NCBI GenBank assembly: GCA_021792405.1
Contig: JAJYUU010000005.1
Span: forward strand, 1 to 59,637
Source of the DNA: Actinomycetes bacterium
GTDB lineage: Bacteria; Actinomycetota; Actinomycetes; Streptosporangiales; Streptosporangiaceae
Direction of reading: 5' to 3'
DNA length: 59,637 bases
Positions 1-59,637 of this stretch are shown here, in pieces. Under the pieces are notes generated by a model. The model made no database searches. It was not told the origin of the DNA and saw only the letters and a program-made list of their open reading frames with translations. Numbering within the stretch: position 1 is the stretch's first letter; every line of letters begins with the position of its first letter. The position numbers and the translations under genes were made by a program.

Positions 1-848
1 GGACAGAACGAGCAGATGACGAAGTTGGGCCCCTCGAAGGTCTGGTGCACCGGCGGCGGAGCGTGCGTGCGCTTCACGATCGGCTCGAAGTCGGCGATGT
101 TGAATGCGTACGGGTAGAGGCAGCCGTCCCAGCCCACCACGTCGAACGGGTGGTAAGCGTAGGTCAGCCTGGTCAGCCCGGCGGAGTTCCGCACGATCAC
201 GGGCACGTCCTCGCCGTCAGCCAGCAGCGGGCCGGCCGGACCGCGCAGGTCCCGCTCGCAGTAAGGGGCGTGCTCCAGGAACTGCCCGTACTGCGACAGG
301 TACCGGCGCGGCGGACGGATGTGCCCGCGCGCCTCGACCACCAGTGCATGCACGCCGCCCGGCGCAGGCCGCCAGCGGTGGATGGTGCCGCGCGGCACGA
401 TGACGTAGTCGCCGGCAGCCGCCTCGATGCTGCCGTATACCGACTCGAAAGTAGCCGCGCCTGACCGCAGGTACACGGCCTCGTCGCCGGAGGAGTTCCG
501 GTAGAGGTCACAGGCTACGTCGGCGGCCGCGAACGAGATGCGGAGGTCATCGTTGGCCATCATGAGATGGCGGCCGAGAACCAGGTCACCGCCCGCCGGC
601 AGGTCCTGGGTCCGGTAGTGGCGCGGCAGCAACGGGTAGTTGGGCCGGATCGCCGCTTCCGCGGCGACGTCCCGCAGCCCTTCGCTCTTGACGATCGCCG
701 TCGGCGGGTGCCGGTGGTACAGCAGCGAGGAGTCGGATACGAACCCCTCCTCGCCCATCAACTCCTCGGCGTGAAGGTGACCGGCCGCGTCGCGGAACCG
801 GGTGTGGCGCTTGCGCGGAACCTCCCCTGTCGTCCGGTAGTACGGCAT
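1..848 (-). CDS. hmgA: homogentisate 1,2-dioxygenase, C-terminal part cut by window edge
   Basis: Opens the ring of homogentisate to maleylacetoacetate in cytosolic phenylalanine/tyrosine breakdown. The 282 visible residues begin MPYYRTTGEVPRKRHT and contain EELMGEEGF, SSLLYHRHPPT, a cupin-type segment GDYVIVPRGTIHRW and PNFVICSFCP, all typical of the family. The Fe(II)-binding His/Glu/His set of this enzyme lies after the last visible residue, so catalytic competence cannot be judged here. The ATG at 848-846 follows a strong AGGAGG about 6 nt upstream. It is divergent from the DUF2637 gene across about 190 nt. Identification is by motif recognition; the main alternative is another cupin dioxygenase of the same family. 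Confidence 0.9.
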   Translation of the reverse strand, partial: MPYYRTTGEVPRKRHTRFRDAAGHLHAEELMGEEGFVSDSSLLYHRHPPTAIVKSEGLRDVAAEAAIRPNYPLLPRHYRTQDLPAGGDLVLGRHLMMANDDLRISFAAADVACDLYRNSSGDEAVYLRSGAATFESVYGSIEAAAGDYVIVPRGTIHRWRPAPGGVHALVVEARGHIRPPRRYLSQYGQFLEHAPYCERDLRGPAGPLLADGEDVPVIVRNSAGLTRLTYAYHPFDVVGWDGCLYPYAFNIADFEPIVKRTHAPPPVHQTFEGPNFVICSFC

Positions 849-965
849 TTCGTCTCCTCCTGACCGGCTCGTCATCGAGCGGACGGGCACACGCACTGGG
901 CGGGTTCGCGAAGATTCCCACCAGCATGCCGCGACGCGCCAAACGTACAGTTACCGCCTGCTTGC

Positions 966-994
966 TTGCAGCACCGCCCGTTCCTGACTATAAG
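966..994 (+). promoter_or_regulatory. candidate promoter of the DUF2637 gene
   Basis: TTGCAG (966-971) and TATAAG (989-994) are separated by 17 nt, close to the housekeeping sigma consensus. The predicted start near 1001 would give a roughly 40-nt leader that carries the GGAGG before the ATG at 1042. Confidence 0.55.
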
Positions 995-1041
995 GGGAAC
1001 GCGGTCAGGCCGACATCGCGGAGGAAGGACCCGGCACGCCC

Positions 1042-1995
1042 ATGAGCGCGGATACGACCAGCAGCCAGCTACTGCGTCCTGGCACTACCCGGCCGGAGCC
1101 GGCGCCCCGTGGCCTCCGGATACTGGCCCTTACTGCCGTCGGGATCGGCCTGGTGGCGCTCTGCGCGGCCACGTTCGTGCTGTCCTACGCCGGCATCCAC
1201 GACCTGGCCCTGCATGCGGGCATCGCCCCGCGGCTCGCTCGCGGTTATCCGCTGCTGATCGATGCGATGCTGGTGATAGTGCTGGCCGCCGTGCTGGCGC
1301 TGCGCGGGGCCGGCCTGGCGAGCCGGGCGCTCGCCTGGGTCACGCTGCTGGCCGTGCTAGCCGCCGCGGCGGGCGCCGACGCACTGCAAGCGGTCGGCCG
1401 CAAGCTGCCGCATCATGTCGCCGCCGTGACCGCGGCGGTGCTCCCCTGGGTGCTGGTATTCGTGGCGTTCACGCTGCTGCTGGCGATGCTCAGGCACGCC
1501 AGGCTGCGCAAGCTGGCCGCGCCGCAGCCGGCTAGTTCCGCCGTTGCCCCAATCACGACCGGCCTTGACTTGTTCGTCCGGCAGCCACCGCAGGCTGCGC
1601 CCGCGCTGCCGCTCACGCCGGAACCGGACGCTGTGCCGGGCGCCGCGGCGCCGGCCTGGCCCGAGCCGGAACCAGCCGTTGATGGCGAGCCGGGGCAGGC
1701 GGCCGGCACCGAGCTATCCGACAGCGAGCCCGAACTGGCAGTCGATGCCGAGCCCGGACTGGACGACCCGAGCAGCGACGAGGCGATACCCCGGCAGGAC
1801 GAGGCGTTCGAGCAGGCTGAAACGGCACGGGTGGCTGGCACCGCGGCAACTGACACCGAGGCAACTGACGCACCCGACGCCGACCCGGCCGGGCAAGACG
1901 AGTACCAAGATCTCCCAGATGACCCGGACATGCCGGTGTTCCACCGAATGCGGAGTCTGCCGACACCGCCAGAGCCGCCAGAGCCGCAGGCATGA
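1042..1995 (+). CDS. DUF2637 membrane protein with long acidic tail
   Basis: A membrane protein of unknown function. Four hydrophobic segments occupy about residues 26-155 and include the DUF2637-like run FVLSYAGIHDLAL followed by YPLLIDAMLVIVLA. From about residue 160 to the end (317) the chain is Pro/Glu/Asp/Ala-rich with repeated EPE and EPG motifs and is probably a disordered cytoplasmic tail. DUF2637 proteins are common in Streptomyces and relatives, sometimes next to plasmid-transfer (Spd) genes, but nothing here suggests a plasmid. The start ATG follows GGAGGAAGGA. It is convergent with ispF. Confidence 0.75.
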   Translation: MSADTTSSQLLRPGTTRPEPAPRGLRILALTAVGIGLVALCAATFVLSYAGIHDLALHAGIAPRLARGYPLLIDAMLVIVLAAVLALRGAGLASRALAWVTLLAVLAAAAGADALQAVGRKLPHHVAAVTAAVLPWVLVFVAFTLLLAMLRHARLRKLAAPQPASSAVAPITTGLDLFVRQPPQAAPALPLTPEPDAVPGAAAPAWPEPEPAVDGEPGQAAGTELSDSEPELAVDAEPGLDDPSSDEAIPRQDEAFEQAETARVAGTAATDTEATDAPDADPAGQDEYQDLPDDPDMPVFHRMRSLPTPPEPPEPQA

Positions 1996-2028
1996 GCGGC
2001 CGGCCCGGGCAGCGCTGGCCGGCCGCCG

Positions 2029-2514
2029 CTAACCGGACCGGGCCACCAGTGCGGTCGCGATCGCGGCGATTCCCTCGCCGCGGCCGGTCAAGCCCAGCCC
2101 GTCGGTCGTAGTAGCGGACAGGCTGACCGCCGCGCCGTGCAGAGCGGCCGACAACACGCGTTCCGCTTCAGCCCGCCGCAGGGAGATCCGGGGCCGGTTA
2201 CAGATGAGCTGGACAGCCACGTTCCCGATGTGAAACCCGGCGGCAGCAGTCAGCCGGGCGGTTTCCTGCAGGAGCGCCGCTCCGGGCGCGCCCGCCCACT
2301 CAGCCCGGTCGGTGCCGAACTGGCTGCCGAGATCCCCGATGCCAGCAGCGGAAAGAACGGCGCTGCAGGCAGCATGCGCCGCGACGTCGCCGTCGGAATG
2401 CCCGCTCAGGCCGTCCTCGCCCGGCCACAGCAAGCCGGCCAGGTAGAGCGGCCGGCCGACCGTGATCGGATGAACGTCAACGCCGATGCCGACTCGCGGC
2501 AGCACGTCCGGCAC
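2029..2514 (-). CDS. ispF: 2-C-methyl-D-erythritol 2,4-cyclodiphosphate synthase
   Basis: Cyclises CDP-methylerythritol 2-phosphate with loss of CMP in the MEP isoprenoid pathway. The 161-residue length fits the family. Metal ligands are visible in GIGVDVHP (Asp13, His15) and the [11 protein letters not shown] block, and the C-terminal [18 protein letters not shown] is diagnostic. It starts 5 nt after the carD stop and is almost surely co-transcribed with carD. In many actinomycetes ispD lies between carD and ispF; here it does not. Confidence 0.96.
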
Positions 2515-2519
2515 GACCG

Positions 2520-3002
2520 TCAGGACGCGAGAATCTCGTCTAGCAGCGCCTCGGCCTTGTCCTCGTTAGTCTTCTCGGCGAGTGCCAGCTCGCTGACCAG
2601 GATCTGCCTGGCCTTCGCGAGCATCCGCTTCTCGCCGGCCGACAGGCCCCGCTCCCGGTCGCGGCGCCAAAGATCGCGCACTACCTCGGCGACTTTGTTG
2701 ACGTCGCCGGACGCCAGCTTCTCCAGGTTGGCCTTGTACCGCCGGGACCAGTTGGTCGGCTCCTCGGTGTAGGGGGCACGCAGCACCTCGAATACGCGCT
2801 CAAGCCCCTCCTGCCCAACGACATCGCGAACGCCCACTAGCTCAGCGTTATCCGCGGGAACACGCACAGTCAGGTCGCCCTTGTCGACCTTCAGCACCAG
2901 GTAGGTTTTATCCTCACCCTTGATCACACGGATTTCGATTTCCTCGATCCGAGCAGCCCCATGGTGGGGGTAGACGACGGTGTCGCCGACCTTGAATGAC
3001 AT
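2520..3002 (-). CDS. carD: CarD family RNA polymerase-binding transcription factor
   Basis: Binds the RNA polymerase beta lobe and stabilises the open complex at many promoters. The protein (160 residues) begins [15 protein letters not shown] and has the N-terminal Tudor-like RNAP-interaction domain followed by the helical DNA-binding domain, including the conserved Trp in [18 protein letters not shown]. An upstream in-frame start at 3032 would add ten residues but overlaps the likely -10 element, and CarD orthologues begin at the Met chosen here. GGAAGGGG lies about 12 nt upstream. It is the first gene of the carD-ispF pair. Confidence 0.96.
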
Positions 3003-3030
3003 GTGGCATGTACCCCTTCCGCAGAACCTC

Positions 3031-3036
3031 ATCTTA
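3031..3036 (-). promoter_or_regulatory. extended -10 of the carD promoter
   Basis: On the minus strand TGG-TAAGAT forms an extended -10, predicting a start near 3024 and a leader of about 22 nt before the carD ATG at 3002. No convincing -35 was seen. Confidence 0.45.
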
Positions 3037-3249
3037 CCACGTTCAGCGCCGGCGATTCTCCGTCGTTCGCGGCAAAGGTGCAGGTCAATGGCGCAGTTGG
3101 CGGTGCTGAAAATTGCCGGCCCGCAGCGCGCGCCGCCGGCGGCGGCCAGCGGGGGGCGCGACGGGCGCTACCTCGGGGCAGGCGGTGTCATGATGGCCGT
3201 CGCGGGCTCATACTGAAAGAAGACGTTCGCTCCCTGTCGAGAGGTAGTC

Positions 3250-4182
3250 GTGAACCCAGGCGGCGAACCGGAACGGGACGACACAGGCCTGCCACCGGTC
3301 GACATCGAGATTCCCGACGATGCGCGGGAACTCGATCGTGACGTGCAGGCATACCACCGGGAGCTACGGGCGGAACGGCGCCGGATGCGCCGCAGCCACC
3401 TGCACGGATCCCTCGCCAGGGACGGCGTCGTGCTGCCGGTGCTGGCCTGCTGCCTGATTCTTGCCCTCATCGCCGGCACGCTGCTGACGATCTTTACCGC
3501 GACGTCCGACCAGTACCTGGGCCGGGTTCCCGGCAACGGCACAAGCCCTGGCGGGCCGCGCACCGGCAGTTCCGCCGTCAGCAGCTCCGCGGCCAGCAAG
3601 CCGGCCATCAGCAGCCCGGCCGCCGGCAAGCCCGGCGCCAGCGCGCCCGCGTCCGGCGGCCCGTCCTCTGCTACCGCGCCGGGGTCACGCACCCGCGCCG
3701 CCAGCAGCGGAGCCAGCAGCGGAGCCAGCGCCAGCGCGCTGGCACCTCGCCCGGTCGTCGTGCCGACAGGGCGGCCGCTGCCGGCCGGCACCCTCACGCT
3801 CACCGCTAACCAGAACCCGGTCCCGCTGAACGGTCTGAGCGAGAGCGTGCTGGTGCTCGTGCCGCCCGGCTGCCGATGCGGCGCGGCGGTCAGGTGGCTA
3901 GCAGTGATCGGATCGAGCCGAGACGTGCCGACCTACCTCGTCGGCACCCCGCAGACGATCGGTGAAGTCCAGCAACTGCACTCGCGGCTGAGGGCGAGCT
4001 TGCGGACCGCCGTGGCGGTGGTTCTCGACAAGCGGAGCGTGCTGGCGAGCTACTACCCGGTTCGGGGATTGACCGCCGTTCTCGTGGCCGCGCACATCGA
4101 CCTTGGCCAGTCTGCCGCCTACGCGCAGAACCTGAGCGCGAAGGACGACCCGGCACCGCTGGTTCAGGTCCTCAGCAGCTGA
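3250..4182 (+). CDS. membrane-anchored thioredoxin-fold-like protein
   Basis: Function unknown. A charged cytoplasmic N-terminus (1-58) is followed by one transmembrane helix (about 59-83), a Ser/Ala/Gly/Pro-rich low-complexity linker (about 95-170) and an extracytoplasmic domain. That domain has LVLVPPGCRCGAAVRW (Cys208, Cys210), a middle strand AVAVVLD and GLTAVLVAAHIDLG, an arrangement resembling thioredoxin/AhpC-like domains with a CxC in place of CxxC. The GTG start follows GAGAGG. It is the first of two envelope proteins between carD and phoP. The redox assignment is inference from fold pattern only. Confidence 0.6.
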   Translation: MNPGGEPERDDTGLPPVDIEIPDDARELDRDVQAYHRELRAERRRMRRSHLHGSLARDGVVLPVLACCLILALIAGTLLTIFTATSDQYLGRVPGNGTSPGGPRTGSSAVSSSAASKPAISSPAAGKPGASAPASGGPSSATAPGSRTRAASSGASSGASASALAPRPVVVPTGRPLPAGTLTLTANQNPVPLNGLSESVLVLVPPGCRCGAAVRWLAVIGSSRDVPTYLVGTPQTIGEVQQLHSRLRASLRTAVAVVLDKRSVLASYYPVRGLTAVLVAAHIDLGQSAAYAQNLSAKDDPAPLVQVLSS

Positions 4183-4305
4183 CAGGCATGCTCCCGGAAT
4201 CCGCGGCGCGGCCGGAACGGGCGGGGCCGGCGCCGGCGGCGGCCTGCCTGGTGACTACGCTTTCCGACGTCTGTCGGACTTCCTCAGGACAGAGGGGAGC
4301 AAGCT

Positions 4306-4920
4306 GTGATCCGGAGCGGCTGGAGAACCGCGCTGCCGCGTCGGCTGGTGCTCGGGGCAGCCGCGGTGCTGCTTCCGGTGCTGGCCGGTTGCGAGGCCGG
4401 CAACAATGCCCCGACGCTGCAGTTTCACTACCCGACGGACACGGCCGGCACCGTCGTCGGAGACCTCTCCATCAGGAACGTCTTCGTGCTCGGTGCCCCG
4501 CTCGGCTCGAACTTGCACAAGGGCCAGTCGGCCAGCCTGTTCCTGGCCGTCGTGAACGACGGCGCACCCGACAAGCTGCTGGCCATCGCCGCGCCGGGAA
4601 CTGCTGCCTCGGTGACGCTGCCGAGCGGCGGTGTGCCTATCACCTACCAGCACCCGGTGTTCCTGTCCGGCCCCAAGCCTCAGCTTGTGCTCGTCGACCT
4701 GACCCGGACTGTCGCCAGCGGCTCGACGATCAAGCTGCAACTGACTTTCCAGAAGGCAGGAGTCGTCACGCTGGTGGTCCCGGTGATGCCGCGCGCGGAG
4801 CGCTACCAGACCTACGCTCCGCCGCAGCCGGGCATAGGGGCGGTGACGCCCGGCGCTACGCCAGCGCACACGGCTAAGCCCGGTAGCACGGCTTCGCCGA
4901 CGCCGTCAAAGTCCGGGTAG
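4306..4920 (+). CDS. lipoprotein with PCu(A)C-like domain lacking copper ligands
   Basis: Residues 1-28 form a lipoprotein signal ending VLAGC (Cys29). The mature part resembles the DUF461/PCu(A)C beta-sandwich: LFLAVVNDGAPDKLLA, then VLVDLTRTVASGSTIKLQL and a closing GVVTLVVPV. In copper-binding members the segment before this end carries His/Met ligands (HLMLMGL type); here it reads PQLVLVDL, and no equivalent His/Met pair is evident. It is therefore probably not a copper chaperone in the usual sense. A Pro/Thr/Ser-rich tail follows. The GTG start has GAGGGGAGC upstream. Confidence 0.65.
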   Translation: MIRSGWRTALPRRLVLGAAAVLLPVLAGCEAGNNAPTLQFHYPTDTAGTVVGDLSIRNVFVLGAPLGSNLHKGQSASLFLAVVNDGAPDKLLAIAAPGTAASVTLPSGGVPITYQHPVFLSGPKPQLVLVDLTRTVASGSTIKLQLTFQKAGVVTLVVPVMPRAERYQTYAPPQPGIGAVTPGATPAHTAKPGSTASPTPSKSG

Positions 4921-4953
4921 TGGTCGCGGCCGGCATCGTGCTCGCGGCGGGGT

Positions 4954-4994
4954 AGCCGGCTGGCGCGAACGTGCGCCTCGTCAGCCAGCCGGCT
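4954..4994. terminator. inverted repeat between lipoprotein and phoP 3' ends
   Basis: An 11-bp perfect inverted repeat (AGCCGGCTGGC at 4954-4964 and its complement at 4984-4994) with a 19-nt loop lies between two convergent genes; one arm is inside the phoP 3' end. There is no T run, so a bidirectional hairpin terminator is only a suggestion. Confidence 0.4.
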
Positions 4995-5667
4995 CGAACT
5001 TGTAGCCCAGGCCCCGCACCGTCACGATGTGCCGGGGATTGGTCGGCTCAGTCTCGATCTTGGTCCGCAGCCGCTTCACGTGCACATCCAGCGTCTTAGT
5101 GTCCCCGACGTAGTCGGCGCCCCAGACCCGGTCGATCAGCTGCATGCGGGTGAGCACTCGCCCGGGGTTCCGCAGCAGGACCTCGAGCAGCTCGAACTCC
5201 TTGAGCGGGAGCTGTACTTGCTGGCTCCGCACGGTCACCACGTGCCGGTCCACGTCCATCCGCACCGGGCCGGCCTCCATGATCGAGCTGACCGGCTCGT
5301 CCGCGTCGCCCCGGCGGCGCAACACCGCGCGCATCCTGGCCACCAGCTCGCGGGACGAGAACGGCTTGGTCACATAGTCGTCGGCGCCGAGTTCGAGTCC
5401 GACAACCTTGTCGATCTCGCTGTCCTTGGCCGTCAGCATGATCACCGGGACGTTGGACCGCTCGCGCAGGGTCCGGCAAACCTCGCTGCCCGGCAGGCCC
5501 GGCAGCATCAGGTCGAGCAGGACTAGGTCGGCCCCCGTGCGATCGAACGTCTCGAGCGCGTCCGGACCGGTGGGACAGACCGCGACCTCGAATCCTTCCT
5601 TGCGGAGCATGTACGACAGCGCGTCGCTGAAGGATTCTTCGTCCTCGACGACGAGCACCCGAGTCAC
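4981..5667 (-). CDS. phoP: OmpR-family response regulator PhoP/RegX3
   Basis: Phosphate-responsive DNA-binding regulator, partner of the kinase encoded just upstream. The receiver domain (1-120) has the acidic pocket EDE (8-10), phospho-acceptor Asp52 in LVLLDLMLPG and the conserved Lys in YVTKPFSSREL. The C-terminal winged helix ends TVRGLGYKFEPAG. Length 228 fits the family. The GTG start overlaps the phoR stop as GTGA, with GGGAGG upstream, so the two are translationally coupled. It corresponds to PhoP of Streptomyces and RegX3 of Mycobacterium. Confidence 0.95.
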   Translation of the reverse strand: MTRVLVVEDEESFSDALSYMLRKEGFEVAVCPTGPDALETFDRTGADLVLLDLMLPGLPGSEVCRTLRERSNVPVIMLTAKDSEIDKVVGLELGADDYVTKPFSSRELVARMRAVLRRRGDADEPVSSIMEAGPVRMDVDRHVVTVRSQQVQLPLKEFELLEVLLRNPGRVLTRMQLIDRVWGADYVGDTKTLDVHVKRLRTKIETEPTNPRHIVTVRGLGYKFEPAG

Positions 5668-6809
5668 TTGACTGCCTCCCTGACAGATCGCGCGGCCCGG
5701 TGGTCCGCTCGCGCTCCTGGTTGGTCCGTACCACCGACCGGCATCCCGCGCCGTGGGCGCAGCGGAAGCCGGAGCGTGAAGGTGGAGCCGTGCCCTTCCT
5801 GGCTCCAGACTGTGACGTTGCCCCCGTGCGCTGCCGTGACGTGCTTGACGATGGCGAGGCCAAGTCCGGTACCGCCGGTCGCCCGCGACCGCGCTGGGTC
5901 GACCCGGTAGAAGCGCTCGAAGATCCGCTCGCGGTCCCGTTCGGGGATCCCGATGCCCTGATCGGTGACGCTGACCTCAGCCAGCCAGCTGGACGCGGTC
6001 CGGGTGGTGATCACCACCCGCGTCTTGTCCGGGCTGTAGGCGACCGCATTCTCTAGCAGGTTCCGCAGCGCGGTGACCAGCAGGTCCTCGTCACCGAGGA
6101 TCTGCACGCCACGCTCTCCGGTCACCTCAAGAGAGATACCGCGGGCCGTCGCGCGCATCCGGCACCTGTCCACCGCTTCGGCGACCACGTCATCGAGCAC
6201 GACCGGCCTGGGAGCCGGCACCGGCTCGGCCGCCTGAATCCGGGACAGCATGATCAGGTCCTGCACCAGGTCAGTAAGCCGGGATGCCTCCTGGCGCATC
6301 CGCCCGGCGAACCGGAGCACTGCCTCCGGGTCGTCGGCAGCCTCCTCGACCGTCTCGGCTAGCAGGGCCAGCGCCCCGACCGGGGTCTTCAGCTCGTGAC
6401 TGATGTTGGCCACGAAGTCCCGGCGTACCTCGTCCACCCGTCGGCTCTCGGTCTGATCCTCGGCCAGCAGCAGGATCAGGCCGCCGTCGCCGACTTCCGG
6501 CCCGAGCGGCGCCACGCGGACGGCAAAGCTCGTCGCCCGCCCGTTAAACCGGGTGGTCATGATGTCGAGCTCGCCCTCACGCGGCAGGCCCTCGCGGCGG
6601 ACTTGCCTGGCCAGCGCCAGCAACTCGCCGACCGCCAGCCGATCGGCGTCGACGAGGCCGAACTCACGGGCGGCGGCACTGGAGCTGAGCACCCGGTCGT
6701 CGCTGTCGAGCACCACCGCTGACGACAGGAGCACCGCCAGCACCGAGCTCACGCCGGCGGGCAGCTTGCTCTCCTGCGGCAGGCCCGCGTCTGACATGTC
6801 CGAAGACAT
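5664..6809 (-). CDS. phoR: sensor histidine kinase PhoR/SenX3, no membrane segment
   Basis: Autophosphorylates and signals to the adjacent PhoP. A PAS-like domain (SAVVLDSDDRVLSSSAAAREF) is followed by HisKA with FVANISHELKTPVGAL (phospho-His about residue 138 from the chosen start) and a HATPase with NLLENAVAYS, DQGIGIP and GGTGLGLAIVKH. Known PhoR/SenX3 proteins begin with one or two transmembrane helices. Here an in-frame TAG stops the frame just upstream of the first possible start (GTG at 6869), and nothing before the PAS domain is hydrophobic enough to span a membrane. The ATG at 6809 was chosen for the GGGGGTG about 9 nt upstream; 6827, 6797 or 6869 remain possible. Confidence 0.9.
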   Translation of the reverse strand: MSSDMSDAGLPQESKLPAGVSSVLAVLLSSAVVLDSDDRVLSSSAAAREFGLVDADRLAVGELLALARQVRREGLPREGELDIMTTRFNGRATSFAVRVAPLGPEVGDGGLILLLAEDQTESRRVDEVRRDFVANISHELKTPVGALALLAETVEEAADDPEAVLRFAGRMRQEASRLTDLVQDLIMLSRIQAAEPVPAPRPVVLDDVVAEAVDRCRMRATARGISLEVTGERGVQILGDEDLLVTALRNLLENAVAYSPDKTRVVITTRTASSWLAEVSVTDQGIGIPERDRERIFERFYRVDPARSRATGGTGLGLAIVKHVTAAHGGNVTVWSQEGHGSTFTLRLPLRPRRGMPVGGTDQPGARADHRAARSVREAVK

Positions 6810-6991
6810 GAGTGCTTGCACCCCCATCTCCACGCATCGATGGTAAGCGTCCGGCCCGGTACAGCCCACTGCCCGGAGGCGCTAGCTGCGGCTATTCGCG
6901 AAGTGTTCACGGCCGCGAAAGCTGCCGTCCATGTTGATTGTGCCTGCCGTGCACCAGTGCTGTGACCGGACGATCACCTAGCGACAGCAGC

Positions 6992-7735
6992 TCACCGCCC
7001 CTGAGCCCGCACCGCTGCCGCGGCCCGCGCCGCCGCCTCCGGATCCAGGTACTGGCCGCCGGGCTGCACCGGGCGGAAGGTCTCATCCAGCTCGTACACC
7101 AGCGGCATGCCGGTCGGGATGTTGAGCTCGGCGATGTCAGCATCGCTGATCCCGTCCAGGTGCTTGACTAGAGCCCGCAGCGAGTTGCCGTGCGCGATGA
7201 CGAGCGTGACCCGGCCAGCGGCCAGGTCAGGAATGATTGCGTCGTACCAGTACGGCAGCATCCGCAGCACCACGTCACGCAGGCACTCCGTCCGCGGCAG
7301 CAGCTCGGGTGGTAGCAGCGCATAGCGCGGGTCACGAGCTTGCGACAGCGGGTCCTCGTCGGGAAGCGGCGGCGGTGGCACGTCGTAGGACCTGCGCCAC
7401 AGCATGAACTGCTCGTCGCCGTACTGCTCCCTGGTCGCTGCCTTGTCCTTGCCCTGCAGCGCGCCGTAGTGCCGCTCGTTCAGCCGCCACGACCGGCGCA
7501 CCGGCAGCCAGCCGAGATCGGCGACGTCCAGCGCGATGCCGGCGGTCTCGATGGCCCGGCTCAGCACCGAGGTGTGCACCGTGTCCGGCCGCAACCCGGC
7601 ACCGGTCAGTTGCTGGCCGGCCCGCGCGGCCTCGGTCCGGCCGCGATCCGACAGCCGGACGTCGACCCAGCCGGTGAACAGGCCCTTCTCGTTCCACTCG
7701 CTTTCGCCGTGCCTGATCAAGATGAGCGTGCTCAT
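6992..7735 (-). CDS. gpmA: 2,3-bisphosphoglycerate-dependent phosphoglycerate mutase
   Basis: Interconverts 3- and 2-phosphoglycerate in glycolysis. The protein of 247 residues begins [15 protein letters not shown] with the phospho-histidine His9 in the RHGE motif. It contains the family motifs [16 protein letters not shown] and [16 protein letters not shown], and the second active-site His in [15 protein letters not shown]. The frame remains open to 7930, but the family start and an AGGAT 8 nt upstream support 7735. Its place between mshA/YbjN and phoR matches the conserved mshA-gpm-senX3-regX3 neighbourhood of actinobacteria. Confidence 0.95.
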
Positions 7736-7885
7736 GCCCGAAATCCTAGCCCGCCCGCTTTCGCCGGGATCCGCGCCGACCGGGAACGCGGATAAAGCGA
7801 GCCAGCGTTCTCGCACCGACAGCCTGAAAACGGCGGGAATCTGGCGGGCGGTCGCAGAGTTGACCTGATCCGGAGGTGAGAGCCT

Positions 7886-9154
7886 GTGCCGCGACGCTAT
7901 CCACGGCGGATCGCGACCGTCAGCGTTCACACGTCACCGCTAGAGCAGCCGGGGACGGGAGACGCGGGCGGACTCAACGTCTACGTCGTCGAGGTCGCCA
8001 AGAGGCTGGCCGACCGAGGCGTCGAGGTCGACATCTTCACCAGAGCGGTTTCCCGCGATCAGCCGCAGGTTGCGGAGCTGGCACCCGGAGTGCTGGTGCG
8101 CCACCTGGCGGCTGGCCCGTTCGAGGACCTGGACAAGGCCGACTTGCCTGGCCAGCTTTGCCAGTTCACCTTTGAACTGCTCCGCACCGAGGCAGCGCAC
8201 GCGCCGGGACGGTACGACCTCGTGCACGGTCATTACTGGTTGTCCGGCCAGGTGGGCGCGGTAGCCAAGGAGCGCTGGGGCGTCCCGCTCATCCAGTCCA
8301 TGCACACCCTCGGCAAGGTCAAGAATGCCGCGCTGGCAGCCGGCGACACCGCCGAGCCCGACGTCCGGCTGCGCGGCGAGGCTGAGGTAGTGGCGTCGGC
8401 CGACCGGCTCGTCGCCAACACCGACGACGAGGCTCAGCAGCTGATCGGGCACTATGCCGCCGACCCGGCCAGGGTGAGCATCATCAATCCCGGCGTGGAC
8501 CTGTCAGTTTTCCGGCCGGGTTCCCAGCTCGAGGCGCGCCGGAAGCTCGGCCTGCACGAGGACGGCGTGGTACTGGTCTTCGCCGGCCGGGTGCAGCCGC
8601 TGAAGGCGCCCGACATCGTGCTGCACGCGGCTGCGCAGCTGATAGCCGACGATCCCGGGCTGGCGGGCAAGCTGACGGTCGCCTTCGTCGGCGGCCCGAG
8701 CGGTGCGGGGCGGCAGGATCCGGACGGGCTTGAGCAGCTGGCCGCCCGGCTGGGGCTATCCGGCCTCGTGCGACTGGAGCCGCCGTGCCCGCAGCCGGAA
8801 CTCGCTCAGTGGTACCGGGCCGCCACGCTCGTCATGGTGCCGTCGTACTCGGAGTCATTCGGCCTGGTAGCGATGGAAGCCCAGGCGTGCGGCACGCCGG
8901 TGGTGGCGGCCGCTGTCGGCGGTCTGCGCATCGCGGTCCGGCACGGGTACTCCGGGGTGCTGGTCGACTCCCGCGATCCCGGCCACTATGCCAGGGCGGT
9001 ACGTGACCTGATCAGCGCGCCGGCGAGCCTGGCCAGGCTCGCGCGGGGCGCTCGCGAGCACGCATCAAGGTTCGGCTGGTCCGCGACGGTCGACTCGCTG
9101 TTGCAGCTGTACGCCAGCGTGACCGCCGAAACGGCCGCAGCGGTCGACGCGTGA
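7886..9154 (+). CDS. mshA: D-inositol-3-phosphate glycosyltransferase (mycothiol synthesis)
   Basis: First committed step of mycothiol synthesis: transfer of GlcNAc from UDP-GlcNAc to inositol 3-phosphate. The 422-residue GT-B protein has the MshA signature [15 protein letters not shown] followed by [13 protein letters not shown], the central [22 protein letters not shown] and the GT4 motif [17 protein letters not shown]. The GTG start has GGAGGTGAG upstream. Its stop overlaps the start of the YbjN gene (GTGA). A PIG-L amidase for mycothiol conjugates lies at 52.1-52.9 kb of the same window. Confidence 0.95.
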
Positions 9155-9684
9155 GCCAGCCGCCGGATTACGACGCGGCGCTCGCAGCGGCGCTCGGTGC
9201 CCTGGATGTCGGCTACGAATCACTCCGGCCCGGCAGCTACCTGGTCACGCTGCCGGGCCAGCACAAGCTGAAGACGATGACGTGGCTGATCGCAGGCACG
9301 CACAGCCTGCTCGTCGAGGCCTTCTTCTGCCGCCAGCCAGACGAGAACCACGCCGAGTTCTACCGCTTCCTGCTCGAGCGGAACGCCCGGATGTACGGGG
9401 TGCACTTCGCGCTCGACCCCGTCGGAGACGTCTATCTCGTCGGCCGGCTGCCGTTGCGCGCGATCAGCCCGGCCGAGGTCGACCGGCTGCTCGGGTGCGT
9501 GCTCAGCTACGCTGACGACACCTTCGATCAGGCGCTGATGATCGGCTTCGCGTCGGCGATCAGGAAGGAATACGCCTGGCGGGTAAAGCGCGGTGAAAGC
9601 CTGGCGAACCTGCAGGCGTTCGGCCGGATCACGCAGCAGGGGCAAGGCACCGGCGGGCCGCGGTTCGGGGAGCAGTCCGGCTGA
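9151..9684 (+). CDS. YbjN domain protein
   Basis: A 177-residue cytosolic protein of the YbjN/type III secretion chaperone-like fold, function unknown. Visible family features are YLVTLPGQHKLKTMTWL, FYRFLLERNARMYG, VGDVYLVGRLPL and a terminal ASAIRKEYAWR. Its GTG start overlaps the mshA stop by 4 nt, so translation is coupled. The mshA-YbjN pair is conserved in actinobacteria, which suggests but does not prove a link to thiol metabolism. Confidence 0.85.
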   Translation: MSQPPDYDAALAAALGALDVGYESLRPGSYLVTLPGQHKLKTMTWLIAGTHSLLVEAFFCRQPDENHAEFYRFLLERNARMYGVHFALDPVGDVYLVGRLPLRAISPAEVDRLLGCVLSYADDTFDQALMIGFASAIRKEYAWRVKRGESLANLQAFGRITQQGQGTGGPRFGEQSG

Positions 9685-9813
9685 CCCGTCCGCGCAGCCA
9701 CATAGCATCCGCAACGTGCGTCACAATTCGGCTATACCAGGAATCACGCTAGACCGGGCGACACGGGCAAACCGTCCGGGCCGGCGCAAGCGGTCAATCG
9801 GAGGACATGAGCG

Positions 9814-10950
9814 ATGGGCCCACTCAGCGGCGTGCGGGTGATCGAGATTGCCAGCCTGGCTCCCGCCCCTTTCGGCTGCATGATCCTGGCTGATCTCGGC
9901 GCGGACGTGCTGCGCGTCGACCGGGCGGAGCGGTGCGGTCCGCAGGCACCGCGGCCGAACGATCCGCTGAGCCGGGGCCGCCGCTCGATCGGCCTGAACC
10001 TGAAGGATCCGGCCGCGATCGACGTGCTGCTCCGGCTCGCCGAGACCGCCGACGTGCTGGTCGAGGGCTTCAGGCCGGGCGTGGCCGAGCGACTCGGGTT
10101 CGGCCCGCAGGTGTGCGCCGCGCGCAATCCGGGCCTCGTCTTCGCCCGGATGACCGGATGGGGCCAGGATGGCCCGCTGGCACCGACAGCCGGGCATGAC
10201 ATCGATTACATCGCCATCTCGGGCGCGCTGAGCATGATCGGCCGGGCCGGGGAGTCGCCGGTGCCGCCAGTGAACTTGCTCGGCGACTTCGGCGGCGGCG
10301 GCATGCTGCTTGCCCTCGGCATCCTCGCTGCCCTGCTGGAGCGGGCCCGCACTGGCCTCGGCCAGGTGGTGGACGCCGCCATGGTGGACGGCTCGGCGCT
10401 ACTCACCTCGTTCGCCTACGGGATGCGCGCGTCCGGAGCCTGGCAGGACAAGCGCGGCAGCAACCTGCTGGACGGCGGTGCGCCGTTCTACGACACCTAT
10501 GCCACCGCGGACGGGCAGTACGTTGCCGTCGGCGCGCTAGAGCCGCAGTTCTACGCCGCGCTGCTGGCCGGGCTGGGGCTGGCCGACGCGGACCTGCCGC
10601 ACCAGCACGACAAAGACAACTGGCCGGTGCTGCGGCAGCGATTCGCCGCGGCCTTCGCGGCCCGCACCAGGGCCGAGTGGGAACGCGAATTCGCCGGCAC
10701 CGACGCTTGCGTCGCGCCGGTCCTGACCATGGCAGAGGCGCCCGCGCACCAGCACGCCACAGCCAGGAAAGCCTTCGTCGAGATCGGCGGGGTCACTCAG
10801 CCGGCACCGGCGCCGCGGTTCGGCCGGACGGCGGCGGCCACGCCGGCGCCGCCACCGCGGCCAGGGCAAGACACCGACGAGGTGCTGGCCGGACTCGGCC
10901 TGGATGCCGCTGCCATCGCGGATTTGCGGGCCGGGGGCGTGGTTGGCTGA
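9814..10950 (+). CDS. CaiB/BaiF family III CoA-transferase, racemase-like
   Basis: Either an alpha-methylacyl-CoA racemase or a family III CoA-transferase. The 378 residues contain LADLGADVLRVDR, RRSIGLNLKDP, ADVLVEGFRPGVAERLG, MTGWGQDGP and GHDIDYIAISGAL. His128 and Asp158 (NLLGDFGGG) match the His/Asp acid-base pair of methylacyl-CoA racemases, which favours that role in branched-chain fatty acid oxidation. The ATG at 9814 follows GGAGG by 9 nt; a nearer ATG at 9807 is out of frame. The downstream MATE gene appears to overlap its end. Confidence 0.88.
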   Translation: MGPLSGVRVIEIASLAPAPFGCMILADLGADVLRVDRAERCGPQAPRPNDPLSRGRRSIGLNLKDPAAIDVLLRLAETADVLVEGFRPGVAERLGFGPQVCAARNPGLVFARMTGWGQDGPLAPTAGHDIDYIAISGALSMIGRAGESPVPPVNLLGDFGGGGMLLALGILAALLERARTGLGQVVDAAMVDGSALLTSFAYGMRASGAWQDKRGSNLLDGGAPFYDTYATADGQYVAVGALEPQFYAALLAGLGLADADLPHQHDKDNWPVLRQRFAAAFAARTRAEWEREFAGTDACVAPVLTMAEAPAHQHATARKAFVEIGGVTQPAPAPRFGRTAAATPAPPPRPGQDTDEVLAGLGLDAAAIADLRAGGVVG

Positions 10951-12328
10951 CGGCAGCCAGCCAGGTCGCGCACCGGTCGCCGGCGGCGGTCAGCGGGGCC
11001 GAGCCGGGCTGCTCGCAGGGCTGCGCAGCCCGCACGACGCAGAGATAGTGCGGCTTGCCGTTCCGGCGTTCGGCGCGCTGGTCGCCGAGCCACTGTTCCT
11101 GCTCACTGACTCGGCGATCGTCGGCCGGCTTGGCACGATCCCGCTGGGCGGCCTCGGCGTCGCCAGCCAGGTGCTGGCCACCCTCGTCGGCGTGTCGATC
11201 TTCCTCGCCTACGGCACGACGGCGGCAGTATCCCGTCAGCTCGGGGCCGGCCGCCGCGATGCCGCGATCCGGCACGGCATCGACGGCCTGTGGCTGGCGG
11301 CAGCGATCGGCGTCGTCGTCCTCGCGGCTGGCTGGCCGCTCTCCCCCCGGATCGTCGCCGCGTTCGGCGGCACCCCGGCAGTAAGCCATCAGGCGGCCAT
11401 TTACCTGCGGATCAGCCTGCTCGGGGCGCCTTCGATGCTCGCCGTGCTGGCGGGCACCGGCGTTCTGCGCGGGCTACAGGACACCAGGTCACCGCTACTG
11501 GTCGCGGTCGTCGCGAACGCCGTCAACATCGCGCTCAACGCGACCTTCGTGCTCGGATTGCACTGGGGGATCGCCGGCTCGGCCGCTGGCACGGTCCTGG
11601 CCCAGACCGGGGGCGGCGCCGCCTACCTCGTCGTCGTCGGCCGCGGCGCCCGGCGAGCGGGCATCCCGCTCCGGCCCGACCGCCGCGGCGTCACGACCAC
11701 CGCCGTCGCCGGGGCCTCGCTTGTCCTGCGCACGCTCGCGCTGCAAGCGGTCCTGGTCCTGATGACCGCCATCGCGGCACGGCAGTCGGATGCCGCTATC
11801 GCCGCGAGCCAGGTCGCCATGCGGGTCTGGAACCTGTTCGTGTACGCGCTGGACGCGATAGCCATCGCGGCACAGGCAATCACCGGCCGCTACCTCGGGG
11901 CTGGCGACGTGTCCGGCGCGAGAGCCGCGACCCGGCGGATGATCGGCTGGGGCGCCGGGTACGGCGTGATCTTCTCGCTGCTGCTGCTCGCCCTGCGGCC
12001 CGCCATACCCGGCCTGTTCGGGGTCACGCCGACGGTACGAAGCCTGCTGCTTGCGGTGCTGCTGGTGATCGTCGTCCAGCAGCCGGTGGCCGGCGTGGTG
12101 TTCGTGCTCGACGGAGTGCTGATCGGCGCGGGCGACCAGGATTACCTGGCGCTCGCCGGGCTGGTAACGCTGGTGGTGTTCGGCGCGGCGGCCGCGGTCG
12201 TGGTCCAGGCAGGCGCGGGCCTGGTCGCGCTCTGGCTCGCGTACACCGCCTGGATGCTGGCCAGGTTCGCCACGCTGACCCTGCGCAGCCGGACATCACG
12301 CTGGCTGGTCACCGGCGCGGTGCGCTAG
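10943..12328 (+). CDS. MATE family efflux transporter (DinF-like)
   Basis: Cation-coupled multidrug or metabolite exporter with about twelve transmembrane segments in two related halves. Motifs include AEPLFLLTDSAIVGRLG, YLRISLLGAPSMLAVLAGTGVLRGLQDT and AITGRYLGAGD, typical of the DinF branch. The frame stays open to 10904, but that part would lie inside the CoA-transferase. A TTG at 10943 overlapping the preceding stop by 8 nt is the best start by context, with a G-rich stretch upstream; this start is not certain. Convergent with the Nramp-related gene. Confidence 0.85.
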   Translation: MADGSQPGRAPVAGGGQRGRAGLLAGLRSPHDAEIVRLAVPAFGALVAEPLFLLTDSAIVGRLGTIPLGGLGVASQVLATLVGVSIFLAYGTTAAVSRQLGAGRRDAAIRHGIDGLWLAAAIGVVVLAAGWPLSPRIVAAFGGTPAVSHQAAIYLRISLLGAPSMLAVLAGTGVLRGLQDTRSPLLVAVVANAVNIALNATFVLGLHWGIAGSAAGTVLAQTGGGAAYLVVVGRGARRAGIPLRPDRRGVTTTAVAGASLVLRTLALQAVLVLMTAIAARQSDAAIAASQVAMRVWNLFVYALDAIAIAAQAITGRYLGAGDVSGARAATRRMIGWGAGYGVIFSLLLLALRPAIPGLFGVTPTVRSLLLAVLLVIVVQQPVAGVVFVLDGVLIGAGDQDYLALAGLVTLVVFGAAAAVVVQAGAGLVALWLAYTAWMLARFATLTLRSRTSRWLVTGAVR

Positions 12329-12374
12329 CCCGCCGTTGCGACGCGCCGCCCGGCCAGCCGGCGAGGCCGGCCGG

Positions 12375-12394
12375 CCAGCCAGCCAGCCAGCCAG
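12375..12394. repeat. (CCAG)5 tetranucleotide repeat
   Basis: Five perfect tandem CCAG units lie in the 72-nt gap between the convergent MATE and Nramp-related genes. The repeat is intergenic, so copy-number change would not shift a reading frame. Confidence 0.9.
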
Positions 12395-12400
12395 CGGACC

Positions 12401-14122
12401 TCAGTGCCCCATCGCTACTTCGACGATGCGGACCACCACGGCACCCATCGCGATAGCCAGGTAGATCCACATTCCGGTCAGGGCGAGCCGCCGTCCGACG
12501 GACATCGGCGCCTGGGCGAGCATCGTCAGGGCCGGCATCCGCCAGTTCTCCTTGCTCATGCCTTCCGGCCGGGACAGCCGGTCAGGTTCGGCTTCACCGG
12601 CCTGCAGGGCCTGGTCAGGGCCGGCCGGCCGGCGGCCGCGTACCATGACGACGGCGACCGCGACCAGCGCGACGCCCGCGAATCCGATCATGATCAGCAG
12701 AATCTGCCGCGAGCTGATGTGCGGGAACGTCACCGACGCCACCAGGATCAGCGACAGCATGATCAGCAGGGCGATCACCGCGCCGGTGAAGGCGTTGGTG
12801 AACCGCCCGTTCACCCACGGCCCGAGTACCGCCTTGTCGTTGCACAGCAGCAGCAGGAAGACGGTCGCACTCGGCAGCAGAACGCCCGCCAGCACCTGGA
12901 CTCCCTCGGTGAACAGGCCGAGCGGTGAGCCGGGGATGAGCACGATCGTCGCGGCGCCGGCGACCAGCCCGCCGTACATGACGTAGAAGCCCTTGGCCTG
13001 CTTCACGCCCCGGTGCAGCGAGTGCTTGAGGCCGAGTACGTCACCGAGTGCGTAGGCGGTGGAGAGCGAGACCGCGAAAGCGCCGATCATCGCCGCATCC
13101 AGCAAGGCAACCGCGAACAACGCGCCTGCCACCCGGCCGGCCGATGCGGCGATCCCCGCGGCCAGCCCGGCCGCGTCGGTGTAGTGGCCTGCGGCTGACG
13201 TCCCGGCGAATGCGGCTGCCGCCGCGCCCATCAGCGCCGCGCCGCCCACGATGACGACGCCGATCCCGATGACCAGGTCCGCCTTCTCGTACGGGATGAA
13301 CCGCGGGGTGATGCGCTTGTCGATCACGTAGGACTGCTGGAAGAAGAGCTGCCAGGGCGCGACCGTGGTGCCGACAATCCCGATGATCAGCAGCATCACC
13401 GTGCTCAGCTGCCCGGCCCCGCCGGGCATGTTCGGCACCACGAACCCGGTCGCGACCTGGCCAGCCGCCGGGTGAGACAGCACGTAAAGCGGGATCAGCA
13501 GCAGCGACCCTGCGCAGAAGGCCATCGCGATGCGCTCGAACCTGCGGAAGCTCCCGGTCATGGCGGAAGCCACGATGACCAGCGCGGCCAGCAGCACGGC
13601 GACGATCTTGGGCACCCCGAGGTAGCCGGCCGCGAGCGTGATCCCGATGAACTCGGTGATGATGGTCAGCGCGTTGAGCAGGAACAAGTCGATGACGCTG
13701 AACGCGCCCCAGAACCTGCCGAACCGCTCCAGGATCAGCCGGGCGTGCCCGACTCCCGACACGGCGCCCAGCCTGAGCACCATCTCCTGGTTCACGTAAA
13801 GGACCGGGATCAGCAGCACGAACGTCCAGAGCAGATGCGTGCCATAGTTCTGGCCTGCCTGGCCGTAGGTGGAGAACGCGCCCGCGTCGTTATCGCCGAC
13901 CATCACGATCAGCCCAGGGCCGACAATCGCCAGCAGCGTCTTGAGCTTGGCGCTCGCCGACTTGCGCGCGGCGATGTCGTCGACGGAGATCGTGCCGAGC
14001 GCGCCGCGGATGTCGCCGACGTGCGCGGTGTCGAGCGCCGCCCCGTGGTCAGCGGCGGCGCGATCGGCTAGGGCACTGTGGTCAAGGGCCGCACGGCGGA
14101 GGCCGGAAGTCGCTGAGGTCAC
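12401..14122 (-). CDS. Nramp-related magnesium transporter (NRMT type)
   Basis: A 573-residue SLC11/Nramp-fold transporter with about eleven helices. Classic Nramps bind Mn/Fe with DPGN in helix 1 and a methionine in helix 6. Here helix 1 reads GDNDAGA (77-82, Asp79 kept, Asn position Ala82) and helix 6 reads GTTVAPWQLFFQQS (251-264, Ala255 where Met would be). Loss of the Met is the hallmark of the Nramp-related Mg2+ transporters described from Clostridium and Eggerthella. The gene follows an M-box Mg2+ riboswitch and a small upstream ORF, which independently supports magnesium as substrate. An unusual 60-residue hydrophilic N-terminus precedes helix 1. GTG start at 14122. Confidence 0.88.
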   Translation of the reverse strand: MTSATSGLRRAALDHSALADRAAADHGAALDTAHVGDIRGALGTISVDDIAARKSASAKLKTLLAIVGPGLIVMVGDNDAGAFSTYGQAGQNYGTHLLWTFVLLIPVLYVNQEMVLRLGAVSGVGHARLILERFGRFWGAFSVIDLFLLNALTIITEFIGITLAAGYLGVPKIVAVLLAALVIVASAMTGSFRRFERIAMAFCAGSLLLIPLYVLSHPAAGQVATGFVVPNMPGGAGQLSTVMLLIIGIVGTTVAPWQLFFQQSYVIDKRITPRFIPYEKADLVIGIGVVIVGGAALMGAAAAAFAGTSAAGHYTDAAGLAAGIAASAGRVAGALFAVALLDAAMIGAFAVSLSTAYALGDVLGLKHSLHRGVKQAKGFYVMYGGLVAGAATIVLIPGSPLGLFTEGVQVLAGVLLPSATVFLLLLCNDKAVLGPWVNGRFTNAFTGAVIALLIMLSLILVASVTFPHISSRQILLIMIGFAGVALVAVAVVMVRGRRPAGPDQALQAGEAEPDRLSRPEGMSKENWRMPALTMLAQAPMSVGRRLALTGMWIYLAIAMGAVVVRIVEVAMGH

Positions 14123-14192
14123 GTCGGATCACCCCGTTCACCGCCGTTGCCACGGCGGGATCAGGGGGCACGCACGACCCGGTCGGGCGGCC

Positions 14193-14297
14193 TCAGGCTG
14201 TCAGGCTGCGGCCGATGACCAGGTTCACGCGTACGTGCCCAGGGGAGGCAGGATTAGCGGCGAGGGGCCATTTTCGGCCCGGACTATCAGAGTCCAT
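14193..14297 (-). CDS. 34-codon upstream ORF in the Mg transporter leader
   Basis: An ATG at 14297 preceded by a strong GGAAGGAGG (7 nt spacing) opens a 34-codon frame starting MDSDSPGRKWP and ending IGRSLTA, closed by TGA at 14195-14193. It lies between the M-box and the transporter start, about 70 nt before the latter. The early Asp-Ser-Asp-Ser-Pro run recalls leader peptides whose acidic and proline codons make translation sensitive to low Mg2+ (MgtL type). The shine-dalgarno is stronger than that of the transporter itself. A regulatory role is inference. Confidence 0.6.
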   Translation of the reverse strand: MDSDSPGRKWPLAANPASPGHVRVNLVIGRSLTA

Positions 14298-14427
14298 TGC
14301 TCGCCTCCTTCCCGCCGCGGTCCGACCGCGTCATGCCCGGCCGCCCGCCAGGCGGCGGGCATGCCCGTAATCAGGCACCGCACGAGACAGCGACCGCCGC
14401 GCGCGGATCCGCCACGGCGAGGCACCC

Positions 14428-14586
14428 CCTCGTTAGAGCTTTGGCACTTCACGGCGTAGCGCGCCCAGAGGTTGCGCAGCCACCTGGCCTCACCCCTTAC
14501 TCCGGGGAGAGGTGTCCTGATCCGGAGCGTCTCTCGACGGGTGGGATCAGTGGCCTGTGTCCGTGAAGACGCCTCACCGAACAAGG
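14428..14586 (-). ncRNA. M-box (ykoK) Mg2+ riboswitch
   Basis: Read on the minus strand, the 159-nt element has all the hallmark M-box blocks in order: GGTGAGGC, ACACAGGCCACTG, GTCGAGAGACGC, GTAAGGGGTGAGG, GTGCCAAAGCTCTAACGAGG. Helix P1 pairs CCTTGTT (14586-14580) with AACGAGG (14434-14428). The 3' arm of P1 can instead fold as CGAGG-GGGTG-CCTCG with the sequence just downstream, a plausible switch. It leads into the upstream ORF and the Nramp-related transporter. High Mg2+ would be expected to stabilise the aptamer and lower expression. Confidence 0.95.
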
Positions 14587-14609
14587 TGTCCGTATTACAC
14601 AGCTTCTTG

Positions 14610-14639
14610 AGCATGCCTGCCCAGGCGGGCCGATGTCAA
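14610..14639 (-). promoter_or_regulatory. candidate promoter of the M-box transcript
   Basis: On the minus strand TTGACA (14639-14634) and CATGCT (14615-14610) are 18 nt apart, predicting a start near 14603, about 17 nt before riboswitch helix P1. The same DNA contains an inverted repeat (arms 14615-14622/14655-14662 and 14632-14637/14647-14652). Confidence 0.6.
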
Positions 14640-14791
14640 GCTGGCGGACATCTCGGGCAGGCAGTCATCCCCGCTACCCTTGATGCGGCACCTCAGGGCA
14701 GGAGCGCGGAACCGCCCGGCCTCCAGCCACGCGCCACCGCAATGGTATGAAGGCCACGTCAGGTGCCGGCAGAAGGGGAGGGCGCTGCAGC

Positions 14792-17326
14792 GTGGCCATA
14801 CGACGAGCTGTCGGCAGGCTGACGCGGCGAGGCGACCTGGCTGAGGGGCTTGGCTACACCCTGAAGCGCAGGCTGCTCGGCAAGCCGCTCATCAACGAGC
14901 AGCTAGGCGAGCAGCGGCTGACCAAGACGCTGGCGCTCGGCGTGCTGTCGCCGGACGGCATCTCCTCGTCGGCCTACGGCACCGAGGAAATCCTGATCGA
15001 GCTCATGCTCGGCGGCCTGGGCGTCAGTGCGTTCACGGTGCTGCTCCCGATCACTGGCGTTGTCCTGTTCGTCATGGTGCTCGTGGTGCTGTCTTACCGC
15101 GAAGTCGTCATGGTTTACACCAGGGCCGGCGGATCGTACGTCGTGGCCAGGGACAACTTCGGCCCGCGGGTCGCCCAGATAGCGGCCCTGGCGCTGCTGG
15201 TGGACTATGTGGTCACCGTCGCGGTGCAGATCGCTGCCGGGACGGCCGCCGTGGCGTCGGCGTTCCCGAGACAGCTGAGCAGCCCGGCAACGCTGACGCT
15301 GATCTCCATCGGCGTGGTGCTGCTGATGCTCTACGGCAACCTGCGCGGCATCCGGGAGGCTGGCAAGGCCTTCGCCGTGCCCACGTACCTGTTCTCGGCG
15401 GTGATGATCATCACGATCGCCATCGGCCTGGTGCGGGAGTTCTTCTTCTCCCTGCCGCAGTGGCACGTTCACTGCCCGCCAGGCATCGTGCACTGTACCT
15501 ACGAGCAGGCGGCCGCGCCGAGCCACAGCGGCTTGATCACCTTCGGGCTGATCTTCGTGATGCTGCGGGCATTCGCCAATGGCGGGTCGTCGCTCACCGG
15601 CATCGAGGCGGTATCGAATGCGGTGAGCGCATTCAAGCCGCCCGAGGGCATCAACGCGCGCCGGGTCCTGGTGTACGAGGGCGCGATCCTCGGCACCCTG
15701 GTGGCCGGCATCTCCTGGCTGGCGCACGTGACGCACGCCCAGCCCTACACCACCGGCGTGCCGACGGTCATCTCGCAGGAAGCCCAGCTGGTCTTCGGGA
15801 CGTCGGTCTTCGGGCATGTCATGTATGCCGTCGTGCAGGCAGCAACCGCGCTCATCCTCTATACCGGCGGCAATACCAGCTTCAACGGCTTCCCGTTCCT
15901 GGCCAGCTTCGTCGCCGAGGACGCGTTCCTGCCCCGATGGCTGACCAAGCGCGGGCACCGGCTGGTGTTCTCCAGCGGGATCATCGTGCTGGCGACCGTG
16001 TCGATCACCCTGCTCGCGGTGGTCGGGTCGAACGTCAACAGGCTGGTGCCGTTCTACGCGCTCGGCGTGTTCACCGCCTTCACCATGGCCGGCTTCGGCA
16101 TGGCCAAGTACCACCACCGGATGCGCGAGCCGGGCTGGAAGCGCAAGCTGGTGATTAACTTCTCCGCTGGCGTCACGTCCCTGGTCGTGGTGCTGATCTT
16201 CGCGATCGTCAAGTTCACCGAGGGCGCCTGGCTGGTCGTAATCCTGTTCATCGTCGGCGTCCCGGTGCTGATCCGGCTCAACCGCCAGTACCGGATGGAG
16301 GCCGCGGCCCTTGAGAACATCGAAAGCCGCGGCAAGCCCCCCGAGCCGCCTACGTACTCGCGCCGCAGCGTTTTCGTCTTCATCGACGACCTCGACCTGG
16401 CCACGATCGCTGCACTGCGGTACGCGCGCAGCCTGCGGCCCACCTCACTGCGCGCCGTGCACTTCGTCATCGACAACGTCCAGGCTGACAAGCTCCGGCA
16501 GGACTGGGTGCGGGCCAATACCGGCATCCCGCTCGATTTCGTCGACTGCCCGGACCGCCGTCTGGCCTCCGCGGCAGCCACCCTGGTCAGCGCCGAGGCG
16601 GCGCTGCCCGGCGTGGGCGTGACCGCGATCCTGCCGCGACGCAGCTTCGCACCCATCGTCGGCCGCCTGCTACATGACCGCACCGCAGACAAGATGGCCG
16701 CGGTGATCAGCCGGATTCCGCACGCCGCCGCCACGATCGTGCCCTTCGACGTGCGCAGCAGGGTAGAGAGCCTGGCCCGGCGCGGTCAGCCAGCCGGACT
16801 CGGAGCCGATGGCACCGAGCCCGAGCCGCAGGCCGAGAGCCGGGCCGGCCTGCCGGCGGCTGCCCCGGCCACGACGCCACCGCGCAGCCGCCGGGCGCGA
16901 GCCGGGGCGGAGCAGCCGGTCGCCGCGGACCTCACCACGCCGGCAGGCGACGAGTACAGCCGCCCGGTTCCGCGGCCGGGGGTGACGCCGATCGGCTCGC
17001 TGCGGCGGCCTGGCCGGGCCGTTGCCGAAGGACGGGTGCATACGGTTGAGATCCGCCCTGTGGAGCGCAACACCGTGCTGGCCTGCGACGTAGAAGATTC
17101 CACCGGGCAGCTGACCGCCCTGTTTTACGGCCGGTCGAACATTCCCGGCCTGCGGCCGGGCTCCAAGGTGCGGCTGCGGGGCCAGGTCGGCATCCGGGAC
17201 GGCAGGCCTGTCATGATCAACCCCGCCTATGAACTGCTCGCCCCCGGCGTGGCGAGCACGGACGACCCCGAACCCGGTGTCCAGCGCGGAACCGGCCAGG
17301 ACCAGCGGGACGAACCCGGACAATGA
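14792..17326 (+). CDS. APC permease fused to USP-like and C-terminal OB-fold domains
   Basis: An amino-acid/polyamine/organocation-type permease with about twelve helices (about residues 45-505), starting after LGVLSPDGISSSAYGTEEIL. A soluble part begins SRRSVFVFIDDLDLATIAALRYA and looks like a universal-stress-protein-type domain. After a Pro/Arg-rich linker the last 85 residues form an OB-fold: AEGRVHTVEIRP, LFYGRSNIPGLRPGSKVRLRG, DGRPVMINPAYELL. This OB type occurs as a separate gene near related permeases in mycobacteria (Rv2694c type). The GTG at 14792 follows AAGGGGAGG; an ATG at 14747 has no ribosome site. Substrate unknown. The stop overlaps the CDF start (ATGA). Confidence 0.85.
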   Translation: MAIRRAVGRLTRRGDLAEGLGYTLKRRLLGKPLINEQLGEQRLTKTLALGVLSPDGISSSAYGTEEILIELMLGGLGVSAFTVLLPITGVVLFVMVLVVLSYREVVMVYTRAGGSYVVARDNFGPRVAQIAALALLVDYVVTVAVQIAAGTAAVASAFPRQLSSPATLTLISIGVVLLMLYGNLRGIREAGKAFAVPTYLFSAVMIITIAIGLVREFFFSLPQWHVHCPPGIVHCTYEQAAAPSHSGLITFGLIFVMLRAFANGGSSLTGIEAVSNAVSAFKPPEGINARRVLVYEGAILGTLVAGISWLAHVTHAQPYTTGVPTVISQEAQLVFGTSVFGHVMYAVVQAATALILYTGGNTSFNGFPFLASFVAEDAFLPRWLTKRGHRLVFSSGIIVLATVSITLLAVVGSNVNRLVPFYALGVFTAFTMAGFGMAKYHHRMREPGWKRKLVINFSAGVTSLVVVLIFAIVKFTEGAWLVVILFIVGVPVLIRLNRQYRMEAAALENIESRGKPPEPPTYSRRSVFVFIDDLDLATIAALRYARSLRPTSLRAVHFVIDNVQADKLRQDWVRANTGIPLDFVDCPDRRLASAAATLVSAEAALPGVGVTAILPRRSFAPIVGRLLHDRTADKMAAVISRIPHAAATIVPFDVRSRVESLARRGQPAGLGADGTEPEPQAESRAGLPAAAPATTPPRSRRARAGAEQPVAADLTTPAGDEYSRPVPRPGVTPIGSLRRPGRAVAEGRVHTVEIRPVERNTVLACDVEDSTGQLTALFYGRSNIPGLRPGSKVRLRGQVGIRDGRPVMINPAYELLAPGVASTDDPEPGVQRGTGQDQRDEPGQ

Positions 17327-18432
17327 ACGCCGCTCAGCCGCCCGGCCGCGATCAGACCCCGGATCACGGCAGGGAACCCCGGACACCGCACCCCGGCACC
17401 GCGCCAGAGCGCGACGAGGCGATCACGCACGGCGATACTGGACAGTCCGCGCACGAGCGCCGGCGGCCCGTCGCCCCGCAGGCCGGCAGGCGCGACAGTG
17501 ACGGCCAGCGGCACGGACATCACGCGCACGGCGGCGGCGGCCAGACCGTGACCGGCAGCTACCGGCGCGCCCTGACCGTCGTTCTGCTGATCAGCCTGGG
17601 GATCGCTGCGGCCGAGGTGATCGGCGGGGCGCTCACCGGCGCGCTGGTGCTCTTCGCCGACGCCGCGCACATGGCCGCTGACGCGGGCGGCATCGCATTG
17701 TCGCTGCTGGCAGCCTGGTTCGCGGCCCGCCCGGCTACCGGCCGGCGCACCTTCGGTTACGCCAGGGCCGAGATCCTGGCCGCGATGGCCAACGCCCTGG
17801 TGCTGCTGGGCATGACCGCGCTGATCATCACCGAGGCAATCCGGCGGCTGCCCGCACCGCCGGCGGTGAGCTCCGGGCTGCTGATCGCGTTCGGCATCGG
17901 CGCGCTGGCAGCCAACGCCTGCTCACTGCTCGTCCTGCGGCACGGGCAGGCCGAGAGCCTGAACGTACGCAGCGCGTTCCTGGAGGTAGCCGCCGATACC
18001 CTGGGCGCCGCCGCGGTGATCGTGACCGGGATCATCATCAGCGCGACCGGCTACCTGCTGGCCGACCCGGTGGCCTCACTCGCGGTCGGCGCGGCGATCC
18101 TGCCGCGCACCTGGCGCTTGCTCAGGGAAGCTGTCGACATCCTGCTCGAGGCCAGCCCGGCGGGCATCGACCTAGCCCAGATCCGCGAGCACCTGGCCGC
18201 CGTGCCCGGCATCCGCGAGGTGCACGAGCTGCACGTCTGGACGATCACCTCCGGGCTGCCGGTTTTCTCGGCGCACGTCGTGGTCGACCCGGCCGTCATT
18301 GAGGACGGCCAGACCGCGATCATGCTGGATCAGCTGCAAGAGTGCCTGCGCGGGCACTTCGACGTGGACCATTCGACATTCCAGCTCGAACCGGCCGGGC
18401 ACGCCGACCACGAGCAGCCCATGCACGAATAG
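17323..18432 (+). CDS. CDF family metal cation exporter
   Basis: Proton-coupled efflux of Zn2+ or similar divalent cations. A long hydrophilic N-terminus ends in a His/Gly-rich stretch (GQRHGHHAHGGGG). Six helices follow. The transport site in helix 2 is ADAAHMAADAGG (His and Asp kept), while helix 5 reads FLEVAADTLGA with Glu where zinc exporters such as ZitB/CzcD have His. A cytoplasmic ferredoxin-like domain ends the protein (VHELHVWTITSG). The ATG overlaps the permease stop by 4 nt. The HD-ED site may alter metal preference; the substrate is not proven. Confidence 0.9.
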   Translation: MNAAQPPGRDQTPDHGREPRTPHPGTAPERDEAITHGDTGQSAHERRRPVAPQAGRRDSDGQRHGHHAHGGGGQTVTGSYRRALTVVLLISLGIAAAEVIGGALTGALVLFADAAHMAADAGGIALSLLAAWFAARPATGRRTFGYARAEILAAMANALVLLGMTALIITEAIRRLPAPPAVSSGLLIAFGIGALAANACSLLVLRHGQAESLNVRSAFLEVAADTLGAAAVIVTGIIISATGYLLADPVASLAVGAAILPRTWRLLREAVDILLEASPAGIDLAQIREHLAAVPGIREVHELHVWTITSGLPVFSAHVVVDPAVIEDGQTAIMLDQLQECLRGHFDVDHSTFQLEPAGHADHEQPMHE

Positions 18433-18454
18433 GCCGCCTGGTCCGATGCCCCCG

Positions 18455-19780
18455 CTAGGACGCCGGGCCAGCGTCGAAATACTTCGGGTTGGCGACAGCG
18501 AGCCGGGCCGCAACCGCGTCCGCAAGGCCCGTTTCCGCGGGGAACGGGCCAAGTTCGAGTTCCCGTGCCACCACGGCCAGCGCGCCCGCGGCAACCCTGG
18601 CGTGGAACGCGACCTGCCCGGTAGTGACGGGCAGCACGCCGTCAAGCAGGTACTCACGGACTGCCTCCAGCAGTTCGCTTGCCGTCGGGCGCCCGTAGGG
18701 CGCTGGCGCTGCGGCCGCCGCACCCGATGGCCGCGGGCGCCGGGCGGCGGCTGCGGCCGCCGCCGCCGGCTGCAGCAACAGCAGCAGGTCCCACTCCTGC
18801 TCGCAGACCCGGCGGCCGATGGCGGCCAGCTCGACCGAGCGATGCGCACCGGACAGGTGCGCCGCCGCCTGGGCCAGGCAGATCACCCCCCAGCGCAGCG
18901 TCCCTAGCACCTCCCACCAGCGCAGCTCTTCGAGGCTGAGGTCGGCGCCGCCGGCGGCCGCGTAGGCGGCCAGCAGCTCTTCCCGGCTGCCCAGGCCGGC
19001 CACCGGCTGACCGGCCCCGAAGCGCCAGGCCTTGACGCAGAGCCAGCCCAGATCCTCGGCCGGGTTGCCAGCGTGGGTAAGTTCCCAGTCCAGCACCGCC
19101 CGCAGCCCTTCCGGGCCGACGATGAGGTTGCCCAGCCGGAAATCGCCGTGCAGCAGCACCGGCTCGCGGGCCGGCGGCCGGTTCCGGTCAAGCTCGGCAA
19201 GCGCCAGATCGAACACCGCGCTCGGCCGGCCGAAGGACTCGAGTTGCTCCCTGAGGCTGGCCAGCGGATCGGGCTCGGGCAGGAAAGCCGGCGCCGGCAG
19301 CGCATGCAAGCGGGCCGCGAACTCGCCAAGCTCGCCGACCAGAACCCGCCGGGCCGTGGCGTACTGCGGATCGCGGAGTATCCGCCGGGCGATCGTCTCG
19401 CCGTCGACCCGTCGCAGCACCATGCCCGCGGTGCCAAGACCCGGGCCGCGGGAACAGCAGAGCATCTCGGGCACCGGCAGGCCCGCCTGGTGCGCCAGGC
19501 CGATCGCTGCCGCTTCCCGGTCGAGCGCACCGGGCTCACCGGGCCTGCCGGGCGGGTCCCGGCGCAGGATCAGGCCGGTGCGACTGCCATCCCCGGCAAC
19601 CGCGTCGAACGACCAGGTTTCCTTCGAGGCGCCGCCGGACAGCCTGGTCAGCGCTTGCACGGTCACCGGGCCGAGCCAGTGTCGCAGTGGCCGCGCCAAC
19701 TCGGTCGCGTCCGGTATACCGCTGCCGGGGCTTGCCGCGTTCCCGCCCGGAAGTCGGTCTTGGTCGGGGGTTTGGGGCAT
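18455..19780 (-). CDS. 4-hydroxyacyl-CoA kinase-like phosphotransferase fused to DUF6285 (LvaA-LvaB-like)
   Basis: Residues about 20-330 are an APH-type kinase with LLHGDFRLGNLIV (catalytic loop) and LDWELTHAGNPAEDLGW (Mg-binding Asp). After a poly-Ala linker (about 345-360) comes a short DUF6285 domain: RPTASELLEAVREYLL, QVAFHARVAAGALA and AVANPKYF. In Pseudomonas putida LvaA (kinase) and LvaB are separate subunits that phosphorylate 4-hydroxyacyl-CoA before LvaC, an acyl-CoA dehydrogenase. Here the stop of such a dehydrogenase overlaps this start (TGATG). The DUF6285 part is about 80 residues, shorter than free-standing forms. The frame is open to 20092, inside the dehydrogenase, so 19780 is taken. 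Confidence 0.8.
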   Translation of the reverse strand: MPQTPDQDRLPGGNAASPGSGIPDATELARPLRHWLGPVTVQALTRLSGGASKETWSFDAVAGDGSRTGLILRRDPPGRPGEPGALDREAAAIGLAHQAGLPVPEMLCCSRGPGLGTAGMVLRRVDGETIARRILRDPQYATARRVLVGELGEFAARLHALPAPAFLPEPDPLASLREQLESFGRPSAVFDLALAELDRNRPPAREPVLLHGDFRLGNLIVGPEGLRAVLDWELTHAGNPAEDLGWLCVKAWRFGAGQPVAGLGSREELLAAYAAAGGADLSLEELRWWEVLGTLRWGVICLAQAAAHLSGAHRSVELAAIGRRVCEQEWDLLLLLQPAAAAAAAARRPRPSGAAAAAPAPYGRPTASELLEAVREYLLDGVLPVTTGQVAFHARVAAGALAVVARELELGPFPAETGLADAVAARLAVANPKYFDAGPAS

Positions 19781-21051
19781 CAGCTCTCGGTCACTCCCTT
19801 GGGTGCGCGCTGGTGCATGAAACCGAACAGGTAGCCGGCCACCCGGCGCATCTGGATCTCCTCGGCGCCCTCGGTGATCCGGTACCTGCGGTGGTGGCGG
19901 TAGATGTGCTCGAACGGCTTGTGCCGGGAGTAGCCGAGCCCGCCGTGCACCTGCATGGCGCGATCGGCAGCCTCGCAGCACAGCCGGTTGGCCCAGTAGT
20001 TGCACATGGAGACCTTGTCGGACACCGAGAACGGGCCGTCGCGATCCATCAGCCAGGCCGTCTTGTGGATCAGCGCACGCAGCATCTCGCACTGCGTCTG
20101 CAACTCGACCAGCGGGAACTGGACGGCCTGGTTGCTGGCCAGCGACTTGCCGAACGGCTTGCGCGCCAGCGCATAGGTGACCGACTCGTTGATGCAGTAC
20201 TGTGCCGCGCCCAGGCTGGAGGCTGCCTGCCTGATCCGGTTCTCGTTGAAGAAGTGCTGCACGACCTGCAAGCCGCGGCCTTCACCGCCGAACACCGCGC
20301 TGGCCGGCACCCGGACATCGGCCAGCGTGATGTGGGCATGGTCGGTCGGCATGTTGAACGTCCACAGGTATTCGTCAACCCTGAATCCGGCTGCCGTGAC
20401 CGGGGTCAGGAACGCCGTGATGCCATCGGCGTCGCCCGGCTTGCCGCTGGTGCGGGCAAAGATCAGGTCGTGCGACGCGACGTGCACGCCGGTGTTCCAG
20501 GTCTTCTCACCGCTGATGATCCAGTCCTCGCCGTCGCGCACCGCGGTGGTCTCCATGAACGTGGCGTCGGAGCCGTGCGCGGGCTCGGTAATGCCGAACG
20601 CGAAGCCCGCGCGACCGGCGGCCAGCTTGTCCACCCACTCAGCCTGCTGCTCCGGGCTGCCGTAGCTGAGCATCAGCATCAGGCCGACGTTGTTGCCGAC
20701 GATCATATGCTCGTTCTGCAGGTCACAGTGCAATCCGAGGCCCTTGGCGGCAAGGTGCTCGCGGATGACGGCCATCCCGAGGTTGGTGCCGTCCCGCCCG
20801 CCGTACTCCGCCGGGAACGCGTACCGGTAATGGCCGGCCGCATCGGCGCGGCGCTTGGCCTCGGCTAGCAACGCCTCCCACTCCCGGTTCGGCAGCCCGC
20901 TGCGGTCCCAGTCGGTCCGCGCGTCCTCCCGGCGGTGGTCGAAGAACCGGATGTTGTCGTTCTCGCGCTCCAGCGGAGCGATCTGCGCCTCGATGAACTC
21001 GTCCAGTTCGGCCAGGTATGCGGTCAGGTCCGTGGGAATGTCGAAGTCCAT
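19780..21051 (-). CDS. acyl-CoA dehydrogenase, ACAD10/11-LvaC-like
   Basis: FAD-dependent dehydrogenase of 423 residues. Motifs: FGITEPAHGSDATFMET and WIISGEKTWNTG (FAD/substrate binding), ADRAMQVHGGLGYSRHKPFEHIYR and the C-terminal YRITEGAEEIQMRRVAGYLF. Coupling to an APH-type kinase parallels human ACAD10/11, where kinase and dehydrogenase are fused, and LvaC, which removes phosphate from 4-phosphoacyl-CoA. It is therefore more likely a 4-hydroxy-acid enzyme than a plain beta-oxidation dehydrogenase; this is inference from context. ATG at 21051. Divergent from the di-iron protein gene. Confidence 0.9.
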   Translation of the reverse strand: MDFDIPTDLTAYLAELDEFIEAQIAPLERENDNIRFFDHRREDARTDWDRSGLPNREWEALLAEAKRRADAAGHYRYAFPAEYGGRDGTNLGMAVIREHLAAKGLGLHCDLQNEHMIVGNNVGLMLMLSYGSPEQQAEWVDKLAAGRAGFAFGITEPAHGSDATFMETTAVRDGEDWIISGEKTWNTGVHVASHDLIFARTSGKPGDADGITAFLTPVTAAGFRVDEYLWTFNMPTDHAHITLADVRVPASAVFGGEGRGLQVVQHFFNENRIRQAASSLGAAQYCINESVTYALARKPFGKSLASNQAVQFPLVELQTQCEMLRALIHKTAWLMDRDGPFSVSDKVSMCNYWANRLCCEAADRAMQVHGGLGYSRHKPFEHIYRHHRRYRITEGAEEIQMRRVAGYLFGFMHQRAPKGVTES

Positions 21052-21148
21052 GCTCGCTGCCTACCATGGCGGGCGCGGCCGGCACTAGAGCGATCCCGTA
21101 CTGGCGAGTAATGTCGAGACAACGCCGCTGCTGATCGAGGGGGCCGCC

Positions 21149-22252
21149 GTGAGCACCTACGACCACTACACCACCGGCGTCGAGCCGGGTACCTGGGACA
21201 TCCCGGCGGCCGGATCGGCCCGGTTCAGCTGGGAATACGACTCCGGTCGCAGTCGGCTGCTTGACCTCTACCAGCGCGGCAAGGACAAGCAGTGGGACGC
21301 CAGCAAGCGCATCGACTGGTCGATTCCGGTCAACCCGTGCAACGTCATGGAACAGACCGAGGAACTCAACCCGATCTACGGCTCCCGGCAGTGGAACGTG
21401 CTGAACCAGAAGGAGCGGGACGAACTTGATCACCATCTGTCGGCCTGGCTGTTCAGCCAGTTCCTGCACGGTGAGCAGGGCGCGCTGACAGTCGCCGCGC
21501 GGATCGTGGAGTCGGTGCCGGACATGGATTCCAAGTTCTACGCGGCCACCCAGGCCATGGACGAGGCGCGGCACGTGGAGCTGTACGCGAGGTTCATGCG
21601 GGAGAAGATCGGTCTCTACTACCCGGTGAACCCGGACCTCGCGCAGTTGCTGTCCGACGCGCTGTCCGACTCCCGGTGGGACATGCCTTACCTCGGCATG
21701 CAGGTGCTGATCGAGGGACTCGCGCTGGCCGCCTTCGGCGTGCACCGGGACCTGTCGAACAACGCGCTGGTCACCCAGCTGCTCGCGTACGTGATGCAGG
21801 ACGAGGCGCGGCATGTCGCGTTCGGCAGGCTGGCGCTGCGCGATTACTACCAGGAGCTGACCTCGGCCGAGCTAGCCGACCGGGAGGAGTTCGTGGTCGA
21901 GGGCTGCTACCTGATGCGTAACAGGTTCATCGCGCGCGAGGTGTGGGAGCGGATGGGCTTCGATGTCGATGAGTGCGTCGCCTTCACCGAGCAGTCACCG
22001 GTGCAGCAGGCGTTCCGCACCCTGCTGTTCTCCCGGATCGTGCCGTGCGTGAAGGACATCGGGCTGTGGGGCCCCAAGGTACAGCACGCCTACGCCGACC
22101 TCGGCGTCATCGATGCCGCGGACTCCGATCTGGAAGTGCTCATGCGTGCAGACGAGGAGCTGGCGGAGAAGATCGACCGGGAAAAGTACGCGGCCGAGCT
22201 GGCAGCCCGCAAAGGTGAGGTGGATGAGGCCATCGGCCTGGCTGCCGACTAG
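21149..22252 (+). CDS. di-iron ferritin-like protein, possible oxygenase
   Basis: A 367-residue helical protein with a complete di-iron set spaced as in ferritin-like oxygenases: Glu109 (HGEQGAL), Glu139/His142 (DEARHVE), Glu189 (LIEGLALAAFG) and Glu219/His222 (DEARHVAFG). The exact reaction is unknown; AurF-type N-oxygenases and R2-like oxidases share this ligand pattern. The GTG start follows GAGGGGG. Its position divergent from the kinase/dehydrogenase pair hints at a shared hydroxy- or fatty-acid pathway, which is only a guess. Confidence 0.8.
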   Translation: MSTYDHYTTGVEPGTWDIPAAGSARFSWEYDSGRSRLLDLYQRGKDKQWDASKRIDWSIPVNPCNVMEQTEELNPIYGSRQWNVLNQKERDELDHHLSAWLFSQFLHGEQGALTVAARIVESVPDMDSKFYAATQAMDEARHVELYARFMREKIGLYYPVNPDLAQLLSDALSDSRWDMPYLGMQVLIEGLALAAFGVHRDLSNNALVTQLLAYVMQDEARHVAFGRLALRDYYQELTSAELADREEFVVEGCYLMRNRFIAREVWERMGFDVDECVAFTEQSPVQQAFRTLLFSRIVPCVKDIGLWGPKVQHAYADLGVIDAADSDLEVLMRADEELAEKIDREKYAAELAARKGEVDEAIGLAAD

Positions 22253-22304
22253 CCCTCGCCCTCGCTAGCGCCAGCCGCCGTCCGCGGCTAGCCGCGATCA
22301 GCCC

Positions 22305-22484
22305 TCACCACAGGTCGCCGCCGGTCAGCACGTACAGGAACGGGACGAGCGGGATCAGGCAGAAGATTGCCCAGGTCAGCTTGGCCACGGTGCCGATGTC
22401 GCTGCGGGTGAGCAAGTCGATCCAGGCCAGCACGACTGCGACCGGGTGCAGGAAGCAGACCAGCAGATCGAGAATCTTCTTCAT
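22305..22484 (-). CDS. 59-residue two-helix membrane protein
   Basis: Starts MKKILDLLVCFLHPVAVV and ends LTGGDLW. Two hydrophobic helices (about 4-25 and 37-53) are joined by a short loop containing LTRSDIGTVAKLTWA, so it is an integral membrane miniprotein resembling the PLDc_N-type small proteins common in actinobacteria. A TACCGT lies exactly 6 nt before the ATG, suggesting a leaderless transcript. It ends just past the di-iron gene, on the opposite strand. Confidence 0.7.
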   Translation of the reverse strand: MKKILDLLVCFLHPVAVVLAWIDLLTRSDIGTVAKLTWAIFCLIPLVPFLYVLTGGDLW

Positions 22485-22488
22485 CGCC

Positions 22489-23937
22489 TTACGGTACCCC
22501 GCTCGCCCCGGCCGGCTCGAGATGCAGGTCGCGCAGGGCAGCGCGGGCAGCCCACAGCCCGCACATGCCGTGCACGCCAGCGCCGGGCGGGGTGGACGCT
22601 GAGCACAGGTACACCCCGGCCAGCGGCGTCCGGTACGGGTTCCAGCGCAGCGCCGGCCCCGCGATCACCTGGCGCAGCGTGCTCGCGCCGGCTGCGATGT
22701 CCCCGCCCACGTAGCCGGGGTTCGCCCTCGCCATGTCCGCTGCGGTCTTGACCGACCGGGCCAGGATGAGGCGGCGGAAGCCGGGCGCGAATCGCTCGAT
22801 CTGGGCCTCGATACGGCTGCTCATGTCCGCTTGCGAGCCGGACGGCACATGACAGTAGCCCCATAGCGCCTGCCGGCCGCCGGGCGCCCGGCTGCCGTCG
22901 ACCACGCCGGGCTGCACCACCAGGCAGAACGGACGGTCCGGATGCCGCCCCGCGGTCACCTCGGCCTCGCTGCGCGCGATCTCGGCGATGGTTCCGCCGA
23001 CATGAACCGTGCCGGCGCCGCGGCAGCTTTCGTATTGCCAGGGAACGGGGCCATCCAGCGCCCAGTCGACCTTGCACACTCCGGGGCCATACCTGAAGCG
23101 GCGCATCGCCCGGCGGTAGCCAGCCGGCAGCCGGTCGCCTGCCATCGCGAGGAACTGCAGCGGAGTCACGTCGAGCAGGACGGCTTTGGCCCGCGGCAAT
23201 TGCCCGAGCCGGTCGATCCACGCGCCCGTGGTCACGGTGCCGCCCAGGGCCGCTAGCTCAGCGGTCATCGCGGCGACCAGGCGCCCGCTGCCACCCTGGA
23301 CCAGCGGCCACCCGGTGGTGTGCGCCGCCACCATCAGGACAAGCCCGAACGCGCCGGTCAGCGGCGCCGACAGCGGGCGCAGCGAGTGCGCGGCCGCCCC
23401 GGCGAGCAGCGCGCGGCCCGCTGCCGTGCGCAACCGCCCGGCCAGCAACCGGGCGGGCAGCAGGCCTTGCACCCCGAACCTGGCCGCCGGGATCAGCTCG
23501 CCGGGAACCGACCGCAACGGCGCGAGCGCGAGCGCCATGATGGCGTCGCTGTCGCGCACCAGCGGTTCCATCAGCCGCCGGTAAGCGCTGGCATCGGCAC
23601 CCAGCCGGCTGGCCGTCTGCGCCACCGAGCCGCTGATCGCACTCCCGCGGCCCGCATCCAGCGGGTGCGCGACGGCAACCTCGGGCGTCAGCAGCGCCGC
23701 GCCGCGGCCAGCCAGGTCCAGGCTACGGAAAAACGGCGAGATCGCGGCAAACGGATGCACGGCGGCGCACACGTCGTGCGCGAAGCCGGGCAACGTGAGG
23801 GCGGCGGTGCGGCAGCCGCCGCCTGGTTCGGGCGCGCCCTCGAAGACCGCTACCGTCAGCCCTGCCCTGGCCAGCGTCAGCGCGGCGGCTAGGCCGTTAG
23901 GCCCAGCTCCTACGACTACGGCATCCGCTTCGGTCAT
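22489..23937 (-). CDS. FAD-dependent phytoene dehydrogenase-like oxidoreductase
   Basis: A 482-residue flavoprotein. The N-terminal dinucleotide-binding motif is VVVGAGPNGLAAALTLARAG with the second signature EPGGGCRTAALTLPGF; the C-terminal FAD motif is VYLCSASTPPGAGVHGMCG. This layout is that of the CrtI/phytoene-desaturase-like and retinol-saturase-like group. No carotenoid genes are nearby, so the substrate is unknown. The ATG at 23937 has GGGAGG upstream; longer in-frame starts would translate the heptamer repeat and are unlikely. Confidence 0.85.
   Translation of the reverse strand: MTEADAVVVGAGPNGLAAALTLARAGLTVAVFEGAPEPGGGCRTAALTLPGFAHDVCAAVHPFAAISPFFRSLDLAGRGAALLTPEVAVAHPLDAGRGSAISGSVAQTASRLGADASAYRRLMEPLVRDSDAIMALALAPLRSVPGELIPAARFGVQGLLPARLLAGRLRTAAGRALLAGAAAHSLRPLSAPLTGAFGLVLMVAAHTTGWPLVQGGSGRLVAAMTAELAALGGTVTTGAWIDRLGQLPRAKAVLLDVTPLQFLAMAGDRLPAGYRRAMRRFRYGPGVCKVDWALDGPVPWQYESCRGAGTVHVGGTIAEIARSEAEVTAGRHPDRPFCLVVQPGVVDGSRAPGGRQALWGYCHVPSGSQADMSSRIEAQIERFAPGFRRLILARSVKTAADMARANPGYVGGDIAAGASTLRQVIAGPALRWNPYRTPLAGVYLCSASTPPGAGVHGMCGLWAARAALRDLHLEPAGASGVP
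22491..22496 (-). promoter_or_regulatory. -10 of the small two-helix protein, leaderless
   Basis: TACCGT on the minus strand is separated by exactly 6 nt from the ATG at 22484, placing the predicted transcript start at the start codon. Confidence 0.4.
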
Positions 23938-23952
23938 AGTCCGATCCTCCCG

Positions 23953-23994
23953 CCGCCCGCCGCCCGCCGCCCGCCGCCCACCGCCTGCCGCCTG
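23953..23994. repeat. 7-bp tandem repeat, six copies
   Basis: Six tandem heptamers CCGCCCG x3, CCGCCCA, CCGCCTG x2 lie just upstream of the ribosome site of the FAD oxidoreductase (whose gene runs leftward). A seventh partial unit follows. Being 7 bp long, unit gain or loss would alter leader length. Confidence 0.85.
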
Positions 23995-24146
23995 CCGCAC
24001 CAGCATCCCGCCGGACTGGCAATCCGGCGCGATGCGGCAGCGCCGGAACCACAGCAAGTGGGCGGTTGTAGTGGTTAGAGCAACCGCAACGGCACTATCG
24101 ATGTGGCTCTGCAGCAGGGGCGGCCCGGGTTCGGGTGTGATCCGGC

Positions 24147-24152
24147 TACGAT
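24147..24152 (+). promoter_or_regulatory. -10 of the GH1 gene, leaderless
   Basis: TACGAT ends 6 nt before the GTG start at 24159, so transcription is predicted to begin at the start codon. No clear ribosome site precedes this GTG. Confidence 0.5.
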
Positions 24153-24158
24153 CGCAGC

Positions 24159-25535
24159 GTGAGCGATCTTGAATTTCCGGCGTTTCCGCCCGGCTTCTCC
24201 TGGGGCGTCGCCACGTCCGCCTATCAGATCGAGGGTGCGGTGGCCGAAGACGGTCGCGGTGAGTCGGTCTGGGACACGTTTTGCCGTCGGCCCGGCGTCA
24301 TCCGTGACGGGCAGACTGGCGACCTCGCCGTAGACCACTACCACCGCTGGCCGGAAGACGTCGAGCTCATGACCAGACTGGGCATCGGGACCTACCGCTT
24401 CTCCCTGGCGTGGCCGCGGATACAGCCGGCCGGATCGGGCGCGGTCAACGCGCCGGGACTTGACTTCTACGACCGGCTGACCGATGCGCTGCTTGCCGGG
24501 GGCATCACGCCGATGCCGACGCTCTACCACTGGGACCTGCCGCAGCCGCTTGAGGACGCCGGCGGCTGGATGGCACGCGACACCGCCTACCGGTTTGCCG
24601 AGTATGCGGCCATCGCGGCGGAGCGGCTAGCCGACCGCGTCCCGATGTGGATCACGCTGAACGAGCCGTTTGTCGTCACCGCTTACGGCTACGCGCTCGG
24701 CATCCACGCGCCCGGTAAGACACTGCTGCTGGATGCGCTTGCCACCGCGCATCATCAGTTGCTCGGGCACGGCCTGGCCACCTCGGCGCTGCGGGCGGCC
24801 GGGGCCGGCGAAGTCGCGATCACCAACAACTACTCGCCCGCCTGGACCGCATCAGATGACCCGCGGGACGTAGCCGCCACGACGGCATACGACGCGCTGC
24901 ACAACCGGATGTTCACCGACCCGGTCCTGCTCGGCAGCTACCCTGCGGCACTGTCGGCGTTCGGAGTCGGCCCGGATGGCCCTGATTGCGTGCGCGACGG
25001 CGACCTCGCCATCATCTCCGCGCCCCTCGACGCGCTCGGCGTCAACTACTACAACCCGACTCGCATCTCGGCCCCGCCGGAGACGACAGCGGCAGAATCC
25101 CCGCTGCCCTTCGAGCTTCAGCCGATCACCGGCTACCAGGTCACCGCGTTCGGCTGGCCGGTCGTCCCGGCCGGCCTTACCGAGATGCTGACGATCCTGG
25201 CCCGCCGCTACGGCGACAAGCTGCCGCCGGTGCACATCACCGAGAACGGCTGCTCGGTTGCCGACCAGCCCGATGATCGCGGCGAGATCGACGACCAGCC
25301 CCGGATCAGCTACCTGGACGGCCACATCCGCGCGGTCGCGGACGCGATCGCGGCCGGCGTCGACGTGCGTGGCTACCTGGTCTGGACGCTGATGGACAAC
25401 TTCGAGTGGGCCGAGGGGTTTCACCAGCGGTTCGGCCTGGTTCATGTCGACTTCGAGACCCAGCGGCGCACGCCCAAGGCGTCGTTCAGCTGGTATCGCG
25501 ACCTGATCGCCGCGCAGGCAGGATCGCGATCCTGA
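24159..25535 (+). CDS. family GH1 beta-glucosidase
   Basis: Cytosolic retaining beta-glycosidase of 458 residues. The family entry motif is [19 protein letters not shown]; the acid/base is Glu169 in ITLNEPF and the nucleophile Glu362 in HITENG. The C-terminal [24 protein letters not shown] completes the glycone site. No signal peptide is present, so the substrate must be imported or intracellular. The start is supported by conserved N-terminal length and by the -10 6 nt upstream. No sugar transporter or LacI-type regulator is adjacent. Confidence 0.95.
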
Positions 25536-25644
25536 CCGGAGCCTGCCCACGTCAGCCGATGATTCCCCCGGCGGACGGCTGGACGGTCGTATCGGCGCGC
25601 ATCCTGGCAGTGCCGGGTCCCGCTTCCCGGTACGTTCTTGTGGC

Positions 25645-26139
25645 ATGAGATCGGCAGACCAGCCCGCCCGCCCGGCGCACGGCGTGGTGGAAATCTACAC
25701 CGATGGAGCCTGCAGCGGTAACCCGGGACCGGGCGGCTGGGGGGCCGTGCTGTCGTACGGCGACCGGACCAGGGAACTCTGCGGCGGCGAGGCGACGCCG
25801 ACGACCAACAACCGCATGGAGCTGATGGCGGCGATCTCCGCATTGGAGGCGCTGACCAGGCGGTCCACGGTACGGCTGCATACCGACAGCAGCTACCTGC
25901 GGAACGGGATCACCGGCTGGCTGGCTAACTGGAAGCGCAACGGCTGGCGGACCGCCGGCAGGCAGCCGGTGAAGAACGAGGACCTGTGGCGGCGGCTCGA
26001 CGCGGCGGCAGGCAAGCACGACGTGCAATGGCTATGGGTCAAGGGCCACGCGGGCAATCCGGGTAACGAGCGCGCTGACGTGCTGGCTAACCGCGGGATG
26101 GCTGAGGCCATTGCGGGTGCACCGGGGAAGCGCCCGTAG
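25645..26139 (+). CDS. rnhA: ribonuclease HI
   Basis: Degrades the RNA strand of RNA-DNA hybrids. The catalytic acidic residues are visible as Asp20 ([17 protein letters not shown]), Glu59 ([10 protein letters not shown]), Asp81 (TDSSYL) and Asp145 (GNERAD), with the assisting His135 in VKGHAGNPG. Length 164 fits the single-domain bacterial type; no N-terminal hybrid-binding domain. A TACGTT lies 8 nt before the ATG, suggesting a very short or absent leader. Confidence 0.95.
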
Positions 26140-26464
26140 CGGCGGCACGGCGGCGGCAGCGGCGCCACGGCGGCGGCAGACAGGACGGCCGGGAGACTCG
26201 CCCTGGCGAGTCTGACGTCCCGCCAGGGCGAGCCCGATGACCGGTCCCCCGGTTTCATCTGACTGGGTCCCCCACTGCACAGGATGACATGCCGTCACTG
26301 TCCGTGCTCGCATGGGTCCCCTAAGTCGCCAGGGCCGGCCGCAGCCTGGCAGCCTGGCCCGTGCGCGAGCCCCGGTACGCTGGCGTGGCTGACCAGGTCT
26401 GGCAGCAGCTGGATGCGCGGCCATCAGGTGTGCGTGCGTCGCAGCATTAGCTCTGGAGCGGTGC
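26140..26464. other. intergenic region rnhA to MFS gene with repeats and hairpins
   Basis: This 325-nt gap holds a 14-bp direct repeat (26146-26159 and 26166-26179, CACGGCGGCGGCAG), then overlapping inverted repeats (26194-26230, separate entry). I see no gene, and no convincing promoter for the MFS gene. Confidence 0.6.
26194..26230. terminator. overlapping alternative hairpins downstream of rnhA
   Basis: AGACTCGCC (26194-26202) pairs with GGCGAGTCT (26205-26213). The shared segment CGCCCTGGCG (26199-26208) can instead pair with CGCCAGGGCG (26221-26230). Two mutually exclusive stems just after rnhA suggest a terminator or attenuator; there is no T run. Confidence 0.45.
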
Positions 26465-27688
26465 GTGGCATCAGCGGAACGCCGAGCCGTTGGCGTCACG
26501 TTCTTCGTCAACGGAGTCGTGAGCGGCACGTTCGCCTCCCGCCTGCCGTGGATCGCCGGGCGGCTGCACCTGAGCAGCGGAACGCTCGGGCTTGTCGGCC
26601 TGGCGACGAGCGTCGGCGCGCTCGTCACGATGCCCTTCGCGGCCCAGTTCGTGCACCGGTACGGCCCTAAGGCGACGACCAGGGTGCTGATCGTCGCCTT
26701 CAGCGCCGCGCTGGTCCTGCCGGCGGTCGCTCCGGACCTGCTGGTGCTCGCGGCCGTGATGCTGATCTTCGGCGCGCTCGCCGGCATCAACGACAACGCG
26801 ATGAACGCGCAGGCCATCGAGGCGGAGCGGCGGATCGGCCGATCGATCATGTCCGGCCTGCACGGACTGTGGAGTCTCGGCGTCCTGGGCGGCGCGCTCA
26901 TCGGCTCGCTGTCCGCGCGCTCGCACCTGAATCCGGTGATCCAGTTCGCGGTCGTGGCCATCGCGGCGGCCGGGGCCGGGGCCGTCGCGTCAGCCTGGTT
27001 CGCCGGCCAGGCGCCGGCCGGCGCGGCGGCCGGACAGCAGGTGCCACGGTTCGCCTGGCCGCACGGCAGGCTCTTGCACATCGGGCTTGTCGGCTTCGCG
27101 GCCATCTTCGTGGAGTTCGCCGCGAATGACTGGTCGGCGGTGTTCATGCACTGGGACTTGCACTCCAGCCAGGCAGCAGCGGCGATCGCCACCGGCGCGT
27201 TCGCCGGGTCGATGGCCGCCGGGAGGCTGAGCGGCGACATCGCAGTCCGGCGTATCGGCCCCGCGCTCAGCGTTCGCGGGTGCGGCCTGCTCGGCACGGC
27301 TGGCTGCGTGCTGGTCGCGGTGAGCCCGGATGCGCCCGCCGCGCTGATCGGATTCATCCTGATCGGCCTCGGCGTCTCGGTCGTTGTACCGCTGGTTTTC
27401 GCCGCGGCCGGGCGCTCTGGCCCTAGCCCGGCGATCGGCGTCGCCGGCGTGGCCACGGTGAGCTATGGCGCGGGCATGGCCGCGCCCAGCGTGATGGGCG
27501 GAGTCGCCGACATCTCCTCGCTGCGGATCGCCTTCGCGGTGGTCGCACTGCTTGCTGCCGGGGTCGGCGCCGGCGCCGGGCTCTTCGCCCGAAGTTGCCC
27601 GGACCGGAGTGATGCCGCCGGGCCGGCCGCCGTGGCCGGCGACAGCCTGGCTGAGGAATGTCAGCGGCTCAACCGCCGATCAGCTTGA
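26465..27688 (+). CDS. MFS transporter of unknown substrate
   Basis: A 407-residue major facilitator protein with about twelve helices. It starts ASAERRAVGVTFFVNGVVSGTFASRLP and contains VGLATSVGALVTMPFAAQFVHRYG between helices 2 and 3, the usual position of motif A, and GAFAGSMAAGRLSGDIAVRRIG in the second half. Small-molecule or sugar-type MFS proteins related to YbjJ begin similarly. The GTG at 26465 has a weak TGGAGC upstream. Its 3' end overlaps the convergent TauE gene by 20 nt. Confidence 0.85.
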   Translation: MASAERRAVGVTFFVNGVVSGTFASRLPWIAGRLHLSSGTLGLVGLATSVGALVTMPFAAQFVHRYGPKATTRVLIVAFSAALVLPAVAPDLLVLAAVMLIFGALAGINDNAMNAQAIEAERRIGRSIMSGLHGLWSLGVLGGALIGSLSARSHLNPVIQFAVVAIAAAGAGAVASAWFAGQAPAGAAAGQQVPRFAWPHGRLLHIGLVGFAAIFVEFAANDWSAVFMHWDLHSSQAAAAIATGAFAGSMAAGRLSGDIAVRRIGPALSVRGCGLLGTAGCVLVAVSPDAPAALIGFILIGLGVSVVVPLVFAAAGRSGPSPAIGVAGVATVSYGAGMAAPSVMGGVADISSLRIAFAVVALLAAGVGAGAGLFARSCPDRSDAAGPAAVAGDSLAEECQRLNRRSA

Positions 27689-28454
27689 CTGCCGAAATGA
27701 CGCCGATCAGGACGACGAAAGCCCGCAGCGCCCAGGGCGGCAGCCGGCGGCCGAACTTGGCGCCGAGGAAGCCGCCGAGGGTAGAGCCAGCCGCGATGAG
27801 CAGCACGACGAGCCAGGCCACATGTGCGAAGATGACGTACACCACCGCGGCGGTGCCGTTCACCACGGCCGCCAGCGCGTTCTTGGCACCGTTCACGCGC
27901 TGCATGGTCTCGTCCAGGAACGTCCCCATCAGGCCGATGATCAGCACTCCCAGAGCGGCACCGAAGTAGCCGCCGTAGGCAGCCGCGCCGAAGACTCCGG
28001 CCCCGAGCAACGGACTGATCCGCTCGCGGCCGCTCGCCACCGCGCCCTGCCGCGCCGCGCGCCGGTTCCGGCTCGCTGAAACCCGGCCGCTGAGCCACGG
28101 CTGGATCGCCACGAGCACGCATGCGATGAGGATCAGCGCGGGCACAATCACCTTGAACAAACTCGGCGGCAGGGCCAGCAGCGCAACCGCGCCGGCCAGC
28201 GAGCCGACCGCGGCGACGGCGCCCAGCCAGCTGAGCCTGCGCCGCTGACCCGCTAGCTCGCGCCGGTAACCGACTGTGCCGCTGATGTTTCCCGGCACCA
28301 GGCCAACGTTGTTCGATACGTTCGCCAGCACCGGCGGGAAGCCGAAGGCGAGCAAGGTGGGAAACGTGATCAGCGAGCCGGATCCGACTACGGTATTGGC
28401 CGCGCCTGCGGCGGCGCCCGCCGCGAAGATCGCGAGTGCCTCAGCCGGGCCCAC
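27669..28454 (-). CDS. TauE/SafE family (sulfite/organosulfonate exporter-like) protein
   Basis: A 261-residue membrane protein with about eight helices in two halves. The family motif GAANTVVGSGSLITFPTLLAFG is in helix 1 and is echoed by AYGGYFGAALGVLIIGLMG in the second half. Members export sulfite, sulfoacetate or related anions; the substrate here is unknown. The GTG at 28454 has GAGG about 6 nt upstream; an in-frame start at 28514 adds 20 hydrophilic residues and is less likely. Confidence 0.85.
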   Translation of the reverse strand: MGPAEALAIFAAGAAAGAANTVVGSGSLITFPTLLAFGFPPVLANVSNNVGLVPGNISGTVGYRRELAGQRRRLSWLGAVAAVGSLAGAVALLALPPSLFKVIVPALILIACVLVAIQPWLSGRVSASRNRRAARQGAVASGRERISPLLGAGVFGAAAYGGYFGAALGVLIIGLMGTFLDETMQRVNGAKNALAAVVNGTAAVVYVIFAHVAWLVVLLIAAGSTLGGFLGAKFGRRLPPWALRAFVVLIGVISAVKLIGG

Positions 28455-28607
28455 GAGATCCTCGCATGAGCTTGATCGTAGGCGAACCAGACAGAGCGGA
28501 CCAGGCGGCCGCAACGGGCGTGGGCGGCGCCATTCACCTTGCGAGCCTGCCGCGAGCGCCCGTCCGGGCCGCGGCAGCCGGCCGGCTGCCGCGGTCCTGG
28601 CCGCGGG

Positions 28608-29402
28608 TCAGGGGAACGGCACGGCCCGCGCCGACCAGCGCGCCGCCCGGCGCTCGACCTGCAGCGGTACGCCGAAGCACCGGGACAAGTTCCGCTCGGT
28701 GAACACCTCGGGCAACGGGCCCGCCGCAAGAACGGCGCCCTTGCGCATCAGCATCGCGTGCGTGAAGCCTTCCGGCACTTCTTCCACGTGATGGGTGACC
28801 AGCACCATCATCGGCGATCGCGGGTCGCGCAGCAGCGCGGCGATCCGCTGCAGCAAATCCTCGCGACCGCCGAGGTCCAGGCCCGCGGCCGGCTCGTCGA
28901 GCAGCAGCAGTTCCGGGTCTGCCATCAGCGATCTGGCGATCTGGACCCGCTTGCGCTCGCCTTCGGACAGCGAGCTGAATCGCCGCCGGATCAGGTGCGC
29001 GCAGCCGAGTGCATCCAGCAGCTCGACCGCCCTGGTCACATCGAAGGAGTCGTAGTCCTCCGCGGTCCGGCCGAGTATGCCGTAGGAGGCAGTCAGCACC
29101 AGGTCGATGACCTTCTCCTGCACCGGCACCTGATCAGCGATCACCGAGCTCGACATGCCGATCCTGGTGCGCAGATCGGCAATGTCGGCCTCGGCGAGCG
29201 GCTCGCCCAGGATCTCCACGCTGCCGTGGGTGGGAGCAAGCAGCGTCGCGGCCACTTGCAGCAGTGTGGTCTTCCCGGCCCCGTTCGGCCCGATGATCAC
29301 CCAGCTCTCGTCGCTGCGCGCGGTCCAGTTGACGTCGCGCAGCAGCATCGACTTGTCATACCTGACCCCAACCCCGCGCAGCCGCAGTACCTCAGCCGCC
29401 AT
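28608..29402 (-). CDS. ABC transporter ATP-binding protein, no permease nearby
   Basis: A single ABC nucleotide-binding domain with Walker A GPNGAGKTT, signature LSEGERKRVQIARSL, Walker B LLLLDEPAAGLDL and the switch His in VTHHVEEVP. The pattern resembles the YlmA group of orphan ATPases. No membrane subunit lies next to it. The start at 29402 is supported by GAAGGGA 6 nt upstream; an ATG at 29426 would add eight residues. Confidence 0.88.
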   Translation of the reverse strand: MAAEVLRLRGVGVRYDKSMLLRDVNWTARSDESWVIIGPNGAGKTTLLQVAATLLAPTHGSVEILGEPLAEADIADLRTRIGMSSSVIADQVPVQEKVIDLVLTASYGILGRTAEDYDSFDVTRAVELLDALGCAHLIRRRFSSLSEGERKRVQIARSLMADPELLLLDEPAAGLDLGGREDLLQRIAALLRDPRSPMMVLVTHHVEEVPEGFTHAMLMRKGAVLAAGPLPEVFTERNLSRCFGVPLQVERRAARWSARAVPFP

Positions 29403-29726
29403 CCGGTTCCCTTCGGCCGCCACCATCTCAGCTTGAACTTACGGCATGGCGCCACCACCGCGACCCGCACCCAGCCCGCGCGCCCAGTTCCGCACCCAGC
29501 CCGCCGTGAACTCTCGCTCGTTGTCATCGACGCGGGACTAGCGACGCCAGGGCCAACGCGGCTATGGACGCCGCTCGCTGCGGGCACCGGTCAGGGCTGA
29601 CGAGCATCAGCGGGGTGCTGCCGGTGTAGGGCGGCGCCGGAGTTGCGTCAGCCAGGAGCCGGAAAGTGGGAATAGAGTCTGCGGAAACGCGGAATACTCT
29701 ACCCGGAATACGGGAAAACACCAGGG
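29403..29726. other. intergenic region before the DUF4143 ATPase
   Basis: Apart from a direct repeat CGGAATAC (about 29691-29698 and 29704-29711) just upstream of the -10 of the next gene, I see no gene or structured RNA here. The stretch near 29650-29720 is less GC-rich than its surroundings. Confidence 0.5.
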
Positions 29727-29732
29727 TACAAT
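29727..29732 (+). promoter_or_regulatory. -10 of the DUF4143 ATPase gene, leaderless
   Basis: TACAAT ends 6 nt before the ATG at 29739, predicting transcription from the A of the start codon. The putative -35 position overlaps the second CGGAATAC repeat, which may be an operator. Confidence 0.55.
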
Positions 29733-29738
29733 GAGATC

Positions 29739-31007
29739 ATGCGCGAAGTTCTGACCGGCCTGGTGACGCGCCGTCTGGTTGACGTCGCCGCAGCCAGGTT
29801 CGCTGAGGAGCCGGTGCTCGTCCTCAACGGCCCGCGGACCGTGGGGAAGAGCACTCTGCTAAGCCAGCTCGCCGAGCGCCTTGGCCGGACGGTGATCGAC
29901 TGTGACGACCCGGCGACGAGGTCGGCGGTGCGGGCCGATCCCGGGAGGTTCGTTGAGTCGCGCGAGCCAGTACTGATCGACGAGTACCAGCACGTCCCCG
30001 AGCTCCTGGATGCAATCAAGGCGCAGCTGAACCGGGATCTGCGCGCGGGCCGGTACGTCCTCGCGGGCTCGACGCGGTACGCCGCTGTTCCCTCGGCCGC
30101 TCAGGCCCTGACCGGCCGGGTAGACGTTATTCCCGTGCTTCCGCTGACCCAGGGTGAGATCGACGGCGCGCCGGGGACTTTCGTCGCCAGGGTTCTTGAC
30201 GGCAGCGGCATTGAAGTGGCCGCACCGCGAATGTCGGCAACGACCCGTGACGAATATGCCCAGCGGTCGACGTCGGGGGGAATGCCGGTGGCCCTTCGCC
30301 GCCCGCCGGGCCGTTCGCGTTCCCGCTGGTTCGCTAACTACGTCGACCTAGTTGTCGACAAGGACGTGATGGATATCTCGCGAATCCGGCAACGCGAGAT
30401 GCTGCCCAGGCTCCTCGGGCAGCTCGCCGCCCGGTCGGGGCAAGTGCTCAACATGGCCGCGATAGGCGGGGCTACCGGCCTGGACCGGTCGACAGCGGAG
30501 AACTACATCAAGCTCCTTGAGGCTGTCTTCCTCATCTACCGGCTCCCCGCGTGGGGTACGACACTTGGCTCCAGAATCGTCAAGCACCCCAAGGTACACA
30601 TGATCGATTCCGGAGTGATGGCGTGGCTGGTCAATCTCACCCCGCAGAAGATCGCGCAGGCAGCGCCCGCGACTTTGACGCAGTACGGTCATCTCCTCGA
30701 GACGTTCGCCGTCGGGGAGATCCACAAGCAAGTCAGCTGGTCAGATGCGCCAGTAGCGACCGGATACTTCCGGACGGAATCGGGCGACGAGGTGGATCTC
30801 GTGCTTGAGCGCGACGACGGCCAGGTAATCGCCTTCGAGATCAAGGCCGGCACCCGTGTCAGCGACGAAGACCTGCGCGGACTGCGCCAGCTGAAGCATC
30901 GCCTCGGGCCGCGCCTGCAAGAGGCCATTGTCCTGTACACCGGTGAGCACGCGTACCGCCAGCATGGCTGGATCTGGGTTCTCCCGCTCAGCCGGCTTTG
31001 GACCTGA
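29739..31007 (+). CDS. AAA ATPase with DUF4143 nuclease-like domain
   Basis: A 422-residue protein of the ATP-binding/DUF4143 family. Walker A is GPRTVGKSTL, Walker B PVLIDEYQHVPELLDAI, and an arginine-rich AAA core follows. A winged-helix-like segment (MAAIGGATGLDRSTAENYIKLLEAVFLIYRL, interrupted here for description) precedes a PD-(D/E)xK-like end with ESGDEVDLVLERDDGQ and VIAFEIKAG. Family members are scattered by horizontal transfer and their role is unknown. The gene stands alone with its own leaderless promoter. Confidence 0.85.
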   Translation: MREVLTGLVTRRLVDVAAARFAEEPVLVLNGPRTVGKSTLLSQLAERLGRTVIDCDDPATRSAVRADPGRFVESREPVLIDEYQHVPELLDAIKAQLNRDLRAGRYVLAGSTRYAAVPSAAQALTGRVDVIPVLPLTQGEIDGAPGTFVARVLDGSGIEVAAPRMSATTRDEYAQRSTSGGMPVALRRPPGRSRSRWFANYVDLVVDKDVMDISRIRQREMLPRLLGQLAARSGQVLNMAAIGGATGLDRSTAENYIKLLEAVFLIYRLPAWGTTLGSRIVKHPKVHMIDSGVMAWLVNLTPQKIAQAAPATLTQYGHLLETFAVGEIHKQVSWSDAPVATGYFRTESGDEVDLVLERDDGQVIAFEIKAGTRVSDEDLRGLRQLKHRLGPRLQEAIVLYTGEHAYRQHGWIWVLPLSRLWT

Positions 31008-31047
31008 TGGCACCGCACCAGCCGGAAGTGGGTAGCGTGACAGCACT

Positions 31048-32283
31048 ATGTCCGGTCCGCAGATCACGTTGCTGGTCACGCTCACCGGCCGGGACCGGCC
31101 AGGAGTGACGTCCCGGCTGTTTACCACGCTCTCGGCGCACGACCTCACCGTGGTCGACGTCGAGCAGGTGGTGATCCGCGGACGGCTCGTGCTGGGAGTG
31201 CTGCTGGCCGGGGACAAATCGCCCGACCTGACGGCCATCCACCACCAGGTCACTTCGCTTGCGGCCGACATGGGCATGGACGTCGAGATCACCCTGGGTT
31301 CCGGAGAGCCATCCCGGCGGACGCCAGGGCGCCTGCACGTCACTTTGCTCGGGCGACCGCTGCTGCCGTCGGCGGTGGCCTCGATCGCTGGCCGCATCGC
31401 CGCCCACGGGGCGAATATCGACCGTATTGGCCGGCTCGCCGGAAAGCCCGTTACCTGCATTGAATTCGAGGTGTCCGGAGCCGACCCGGCCGCGCTGCGG
31501 ACCGCGCTGACCCGCGACTCAGTCGAGCTCGGCGCCGACGTCGCGGTGCAGCCAGGTGGCTTGCACCGGCGGGCGATGCGGCTGGTGGTCATGGACGTCG
31601 ACTCCACGTTGCTGCGGGACGAGGCCATCGAGCTGCTTGCCGCCCGGGCGGGCCGCGAGGGCCAGGTGCGCGAGATCACCGCCGCGGCGATGCGAGGCGA
31701 TCTCGATTTCGCCGACGCGCTGCACCGGCGGGTCGCGCTGCTGGCCGGGCTGGACGCAGCCGTCATCGATGACGTGCTGGCCGGCGCGCGGTTGATGCCC
31801 GGCGCTCGCACGCTGATCAGGACCCTCAAGCGGCTCGGCTACCGATGCGGCGTGGTGAGCGGCGGGTTCACCCAGTTCACCGACTGGCTGACGGCAGAGC
31901 TGGGGCTTGACTTCGCCGAGGCCAACACCCTGGAGATAGCGGCCGGGAAGCTCACCGGGCGGCTTGCCGGGCCGGTCGTCGACCGCCCCGGCAAGGAGCG
32001 CGCGCTTCGGCGCTTCGCCGCCGACGCCGGGGTGCCGCTCAGCCAGACGGTAGCGGTCGGCGACGGCGCGAACGACCTGGACATGATCTCCGCCGCCGGG
32101 CTCGGCATCGCCTTCAACGCCAAGCCCGCTGTCCGCGATGCGGCCGACACCTCGCTCAGCGTTCCGCACCTGGACGCGATCTTGTACCTGCTGGGGATAT
32201 CCCGCGACGATGTCGATGCGGCCGATGCGCAGGATCCCGCGCTGGCCGCCGACGGGCAGGTCCTGCGCCCGGGCGAGGCCTAA
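31048..32283 (+). CDS. serB: phosphoserine phosphatase with tandem ACT domains
   Basis: Final step of serine synthesis. Two ACT-like regulatory domains (about 1-165; VTLTGRDRPGVTSRLFTTL at the start) precede the HAD domain. HAD motifs are VVMDVDSTLLRDEAIE (nucleophile Asp), SGGFTQF, and the Lys and Asp in PGKERALRRFA and VAVGDGANDLDM. Length 411 matches actinobacterial SerB2-type enzymes, in which serine binding to ACT domains gives feedback control. A TAGCGT lies 9 nt before the ATG, so the leader is very short. Confidence 0.95.
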   Translation: MSGPQITLLVTLTGRDRPGVTSRLFTTLSAHDLTVVDVEQVVIRGRLVLGVLLAGDKSPDLTAIHHQVTSLAADMGMDVEITLGSGEPSRRTPGRLHVTLLGRPLLPSAVASIAGRIAAHGANIDRIGRLAGKPVTCIEFEVSGADPAALRTALTRDSVELGADVAVQPGGLHRRAMRLVVMDVDSTLLRDEAIELLAARAGREGQVREITAAAMRGDLDFADALHRRVALLAGLDAAVIDDVLAGARLMPGARTLIRTLKRLGYRCGVVSGGFTQFTDWLTAELGLDFAEANTLEIAAGKLTGRLAGPVVDRPGKERALRRFAADAGVPLSQTVAVGDGANDLDMISAAGLGIAFNAKPAVRDAADTSLSVPHLDAILYLLGISRDDVDAADAQDPALAADGQVLRPGEA

Positions 32284-32780
32284 TGCGCGGCGCCCGGTGA
32301 CCAGGATGCCACCAGCTCACCGGCCCCTGCGGCCAGATCCGGCCAGTCGCCGGCTGCCGCGATGACCGCGATCGCGGCGGTGGAAAGCGCGATCTCCGTC
32401 CCGGTCAGCACGCTCGCCAGCTCGGCCGCGGCCGGGTTGTGCCCGATGTAGAGCAGCGTCCGGGCCGTCGCCGGAGTCAGCCTGATGATGTCCATCAGGT
32501 CGTCACAGTCGGCCCGGTACAGGCGCTGCTCCACGGTGACCTCAGGATCGCCGCGGAGCGCTGGCGCGACGTGCTGCCAGGTCTGCCTGGTGCGTCTGGC
32601 CGCCGAGCAGATGACCAGGTCGGGCCGGAATCCGCGGGAGGCCAGCCAGTTCCCGGCTGCCGCGCTGTCCCGCTCCCCCCGCGGCCGCAGCGCCCGCTCA
32701 ATGTCCGGCCCGCCCGGCAGCTCGCCTGCCTTCGCGTGCCGCATCACGATCAGCCTGTGCCTGTCCTGCATGGCATCCAT
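32280..32780 (-). CDS. SixA-like phosphohistidine phosphatase
   Basis: A histidine-phosphatase-superfamily protein of 166 residues with the N-terminal RHAKA (catalytic His), LRPRGERDSAAAGNWL, CSAARRTRQTW and the second active-site His in LYIGHNPAAAELA. SixA removes phosphate from phosphohistidine on phosphotransfer proteins; the target here is unknown. The ATG at 32780 or that at 32771 could be used. It overlaps the serB stop by 4 nt, tail to tail. Confidence 0.85.
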   Translation of the reverse strand: MDAMQDRHRLIVMRHAKAGELPGGPDIERALRPRGERDSAAAGNWLASRGFRPDLVICSAARRTRQTWQHVAPALRGDPEVTVEQRLYRADCDDLMDIIRLTPATARTLLYIGHNPAAAELASVLTGTEIALSTAAIAVIAAAGDWPDLAAGAGELVASWSPGAAH

Positions 32781-32941
32781 CGTCGGGCACCGGCTGCCGC
32801 GCTGCGCGGCCGGCCCGCTAGCCGGCCGCGGCTTCGCTTCCGGGCGGACCGGTCAGCAGCGTAACCCGCCACCCAAGCGCAGATGCGGCGGGGCAAGTGC
32901 CGCATTGCCGAACACCCGCCCCGCCGCGCCGCTGGTGACCG

Positions 32942-35242
32942 TCAGGCGTGCACCTCGTTGGCCGGGGCCTTCGCCTCGGTGTCGTCGGCCGAGATGCTCG
33001 TCGACCGGCGCTTGGAAACGATGATGGCGGTCGCGACAATCGCCACGGCCACGATCGCCACCGCGGCTCGCAGGCCGAGGTTGCCGCTGTATTCCACCAC
33101 GCTGGTCGCGATCAGCAGGGAAACCAGGTTCATAACCTTGATCAGCGGGTTGATAGCCGGCCCGGCGGTGTCCTTGAACGGGTCACCGACCGTGTCGCCG
33201 ATGACCGTGGCGGCGTGCGCCTCCGAGCCCTTCCCGCCGTAGTGACCGTCCTCGACCAGCTTCTTGGCGTTGTCCCAGGCGCCGCCGGAGTTCGCCAGGA
33301 ACACGGCCATCAGCGCGCCGGCCGCGATCGCGCCGGCCAGGTAGGAGCCAAGCGGCGCGTAGCCGAAGGCGAACCCGACCGTAATCGGCATCAGCACCGC
33401 CAGCAAGCCGGGCGTAGCCAGCTCGCGAAGCGAATCCCTGGTGCAGATATCGACCACCCGGCCGTATTCCGGCTTCTCGGTGAAGTCCATGATGCCGGGG
33501 TGGTTACGGAACTGGTCGCGGACCTCGACGACGACCCGGCCTGCTGCCCGGCCTACCGCCATGATCAGCAGCCCGGCGAAGAAGAACACCACCGAAGCGC
33601 CGATTATCAGGCCGAACAGGTTATTAGGCGAGTCGATGCCCAGGTTGAAGCCGCCTAGGTGCTTGATCGACAGCTCGGCGGAGACCTGCGTGCGGAATGC
33701 GCCGAACAGCGCGGTGGCGGCCAGCACGGCGGTCGCTATCGCGATTCCCTTGGTGATCGCCTTGGTGGTGTTGCCGACAGCGTCCAGGCGGGTCAGCACC
33801 TGCGCGGCCTCGCCTTCGACTTCACCGGACATCTCGGCGATGCCCTGGGCGTTGTCGGAGACCGGGCCGAAGGTGTCCATCGACACGATGACGCCCACCG
33901 TGGTCAGCAGGCCGGTGCCGGCCAGCGCGACCGCGAACAGCGCGACGGTGGCGTTGCCGGTGCCGAGCAGGAAGGCGCAGTAGACCGCGCCGCCGATCAG
34001 CAGCGCCGAGTACACCGCCGACTCCAGGCCAACCGAGATACCGGAGAGGATCACGGTGGCAGCACCGGTCGTCGAGCTGCGGCCGATCTCCATCACCGGC
34101 TTCCGGTTGGTCTCGGTGAAGTAGCCGGTCAGCAACTGGATCGCGCTGGCCAGGATCAGGCCGACCACGACGGCACCGATGGCCAGCAGCCGGGGATTGC
34201 CGCTGTGGTGCAGGATGGCCGCATCGGTCACGCCTTTGAGCGCGCTGAACTTGCTCGGCAGGTAGACGAACGCGGCAATCACCACGAGCACCAGCGAGAT
34301 GAGCGCGGAGGCGAAGAACCCGCGGTTGATCGCGGTCATGCCGCTGCGGTCCCGCTTGCGCGGCGCGACCAGGAAGATGCCGAACATCGCGGTGATCACG
34401 CCGATCATCGGCACGATCAGCGGGAAGACCAGGCCGTCTGAGCCGAACGCGGCCTTGCCCAGGATCAGGGCTGCGACCAGCGTGACCGAGTACGACTCGA
34501 ACAGGTCGGCCGCCATCCCGGCGCAGTCGCCGACGTTGTCGCCGACGTTGTCGGCGATCGTCGCCGCATTGCGGGGATCGTCTTCCGGGATGTGCTTCTC
34601 GACCTTGCCGACCAGGTCCGCGCCCACGTCGGCGGCCTTAGTGAAGATGCCACCGCCGACCCGCATGAACATGGCCAGCAGCGCGGCACCGAAGCCGAAG
34701 CCTTCCAGCACCCCGGATGCGTTCGCCTTGTAGAGCAGCACCACGAAAGCCGCGCCGAGCAGGCCGAGGCCAACGGTCAGCATGCCCACCACGCCGCCGG
34801 TGCGGAAGGCGATCCGCATGGCCGGCCGCTCACCGGCCTCCTTCGCGGCCGCCGCGACGCGGACGTTACCGCGGACCGCAAGCGACATACCGGCAAATCC
34901 GACGAAAGCGGAGAAAAGAGCACCAACGAGGAAGAAGATCGACCGGCCCCACCGGACCGACTCGCCGGCGGCGGGGAGCACCAGCAGCACGAAGAAGATC
35001 ACGACCACGAAGATGCCGAGAGTCTTGAACTGCCGCCGCAGGTAGGCTGCGGCGCCTTCCTGGACAGCCCTGGCGATCTCCTGCATCTTCGGCGTGCCCG
35101 GGCTGGCCGCCAGCACTTCCCTGACCAGCCAGACCGCGACAGCGAGCGCCATCGCGGCAATGACAGCCACCACGACTACCCAGGTCAGGTTCGCCCCGGC
35201 TACCGTGGGCAAGCCTCCCCCTTGGGCGAGGTAGTGCAACAT
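32942..35242 (-). CDS. hppA: K+-independent H+-translocating membrane pyrophosphatase
   Basis: Couples hydrolysis of pyrophosphate to proton pumping. The 766-residue protein has about sixteen helices. The substrate motif is DVGADLVGKVE (205-215), with acidic clusters DNVGDNVGDCAGMAADLFE (231-249) and GDTVGDPFKDTAGPAINPLIK near the end. The specificity position reads GNTTKAITKG with Lys494; K+-dependent enzymes have Ala there, so this is the K+-independent type. AAGGAGG precedes the ATG. Gene order hppA / anti-sigma factor / bldG / helicase matches Streptomyces. Confidence 0.96.
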   Translation of the reverse strand: MLHYLAQGGGLPTVAGANLTWVVVVAVIAAMALAVAVWLVREVLAASPGTPKMQEIARAVQEGAAAYLRRQFKTLGIFVVVIFFVLLVLPAAGESVRWGRSIFFLVGALFSAFVGFAGMSLAVRGNVRVAAAAKEAGERPAMRIAFRTGGVVGMLTVGLGLLGAAFVVLLYKANASGVLEGFGFGAALLAMFMRVGGGIFTKAADVGADLVGKVEKHIPEDDPRNAATIADNVGDNVGDCAGMAADLFESYSVTLVAALILGKAAFGSDGLVFPLIVPMIGVITAMFGIFLVAPRKRDRSGMTAINRGFFASALISLVLVVIAAFVYLPSKFSALKGVTDAAILHHSGNPRLLAIGAVVVGLILASAIQLLTGYFTETNRKPVMEIGRSSTTGAATVILSGISVGLESAVYSALLIGGAVYCAFLLGTGNATVALFAVALAGTGLLTTVGVIVSMDTFGPVSDNAQGIAEMSGEVEGEAAQVLTRLDAVGNTTKAITKGIAIATAVLAATALFGAFRTQVSAELSIKHLGGFNLGIDSPNNLFGLIIGASVVFFFAGLLIMAVGRAAGRVVVEVRDQFRNHPGIMDFTEKPEYGRVVDICTRDSLRELATPGLLAVLMPITVGFAFGYAPLGSYLAGAIAAGALMAVFLANSGGAWDNAKKLVEDGHYGGKGSEAHAATVIGDTVGDPFKDTAGPAINPLIKVMNLVSLLIATSVVEYSGNLGLRAAVAIVAVAIVATAIIVSKRRSTSISADDTEAKAPANEVHA

Positions 35243-35503
35243 CCGTCCTCCTTGACAGGGGAATACAAGCTAGTACCGAGCCCATGCGCGCGGGCACCGT
35301 CCCGGTGGCTTATACGCAGCGGACCGGCCACGCCTGCCGGCGGACGGCAGGCCGAACCTGACGCGTGGCGTGCCGGGAGTCTACGCATCTGCGTAAGCGG
35401 ATGGTAAATCGGGTGCGCTTACATGCGCGGCCGCTACAGTTTCGTGACGTAACGGTACTCGGATCGAAACCCTCTCCGCTAGCGCGGCTGGCCGCAGATC
35501 CGG

Positions 35504-35962
35504 CTACCGGCTACCTCCGGCGGACGGCCAGCTCATCCTGATGCTGGTGCCAGCGGCAGTCTCGCTGATCTGCACCTCGTCCGCCAGGCCCTCGATGACC
35601 GCGATGCCGAGCCCGGCCGGGACTCTGGCGCCCGCACCAGGCGGGCTGCCTGCCGGATCGGCCCCTGGCCGAGCCGCGACCGCGCCCGCGCCCCCTGGCG
35701 AGCGGGCGAACGGCGCGCACGTGTCGGTGACCTCGACCTCGAACCGGCCGGCCAGGTCGGTGAGCGAAAGCCGGACCGGCTCAGCCGGACAGTACAACTG
35801 GTGCCCCTCGACCGCCCGGGAGCACGCCTCCCCGACCGCCAGCCGGACCTCGTCCAGCAGGGACTCGTCAACGCCGCTGCGCCTGGCGACGGCCGTCGCA
35901 ACCAGCCTGGCGGTCCGCACGTGCGCGGGCAGCGCGGTGAAGCTCAGCTCGACAGTTGCCAT
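35504..35962 (-). CDS. RsbW/SpoIIAB-type anti-sigma regulatory kinase
   Basis: A 152-residue GHKL-type ATPase domain: LLDEVRLAVGEACSRAVEGHQ contains the N-box, FEVEVTDTCAPF the G1 region, and GLGIAVIEGLADEVQI the G2 region. A Pro/Ala/Gly-rich insertion separates G1 and G2. It lies next to bldG like the Streptomyces anti-sigma partner, so it probably binds sigma factors and phosphorylates BldG. ATG at 35962 has no obvious ribosome site. Confidence 0.85.
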   Translation of the reverse strand: MATVELSFTALPAHVRTARLVATAVARRSGVDESLLDEVRLAVGEACSRAVEGHQLYCPAEPVRLSLTDLAGRFEVEVTDTCAPFARSPGGAGAVAARPGADPAGSPPGAGARVPAGLGIAVIEGLADEVQISETAAGTSIRMSWPSAGGSR

Positions 35963-36006
35963 AGATGTGCCGCCCGTCCGATGGCGAAGCCATCGTGTCC
36001 GGCCCG

Positions 36007-36357
36007 CTACTTCTCCGCTCGCCGCGCCGCAATGGCCTCGTCAACGGTGTCATGGATGCCGAACACCTTGGTCAGCCCGGTAATCCGGAAGATCTTCAGG
36101 ATCCGCTCCTGGGTGCAGACCAGGTCCAGGGACCCGTCGTGAGCGCGAACCCGCTTCAGCCCGCCGACCAGGACGCCGAGCCCGGTGGAGTCCAGGAATT
36201 CGACCTTCTCCATGTTCACGACCAGCTGGTAAAAACGGTTGTTCACCAGCTCGATCAGCAATTCACGCAAGCGCGGAGCCGTGTAGACGTCGATCTCGCC
36301 TTCTACATCGACGATCTCGATCCCGTCCTTGCCGTGGTGGTCCAGCTTCAGGTCCAC
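36007..36357 (-). CDS. bldG: anti-sigma factor antagonist BldG
   Basis: STAS-domain protein of 116 residues controlling stress and developmental sigma factors by partner switching. The phosphorylatable serine is Ser57 in [14 protein letters not shown], as in Streptomyces BldG. Other family segments are [20 protein letters not shown] and the C-terminal [17 protein letters not shown]. The GTG start follows GGAGG. It is upstream of the anti-sigma kinase on the same strand. Confidence 0.95.
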
Positions 36358-36559
36358 ATATCCTCCAGCGCCTTACGGCGGTCAATGTCCGGCAATGGCC
36401 GCGCTTGTCCGGTTACGCATAGCCGGTCAGGAAAGGCCGGCCCGGCCTGGGTAACCCGCGGCAGGCATGCCCTGCCGCGCATTCAACCACGCTCCACCGT
36501 CATTCCTATACCAGATCGCGGTCGCAGGCATCTTGCGCCGTGCGCGACACTGAGATCTG

Positions 36560-38926
36560 ATGCCTCTGGTACCCCCGGCCGACTCCGTTGCCGGCCCGCG
36601 GCCGGCACTGAAGCCGGCACTGAAGCCGGGAGCGGCTGCGGTGCTGCACGCTGGCGCGCGGGCCGGCCGGCTGACCTACCTGACGCAGCTGGCAGGCCGC
36701 GAGGGTCAGCACGCGAACTGGCCGGGCTGGATACCGCCGGAAATCATCGCTGCCCTGGCCGCACACGGGGTAGCCGCGCCCTGGCTGCATCAGGCAACGG
36801 CCGCCGAGCTGGCTGCGAGCGGGCAGAGCGTCATCATCTCGACCGGGACCGCATCGGGGAAGTCGCTGGGATACCTGCTGCCTGCCCTCACCGGCACCCT
36901 GGCCGGCGGCACGGTGCTGTACATCGCGCCGACCAGAGCGCTGGCGGCGGATCAGGCCAGGCTGGTGAACTCCCTGCGCCTGCGCGGCATCAGGGCGGCC
37001 GTAGTCGACGGCGATACCCCCTGGGCCGAGCGGACCAGGGCCAGGTCGCAGGCCAACTACCTGCTCACGACGCCGGACATGCTGCATCAGTCCCTGCTGC
37101 CCGGCCATGCCAGGTGGAACGGCTTCTTCCGGCGGCTGCGCTACGTCATCGTCGATGAGTGCCACACCTACCGCGGCGTGTTCGGCTCTCATGTGGCGCA
37201 CGTACTGCGCCGGCTGAGGCGCGTTGCCTACCACCACAGCGCCGCCGAGCCGGTCTTCATCCTGGCGTCGGCGACGATTTCCGCGCCCGCCAGATGCGGC
37301 ATGCAGCTCACCGGCCGCCCGGTCGTACCGGTCGGCGCGGACGGCGCGCCGCGCGCGCCGCTGACGTTCGGGCTGTGGGAGCCGCCGCTGACCGGTGCCA
37401 GCGGGGAGGCGGGCGCTCCCGTCCGCCGGGCTGCCACCGCGGAGGCGGCCCAGCTGCTCGCCGACCTGGTCCGCAGCGACGTGGCGGCCCTGGTATTCGT
37501 CCGGTCCAGGCGCGGCGCGGAGGCAGTGGCGCAAGCGGCACGCGCCCACCTTGCCGGGGCGGGGGCGGACGAGCTGGCCGTCCGGGTCGCTGCGTACCGG
37601 TCTGGCTACCTGCCGCAGGAGCGGCGGGCGCTGGAAGATGCGCTGCGGTCCGGCGAAATCAGCGGGCTGGCCACGACCACGGCGCTCGAGCTCGGCGTCA
37701 ACGTGCCCGGCTTGGACGCCGTGCTGATGGCCGGGTGGCCGGGCACCAGGGCCGCGCTCTGGCAGCAGGCGGGGCGGGCTGGCCGCGACGGACGCGACGC
37801 CGTGGCGGTGCTCATCGCCCACGACGACCCGCTCGACACCTACCTGGTCCATCACCCGCAGGCCCTGTTCGGCCCCCCTGTCGAGGCGACGGTGCTGGAC
37901 CCGGATAATCCCTACGTCCTCGCGCCGCATCTGTGCGCCGCGGCTGCCGAGCTCCCCCTCAGCTCGCACGACCTCGCCTCGTTCAGCCCCGCGGCGCCGC
38001 CGCTAGTCGCCCAGCTGGCCGCGGACAGGCTGCTCCGCGCTCGGGGCGGGCGGTGGTTCTGCACCCGGCAGGGGCTCGCCACGCGGACCGGCTTGCGCGG
38101 CGCGGGCGGCTGGCCGGTGCGGATCGTCGAGCTTGCCACCGGTCGGCTGGTCGGCACCGTGGACGAGCCGTCGGCGCACTTCCTCGCCCACTCCGGCGCC
38201 GTCTACCGCCATCAGGGCGAGACCTACCTGGTCAGCAATCTCGATCTGGAAGAACGCGTCGCACTGGTGGAATTGCGCGATCCGGGGTATGCGACCGCTG
38301 CCATCCAGATCACCAGCATTGAGGTAACGGGCGAACTCCAGCGGGCCGATTGGGACGCGGCGGCGGTGTCCTTCGGCAACGTCATGGTCAGCAGGCAGGT
38401 GGTCGGATACTCCAGGCGCAGTACCGAGACCGGGCTGATCCTCGGCGAGGACAGCCTGGACCTGCCCGAGCGCAAGCTACCGACGAGGGCCGTATGGTGG
38501 ACGATCGCAGCAGCTCAGCGCGCCGCACTTGCTGCCGCGGGGACTGACCTGCCGGGAGCAGCACACGCCGCCGAGCACGCATCGATCGGCTTGCTGCCGC
38601 TCGTCGCGGCCTGCGACAGGTGGGACGTGGGCGGCGTGTCGGCCGATCTGCATCCGGCGACCGGCAAGCTCACCGTCTTTGTCTATGACGGCCAGGCCGG
38701 CGGCGCCGGGTTCGCCGAGCGCGGTTTCGCGGCGGCGCGATACTGGCTGTCGGCAACGGCCGAGGCAATCGCGAGTTGTGAATGCACGGCCGGCTGCCCG
38801 GCGTGCATTCAATCGCCCAAATGCGGGAATGGCAATCACCCGCTGGCCAAGCACGATGCGGTCGTGCTGCTGCGCTGCCTGCTGGCGGGGGCGCCAGAGC
38901 CGGACGGGGAACCACCGACATGCTGA
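36560..38926 (+). CDS. MrfA/YprA-like DEAD/DEAH helicase with C-terminal zinc module
   Basis: A 788-residue superfamily 2 helicase. Motif I is GTASGKSLGYLLPAL, motif II VDECHTYRGVFGSHV, motif III LASATISAP, motif VI QQAGRAGRDGRDAVAVLI. A DUF1998-type end carries four cysteines in CECTAGCPACIQSPKCGNGN, as in MrfA and Hrq1, which act in DNA repair including crosslink damage. The position next to bldG matches Streptomyces. A GACACT lies 8 nt before the ATG, so the leader is short at most. Confidence 0.93.
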   Translation: MPLVPPADSVAGPRPALKPALKPGAAAVLHAGARAGRLTYLTQLAGREGQHANWPGWIPPEIIAALAAHGVAAPWLHQATAAELAASGQSVIISTGTASGKSLGYLLPALTGTLAGGTVLYIAPTRALAADQARLVNSLRLRGIRAAVVDGDTPWAERTRARSQANYLLTTPDMLHQSLLPGHARWNGFFRRLRYVIVDECHTYRGVFGSHVAHVLRRLRRVAYHHSAAEPVFILASATISAPARCGMQLTGRPVVPVGADGAPRAPLTFGLWEPPLTGASGEAGAPVRRAATAEAAQLLADLVRSDVAALVFVRSRRGAEAVAQAARAHLAGAGADELAVRVAAYRSGYLPQERRALEDALRSGEISGLATTTALELGVNVPGLDAVLMAGWPGTRAALWQQAGRAGRDGRDAVAVLIAHDDPLDTYLVHHPQALFGPPVEATVLDPDNPYVLAPHLCAAAAELPLSSHDLASFSPAAPPLVAQLAADRLLRARGGRWFCTRQGLATRTGLRGAGGWPVRIVELATGRLVGTVDEPSAHFLAHSGAVYRHQGETYLVSNLDLEERVALVELRDPGYATAAIQITSIEVTGELQRADWDAAAVSFGNVMVSRQVVGYSRRSTETGLILGEDSLDLPERKLPTRAVWWTIAAAQRAALAAAGTDLPGAAHAAEHASIGLLPLVAACDRWDVGGVSADLHPATGKLTVFVYDGQAGGAGFAERGFAAARYWLSATAEAIASCECTAGCPACIQSPKCGNGNHPLAKHDAVVLLRCLLAGAPEPDGEPPTC

Positions 38927-38987
38927 CGTGGACGCCGCGGCCAGGCGGCTGCGCCGGGGCGGCCCAAGCGCTGCCTGAGCCTGGAAA

Positions 38988-39066
38988 TGGGGCGACCCCC
39001 GTCGGGGGGGAGAACGGGGGTCGCCATACGGTCCGGCTCCGGGGGGGCAGAGCCGGGTCCGTTACC
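38988..39066 (-). ncRNA. 6C RNA
   Basis: Read on the minus strand, two adjacent hairpins each expose seven cytosines in the loop: stem 39056-39050/39039-39033 with loop containing C7, then an 11-bp stem 39025-39015/39001-38991 with loop containing C7. Paired C-rich hairpins are the definition of the actinobacterial 6C RNA (B11 in Mycobacterium). A TAGGCT -10 (39078-39073) predicts a start near 39066. It lies 60 nt beyond the helicase stop on the opposite strand and may also terminate that gene. Confidence 0.88.
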
Positions 39067-39179
39067 CAGGAAAGCCTAGTTGCAATCGGGGCAAGTTACC
39101 AGCGGGTCAGGCCGAAGCGCAAAGGGTTGCTGTGTCTTCCCCTTATGCTGCCGGACGGCGGGTGCATCCGTCGAGAGCA

Positions 39180-39232
39180 CCGGGACAAACTGCAACTGTT
39201 TTCTTGCCGGGGACAAGCTGGCCGGGGACAAG
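39180..39232. repeat. three direct repeats CCGG(G)GACAA
   Basis: CCGGGACAA (39180-39188), CCGGGGACAAG (39207-39217) and CCGGGGACAAG (39222-39232) share orientation; the last two are 15 bp apart. They could be protein-binding sites in the 836-nt gap between the helicase and holin-like genes. Confidence 0.5.
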
Positions 39233-39417
39233 ATAGTCACCGCCAGGCCGGACGCGCCGGGTTCCCGGCGGGCATGTAACCGGCCCGATCGATCGAGATA
39301 ACGAATCCATCACGGCACGGGCTTCCCAAAACCACTGGCGGCCAGTACAAAGGAATCACGGGCCGCTGGCCCGTACACGGAAGCCGGGTACCCACGCGCG
39401 ACCAGCCGCGGGAGGCG

Positions 39418-39493
39418 TGCCGTGGCAGGCGAATAGTGGCACGAAGAGCGCCGGGAGTAGCAGGGCGCTTGCCATCGTCTGCCTACCACGGCA
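39418..39493. repeat. long imperfect inverted repeat, possible structured RNA
   Basis: TGCCGTGGCAGGC (39418-39430) pairs with GCCTACCACGGCA (39481-39493) with one mismatch; inside, TGGCA/TGCCA (39437-39441/39470-39474) and AGCGCC/GGCGCT (39447-39452/39464-39469) extend the stem to an 11-nt loop. On the minus strand a TACACT (39498-39493) abuts the structure. It matches no RNA family I recognise. Confidence 0.55.
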
Positions 39494-39539
39494 GTGTAAG
39501 GGTGCACGCTTGGTAGCCCGGTCTGCCGTGTCGAAGCGA

Positions 39540-39565
39540 CGGCGCCCCTGTCCAGGGGCGCCGTT
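39540..39565. terminator. 12-bp perfect hairpin
   Basis: ACGGCGCCCCTG (39540-39551) and CAGGGGCGCCGT (39554-39565) form a very stable hairpin followed on the plus strand by TT. It is terminator-like and lies between the long inverted repeat and the holin-like gene. Confidence 0.6.
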
Positions 39566-39762
39566 TGCGGTGCGCGCCGGAATCCGTCCGGCAGCGGGCG
39601 GGCCTGCGTGCGGCTGACTTCGCCGCCATCCAGGCAGCCCCGGATAACGCCGCATCAGCGTTCGCGTCCGCATGGCTATTGCCAAATACCGGATGCCGGC
39701 TCCTGCCGCCATTGGGTATAAGCAAGACTTTGAGTCGACAGCATGAAACAGGGAGGTACCCC

Positions 39763-40212
39763 ATGGCCGATCCCGCGGTCAGACGCGCGGCAGCCGGCGT
39801 GACTGACCAGTCCATCGGCGATCTAGTCTCCGTGGCGGCCAGGGACGTCTCGCAACTGGTCAGATACGAGCTCGAACTTGCCAAGCTGGAACTGAAGGCC
39901 GACGCCAAGCGCCTCGGCATCGGCGCCGGGCTCGCAGTGCTCGCGATGTTCGCCGCCTGCCTGGTGCTGATGCTGCTCTGCTTCGCCTTCGCCTTCGGCC
40001 TGAACGCACTGCACATCTGGCTGTGGGCGGCATTCCTGATCGTCGCTGGCACGTGCATTCTGATCATTGGCATCGCCGCGCTGGTCGGGCTGCGGATGGT
40101 GCGCAAGCTCGACGGGATGAGCAAGACCCGGCGCAGCCTGGCCGACGGCGTGTCGCTGCTGCGCCGCGGCAAATCCCGGAGTTCGGCCAGGGCCTCAGCC
40201 AAAGCCAGCTAG
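39763..40212 (+). CDS. phage-holin-like (holin VI superfamily) membrane protein
   Basis: A 149-residue protein with an amphipathic N-terminus (LVSVAARDVSQLVRYELELAKLELKADAKR), two helices (about 50-75 and 83-105) and a basic tail. This is the actinobacterial holin-superfamily/PF07332 architecture and is chromosomal here, not phage-borne; it corresponds in position to Rv3669 of M. tuberculosis. GGAGGT lies about 6 nt before the ATG at 39763. The long preceding gap suggests its own promoter. Confidence 0.85.
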   Translation: MADPAVRRAAAGVTDQSIGDLVSVAARDVSQLVRYELELAKLELKADAKRLGIGAGLAVLAMFAACLVLMLLCFAFAFGLNALHIWLWAAFLIVAGTCILIIGIAALVGLRMVRKLDGMSKTRRSLADGVSLLRRGKSRSSARASAKAS

Positions 40213-40214
40213 CC

Positions 40215-41138
40215 ATGCCCGCGCGCGGCAACGACTCCATCTACCTGACCGGCCCATGGACCCACCGGTCGGTGAGCGCCAACGGCACCAGGTTCCACCT
40301 TGCAGAAAGCGGCGACGGACCGCTCGTGCTGCTGCTGCACGGGTTCCCGGAGTTCTGGTGGGCATGGCGACGCCAGCTCGACTCGCTCAGCCGGGCTGGG
40401 TTTCGCGTCGCGGCCCCGGACCTGCGCGGATACGGCGGCAGCGACAAGCCACCGCGCGGTTACGACCTGGTAACCGCGGCGTCCGACGCTGCCGGAATGG
40501 TCCGCGCGCTCGGCGAGGCGAACGCCGTGGTGGTCGGGCACGACTGGGGCGGGCTGATCGCCTGGACGATGGCCACGTACCACCCGAAAGTCGTCCGGCG
40601 GCTCGCGATCGTCTCCATGCCGCACCCGTTGCGACTGCGTGCCGCCGTCTTGTCGGCACCATTCGCCCAGGCCAAGAGCATGAGCTACGCTCTCGGCTTC
40701 CAGCTGCCCGTGCTGCCCGAGCGGCGGCTGCTCTCCGGCGGGGCCAGCCGGGTCGGGCGGCTACTCTCGGCCTGGTCAGGGCCAGGGTGGCCAGATCAGG
40801 AGACGGAGCGGCGGTATGCGGATGCGATGTGCGTGCCGTCCGTTGCCCACTGCGCCCTTGAGTACCACAGGTGGTACCTGCGGTCGAGGTTCCGGCCGGA
40901 CGGGATCGCCTATACCCGCATGATGCGATCGCCCATCCAAGTCCCCACGCTGCACCTGCACGGGGCGCTCGACCCGTGCGTGCTGCCAAGTGCTGCCCGC
41001 GGTTCCGGCGTCTACGTCGAGGCGCCGTACCGGTGGCGGCTGCTGGACGGGATCGGCCACTTTCCGCATGAGGAGGCGGCCGACCGGTTCGACTTCGAGT
41101 TGCGGTCGTGGCTGGCTGACCCTGAGCCCGAACGCTAG
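40215..41138 (+). CDS. alpha/beta hydrolase, epoxide hydrolase EphE-like
   Basis: A 307-residue alpha/beta hydrolase. The oxyanion motif is LLLHGFPEFWWAWR, the nucleophile Asp lies in VVGHDWGGLIAW, DLRGYGGSDKP is typical of epoxide hydrolases, and the catalytic His is in GIGHFPHEE. The Asp nucleophile (rather than Ser) supports epoxide hydrolase or dehalogenase activity. It starts 2 nt after the holin-like stop, so the two form an operon, as Rv3669-Rv3670 do. Confidence 0.9.
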   Translation: MPARGNDSIYLTGPWTHRSVSANGTRFHLAESGDGPLVLLLHGFPEFWWAWRRQLDSLSRAGFRVAAPDLRGYGGSDKPPRGYDLVTAASDAAGMVRALGEANAVVVGHDWGGLIAWTMATYHPKVVRRLAIVSMPHPLRLRAAVLSAPFAQAKSMSYALGFQLPVLPERRLLSGGASRVGRLLSAWSGPGWPDQETERRYADAMCVPSVAHCALEYHRWYLRSRFRPDGIAYTRMMRSPIQVPTLHLHGALDPCVLPSAARGSGVYVEAPYRWRLLDGIGHFPHEEAADRFDFELRSWLADPEPER

Positions 41139-41141
41139 CCC

Positions 41142-41642
41142 ATGCCAGCCAGCCGGGATCGCGATGCCGTCGGCCGGGCGCGGAATGCCCGGCCACGCGA
41201 CGCGCTGGGTCGCCCGCTGGCAAGGGACGCGGTCGGCCAGCCGCCCGCCGACGACCGTCCCCGGCCGCCGCTGGAAGTACTGGCGACCGCCCAGGAACTG
41301 ATTGACGCCGACCGCCCGTTCCACGCGCATGAGGTGCTCGAGGCAGCCTGGAAGGCCGCACCGCCGGCCGAACGCGATCTTTGGCAGGGCCTGGCCCAGA
41401 TCGCGGTCGGCCTGACGCACGCGCTGCGCGGCAATGCCCGCGGTGCCGCGAGCCTGCTGCGTCGCGGTGCTGACCGGCTGGCGGGCTACCCCGCCGACGG
41501 CCCGCACGGCGTCGACGTAGCCGGCCTGCGGCTGAGCTGCGCCGAACTCGCCGCGCAGATCGAACGGTCCGGCCTCCGGCAGCTAGCCGGCGGCGGCCTG
41601 CGCGTCAGGCTGCGGAAGCCGGGCGAAGCAGCCCGGACCTAG
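41142..41642 (+). CDS. DUF309 protein
   Basis: A 166-residue protein with the DUF309 core RPFHAHEVLEAAWKAAP, then DLWQGLAQIAVGLTHALRGN and ASLLRRGADRLAGY. Two buried His/Glu-containing helices are typical of the family; function is unknown. The N-terminal 45 residues are charged and variable. It starts 3 nt after the hydrolase stop and completes a three-gene operon, and its end abuts the marP stop (4-nt overlap). Confidence 0.85.
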   Translation: MPASRDRDAVGRARNARPRDALGRPLARDAVGQPPADDRPRPPLEVLATAQELIDADRPFHAHEVLEAAWKAAPPAERDLWQGLAQIAVGLTHALRGNARGAASLLRRGADRLAGYPADGPHGVDVAGLRLSCAELAAQIERSGLRQLAGGGLRVRLRKPGEAART

Positions 41643-42841
41643 CCGTCCTGGCAGCCCTGCGTGGACACGGCCGTGGTGTCCTGACTGCCGGCCAGGACAT
41701 CGCTGCGCACCTCGAGCGAGGTCAGGGCGTATCCGATATCGGAATACTCGGTAGAGGCGGCGAACACCACGCCGTACACCTGCCCGTCGCGGGCGAGCAG
41801 TGGCCCGCCCGAATTACCCGGCCGGATCTTCGCCTTGATCGGGTAGATCTGCCTGGTGACATTCTGAGTCGCGTAGATGTTCGGACCCGAGGCCATGATG
41901 CTGAGCCCGATCCTGGCCGGGACCTTGGTGAGCGGCTCATTCTCCGGATAGCCGACCACGGCGGCGCTGGTACCGTTCGCGGCGGGTCCGGCCAGTTTCA
42001 GTGGCGGCGCGGACAGGCCAGGGACATAGAGCACGGCCAGGTCGCGCTCCGGGTCATAGAGCACCACCTGGGCGGGAAGCTTCTGGCCGCCGGGCGGGTA
42101 GACGTTCAGGCTCGCGTTGACCCCGGCGACGACGTGGGCATTGGTCAGGACGTGCTGCCAGGCGATCACGAAGCCAGAGCCCTCGATTTTCTGCGAGCAC
42201 TCGCGCGCGACGCCCGTGATCTTGACGATGCTCTGCTCATCCCTGGCCACCTCCGGCGCTCGCAGCACCGCGGGGTTTCCGGCAGCGAGGCTCAGGCTAT
42301 CCTCGGCCCCGATGGCGCTGAAGACCTGGGAGTACAGCCCGTTCGACAACAGGCTCCGCAAGCCGGGAAAGACCGGCAGGTACAGCGCGGATCGCGGCAT
42401 CACGGCGTCGACGGTGCGCAGCACCGCCGAGTTGCCAACCTGCCGGGAGATGGCCGGGAACTGGGTATTCACCAGGAACGAGCCGATCAGCCAGGCGACG
42501 ATCAGGACGGCGGCGATATTCACCACGGCCCCGCCGAGCGAGTCGATAACGGTCGCAGGACGGCCGCTCAGCCGCGACCGGATCGCGACGCCGAGCCCCG
42601 ATGCGATCAGCATGCCGATGACGGCTACCGCGAATACCACCAGGATCGCTACGAATGCCTGCCATTGCTGGCTCCTGGCGACCGCGCGGGAGACACCGGG
42701 CGCGATGAACGCGCCGCCTGCGACGCCCAGCACGAAGCCGGCCAGCGACAGCACGCCGATGATGAAGCCCTGCCGGTACCCGGCCACGGCGAACGCGGCG
42801 ATCAGCGCGAGCAGGATGAGGTCGAGCAGGTCACCGGGCAC
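41639..42841 (-). CDS. marP: MarP-type membrane serine protease
   Basis: A CvpA-like domain with four helices (about 1-125) anchors a periplasmic chymotrypsin-like protease. The catalytic triad is His236 (LTNAHVV), Asp267 (DPERDLAVL) and Ser344 (RPGNSGGPLL). Cys215 and Cys397 sit where M. tuberculosis MarP has its redox-controlled disulfide. MarP protects against acid and oxidative stress. GTG start; a TATAAG (42855-42850) lies 8 nt upstream, giving almost no leader. Nudix and nth lie upstream on the same strand, as in Mycobacterium. Confidence 0.93.
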   Translation of the reverse strand: MPGDLLDLILLALIAAFAVAGYRQGFIIGVLSLAGFVLGVAGGAFIAPGVSRAVARSQQWQAFVAILVVFAVAVIGMLIASGLGVAIRSRLSGRPATVIDSLGGAVVNIAAVLIVAWLIGSFLVNTQFPAISRQVGNSAVLRTVDAVMPRSALYLPVFPGLRSLLSNGLYSQVFSAIGAEDSLSLAAGNPAVLRAPEVARDEQSIVKITGVARECSQKIEGSGFVIAWQHVLTNAHVVAGVNASLNVYPPGGQKLPAQVVLYDPERDLAVLYVPGLSAPPLKLAGPAANGTSAAVVGYPENEPLTKVPARIGLSIMASGPNIYATQNVTRQIYPIKAKIRPGNSGGPLLARDGQVYGVVFAASTEYSDIGYALTSLEVRSDVLAGSQDTTAVSTQGCQDG

Positions 42842-42898
42842 CTCAACAACTTATAGCGCGGCCTGGCCCGGTGCGGCACGTGTAACCCGCCCGAGACG

Positions 42899-43591
42899 TC
42901 AACTGCCCGGCGATGGCCAGGTTGCCGACCGTTCGCCGGCCGGGAAGCTGATCAGCCGGCCCGAGTTCCATGACTGCTCGAAGCCGCCGATGGCGAGCAC
43001 GCGATCCAGCAGCATGGCCGTGAAGCCCCAGATGATCAGGCCCTCGGCGCGGAACGCCGGACCTGACTGCCCGCCCGGGTAACGGATCATCATCCGGTTC
43101 GCCGGGCTCGTTAGCTCGGCCACCGGCACGCGGATGACTGCGGCGATCTCGGCCGGGTCACCTGGCGCGACCGGCACCGGCGTATGCCACCAGCCGATCA
43201 CCGGCGTCACCCGGAAGTCACTGCGCCAGATGTAGTGCTCCGGCATCACCGCTAGCACGCGCACTCCGGCAGGGTCGACACCGGTTTCCTCGGCGGCCTC
43301 CCGGAGCGCAGCATGAACCGGGCTCTCGTCGGTCTCGTCGACCGCGCCGCCGGGAAAGGCGGGCTGTCCGGGGTGCTTGCGCAGCAGCGCGGACCGTTCG
43401 ATGAGGAGCAGGTCGGGGCCGGCCGGGCCGATGCCGAACAGGATCAGCACCGCGGCCGGCCGACCGCGGCCGGCCGGGCGCAGCGCGGCCGGGACCTCCA
43501 TGTCCGCGGCGGCGGCGGTCAGCCTGGCCAGCCACGCGGGCGCAGCATCCGCCAGATCGGCGCCCGCGGCGCTGTCGGGTTCAGCGGTCAA
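42899..43591 (-). CDS. Nudix CoA pyrophosphatase
   Basis: About 230 residues with the CoA-nudix signature [19 protein letters not shown] followed by [26 protein letters not shown], the Nudix box. The substrate is probably CoA or oxidised CoA, cleaved to phosphopantetheine and 3',5'-ADP. The TTG at 43591 overlaps the nth stop (TTGA) and gives the usual N-terminal length; the frame is open further upstream but inside nth. Corresponds to Rv3672c. Confidence 0.88.
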
Positions 43592-44328
43592 GAGAACGGC
43601 CCGGTCTTGACAAGCTTGCTCGCGACGGCTGCGTCGGTCGGGCCGGCGCCGAACGACGGGCAGAGGGCGGCGACCGGGCAGGCGCCGCAGGCAGGCTTGC
43701 GGGCATGGCAGATCCGGCGGCCGTGCCAGATCAAACGGTGCGACAGCATCGTCCACTCCGACTTCGGGAACAGCGCCCCGACCTCCTGCTCCATCTTGAC
43801 CGGGTCGTCCTGGCTGGTCCAGCCGAACCGCCGGGATAGGCGCGCGAAGTGGGTGTCGACCGTGATGCCGGGCACTCCGAACGCATTGCCGAGCACGACG
43901 TTCGCCGTCTTCCTCCCCACACCCGGCAGCGTGACCAGGGCATCGAGCCGGTCCGGCACCTCACCGCCGTAGGAGTCCCTGATGGCCGCCGACAAGCCCA
44001 GCACCGCCTTCGTCTTGGCCCGGAAAAACCCGGTCGGCTTCAGCAGCGCTTCGACATCCGCAGGGTCGGCCGCCGCGAGGTCTTCCGGCGTGGGGTATTT
44101 CGCGAAGAGGGCCGGCGTGGTCAGGTTCACCCGGACGTCCGTGGTCTGCGCGGACAGCACGGTCGCGATCAGCAGCTCAAACGGATTCCGGAAGTCCAGC
44201 TCGCAATGCGCGTCCGGATAGGTCTCGGCCAGAATCCGGTTAATCTGCCGGGCCCGCCGCACCAGGCCGAGGTGAGTCTCCGGCTTCCGCCACCGCGCCG
44301 CCCTGGGCACGGCCATTTTCGTCACCAT
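43588..44328 (-). CDS. nth: endonuclease III
   Basis: Bifunctional DNA glycosylase/AP lyase for oxidised pyrimidines. The helix-hairpin-helix is [14 protein letters not shown] (catalytic Lys in this segment), the catalytic Asp is in [14 protein letters not shown], and the C-terminal [4Fe-4S] cluster ligands are [17 protein letters not shown]. Length 246 fits. A TACCCT lies exactly 6 nt before the ATG, suggesting a leaderless transcript for the nth-nudix pair. Confidence 0.95.
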
Positions 44329-44334
44329 CCCGTC

Positions 44335-44340
44335 AGGGTA
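44335..44340 (-). promoter_or_regulatory. -10 of nth, leaderless
   Basis: TACCCT on the minus strand ends 6 nt before the nth ATG at 44328. Confidence 0.4.
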
Positions 44341-44411
44341 GGGCTTCCCCGGCGGCGCCGAGACATCCGCGGCGGCCCGGCACGCGCTGACGGCGGGAAC
44401 CGCCAGCTCGA

Positions 44412-44449
44412 GGCTACCGTTAGTAATGTATTGTCATCTGACAGTAGCC
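44412..44449. promoter_or_regulatory. nested inverted repeats upstream of the hyp operon
   Basis: GGCTAC (44412-44417) and GTAGCC (44444-44449) flank a perfect TGTCA-TC-TGACA palindrome (44432-44443). The segment is distinctly AT-richer than its surroundings and lies about 105 nt before the first SIS gene: a candidate operator. A second motif, direct repeat CGGTTGAG at 44497-44504 and 44509-44516, lies nearer the gene. Confidence 0.5.
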
Positions 44450-44554
44450 AGCAGCTGGCAATCAACGGGTTGCCGGCGCGCTTAAGGTATCCAATCCGGT
44501 TGAGGCAGCGGTTGAGCTCGACTAGGCAGCTGCTGCCGACGAGGAGCCAGCGGG

Positions 44555-45232
44555 ATGATGACGCAGAAAGAACCGGCATCGCTCGCTGCTGGCACGATGA
44601 CGGCAGCTCACCCGGCCGCGCAGGCTCGGGTCAGCCCGCAGGTCGGCGGCGTGTTCGACCGCCGGGAGCAGCCGCTGCATGATTTCGCACTGCAGGCGGC
44701 GGCTGTCGCGGCAGCCTGCTATGAGATTGCGGTCAGGTTCCATGAAGGCGGCAAGCTAGTCGTCTTCGGCACCGGCGGGCCGAGCGCGGACGCGCAGCAC
44801 GTCGCGGTCGAGTTCGTGCACCCGGTCATCGTCGGGAAGCGCGCGCTGCCGGCCATCTCGCTGACCTCCGACATCGCGACCGTAACCGGCATCGCGGCCC
44901 GCAACGGAATGGCCGCGATCTTCAGCCATCAATTGCGCTACCTGGCAACCTCCGCCGATATCGCGCTCGGCATCGACACCGACGGCAACTCTTCCAGCGT
45001 CCTGTCCGGCCTGCTTACCGCCCGCGAACTCGGCATGCTGACGATCGCGCTCGTCGGCGGGGACGGCGGCGCCATCGCCGCTTGTCCCGCCGTCGGCCAC
45101 CTGCTGATCACCCGGTCAGCGGATCCGCGCATCGTCAGGGAACTTCAGGTGACCGCCTACCACATGCTGTGGGAGCTAGTGCACGTGTTCCTTGAGCAGC
45201 CCGGCGCGCTGGAACCGGAGGCAGACGCATGA
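44555..45232 (+). CDS. SIS-domain protein 1 of the hyp operon, degenerate phosphate site
   Basis: A 225-residue sugar-isomerase fold resembling phosphoheptose isomerase GmhA: VVFGTGGPSADAQHVAVEFVHP, then ISLTSDIATVTGIAARNG. Glu86 aligns with the GmhA catalytic Glu. The phosphate loop normally STSGNS reads DTDGNS (141-146), and the catalytic His position in the C-terminal helix is Gln198 (RELQVTAYHML). It is therefore unlikely to be an active heptose isomerase. GAGGAG precedes the ATG. First gene of an operon with hypC-like, SIS2, hypC, hypD and hypE. Confidence 0.8.
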   Translation: MMTQKEPASLAAGTMTAAHPAAQARVSPQVGGVFDRREQPLHDFALQAAAVAAACYEIAVRFHEGGKLVVFGTGGPSADAQHVAVEFVHPVIVGKRALPAISLTSDIATVTGIAARNGMAAIFSHQLRYLATSADIALGIDTDGNSSSVLSGLLTARELGMLTIALVGGDGGAIAACPAVGHLLITRSADPRIVRELQVTAYHMLWELVHVFLEQPGALEPEADA

Positions 45233-45453
45233 CGAAGGCCCGGCGCGACGTTCCCGACTGCCCCGGCGAGGCATGCATCACCTGCTCGGATACGGCCGTC
45301 CAGGTAACGGTCCTGCGCTTGCTCCCCGGCGGGCTCGCCCTCGTCGATGCTGGCGACGGCACCGAGGAAGTGAGCGTGGCGCTGGTATCTGCCGAGGTCG
45401 GCGACAGGATCCTGGTGCATGCCAGGGAAGCGATAACGGTGGTGCCGGCATGA
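45229..45453 (+). CDS. HypC/HupF-like small protein
   Basis: A 74-residue beta-barrel chaperone-like protein. The core TVLRLLPGGLALVDAGDGTEEVSVALVSAEVGDRILVHAREAI aligns with HypC (GDWVLIHVGFA type end). Unlike HypC, which starts MC with an essential N-terminal Cys, this one has an 18-residue extension with Cys11, Cys16 and Cys19 (ACITCSDTA); Cys19 occupies the HypC Cys2 position. The start overlaps the SIS1 stop by 4 nt and its stop overlaps the SIS2 start (ATGA). Confidence 0.75.
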   Translation: MTKARRDVPDCPGEACITCSDTAVQVTVLRLLPGGLALVDAGDGTEEVSVALVSAEVGDRILVHAREAITVVPA

Positions 45454-46166
45454 CGCCACCACCGCGATCAATCGAGTCGCTGTACCCGTTCCTGTACCAG
45501 GGCACGACCGCCGTGCCCGGGCTGCTTGACCAGGTCAGGCAGTCAACGATCACCAAGACGGCCGACATCCTCAGCCTGCGCCGGGCCGTGCGGGACGCCA
45601 TGGCAGACCAGTTGCTGGCCTGCGCGCGGGAGATGGCCCGGCGGTTCGCTGCGGACGGCCGGCTGCTGGCCTTCGGCAACGGCGGCAGCGCAACAGATGC
45701 GCAGCAGCTAGCCACCCTCTTCCTCTACCCCGGCGGGGCTTCCAGGCCATTGCCGGCACTGAGTCTCGCCAGCGACGCGGCGGTGCTGACCGCCCTCAGT
45801 AACGACATCGGCGTCGACGTCGTCTTCGCCCGGCAGGTGGCTGCGTTCGGCAGCAAGTCCGACATCGCCGTGGGGTTGTCGACCAGCGGCAATTCCGAGA
45901 ACCTGCTGCGCGCTCTTGACGAGGCCAGCAGGCGCGGCATGCTCACGGTGGGCTTCGCCGGCTACGCCGGGGGCAAGATGGCCGAGCTGGACAGCATCGA
46001 CTACCTGTTCGTCGCGCCATCCACATCTGTGCATCGCATCCAGGAAGTCCAGACCACGATGTGCAACATCCTCTGGGAGCTGTGCCAGGACGCGCTGAGC
46101 AGCAGTGCTGCGCCCGCCCGGGCGACACCGAAGGAGCAGGCTCATGTGCCTCGGCATTCCCGGTGA
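45450..46166 (+). CDS. SIS-domain protein 2 of the hyp operon
   Basis: A 238-residue GmhA-like protein: LLAFGNGGSATDAQQLATLF, LASDAAVLTALSNDIGVD, and an intact phosphate loop GLSTSGNSENLL (144-149). The GmhA catalytic Glu is not conserved (QQLATLF region) and the His position is Gln201 (IQEVQTTMCNILWEL). It may bind a phosphosugar without isomerising it. The ATG overlaps the HypC-like stop; its own end overlaps hypC by 23 nt. Confidence 0.8.
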   Translation: MTPPPRSIESLYPFLYQGTTAVPGLLDQVRQSTITKTADILSLRRAVRDAMADQLLACAREMARRFAADGRLLAFGNGGSATDAQQLATLFLYPGGASRPLPALSLASDAAVLTALSNDIGVDVVFARQVAAFGSKSDIAVGLSTSGNSENLLRALDEASRRGMLTVGFAGYAGGKMAELDSIDYLFVAPSTSVHRIQEVQTTMCNILWELCQDALSSSAAPARATPKEQAHVPRHSR

Positions 46167-46416
46167 GGTCATCGAGTTCCTGCCCGGCCAGGCAGATCTG
46201 GCCAAGGTCAGCGTGAGCGGGGTCAAGCGCGTCATCAACGTCGGCTTGCTCGCCGATGAGCACGTCGGGCCGGGAGACTGGGTACTCATCCATGTCGGGT
46301 TCGCGCTGTCGAAGATCGACGAGGCCGAGGCCGCCGCGACAATGCGGTTCCTGGCGGCGATCGGCCAGGCGTACGAAGACGAACTCGCTGCCCTGGCCGA
46401 CTCACGGATCGAGTAG
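46144..46416 (+). CDS. hypC: hydrogenase maturation chaperone HypC
   Basis: A 90-residue HypC starting MCLGIPGEVIEFLPG, with the essential Cys2 and a core ending GPGDWVLIHVGFALSKIDEAEA. HypC shuttles the Fe(CN)2CO unit between HypD and the large subunit. The ATG follows GAAGGAG and lies inside the end of the SIS2 gene. An upstream in-frame start would bury the Cys and is rejected. Confidence 0.95.
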   Translation: MCLGIPGEVIEFLPGQADLAKVSVSGVKRVINVGLLADEHVGPGDWVLIHVGFALSKIDEAEAAATMRFLAAIGQAYEDELAALADSRIE

Positions 46417-46447
46417 GCACACCCGGATCGAGCAGGCAGGAGCAGCG

Positions 46448-47575
46448 ATGAGATTCGTCGACGAGTTCCGTGACTCCGGCAAGGCACGCGCACTCGCGGT
46501 CAGGATCGCCGCCCTCTGCGAGCCTGGCCGGCAATACAAGCTCATGGAAGTGTGCGGCGGCCACACTCACACCATCTACAAGCACGGCCTTGAGGACTAC
46601 CTGCCCGAGCAGGTGACGCTGGTTCACGGCCCTGGCTGCCCGGTCTGCGTGATCCCGATGGGCCGGGTAGACGACGCGATGACCATCGCCAGCCAGCCGG
46701 GCGTCATCCTGACGTCATTTGGCGACATGATGCGCGTCCCCGGCAGCAACGGATCGTTCTTCGACGCCAAGGCTCGCGGCAGCGACATCCGCATGGTCTA
46801 CTCGCCGCTCGACTCGCTCAAGATCGCCCGGCAGAACCCGGACAAGCAGGTGGTCTTCATGGCGATCGGGTTCGAGACAACCGCGCCGTCCACCGCCATG
46901 ACGGTGTTGCGTGCCGCCGCCGAGGGCTTGCCGAACTTCTCGGTGTTCTGCAATCACGTCACGATCATCCCGGCGATCAAGGCCATCCTCGATTCGCCTG
47001 ACCTTCGCCTTGATGGCTTCATCGGGCCGGGTCATGTGTCCGTGGTGATCGGTTGCCGGCCGTATGAATTCATCGCCCGCGACCACCGGAAGCCCGTCGT
47101 GGTGGCCGGCTTCGAGCCGCTCGATCTCCTGCAGTCGATCTACCTGCTGATGCTGCAACTGTCCCGCGGGCAGGCGGTGATCGAGAACCAGTACTCTCGC
47201 GTCGTTTCCCCGGACGGGAATCCGGCGGCGCTGCGCGCCATCGGGCAGACCATGGAGCTGCGCCCCTATTTCGAGTGGCGCGGGCTCGGGTTCATCTCGT
47301 ACTCAGCGCTGAAAGTCCGGGACGCCTACGCGAGGTTCGATGCCGAGGCGCAGTTCTCCGTGCCGGGCATCCGGGTCGCCGACCCCAAGGCATGCCAATG
47401 CGGCGAAGTGCTGAAGGGCGTGCTCAAGCCGTGGGAGTGCAAGGTATTCGGCACCGCGTGCACGCCCGAGACGCCGATCGGTACCTGCATGGTCTCGCCG
47501 GAAGGCGCCTGTGCCGCGTATTACAACTACGGCCGGCTCACCCGGCGCCGGGTCAGCGAGGCGAGCGCCCGGTGA
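46448..47575 (+). CDS. hypD: hydrogenase maturation protein HypD
   Basis: A [4Fe-4S] scaffold on which the Fe(CN)2CO group is built. The 375 residues include MEVCGGHTHTIYKHG, LVHGPGCPVCVIPMG, FMAIGFETTAPST and a C-terminal cysteine-rich segment CQCGEVLKGVLKPWECKVFG and PIGTCMVSPEGACAAYYNYG. ATG at 46448 follows AGGAGCAG. The stop overlaps hypE (GTGA). Confidence 0.95.
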   Translation: MRFVDEFRDSGKARALAVRIAALCEPGRQYKLMEVCGGHTHTIYKHGLEDYLPEQVTLVHGPGCPVCVIPMGRVDDAMTIASQPGVILTSFGDMMRVPGSNGSFFDAKARGSDIRMVYSPLDSLKIARQNPDKQVVFMAIGFETTAPSTAMTVLRAAAEGLPNFSVFCNHVTIIPAIKAILDSPDLRLDGFIGPGHVSVVIGCRPYEFIARDHRKPVVVAGFEPLDLLQSIYLLMLQLSRGQAVIENQYSRVVSPDGNPAALRAIGQTMELRPYFEWRGLGFISYSALKVRDAYARFDAEAQFSVPGIRVADPKACQCGEVLKGVLKPWECKVFGTACTPETPIGTCMVSPEGACAAYYNYGRLTRRRVSEASAR

Positions 47576-48720
47576 CCGCGCCGCACGACACTCCGGCCAG
47601 CGCGGGCAGGATCGAGGAAGCCCGGCGCGAGCATGGGGAGGAGTGGCCGTTCGCGCGCGAGGAGCGGGTGCTGGCACGAGTCGACCGCGCCAGGCAGGCT
47701 CGCCCGCGAGTCAGGGAAGCTCGCATCACGATGTCCCACGGCGCGGGCGGCAAGGCGACCCAGTCGCTCGTCGAGGCGATCTTCCTCGATGCCTTCCGCA
47801 ACCCGCTGCTCGAGCCCCTGGAAGACGCAGCCCGGCTGACCGTGCACGGCGCCAGGCTCGCAATGACGACCGACTCCTACGTCGTCAGGCCGCTGTTCTT
47901 CCCCGGCGGCGACATCGGCGATCTCGCTGTGAACGGCACGGTCAACGACCTGTCGATGGCCGGCGCGGTACCGCTGTACCTGTCCGCCGGATTCATCATC
48001 GAGGAGGGGTTCCCGGTCGCCGACCTGGCCAGGATCGCCGCCTCGATGCAGGCTGCCGCTAGCCAGGCCGGCGTTCAGGTGGTGGCCGGCGACACCAAGG
48101 TGGTGGAAAAGGGCAAGGCCGACGGCTGTTACGTCAGCACAGCCGGCCTCGGCGTAATTTCTCGCGACACCGACCTCGGCGTGGCGCAAGCGCGGCCAGG
48201 CGACGTGATCCTGGTCTCCGGCCCCATCGGTGATCACGGCATCACCATCATGCTGGCCCGCGGCGAGCTGGACATCGAGGCCGACATCTGCTCGGACACC
48301 GCGCCGCTGAACGGCCTGGTCGCGAGCTTGCTCGCGGCGGCGCCCGGAGTGCGGGCCCTGCGCGATGCCACCAGGGGTGGCGTCGCCACGATACTCAACG
48401 AGATCGCCACCGCGGCCCGGGTCGGCGTCATGGTCGCCGAAGACGACATCCCGGTTCGCGCTCAGGTACGCGGAGCCTCGGAACTGCTGGGCGTCGATCC
48501 GATGTACGTCGCCTGTGAGGGGCGGCTGGTGGCAGTCGTCAGCCCCGGCGATGCCGGTCCCGCGCTGGCAGCGCTGCGGGCACATCCGCTGGGCGCCGAA
48601 GCGGCCATCATCGGTACCGTCACTACCGGGCCGCCCGGCATCGTCGCGCTCACGACCGCCTTCGGCGGGACCAGGATCATCGACCTCCTGGTGGGCGACC
48701 CGCTGCCGCGGATTTGCTGA
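47572..48720 (+). CDS. hypE: hydrogenase maturation protein HypE
   Basis: Dehydrates the thiocarboxamide on its own C-terminal cysteine to cyanide. The 382 residues have an atypical 45-residue N-terminal extension before ITMSHGAGGKATQSLVE. ATP-binding segments include GDIGDLAVNGTVNDLSMAG, QVVAGDTKVVEKG and DATRGGVATILNEIA. The chain ends PLPRIC, keeping the essential terminal Cys. The GTG start overlaps the hypD stop. Its last 44 nt overlap the convergent hypF gene. Confidence 0.95.
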   Translation: MTAPHDTPASAGRIEEARREHGEEWPFAREERVLARVDRARQARPRVREARITMSHGAGGKATQSLVEAIFLDAFRNPLLEPLEDAARLTVHGARLAMTTDSYVVRPLFFPGGDIGDLAVNGTVNDLSMAGAVPLYLSAGFIIEEGFPVADLARIAASMQAAASQAGVQVVAGDTKVVEKGKADGCYVSTAGLGVISRDTDLGVAQARPGDVILVSGPIGDHGITIMLARGELDIEADICSDTAPLNGLVASLLAAAPGVRALRDATRGGVATILNEIATAARVGVMVAEDDIPVRAQVRGASELLGVDPMYVACEGRLVAVVSPGDAGPALAALRAHPLGAEAAIIGTVTTGPPGIVALTTAFGGTRIIDLLVGDPLPRIC

Positions 48721-51013
48721 TCCGGCATCCGGCTAGCCGGTCGCGGGTGCCCGCTACCGCGGCTTGCCCCAGGCTGATCCCGCCGTCGTTGCACGGCACC
48801 CGGCTATGCACCAGCACCCGGAAACCCCTGTCCGCAAGCCCAGCCACGACCTGGCCGGTCAGCAACTGGTTCTGGAACACCCCGCCAGAAAGCGCGACTA
48901 CCGAGAGCCCGCTCAGCTCACGCAGCCGCGCACAGACGGCAACGATCGCGGCCGAGAGGCCACTGTGGAAACGGGCGGCGATCACGGCCGGCGCTACGCC
49001 AGCCAGCATGTCCTCCGCGGCCGCGCGCACCAGGTCCGCGCCGTGCACGGACAGCCGCCCGGCACGGCTGCCGATCGCGGCCGGGTAACTGCCGCGCTCG
49101 TGCGCATCGGCGGCCTGCTCCAGTTCGATGGCCGCCTGGCCTTCGTAGCTGACAACGTCCCGGATGCCAGCCAGGGCGGCCACGGCGTCGAATAGCCGAC
49201 CTGCGCTCGACGTCAGCGGCGAGTTGACGTGGCGATCCGCCATCGCGAGGACCGTTGCGAAGCGGCCCTCGTTCCGCCGGACGACTGCCAGCCCGGCGGG
49301 CAGCCCGGCCGGGTAGCAGGCGGCCAGGTACGCGGCGGCCATCCGCCACGGCTGCCTGATCGCCGCGTCGCCGCCCGGCATCGGTACCGGCTCCAGGCAG
49401 CCGGCCCGCTCGAACCCGGCCAGGTCGGCGATCAGGAACTCACCGCCCCAGATGGTTCCGTCGGCCCCGTAACCGGTCCCGTCGAAAGCCACCCCGATGA
49501 CCGGCCCGGCTTCTGCGTTGTCGGCCAGGCACGCGGCGATGTGCGCGTGATGATGCTGGACTGCCAGCAGTTCGACGTCAGCCAGTTGCGCCGCGTACTT
49601 GGTGGAAAGGTAGTCCGGATGCAGGTCATGCGCCACGACCTGCGGCACCACGTCGAACAGCCGCCGGAAGTGCTCGATCCCGTCGGTGAAGGAGCGCAGC
49701 GTCTCGGCGTTCGCCAGGTCGCCAATGTGCTGGGAGACGAACACCCGGTTCTCGCTGGCGAGGCAGAAGGTGTTCTTGAGCTCGGCGCCGCAGGCCAGTA
49801 CCGGCCGGCGGAACCGGAGACTGGTCGTGATCGGCTCGGGCACGTAGCCACGGGAGCGGCGGATGACCGACTCGCGACCGCCGAGCACGCGGACGACCGA
49901 GTCGTCGGCCCTGATCTGAATCGGGCGGTCGTGCAGCAGGAACGCGTCGGCGATGCCAGCCAGCCGCGCCAGAGCCTCGCCGTCGCCGTAAGCGATCGGC
50001 TCGTCCGACACGTTGCCGCTGGTGGCCACGATCGGCCCGGCCACCGCCTCGAGCAGCAGATGATGCAGCGGGGTGTACGGCAGCATCAGCCCGAGCTGCC
50101 GGTTACCCGGCGCCACGGCCGCCGCGACCGGCGAGCTCGCGCCGGATCGCCGCGGCAGCAGCACGATCGGCCGCCGGGGACTCATCAGCAGCCGCCGCGA
50201 GGTCTGGTCCAGCACGCACAGCCGGCCGGCCGTGGCAAGGTCGGGCACCATTACCGCGAACGGCCTGTCCTCACGGTGCTTGCGCGCGCGCAGCGCGGCC
50301 GCAGCCTCGGAGTTTCCGGCGTCGACCGCGAGGTGATAACCGCCGAGTCCCTTGACGGCGACGACCCGGCCGGAACGCAGCAGCTCAGCCGCGGCCGCCA
50401 CGGGATCGCTGCCGGGCAGTCGCGTTCCGTCCGAGGTCACCAGTGACAGGCGCGGGCCACAGGCCGGGCAGCAGACCGGCTGAGCGTGGAAGCGGCGGTC
50501 CGCCGGATCGTGATACTCGGCCGCGCACCGCGCGCACATTCCGAACCCGCTCATTGTGGTGAGCGGCCGGTCATAAGGCACGTCGCGGACGATCGTGAAG
50601 CGCGGGCCGCAGTTCGTGCAGTTGATGAAGGGGTAGCGGTACCTGCGGTCGGCCGGGTCGGCGAGCTCGCGCAAACAGTCTGCGCAGGTCGCGGTGTCCG
50701 CGGCGATCAGCGTACGGCGCTGCCCGCCAGCCTGGCTGGGCACGATGACGAAGTCCGCAGCCCCGGTCACGCCGAGCCGGGTCGAGCTGATCCGCTCGAT
50801 CCTGGCCAGTGGCGGCGCCTCCTGCCCGAGCAGGGTGAGGAACCTCGCCACCACCTCCGCGCTGCCCTCGACTTCGGCGAACACGCCGTCGACGTCGTTG
50901 CCCACCAGGCCGGCCAGCCCCAGGCCGGTCGCCAGCGAGTAGACGTACGGGCGGAAACCTACGCCCTGAACTACTCCCTCGACCCGTATCCCGGCCCGGA
51001 CGCGATCGCCCAC
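48677..51013 (-). CDS. hypF: carbamoyltransferase HypF
   Basis: Makes the thiocarboxamide on HypE from carbamoyl phosphate. Domains in order: acylphosphatase (RVEGVVQGVGFRPYVYSLA), two zinc fingers (CADCLREL...CTNC and CARCAAEY...CPAC), YrdC-like (VVAVKGLGGYHLAVDA) and a Kae1/TobZ-like part (VQHHHAHIAACLADN, LTSSAGRLFDAVAALAG, VVALSGGVFQN). Length 778 is normal. A CACACT lies 6 nt before the GTG start. It is convergent with hypE rather than in its operon. Confidence 0.95.
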   Translation of the reverse strand: MGDRVRAGIRVEGVVQGVGFRPYVYSLATGLGLAGLVGNDVDGVFAEVEGSAEVVARFLTLLGQEAPPLARIERISSTRLGVTGAADFVIVPSQAGGQRRTLIAADTATCADCLRELADPADRRYRYPFINCTNCGPRFTIVRDVPYDRPLTTMSGFGMCARCAAEYHDPADRRFHAQPVCCPACGPRLSLVTSDGTRLPGSDPVAAAAELLRSGRVVAVKGLGGYHLAVDAGNSEAAAALRARKHREDRPFAVMVPDLATAGRLCVLDQTSRRLLMSPRRPIVLLPRRSGASSPVAAAVAPGNRQLGLMLPYTPLHHLLLEAVAGPIVATSGNVSDEPIAYGDGEALARLAGIADAFLLHDRPIQIRADDSVVRVLGGRESVIRRSRGYVPEPITTSLRFRRPVLACGAELKNTFCLASENRVFVSQHIGDLANAETLRSFTDGIEHFRRLFDVVPQVVAHDLHPDYLSTKYAAQLADVELLAVQHHHAHIAACLADNAEAGPVIGVAFDGTGYGADGTIWGGEFLIADLAGFERAGCLEPVPMPGGDAAIRQPWRMAAAYLAACYPAGLPAGLAVVRRNEGRFATVLAMADRHVNSPLTSSAGRLFDAVAALAGIRDVVSYEGQAAIELEQAADAHERGSYPAAIGSRAGRLSVHGADLVRAAAEDMLAGVAPAVIAARFHSGLSAAIVAVCARLRELSGLSVVALSGGVFQNQLLTGQVVAGLADRGFRVLVHSRVPCNDGGISLGQAAVAGTRDRLAGCRISKSAAAGRPPGGR

Positions 51014-51019
51014 CAGCCC

Positions 51020-51025
51020 AGTGTG
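51020..51025 (-). promoter_or_regulatory. -10 of hypF, leaderless
   Basis: CACACT on the minus strand ends 6 nt before the hypF GTG at 51013. Confidence 0.35.
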
Positions 51026-51072
51026 ACCGTGGTGCGGTCAGCGCGCACGCACCGCCGCTCGTGCGGATCTGC

Positions 51073-52056
51073 TCACCGGTGACGGCGCGCGGCCGGACCG
51101 CCCGCCTGCTCGGCGACGGCGACCAGAAGCCGGTCGCCTGCCTGGATCACCGGATCGTCGCCGATCCCGAGTTCGAAACTGCCATCGTGCACCAGGCCGA
51201 GCACCAGGCCGTCGCGCTCGTCCCGGATGGCGCTCAGCGGCCGGCCGACCGCGCTCGCACCAGCCTCGATCTCGCTGAGCCGATGGTTGTTCGATCCGAC
51301 TAGCTGGGCGAGCATGTCCCCGGCGTGCGGCGCCTCCAGGCTCTTCGCCAGCGTGGACGCGATCAGCGCGTGCGCCGAGATGACCTGACGGACGCCAAGT
51401 GCGGTGAGCGCCTCGCGCACCGATGGTGAGCTCACCAGGGCGGCCATCTCCAGGCGCGGCGCCAGCTTGCGCACCAGCACCGAGCTGACCAGCACGTCAC
51501 CGTCCGACTGCCCGATGATGAGTGCCTGCTCGGCGCCCTCCGGCTGAGCCGACCTCAGGACCGTCTCGTCGGTCGGGTCGCCGCGCACCAGGTGCACCTC
51601 GGGCGGAACGCTGGCCGGATCGGTGTCGGCGACGAGCACGACCGGGATCCCCACCAGGGCCAGTTCGGCCAGGATGGCGGGCACCGCGTCGTTCATGCCG
51701 ATGACCAGGCGGTAGCGGCCCTCGGGGAAGTGGCTGCGCATAGCCAGGATCCTTCGTATTCCGGCCGCTGCCGCGTCGGCGCTCGCGAGCGCGAAAACCG
51801 AGGCCAGCAGCGGGATCGTGATGAGCATGACGAGCGAGGCGATCACCCGGCCGACCGCGTTGTGCGGCGTCACGTCGCCGTACCCGACCGTCGTCGCGGT
51901 GGTGATCGCCCAGTACAAGCCGGTGCTGAACGGCAGCCCCTGGGTGGCGGCGAACGCCCCGGCACCAGCCAGCACGCAGCAAGCGGCCGCCATGAGCAGC
52001 ACCGCGATGTGCTTGCGGTGATGCGGGCCGAACAGGCGAACCAGTAGCGTGAGCAC
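51073..52056 (-). CDS. two-helix K+ channel with RCK (TrkA-N) domain
   Basis: A 327-residue channel subunit: helix 1 (about 18-36), pore helix and selectivity filter TTATTVGYGDV, helix 2 (about 68-90), then a TrkA-N/RCK domain (RYRLVIGMNDAVPAILAEL, LVRGDPTDETVL) and a TrkA-C-like end. The filter TVGYG is that of K+-selective channels. The N-terminus is basic. A CACGAT lies 6 nt before the GTG start. Ligand of the RCK domain is unknown. Confidence 0.9.
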   Translation of the reverse strand: MLTLLVRLFGPHHRKHIAVLLMAAACCVLAGAGAFAATQGLPFSTGLYWAITTATTVGYGDVTPHNAVGRVIASLVMLITIPLLASVFALASADAAAAGIRRILAMRSHFPEGRYRLVIGMNDAVPAILAELALVGIPVVLVADTDPASVPPEVHLVRGDPTDETVLRSAQPEGAEQALIIGQSDGDVLVSSVLVRKLAPRLEMAALVSSPSVREALTALGVRQVISAHALIASTLAKSLEAPHAGDMLAQLVGSNNHRLSEIEAGASAVGRPLSAIRDERDGLVLGLVHDGSFELGIGDDPVIQAGDRLLVAVAEQAGGPAARRHR

Positions 52057-52062
52057 GCATCA

Positions 52063-52068
52063 ATCGTG
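52063..52068 (-). promoter_or_regulatory. -10 of the K+ channel gene, leaderless
   Basis: CACGAT on the minus strand ends 6 nt before the GTG at 52056. Confidence 0.4.
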
Positions 52069-52102
52069 CCGTATCGCTCCTCGTGCTACCGCCAGAACCC
52101 AG

Positions 52103-52936
52103 CTAGCGCAAGCCGGCGAACAAGTCATCTTCCGGCACCGCGGTCCCGGTCGTGTCGGACACCTTGACGAAGCTCTCCCGCCCGAAGGTCTGCGCGGCGA
52201 TCTGCGGTGGCAGCTTGCTGAACCAGGACTCCTGGATCTGGCTGGCGTGCGCGAACAGCGCCTCGCGCTTGCGCTCGAGGACCGGCCGGATGTCCACCGT
52301 TGTGGTAATCCGCTGCTCAGCCTCCTCCATCTGGCTGCGCTGCTCGGCCGTGAACTCGCCAGGGTCAGGCACCTCGGCGCCGAGTTCGCGCAGGGCCTGC
52401 CACACCTTTCGCCAGTCGCTGCCGCGCATCGCCGTCTGGTAGTACTTCGCCGGGATGCCGGACTGCGCCGCTGCCGCCTGCGCTGCCCTCGCGGCGTGCA
52501 CATGGTCGGGGTGCTGGTACATGCCCTTGTCGTCGTAGGAGATCACGATCTGCGGGCGGTACAGCTCGATCAGCCCGCCGATTCGCTCGGCCACGAGGTC
52601 CAGCGGCACGTTACAGAACGCGCCCGGCCGGTCCTTGAACTCCCAATCCGGCATGCCTGAATCGTGGTAGCCGAGCAGCTCCAGGCTGCTCACGCCGAGG
52701 ATCTTGCACGACTGGTGCAGTTCGGCCAGCCGCAGGCTGGCCACGGCCTGCTCGTCGTGCCCGTCCTCGCCCGGCTTGATCTGGCCGGGAGCATCGCCGA
52801 ACTCGCCGTTGGTGCAGGTGACGACGACTGTCCGGACGCCCTGGTCAGAGTAGAGGGCGAGCACGCCGCCGGTGCTCGAGGCCTCGTCGTCGGGATGTGC
52901 ATGCACGGCCATCAGGGTGCGGGGGTCGGATGCCAT
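52103..52936 (-). CDS. mca: PIG-L amidase, mycothiol S-conjugate amidase-like
   Basis: Zinc hydrolase that cleaves mycothiol S-conjugates for detoxification, or a close MshB-type relative. The zinc motif is AVHAHPDDEASSTGG with the second His block YQHPDHVHAARAA. Further family segments are VVTCTNGEFGD, ELLGYHDSGMPDWEFK and HASQIQESWFSKLP. Length 277 is nearer Mca than MshB, and the block PGEDGHDEQAVASLRLAEL is Mca-like. mshA is also in the window, consistent with a mycothiol-producing organism. Confidence 0.85.
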   Translation of the reverse strand: MASDPRTLMAVHAHPDDEASSTGGVLALYSDQGVRTVVVTCTNGEFGDAPGQIKPGEDGHDEQAVASLRLAELHQSCKILGVSSLELLGYHDSGMPDWEFKDRPGAFCNVPLDLVAERIGGLIELYRPQIVISYDDKGMYQHPDHVHAARAAQAAAAQSGIPAKYYQTAMRGSDWRKVWQALRELGAEVPDPGEFTAEQRSQMEEAEQRITTTVDIRPVLERKREALFAHASQIQESWFSKLPPQIAAQTFGRESFVKVSDTTGTAVPEDDLFAGLR

Positions 52937-52999
52937 GGTGGCAAGCCTGCCCTATTTCGCCTGGCAGCGCACATTGGGCGGCAGTGGTAAGCAGGAAGC

Positions 53000-53356
53000 A
53001 TGACGGCTGACAGTAGCCGTGGCGCCTTGCTGGCAGCGGAGCGGCGGGCGGCACTGGACCGGCTAGCGGCACTAGGCCGCGACTTCAGCGCGATCGTCGA
53101 GGCCGCCGGGCAGGCCAACGCCGACGACGAGCACGATCCGGAAGGTGCCACGATCGCATTCGAGCGGCAGCACATCGCTGCCCTGATCGACCAGGCCACC
53201 CGGCAACTGGCAGCGGTGGACGCGGCCATCGGCAGGCTCGAAAGCGGCCAGTACGGCCGGTGCGAACGGTGCGGCCAGCCCATCGCCGCGGCCCGCCTGG
53301 CGGCCAGGCCGACCGCGACCACCTGCATCGGCTGCGCTAGCCGCAGGTCAGGCTGA
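53000..53356 (+). CDS. TraR/DksA family zinc-finger protein
   Basis: A 118-residue protein: an N-terminal coiled-coil-like helix pair followed by a four-cysteine zinc finger CERCGQPIAAARLAARPTATTCIGC. DksA-type proteins bind the RNA polymerase secondary channel; small actinobacterial members are of unknown target. It is divergent from mca across 63 nt. TAAGCA lies 6 nt before the ATG, a poor -10, so the promoter is not assigned. Confidence 0.85.
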   Translation: MTADSSRGALLAAERRAALDRLAALGRDFSAIVEAAGQANADDEHDPEGATIAFERQHIAALIDQATRQLAAVDAAIGRLESGQYGRCERCGQPIAAARLAARPTATTCIGCASRRSG

Positions 53357-53393
53357 GCATTCCGGCGAGCCGCGAGTAGCCCGGCCGGTCATG

Positions 53394-54356
53394 TCAGGCG
53401 CCCTCGTCGCCGGCGCTCGGGCCGGCCGATGCCTCGCCGTCGGGAACCGGCCCCGCACCGGGCGGCTCGGGCGGCTCGGCACCCCCCGGTCGCTCCGGCG
53501 CAAGCTGCGGATCCCCGATCCGGGTCGGCAGCCATAGGGTGCCAAGCGTGCCCTGGGCCGCCCTGGTCCCGGCTAGCCCGCCGCCCGGCCCGCGCAGGAT
53601 CTGGGCGATGGCTACCGCGACAATCGCGCCGATAGCCGGTCCCAGCAGGTACGCCCACCATGACGTCCAGTTGCCGGTCACCAGGGCTGGCCCCAGCGAC
53701 CGGGCCGGGTTCATCGAGGCTCCGCTGACCGGCGCGCCGAACAAGCCGGCTAGCGCGATGTAGCCCCCGACACCGAATGCGGCGACCGCCCCGATTTGCT
53801 GCGCCCCGGACGCGGTGCCGAGCACGACGCTGATCAGGCCGACTGTCAGCAGCGCCTCCCAGGCCAGCGCGATCGGAGTCGAGATGCCTGGACCCGGCAG
53901 CGTCAGCCCGGCACTGCCCTGCTGACCGAGCAAGCCGACGAGCAGCAGTGTCGCCAGCACCGCTCCGGCTAGCTGTGCCACGACATACAGCGGCACCCGG
54001 CGCCACGGAAAATCGCCGCGCAGCGCGAAGGCAGCGCTGACCGCAGGGTTGAGATGGGCTCCCGAGACCGCGCCCATGAACAAGATGATCGCCATCACCA
54101 TGAGGGCTGGTGCGACGACGCGCGCCGGGCCGGGCACCACGTTACCGCCGAACCTCGAATTGACCATGCCGCCGCCCACGGCTGAAAGGACGAGCAGGAA
54201 CGTCCCGAACAGCTCGCTGAATACCCGGCGCCACTCATAGCTGGCGTTCCAGAAGTCGAACTGGCGAGCGAACGCGTTCGGCCGGCCGAATGACCGTAGC
54301 GCCGCCGTGACGTGGGCGGTCGCGTCGGCCGAGGCGTTCTGAGGCTGACTGCTCAT
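53394..54356 (-). CDS. MIP family aquaporin/aquaglyceroporin
   Basis: A 320-residue channel with six helices and two NPA half-helices: HLNPAVSAAFALRG and SGASMNPARSLGPAL. The Arg after the second NPA keeps the ar/R filter. N-terminal 35 residues and a Pro/Gly/Ala-rich C-terminal tail (about 270-320) are soluble extensions. GGAAGGAGA precedes the ATG. Whether water or glycerol is carried cannot be told from these motifs. Confidence 0.92.
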   Translation of the reverse strand: MSSQPQNASADATAHVTAALRSFGRPNAFARQFDFWNASYEWRRVFSELFGTFLLVLSAVGGGMVNSRFGGNVVPGPARVVAPALMVMAIILFMGAVSGAHLNPAVSAAFALRGDFPWRRVPLYVVAQLAGAVLATLLLVGLLGQQGSAGLTLPGPGISTPIALAWEALLTVGLISVVLGTASGAQQIGAVAAFGVGGYIALAGLFGAPVSGASMNPARSLGPALVTGNWTSWWAYLLGPAIGAIVAVAIAQILRGPGGGLAGTRAAQGTLGTLWLPTRIGDPQLAPERPGGAEPPEPPGAGPVPDGEASAGPSAGDEGA

Positions 54357-54381
54357 GCCTGTCTCCTTCCGCTAGCAACTG

Positions 54382-55746
54382 CTAAGCCGGCCGGGCCATC
54401 CGGTCCAGAATCTGCCTGACCAGGCTCATCGGTGTCTGCGGATGCAGGAATGCGAGCCTGGCCACGGTCTCGCCGTCCCAGCGGGTCGGCTGCGCGAACG
54501 CCACCTGGTCGTCAAGCAGCGCGTCGGCCCAGGCCGCGTAGTCGGCGGGCTGCCAGCCAATCCGCCGGAACAGGACTACCGACAGCTGAGGATCCCTGAC
54601 GAGTTCCAGGTAACCCCTGGCGGAAATCTCTGCCGCAGTCTGCCTGGCGAGATCGATGGCTGACTCGATGGCCGCGCTGTACGCGCGCACGCCGTGCACG
54701 CACAGCGAGAACCACAGCGGCAGGCCCCTGGCGCGCCGGGTCAGGTGGTAGGCGTAGTCGGTCGGATTCCACCCGGTCGACTCGGAGTGGATGACATCGA
54801 GGTATCCGGCGTCCTGCGAATGGACGGAACGGGCTAGTTCCGGGTCACGGTACAGCAGCGCCGCGCAGTCGAACGGCGCGAACAGCCACTTGTGCGGGTC
54901 GATCACGAACGAGTCAGCGCGCTCGATGCCGTCGTAGGCCGCCCGGACGCTCGGCGCGAGCAGGCCGGCGCCGCCGTAGGCGCCATCCACGTGAAACCAC
55001 AGCGCGTGCCTGCTCGCAACGTCCGCAAGTCCGGCCAGGTCGTCGATGATGCCGGCATTGGTAGTGCCGGCCGTCGCCAGCACCGCGGCCACCGACTCGG
55101 GTTCGCCATCAGCGGCGATCGCCGCGGCAACCGCGTCCCCGGTCAGCCGGTGATCCGCGGTCGGCACCACGAGCGGGTCCATTTCCAGCAGCCGGAGGGT
55201 ATTGCCGACCGAGGAATGCGCGTCCGAGCCGACGATCACGCGCCACCGCCTGCCCAAAGTAGCGGACCTCCGCTTGGCTGCCTCGCGGGCGACGGCGAGC
55301 GCGGAAAGGTTAGCCGCAGAGCCACCGGACACAAAGCAGCCGCCTGCTTCGTCCGGCAGCCCTGCCCGGTCCGCGAGCAGCCTCAGGACCTGATTCTCGG
55401 CGTGGATCGCGCCTGCGGCTTCCAGCCACGAGATGCCCTGGATCGACGCGCAGGAGACGAGCATGTCGAACAGCAGGGCTGCCTTGGTCGGCGCTGCCGG
55501 GATGAAGCCGAGGAAGCGCGGGCTGTCCGCGGAGATCACCGCCGGCGCGAGCGTCGAGGCATACACACCGAGAACCTGATCGGGGTTGTGGCCCTCGTCG
55601 CCGAGCAGTCCGGACAGCGCCACGTCCAGCTCGGCCGGATCACGCGAGCCGGAATCCAGCGGCACCGGATCAAGCCGGAGCCGGTTCTCCGCGTAGGCCA
55701 GCACCGACCTGATCATCATCTCGGTCGTCGGGTCCACGCTGTGCAT
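54382..55746 (-). CDS. PLP-dependent group II amino-acid decarboxylase
   Basis: A 454-residue enzyme of the aromatic-L-amino-acid/DABA decarboxylase group. The PLP-stacking His lies in VGSDAHSSVGNT (His176), Asp254 in HVDGAYGGAG contacts the pyridine N, and Lys286 in FVIDPHKWLF is the Schiff-base lysine. The substrate-contact motif SPRFLGFIPAAP is near the start. Substrate unknown. TAGGTT lies exactly 6 nt before the ATG. Confidence 0.92.
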   Translation of the reverse strand: MHSVDPTTEMMIRSVLAYAENRLRLDPVPLDSGSRDPAELDVALSGLLGDEGHNPDQVLGVYASTLAPAVISADSPRFLGFIPAAPTKAALLFDMLVSCASIQGISWLEAAGAIHAENQVLRLLADRAGLPDEAGGCFVSGGSAANLSALAVAREAAKRRSATLGRRWRVIVGSDAHSSVGNTLRLLEMDPLVVPTADHRLTGDAVAAAIAADGEPESVAAVLATAGTTNAGIIDDLAGLADVASRHALWFHVDGAYGGAGLLAPSVRAAYDGIERADSFVIDPHKWLFAPFDCAALLYRDPELARSVHSQDAGYLDVIHSESTGWNPTDYAYHLTRRARGLPLWFSLCVHGVRAYSAAIESAIDLARQTAAEISARGYLELVRDPQLSVVLFRRIGWQPADYAAWADALLDDQVAFAQPTRWDGETVARLAFLHPQTPMSLVRQILDRMARPA

Positions 55747-55752
55747 GGCGGC

Positions 55753-55758
55753 AACCTA
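55753..55758 (-). promoter_or_regulatory. -10 of the decarboxylase gene, leaderless
   Basis: TAGGTT on the minus strand ends 6 nt before the ATG at 55746. Confidence 0.45.
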
Positions 55759-55763
55759 GCGCA

Positions 55764-57011
55764 CTATGTCGGCGGCAACCCCGCGGATCCGCCATCGTCG
55801 GCCGCGTCCTGCGGCTCGCTGACCCAGGCGGAGAAGGCCGGAAGCCCGTGCCACGGCCCGGGGCGGGCGCTACTGGACCCAGCGTCAGCCTTCCCGGCGG
55901 CGCCGGCGCCGGCCGGGTCGGTCGTGATCGCCACCGCGGCATAGGGATGCGCGAAGCGCAACTCGGCTTCCCGCCGCCTGGACGGCTGCCGCATCGCGAG
56001 CATGATCCCCACCGCGGTGGCCGCCGCAGCCTCGAAGCCGGTACGCGAGTACCGGGCCGTCGCCGACTGGCTGGCCTGCCAGGAGCCCGGACGGGGCGCG
56101 AGCGCGTTCCTGGCCGCCTGGAAGCCCAGCGACGGGTCAGTCAGTTCGTGCTGCGATGTAGCGGACCAGGCAGGCAGCACCGCGACACAGGAATCTGAGC
56201 CGGCCGTGACCTCGCGCAGCCGCCATAGCGGTCCCTCGCCGAGCGGGAGGTCGGCGAGGGACCTGCGCCGCACCGGGCCGCCGGTCGCGTGCTGGATCCC
56301 GATCCGGTGCGCTACGGTCAGCACCGTGCCGGCGGGCACGTCCGCCGCGGCGGCGACCGAGATGACGAGGAGGCCGCCAGCCGCCCGGGCCACGTGCACG
56401 ATCACGTCCCCGGCACCGGGCGTGACCGCAACGTACTGCGTGTGCCCGCTCTGCCGGGGGGTTCGCAGCACCAGGCTCAGCCGTCCGGCCCACGGGCTTG
56501 CACTGCCGAGGCTGGCTGCCGGGGCCAGCTCGAATGGAACCGTCCACGACACCTTGCTGGCCAGCACGGACGCGAGGACCAAAGTCAGGCCGTCGCCGCG
56601 AATCGGGAACCGGTCGATCAGGCCGAAAGTGTGCTCCCGAGCCCACTGGTCCAGCCCGTCCTGGCCGGGCACTTCGCCGACGGTGACCTGAGCTGGCAGG
56701 CCGGCGCGCCAGCACCGGAATCCGGGACCGGGATCGGATCCGCCGCTGGTCCAGACCGCGGCCGCGGTTGCGACTACGGGATGCGGACGGGCCAGCAGGT
56801 CAGCGGCCGCGCGAGCGGCGTCGTCGGCATCGCAGCCAAGCACCTCGGTCAGGGCTTCGCGATCCGGCCCGGAGCTGGCGGGCGCGGCAAGCGCCAGCAG
56901 CAGCCAGGCCCCAAGCGGCGAGGCGACATGGTGCCTCGCCCCGATGGCCGAATGCAAGCGGGCCGCATAGCGAACTACGCAGGTCGCGACGAGGCTCGTC
57001 GAGGCAGCCAT
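55764..57011 (-). CDS. divergent serpin-like protein
   Basis: A 415-residue protein without signal peptide. Several stretches align in order with serpins: ASPLGAWLLLALAAPA (helix B), LDQWAREHTFGLIDRF (helix E/F region), LVLASVLASKVSWTVPFE (strand 3A) and HELTDPSLGFQAA. The reactive-loop hinge TGFEAAAATAVGIM (324-337) is near-identical to inhibitory serpin hinges, and RFAHPYAAVAI (352-362) matches the strand after the loop. The loop between them is a few residues longer than usual and Arg-rich (RQPSRRRE). A 50-residue Ala/Gly/Asp-rich tail follows. Inhibitory function is inference. Confidence 0.7.
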   Translation of the reverse strand: MAASTSLVATCVVRYAARLHSAIGARHHVASPLGAWLLLALAAPASSGPDREALTEVLGCDADDAARAAADLLARPHPVVATAAAVWTSGGSDPGPGFRCWRAGLPAQVTVGEVPGQDGLDQWAREHTFGLIDRFPIRGDGLTLVLASVLASKVSWTVPFELAPAASLGSASPWAGRLSLVLRTPRQSGHTQYVAVTPGAGDVIVHVARAAGGLLVISVAAAADVPAGTVLTVAHRIGIQHATGGPVRRRSLADLPLGEGPLWRLREVTAGSDSCVAVLPAWSATSQHELTDPSLGFQAARNALAPRPGSWQASQSATARYSRTGFEAAAATAVGIMLAMRQPSRRREAELRFAHPYAAVAITTDPAGAGAAGKADAGSSSARPGPWHGLPAFSAWVSEPQDAADDGGSAGLPPT

Positions 57012-57080
57012 AAAGACAACCTTGCCAAACTGTCGCCGCGACCGCGACGCGCCGGGGCAACGGAACAGTATGGCGGCCGG

Positions 57081-58724
57081 TCAGACCGCCGAAGTGACCT
57101 GGGCCGTGGCGCCGGTGTTATCGCCGCCAGGCTGCTTGCGCCTGAGCCAGAAGAAGGTGGCGATTCCGGCGGCCAGTACCAGGGCTGCCGCCAGGTACAG
57201 CGCGGCGTGCAGCCCGGACTCGAAGGCGCTGTACGCCGCCTGGATGACTTCCTGAACCAGTTTGGGCTGGCCGGCGCCAGCGGCTCCGCCCGCGCCCTGG
57301 GCGTGCCCGCTGGACGGTTCGAGCCCCGTCTCGACGCCGTTGATGACTATCTGCTGGATGCTCTTGGGCAAGCCGAGCGACTGGAGCCGGGTGGCGATGT
57401 AGGCAGACAGCCGGGCGGACACCAGGGCACCGAGCACTGCCACGCCGGTGACGGCACCGATCTCGCGGCTGGTGTTGGTCGTAGAGGCCGCCATGCCCGA
57501 ACGCTCCGGCGGCACCGCCGACAGCGCCGAGGAGGTGGCGGGCACGACCGTGGCGCCGATGCCGATTCCGGTAAGCGAGAGTGCGGCTGCCAGCGGCAGG
57601 TAGCCCGGATGCGGGTTCACGGTGACCGAGGTCAGCAACAGCCCGAGAGCGAACAGCAGGCAGCCGGTGACGATCGTGAACCGCTCGCCGATCACCACCG
57701 TCGAGCGGCCGGCCAGCAGCGCCGCAGCCACCAGCAGCACCGTCATCGGCAGGAATATCAGTGCGATCTGGTAACCGGTGTAGCCCACGACTTCCTCAAG
57801 GTACAGCGCCGTGAAGAAGAACACCGCAAAGGTAGCGAAATATGCACAGAACGCAACGACATTAGCGACCGCGAAACGTGGCACCCGGATGAAACGCAGG
57901 TCGAGCAAGGGGTGTGCGGCCCTGGTTTCCCACCAGAAGAAGGCGATCACGGCGACAAAGCTCACGCACAGCAACGCGATCACCCGGGCGGAGCCAAAGC
58001 CTGATTTCTCGGCCAGGATCACCGCGAAGGCCACCGCGGACAGCGCGACCGCGCCGAACGCCACGCCCGCGGTGTCCACCCGGTGCGCATCGGGATCAGC
58101 GTTCTCTGGCAGCACCGCCAGCACGCCCGCCAGCGCGATCGCGCCGACGATCAGGTTGAACCAGAAGATCGCGCGCCAGTCCCATTCGCCGACCAGCGCG
58201 CCGCCGATTACCGGGCCCATGGCGAGTGCCACCCCGGTAACCGACGTCCAGACGGCGAGCGCCCTGGCTCTGATGCGCTCGTTGGTGTAGATATGCCGGA
58301 TCATCGACAGCGTGCCCGGCTCGCTTGCCGCCGCGCCGAACCCCATGACGGCCCGGCCGGCGATCAGCACGCCGACGTTGGGTGCCTCGGCGGACAGGAT
58401 CGAGCCGGCGCAGAAGATCACGACGCCGATGACCATGACGCGTTTGCGGCCGAACTCGTCGCCGACCATCCCGAAGCCCAGCATCGCCCCGGCGAATGTC
58501 AGGGCGTAGGCACCGACCACCCACTGCAGGCCGGCCACGCCCGCGTGCAGCTGAGTCTGCACGTTCCCGAGCGCGACGCTGACCACGGTGTTATCGAGGA
58601 AGGTCAGGAATACCACTACGCACAGCACGATGAGGGCAAGGGGGCGGCCGCCGTGCCTGGCCGCCACCGCCTCGCCGTCGTCGGCGCCGTCCGGGCTGAC
58701 CACTATCAGGTGGCTGACTTGCAT
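57081..58724 (-). CDS. DHA2-family (EmrB/QacA-like) MFS exporter
   Basis: A 547-residue drug:H+ antiporter-type protein with about fourteen helices. Family signs are LTFLDNTVVSVALGNVQ in helix 1, GDEFGRKRVMVIG (motif A) and VTGVALAMGPVIGGALVGEWDWRAIFWFN (motif C region, quoted in parts). Likely exports small toxic molecules or metabolites. The ATG overlaps the end of the MTB12-like lipoprotein gene by 19 nt, so the two are co-transcribed. No TetR-type regulator is adjacent. Confidence 0.9.
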   Translation of the reverse strand: MQVSHLIVVSPDGADDGEAVAARHGGRPLALIVLCVVVFLTFLDNTVVSVALGNVQTQLHAGVAGLQWVVGAYALTFAGAMLGFGMVGDEFGRKRVMVIGVVIFCAGSILSAEAPNVGVLIAGRAVMGFGAAASEPGTLSMIRHIYTNERIRARALAVWTSVTGVALAMGPVIGGALVGEWDWRAIFWFNLIVGAIALAGVLAVLPENADPDAHRVDTAGVAFGAVALSAVAFAVILAEKSGFGSARVIALLCVSFVAVIAFFWWETRAAHPLLDLRFIRVPRFAVANVVAFCAYFATFAVFFFTALYLEEVVGYTGYQIALIFLPMTVLLVAAALLAGRSTVVIGERFTIVTGCLLFALGLLLTSVTVNPHPGYLPLAAALSLTGIGIGATVVPATSSALSAVPPERSGMAASTTNTSREIGAVTGVAVLGALVSARLSAYIATRLQSLGLPKSIQQIVINGVETGLEPSSGHAQGAGGAAGAGQPKLVQEVIQAAYSAFESGLHAALYLAAALVLAAGIATFFWLRRKQPGGDNTGATAQVTSAV

Positions 58725-59275
58725 GCGGCGGGCAAGCCTGACGTCTTGCCCGCGTTCTCGATGATCAGCAGCCCGCAGAAGCTTGCCACGCCCACCTTCC
58801 AGGTGCCGTTCTGCAGCACGGCCGTCCCTGTCTGGTTCTTCAGCTCAGGAGTGCCGCTGACGAGGATCTCGTATTTCACCGTCGCCTGGGTAGGCGAGGT
58901 GACGGTGACATTAGTGACCTTAGCGGTCGCCAGCGACGCAAGGCTAGAGCCCGACTGGCTCCTGATGACCGACGCGAACGTCGGTCCGTCCTGGAGCAGC
59001 GTTACCCGCTTGCTATCCGGTGTCTTGGCGCTGAAGAAGGCCTCCCAGTTCGCGGTGATCGCGGCAATCGTCGCGGCGCTCGCGCTCGACGAGGTTCCGG
59101 CCGAGGCGGCCGGGGACGACGAGGCCGGGGATGTGGCGGCCGGCGAAGAGGTGCCCGCCGGGGATGACGAACCCGCCGACGTCGGGCTGCCGCCGCCGCA
59201 GGCCGCCAGGGTCACGGTCAGGGCGGCAAGCGCGGACGCCCCGAGCAGCTGCGAGATGTGCCTATGAGAATTCAT
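58706..59275 (-). CDS. MTB12-like lipoprotein
   Basis: A 189-residue lipoprotein. The signal peptide ends TLAACGGG (lipobox Cys about residue 26) and is followed by a Ser/Ala/Thr/Pro-rich linker. The mature domain ANWEAFFSAKTPDSKRVTLLQDG, with TNVTVTSPTQATVKYEI and TWKVGVASFCGLL, is that of the low-molecular-weight antigen MTB12 family; function unknown. The ATG at 59275 has GGAGG 8 nt upstream; longer starts would lose the signal peptide. Confidence 0.88.
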   Translation of the reverse strand: MNSHRHISQLLGASALAALTVTLAACGGGSPTSAGSSSPAGTSSPAATSPASSSPAASAGTSSSASAATIAAITANWEAFFSAKTPDSKRVTLLQDGPTFASVIRSQSGSSLASLATAKVTNVTVTSPTQATVKYEILVSGTPELKNQTGTAVLQNGTWKVGVASFCGLLIIENAGKTSGLPAACKSAT

Positions 59276-59353
59276 ACAGCAATCCTCCAACTGTCCTTCA
59301 GCCGGTGGCATTCCACCCTGGACCTGATCTTCTCGCAATTGCCCGCCGGCCGG

Positions 59354-59383
59354 TTAACCGTGAGGTGACAGCCATGTCATGCT
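59354..59383 (+). promoter_or_regulatory. promoter of the MazG-like gene, leaderless
   Basis: TTAACC (59354-59359) and CATGCT (59378-59383) are 18 nt apart; the latter ends 6 nt before the ATG at 59390. The same CATGCT hexamer is predicted before the M-box. Confidence 0.5.
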
Positions 59384-59389
59384 GGCAGG

Positions 59390-59637
59390 ATGTCCGACCT
59401 CGAACTGCTCAGGGGCCGCGTGCGCCAGTTCACCGCCGACCGGGACTGGAGCCGTTACCACGATCCGAAATCCGTGCTGCTCGCCCTGGTAGGTGAAGTC
59501 GGCGAACTCGCCGAGTTGTTCCAATGGCTGCCCGCAGGCACAGCGGCCAAACTCGCCGGTTCCGAGCCACTGCGGACCAGGGCTGCCGAGGAAATGTCGG
59601 ACGTGCTGCTGTACCTGATCCTGCTGGCCGATGTCCT
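59390..59637 (+). CDS. MazG-like nucleotide pyrophosphohydrolase, 5' part, cut by window edge
   Basis: The 82 visible codons start MSDLELLRGRVRQFTADRDW. The all-alpha NTP-PPase motif is present: EVGELAELFQW then EEMSDVLLYLILLAD, giving the ExxE...ExxD metal site. This is the RS21-C6/dCTPase-like single-domain type that hydrolyses non-canonical dNTPs or dCTP. The 3' end is outside the window. Confidence 0.88.
   Translation, partial: MSDLELLRGRVRQFTADRDWSRYHDPKSVLLALVGEVGELAELFQWLPAGTAAKLAGSEPLRTRAAEEMSDVLLYLILLADV

Follow-up and report, generated by a model that had tools for sequence, protein, structure and literature searches.

The leader of an NRAMP-type transporter gene in a member of the Streptosporangiaceae carries both a Mg2+ riboswitch and a short upstream open reading frame (uORF) ahead of the gene. 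The window, that is, the whole analysed stretch of 59,637 nucleotides from Actinomycetes bacterium contig JAJYUU010000005.1, contains on its minus strand a complete M-box (ykoK) Mg2+ riboswitch aptamer at 14419..14592 (Rfam RF00380, 132.8 bits; gathering score 44). The first ORF behind the aptamer is the uORF, and no U-run terminator was seen by eye after the aptamer. The uORF occupies 14193..14297 (-), from an ATG at 14297 to a stop at 14193, and its 34 codons encode the peptide MDSDSPGRKWPLAANPASPGHVRVNLVIGRSLTA (MDSDSPGRKWP...). The transporter gene follows at 12401..14122 (-) with a GTG start at 14122 (Pfam PF01566 (Nramp), 1.1e-71). Its best PDB sequence match is 7qia, which we take to be an NRAMP-related Mg2+ transporter; with an M-box upstream, the window's NRAMP protein is probably a Mg2+ transporter too. 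The preliminary description had placed a 34-codon ORF between M-box and transporter and credited it with the better ribosome site, and both statements hold: the uORF has the Shine-Dalgarno sequence (SD) GGAAGGAGG (14304..14312, -), 6 nt before its ATG and conserved in relatives, whereas the transporter GTG has a weaker, GGGG-type SD. Divergent from the M-box, positions 14747-18432 (+) encode an 859-aa protein that matches amino-acid permease, with a weak C-terminal OB-fold match, and then a cation-efflux (ZT-dimer) protein, and a 6C RNA lies at 38987-39063 (-) (58.8 bits).

Several properties of the leader exceed what shuffled sequence yields. The stretch 14418-14100 folds better than its shuffles (z -4.86, 0/100), and among 20,000 dinucleotide shuffles of the leader an AGGAGG with a well-spaced ATG opening at least 30 codons arose 8 times, while an AGGAGG SD with a start and a [SRKT]PG[HR] core never arose. 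Searches of Pfam with the window peptide, and of NCBIfam with the window peptide and those of two relatives, returned no family. The conserved N-terminal core, ATG GAC TCT GAT AGT CCG GGC C (14276..14297, -, from alignment with relatives), occurs exactly only at the window site in its own genome, where 41 matches with up to two mismatches compare with 45 for a backward control. A sequence-only uORF model, R1, built from 40 M-box leaders that did not include the window, matched the window uORF in its genome with 47.2 bits (E 7.8e-12).

Relatives of this uORF are found behind most of the actinobacterial M-boxes examined. RF00380 searches of 60, 297 and 394 genomes, in partly overlapping sets, supplied 102 M-box leaders, four partial or below-cut-off matches being left out. 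A filter recovered an SD-led uORF in 91 of them, some similar only weakly; three found by eye (L030, L049, L063) and two that start at a GTG two bases behind the ATG chosen by the script (L078, L085) bring the total to 96/102. Leaders without an intact uORF include one that has none (L019), two that have lost the start (L060, L088) and one that ends at a contig edge (L032). Two further leaders (L096, L102) carry ATT in place of the uORF ATG, with the following codons conserved, and the NRAMP genes of L017 and L018 have an apparent ATT start. A second set, in which 44 of 80 NRAMP loci hold 46 M-boxes among the matches listed, has an in-frame uORF in 45 of the 46 leaders; the exception is L122b, which is out of frame, and L117 has a long SD spacing. 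Since several loci recur across both sets, the 148 leaders reduce to 142 distinct ones.

The family is present in Streptomyces, Kitasatospora, Amycolatopsis, Streptacidiphilus and others, and only weak likeness is seen in Leifsonia, Arthrobacter and L179. A typical form is MDSDSPGRSRPYPPLSLPVPGTR in the window's bacterial family and MDCSSPGHSRP... in Streptomyces and Kitasatospora, and the forms MSSSDSPGRSP and MSPGDSPYP occur in genomes with PE-type genes, taken as Mycobacterium. In Streptomycetaceae, an R1 match lies within 200 nt downstream of 102 of 118 M-boxes, the remaining 16 having no R1 match behind them. Judged by sequence, the window uORF belongs to the Rv1805A-like uORF family, whose range exceeds the published one.

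What the family conserves was examined with a start chosen by SD position only and a core placed by DNA similarity irrespective of frame. Of the 142 distinct leaders, 26 lacked a clear core and 5 lacked a start, leaving 111 testable leaders. In 108 of these the start-to-core distance is divisible by three, at spacings of 3, 9, 12, 15, 18 and 21 nt; the three exceptions are L122b and the pair L078 and L085, both of which read in frame if the GTG two bases later is taken as the start. The strict motif PG[HR] appears in 66/132 non-redundant uORFs. A slightly wider pattern matched 67 cores, in which the Ser before the core is AGT in 48/48 and the Ser after it in 35/35, and the core His codons vary (CAT 22, CAC 17). 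In the NRAMP genes of the listed loci, by comparison, AGT accounts for 15 of 853 Ser codons. The nearly invariant frame and the exclusive use of AGT together mean that both reading frame and nucleotides seem to matter, and the recurrent trait of the family, to go by these alignments, is a [Ser/Arg]-Pro-Gly-[His/Arg] core with AGU serines, not acidic or proline repeats.

The second half of the uORF behaves otherwise. In the closest relative, L012, whose NRAMP protein is 97.8% identical over the aligned part, the first 15 uORF residues are the same, and beyond them substitutions and a 1-nt deletion change the C-terminus. Length ranges from 13 to 57 residues across the family. Protein conservation is, on this comparison, limited to the N-terminal part, and the C-terminal half appears not to be constrained as protein. 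The preliminary description had named conservation behind M-boxes as its own check; start, frame, ribosome site and N-terminal motif pass it.

The uORF also occurs where no riboswitch is found. Of the 36 listed NRAMP loci at which no M-box reaches the gathering score, 11 retain SD, uORF and core (L106, L107, L110, L111, L119, L137, L139, L143, L151, L161, L163); their best motif matches agree in 13-17 of 18 bases and carry SD and start, matches of 12-13 bases without an SD having been excluded. A permissive M-box scan of 10 of these loci (all but L107) found none, and by eye only the last aptamer bases remain at L106 and L111 and only its 5' half at L139. G006, a member of the window's own genus, carries the uORF MDHDSPGRRWPP upstream of an NRAMP gene and has no M-box there.

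A broader view came from R1 searches of 394 genomes of the class, 150 of the family and 200 Streptomycetaceae. The model is insensitive outside its training range (5 genomes of the class set matched, vs 26 by RF00380), and in Streptomycetaceae it gave at least 150 matches in 87 genomes, where RF00380 marked 118 places in 78 genomes. Of the 150 R1 matches listed, 102 follow an M-box at a distance of at most 200 nt; for the other 48 no M-box was reported. The downstream genes of 40 of these 48 were typed by tblastn to Pfam-checked references: 18 are CorA genes (one of them, at L295, broken into pieces), 6 encode an MgtE_N domain, 4 are MgtC and 3 NRAMP, and the others encode a protein of about 150 residues (3), MFS proteins (2) or other products (4). 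Mg2+-related families thus follow in 31/40, and 21/40 stand before transporters in the strict sense, CorA or NRAMP. Among the 31 Mg2+-related loci, only L297 had no uORF core called by the script (30/31). A permissive Rfam scan (E 0.1) that covered 36 of the 40 loci (all but L293, L295, L296 and L297; only 114 nt upstream at L260) found no match in any of them. The same scan (E 0.1) of L216, L217, L218 and L221 had no match either. In the window's bacterial family, L217 and L218 carry MDGCSSPGHDRP before a Mg2+ P-type ATPase gene, divergent from MgtC; the ATPase of L217 is a fragment in its locus.

Some matches were set aside. The R1 match in G149 (L220) was rejected, as script output had no SD-led uORF there, and those before MFS genes (L222, L293, L296), whose leaders are similar to the uORF at the RNA level, use another frame (VAAIVASGRVP..GAR*) and were not counted in the family. 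Two kinds of downstream gene are worth recording. The four complete MgtE_N proteins that were checked (L287, L290, L291, L292) combine MgtE_N with CBS and have no MgtE membrane domain; they are possibly regulatory partners of a Mg2+ channel. The protein of about 150 residues, apparently hydrophobic, follows the same uORF type at L270 (L270:1055-1531), L279 and L294; neither Pfam nor NCBIfam matches the L270 copy, and the protein is a candidate for an unknown Mg2+-related protein.

Taken at the level of sequence, then, the uORF is separable from the M-box and stands before several unrelated Mg2+-related genes with or without a riboswitch, which is the new result here; apparently it is a control step in its own right. 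What precedes it at riboswitch-less loci can be glimpsed from a TTGCG..CGCAA-type palindrome, present upstream at 11/57 such sites vs 0/102 M-box sites and 37/4000 background windows, a comparison in which the pattern was chosen after some of the sites had been seen and in which L139 and L215 look like one record. The palindrome lies near the promoter at L110, L111, L119, L137, L143, L217, L218, L219, L221, L264 and L284. This suggests that promoter control may replace the riboswitch at these loci. At L219, an ArsR/SmtB gene lies downstream of the palindrome, and a metalloregulator may act in place of the M-box.

The leader around the uORF contains further RNA elements. The gap between aptamer and uORF SD holds a GC-rich hairpin in the window (14333..14366, -; the pairing itself is predicted), a possible counterpart, from its sequence and place, of the GGCAC..GTGCC hairpin of relatives. 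A possible hairpin within the uORF, GGGCC-GAAAAU-GGCCC (14265..14280, -), has five pairs which, at fixed columns, 34 to 40 of the 40 relatives can form; the pairs are mostly invariant with one double change, so that the 40 relatives give no covariation support, and single examples of a GGGUC/GACCC version occur at L108 and L262. The RNAalifold consensus omits this hairpin and has instead 3 pairs between the SD region and the core, with no double change. In several relatives the 3' arm, GGCCC, is displaced by one base relative to the frame, turning Arg-Pro into Gln-Ala or Arg-Ala.

Farther along, many relatives end the uORF in GGC ACG CGG TAA, and 42/132 peptides end in GTR. The RNA at this position, element C, pairs in relatives with element D (CGCGTGCC), which lies farther downstream before the SD of the gene; variants read from the alignment keep the pairing (GGCACACGC with GCGTGTGCC, GGCATGCGG with CTGCATGCC). 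Duplex energies with own vs other partners show a moderate effect, the own partner beating half of the others in 42/60 and standing in the top tenth in 16/60. Where a pattern found element C, it keeps the frame of the uORF in 68 leaders and departs from it in 9, and therefore the GTR* ending seems to follow the RNA. In the window, C (GGGCACG..., 14228..14240, -) forms the 5' arm of a long stem with D (CGTGCGTGCCCC, 14165..14178, -, by sequence pairing); it was missed by the pattern and lies at offset 58 in frame +1, out of frame with the uORF, and the longer and different C-terminus of the window peptide would therefore be tolerated. An anti-SD/SD hairpin precedes the transporter (14132..14162, -), resembling GATCCCGC..GCGTGAAAGGGG in relatives. 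A pairing of the hairpin before the SD with C was dropped, as the two hairpins vary independently in the alignment. Pairing of the upstream region with the uORF translation initiation region (TIR), computed with RNAduplex, was not stronger than shuffled and was likewise rejected (136 leaders, median z 0.09). In the same 136 leaders the CTCCT anti-SD motif is enriched upstream of the uORF (44/136, 6.6 expected) and aptamer-end pairing with the TIR is slightly stronger than shuffled (median z -0.37); the window's upstream region contains no CTCC.

The composition of the uORF's second half bears on how it might act. From codon 11 to the stop, C averages 0.40 and G 0.24, with C exceeding G in 112/116 uORFs of up to 30 codons and a peak +45 nt from the start; riboswitch-less copies have C 0.52 and G 0.22, with C exceeding G in 36/36. 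They also have AGT for the Ser before [PTA]G in 36/36 where the motif was found. The C-rich, G-poor (rut-like) stretch of the window, assigned from the family composition, lies at 14238..14267 (-). By composition the family has a stretch of the kind that Rho could enter and translation could cover, and the choice of amino acids may account for part of the skew. For M. tuberculosis, published work reports ribosome binding and reporter expression of the corresponding uORF2, SD-based M-box control (from reporters in M. smegmatis) and Rho-dependent termination inside the leader (D'Halluin et al., 2026; PMC12810186). Together with these published results, the C-rich stretch makes masking of Rho entry by translation the simplest model.

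We consider it fairly probable that the uORF acts in cis, its translation gating Rho-dependent expression, with M-box or promoter control upstream. The uORF would be translated, and ribosomes on it would shield its C-rich second half from Rho. At high Mg2+ the closed M-box would sequester the uORF SD and leave the uORF untranslated; with no translation, or with elongation halted at the core, Rho would load and the transporter mRNA would be shortened. In the window, the M-box would thus govern uORF initiation, and the uORF would decide if transcription gets as far as the transporter; at loci without an M-box the uORF would be under promoter control only. Against the Rho step, the main termination site or 3' end in M. 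tuberculosis lies upstream of the uORF in the published portion cited (PMC12810186), and enteric mgtL and corL are described as acting inversely (PMC11282234, PMC11552253). Release of the transporter SD by uORF ribosomes was rejected as a general mechanism, the mean unpaired probability being 0.28 free, 0.30 early and 0.29 at the stop in 49 leaders; the predicted values for the window's transporter SD are 0.12 free, 0.12 at the stop and 0.33 with the whole uORF covered. A wider proposal, which we advance only tentatively and would not bet on at even terms, is that the uORF family is a common riboswitch-independent translational gate on NRAMP, CorA, MgtE_N, MgtC and Mg2+ P-type ATPase genes, in which ribosome passage over the AGU-(Pro)-Gly-[His/Arg] core would read the effect of Mg2+ on the ribosome and set Rho termination, with M-boxes and the TTGCG..CGCAA operator as interchangeable upstream inputs.

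The preliminary description took the uORF for a possible second Mg2+ sensor working through its acidic start. A second gate, in the form of a leader ORF in series with the riboswitch, is supported by the link of the uORF to Mg2+-transport and related genes, which needs no riboswitch; Mg2+ sensing by acidic codons finds no such support as a trait of the family. An MgtL-like sensor would have Asp2, Asp4 and Pro6 destabilise ribosomes at low Mg2+, so that drop-off, not translation, activates the transporter. The window does have acidic residues near its start (D2, D4), in the position and spacing of the MgtL Glu2/Asp4 (EPDP) motif in the cited text (PMC11282234), mgtQ is reported to need Asp2 and Glu5 (PMC8092293), and riboswitch-less uORFs precede Mg2+-transport and related genes as such a sensor might. 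The alternating Asp/Ser (DSDSP) start nevertheless proves local: acidic residues at both 2 and 4 are found in only 23/133 non-redundant uORFs, all from the window's bacterial family (vs 0/33 SD-led window ORFs), and an acidic pair, adjacent or one apart, within residues 2-8 in 31/133 (vs 4/33), leaving 110/133 and 102/133 without the respective pair. Mean D+E+P over residues 2-11 is 2.9 in 142 uORFs vs 1.5 in 33 controls, the conserved Pro contributing a large share, and most uORFs before CorA, MgtE_N and MgtC genes have at most one acidic residue near the start. Moreover, the condition under which the uORF aborts would be the very one in which the M-box opens it, and early drop-off at low Mg2+ would, in the Rho model, turn the importer off, which is the wrong sign. 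Such a sensor is accordingly unlikely as an account of the uORF; by analogy, ribosome destabilisation by the acidic start is possible in the window's lineage, and it is not the family's recurrent feature.

Two other readings assign the conservation to the product or to the RNA. That the uORF encodes a small protein acting in trans, for instance a transporter subunit, as suggested for Rv1805A, would fit the conserved N-terminus and the M-box-independent mycobacterial homolog Rv0115A described in the cited part of PMC12810186; we hold it very unlikely given that a frameshift alters the C-terminus between close relatives, that lengths range from 13 to 57 residues, and that the C-terminal RNA element is out of frame in several relatives. 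The converse, that a structured RNA is what matters and the frame is incidental, draws on AGU conservation beyond the amino acid, on the GGCCC arm that slips against the frame and on the C:D pairing. This too is highly improbable, with the frame kept across six spacings in 108/111 leaders, SD and start conserved, and uORF2 ribosome-bound and reporter-expressed in M. tuberculosis (PMC12810186, in the part cited). Translation of the uORF in cis, gating expression of the gene behind it, remains the preferred reading.

In 2026 a leader peptide was described as specific to mycobacteria and of no known role, so far as the cited text states. Here it turns out to be spread through actinobacteria, and its uORF goes with Mg2+-transport and related genes themselves rather than with the riboswitch or PE/PPE genes. 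The riboswitch-less leaders of Streptomyces would allow the uORF to be studied alone, and with it the question of whether actinobacterial ribosomes sense Mg2+, as proposed for enteric mgtL and corL. Open-licence PMC literature contained no report of the uORF outside mycobacteria or before actinobacterial CorA, MgtE, MgtC or MgtA genes, a search that leaves subscription papers outside its scope and does not prove absence, and the consulted part of a survey of new RNAs does not show it (PMC11109978).

The closest known system is uORF2 of the M. tuberculosis pe20 M-box leader (Rv1805A, with Rv1535A and Rv0115A), which its authors call mycobacteria-specific (D'Halluin et al., 2026; PMC12810186). 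Like the Rv1805A-type uORF2, the window uORF sits behind an M-box and upstream of the target gene, and it shares a strong SD, a short ORF and a conserved N-terminus with Pro. The string SDSPGR is common to the window and to MSSSDSPGRSP of L040 (genus g34, taken as Mycobacterium from its PE-type downstream genes); Pro is at 6 in the window and at 7 in most of the peptides given in PMC12810186, and the likeness to Rv1805A is drawn through the g34 loci and the paper's peptides. The restriction of uORF2 to Mycobacterium in the published text does not hold here, which corrects its range, not its identity. Unlike the published uORF2, as there described, the family also stands before CorA, MgtE_N, MgtC, Mg2+ ATPase and NRAMP genes without an M-box. 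As for the M-box itself (RF00380), a complete aptamer lies upstream of the window uORF, and elsewhere the uORF persists without it. Enterobacterial mgtL, corL and mgtQ, in the portions of their literature cited above, resemble the uORF in being short ORFs that precede a Mg2+ transporter and control it through their translation, and MgtL and the window uORF are both acidic at residues 2 and 4. No sequence shared with these leaders was seen by eye, and, in contrast to them as described in those portions, a single actinobacterial uORF family serves several gene families.
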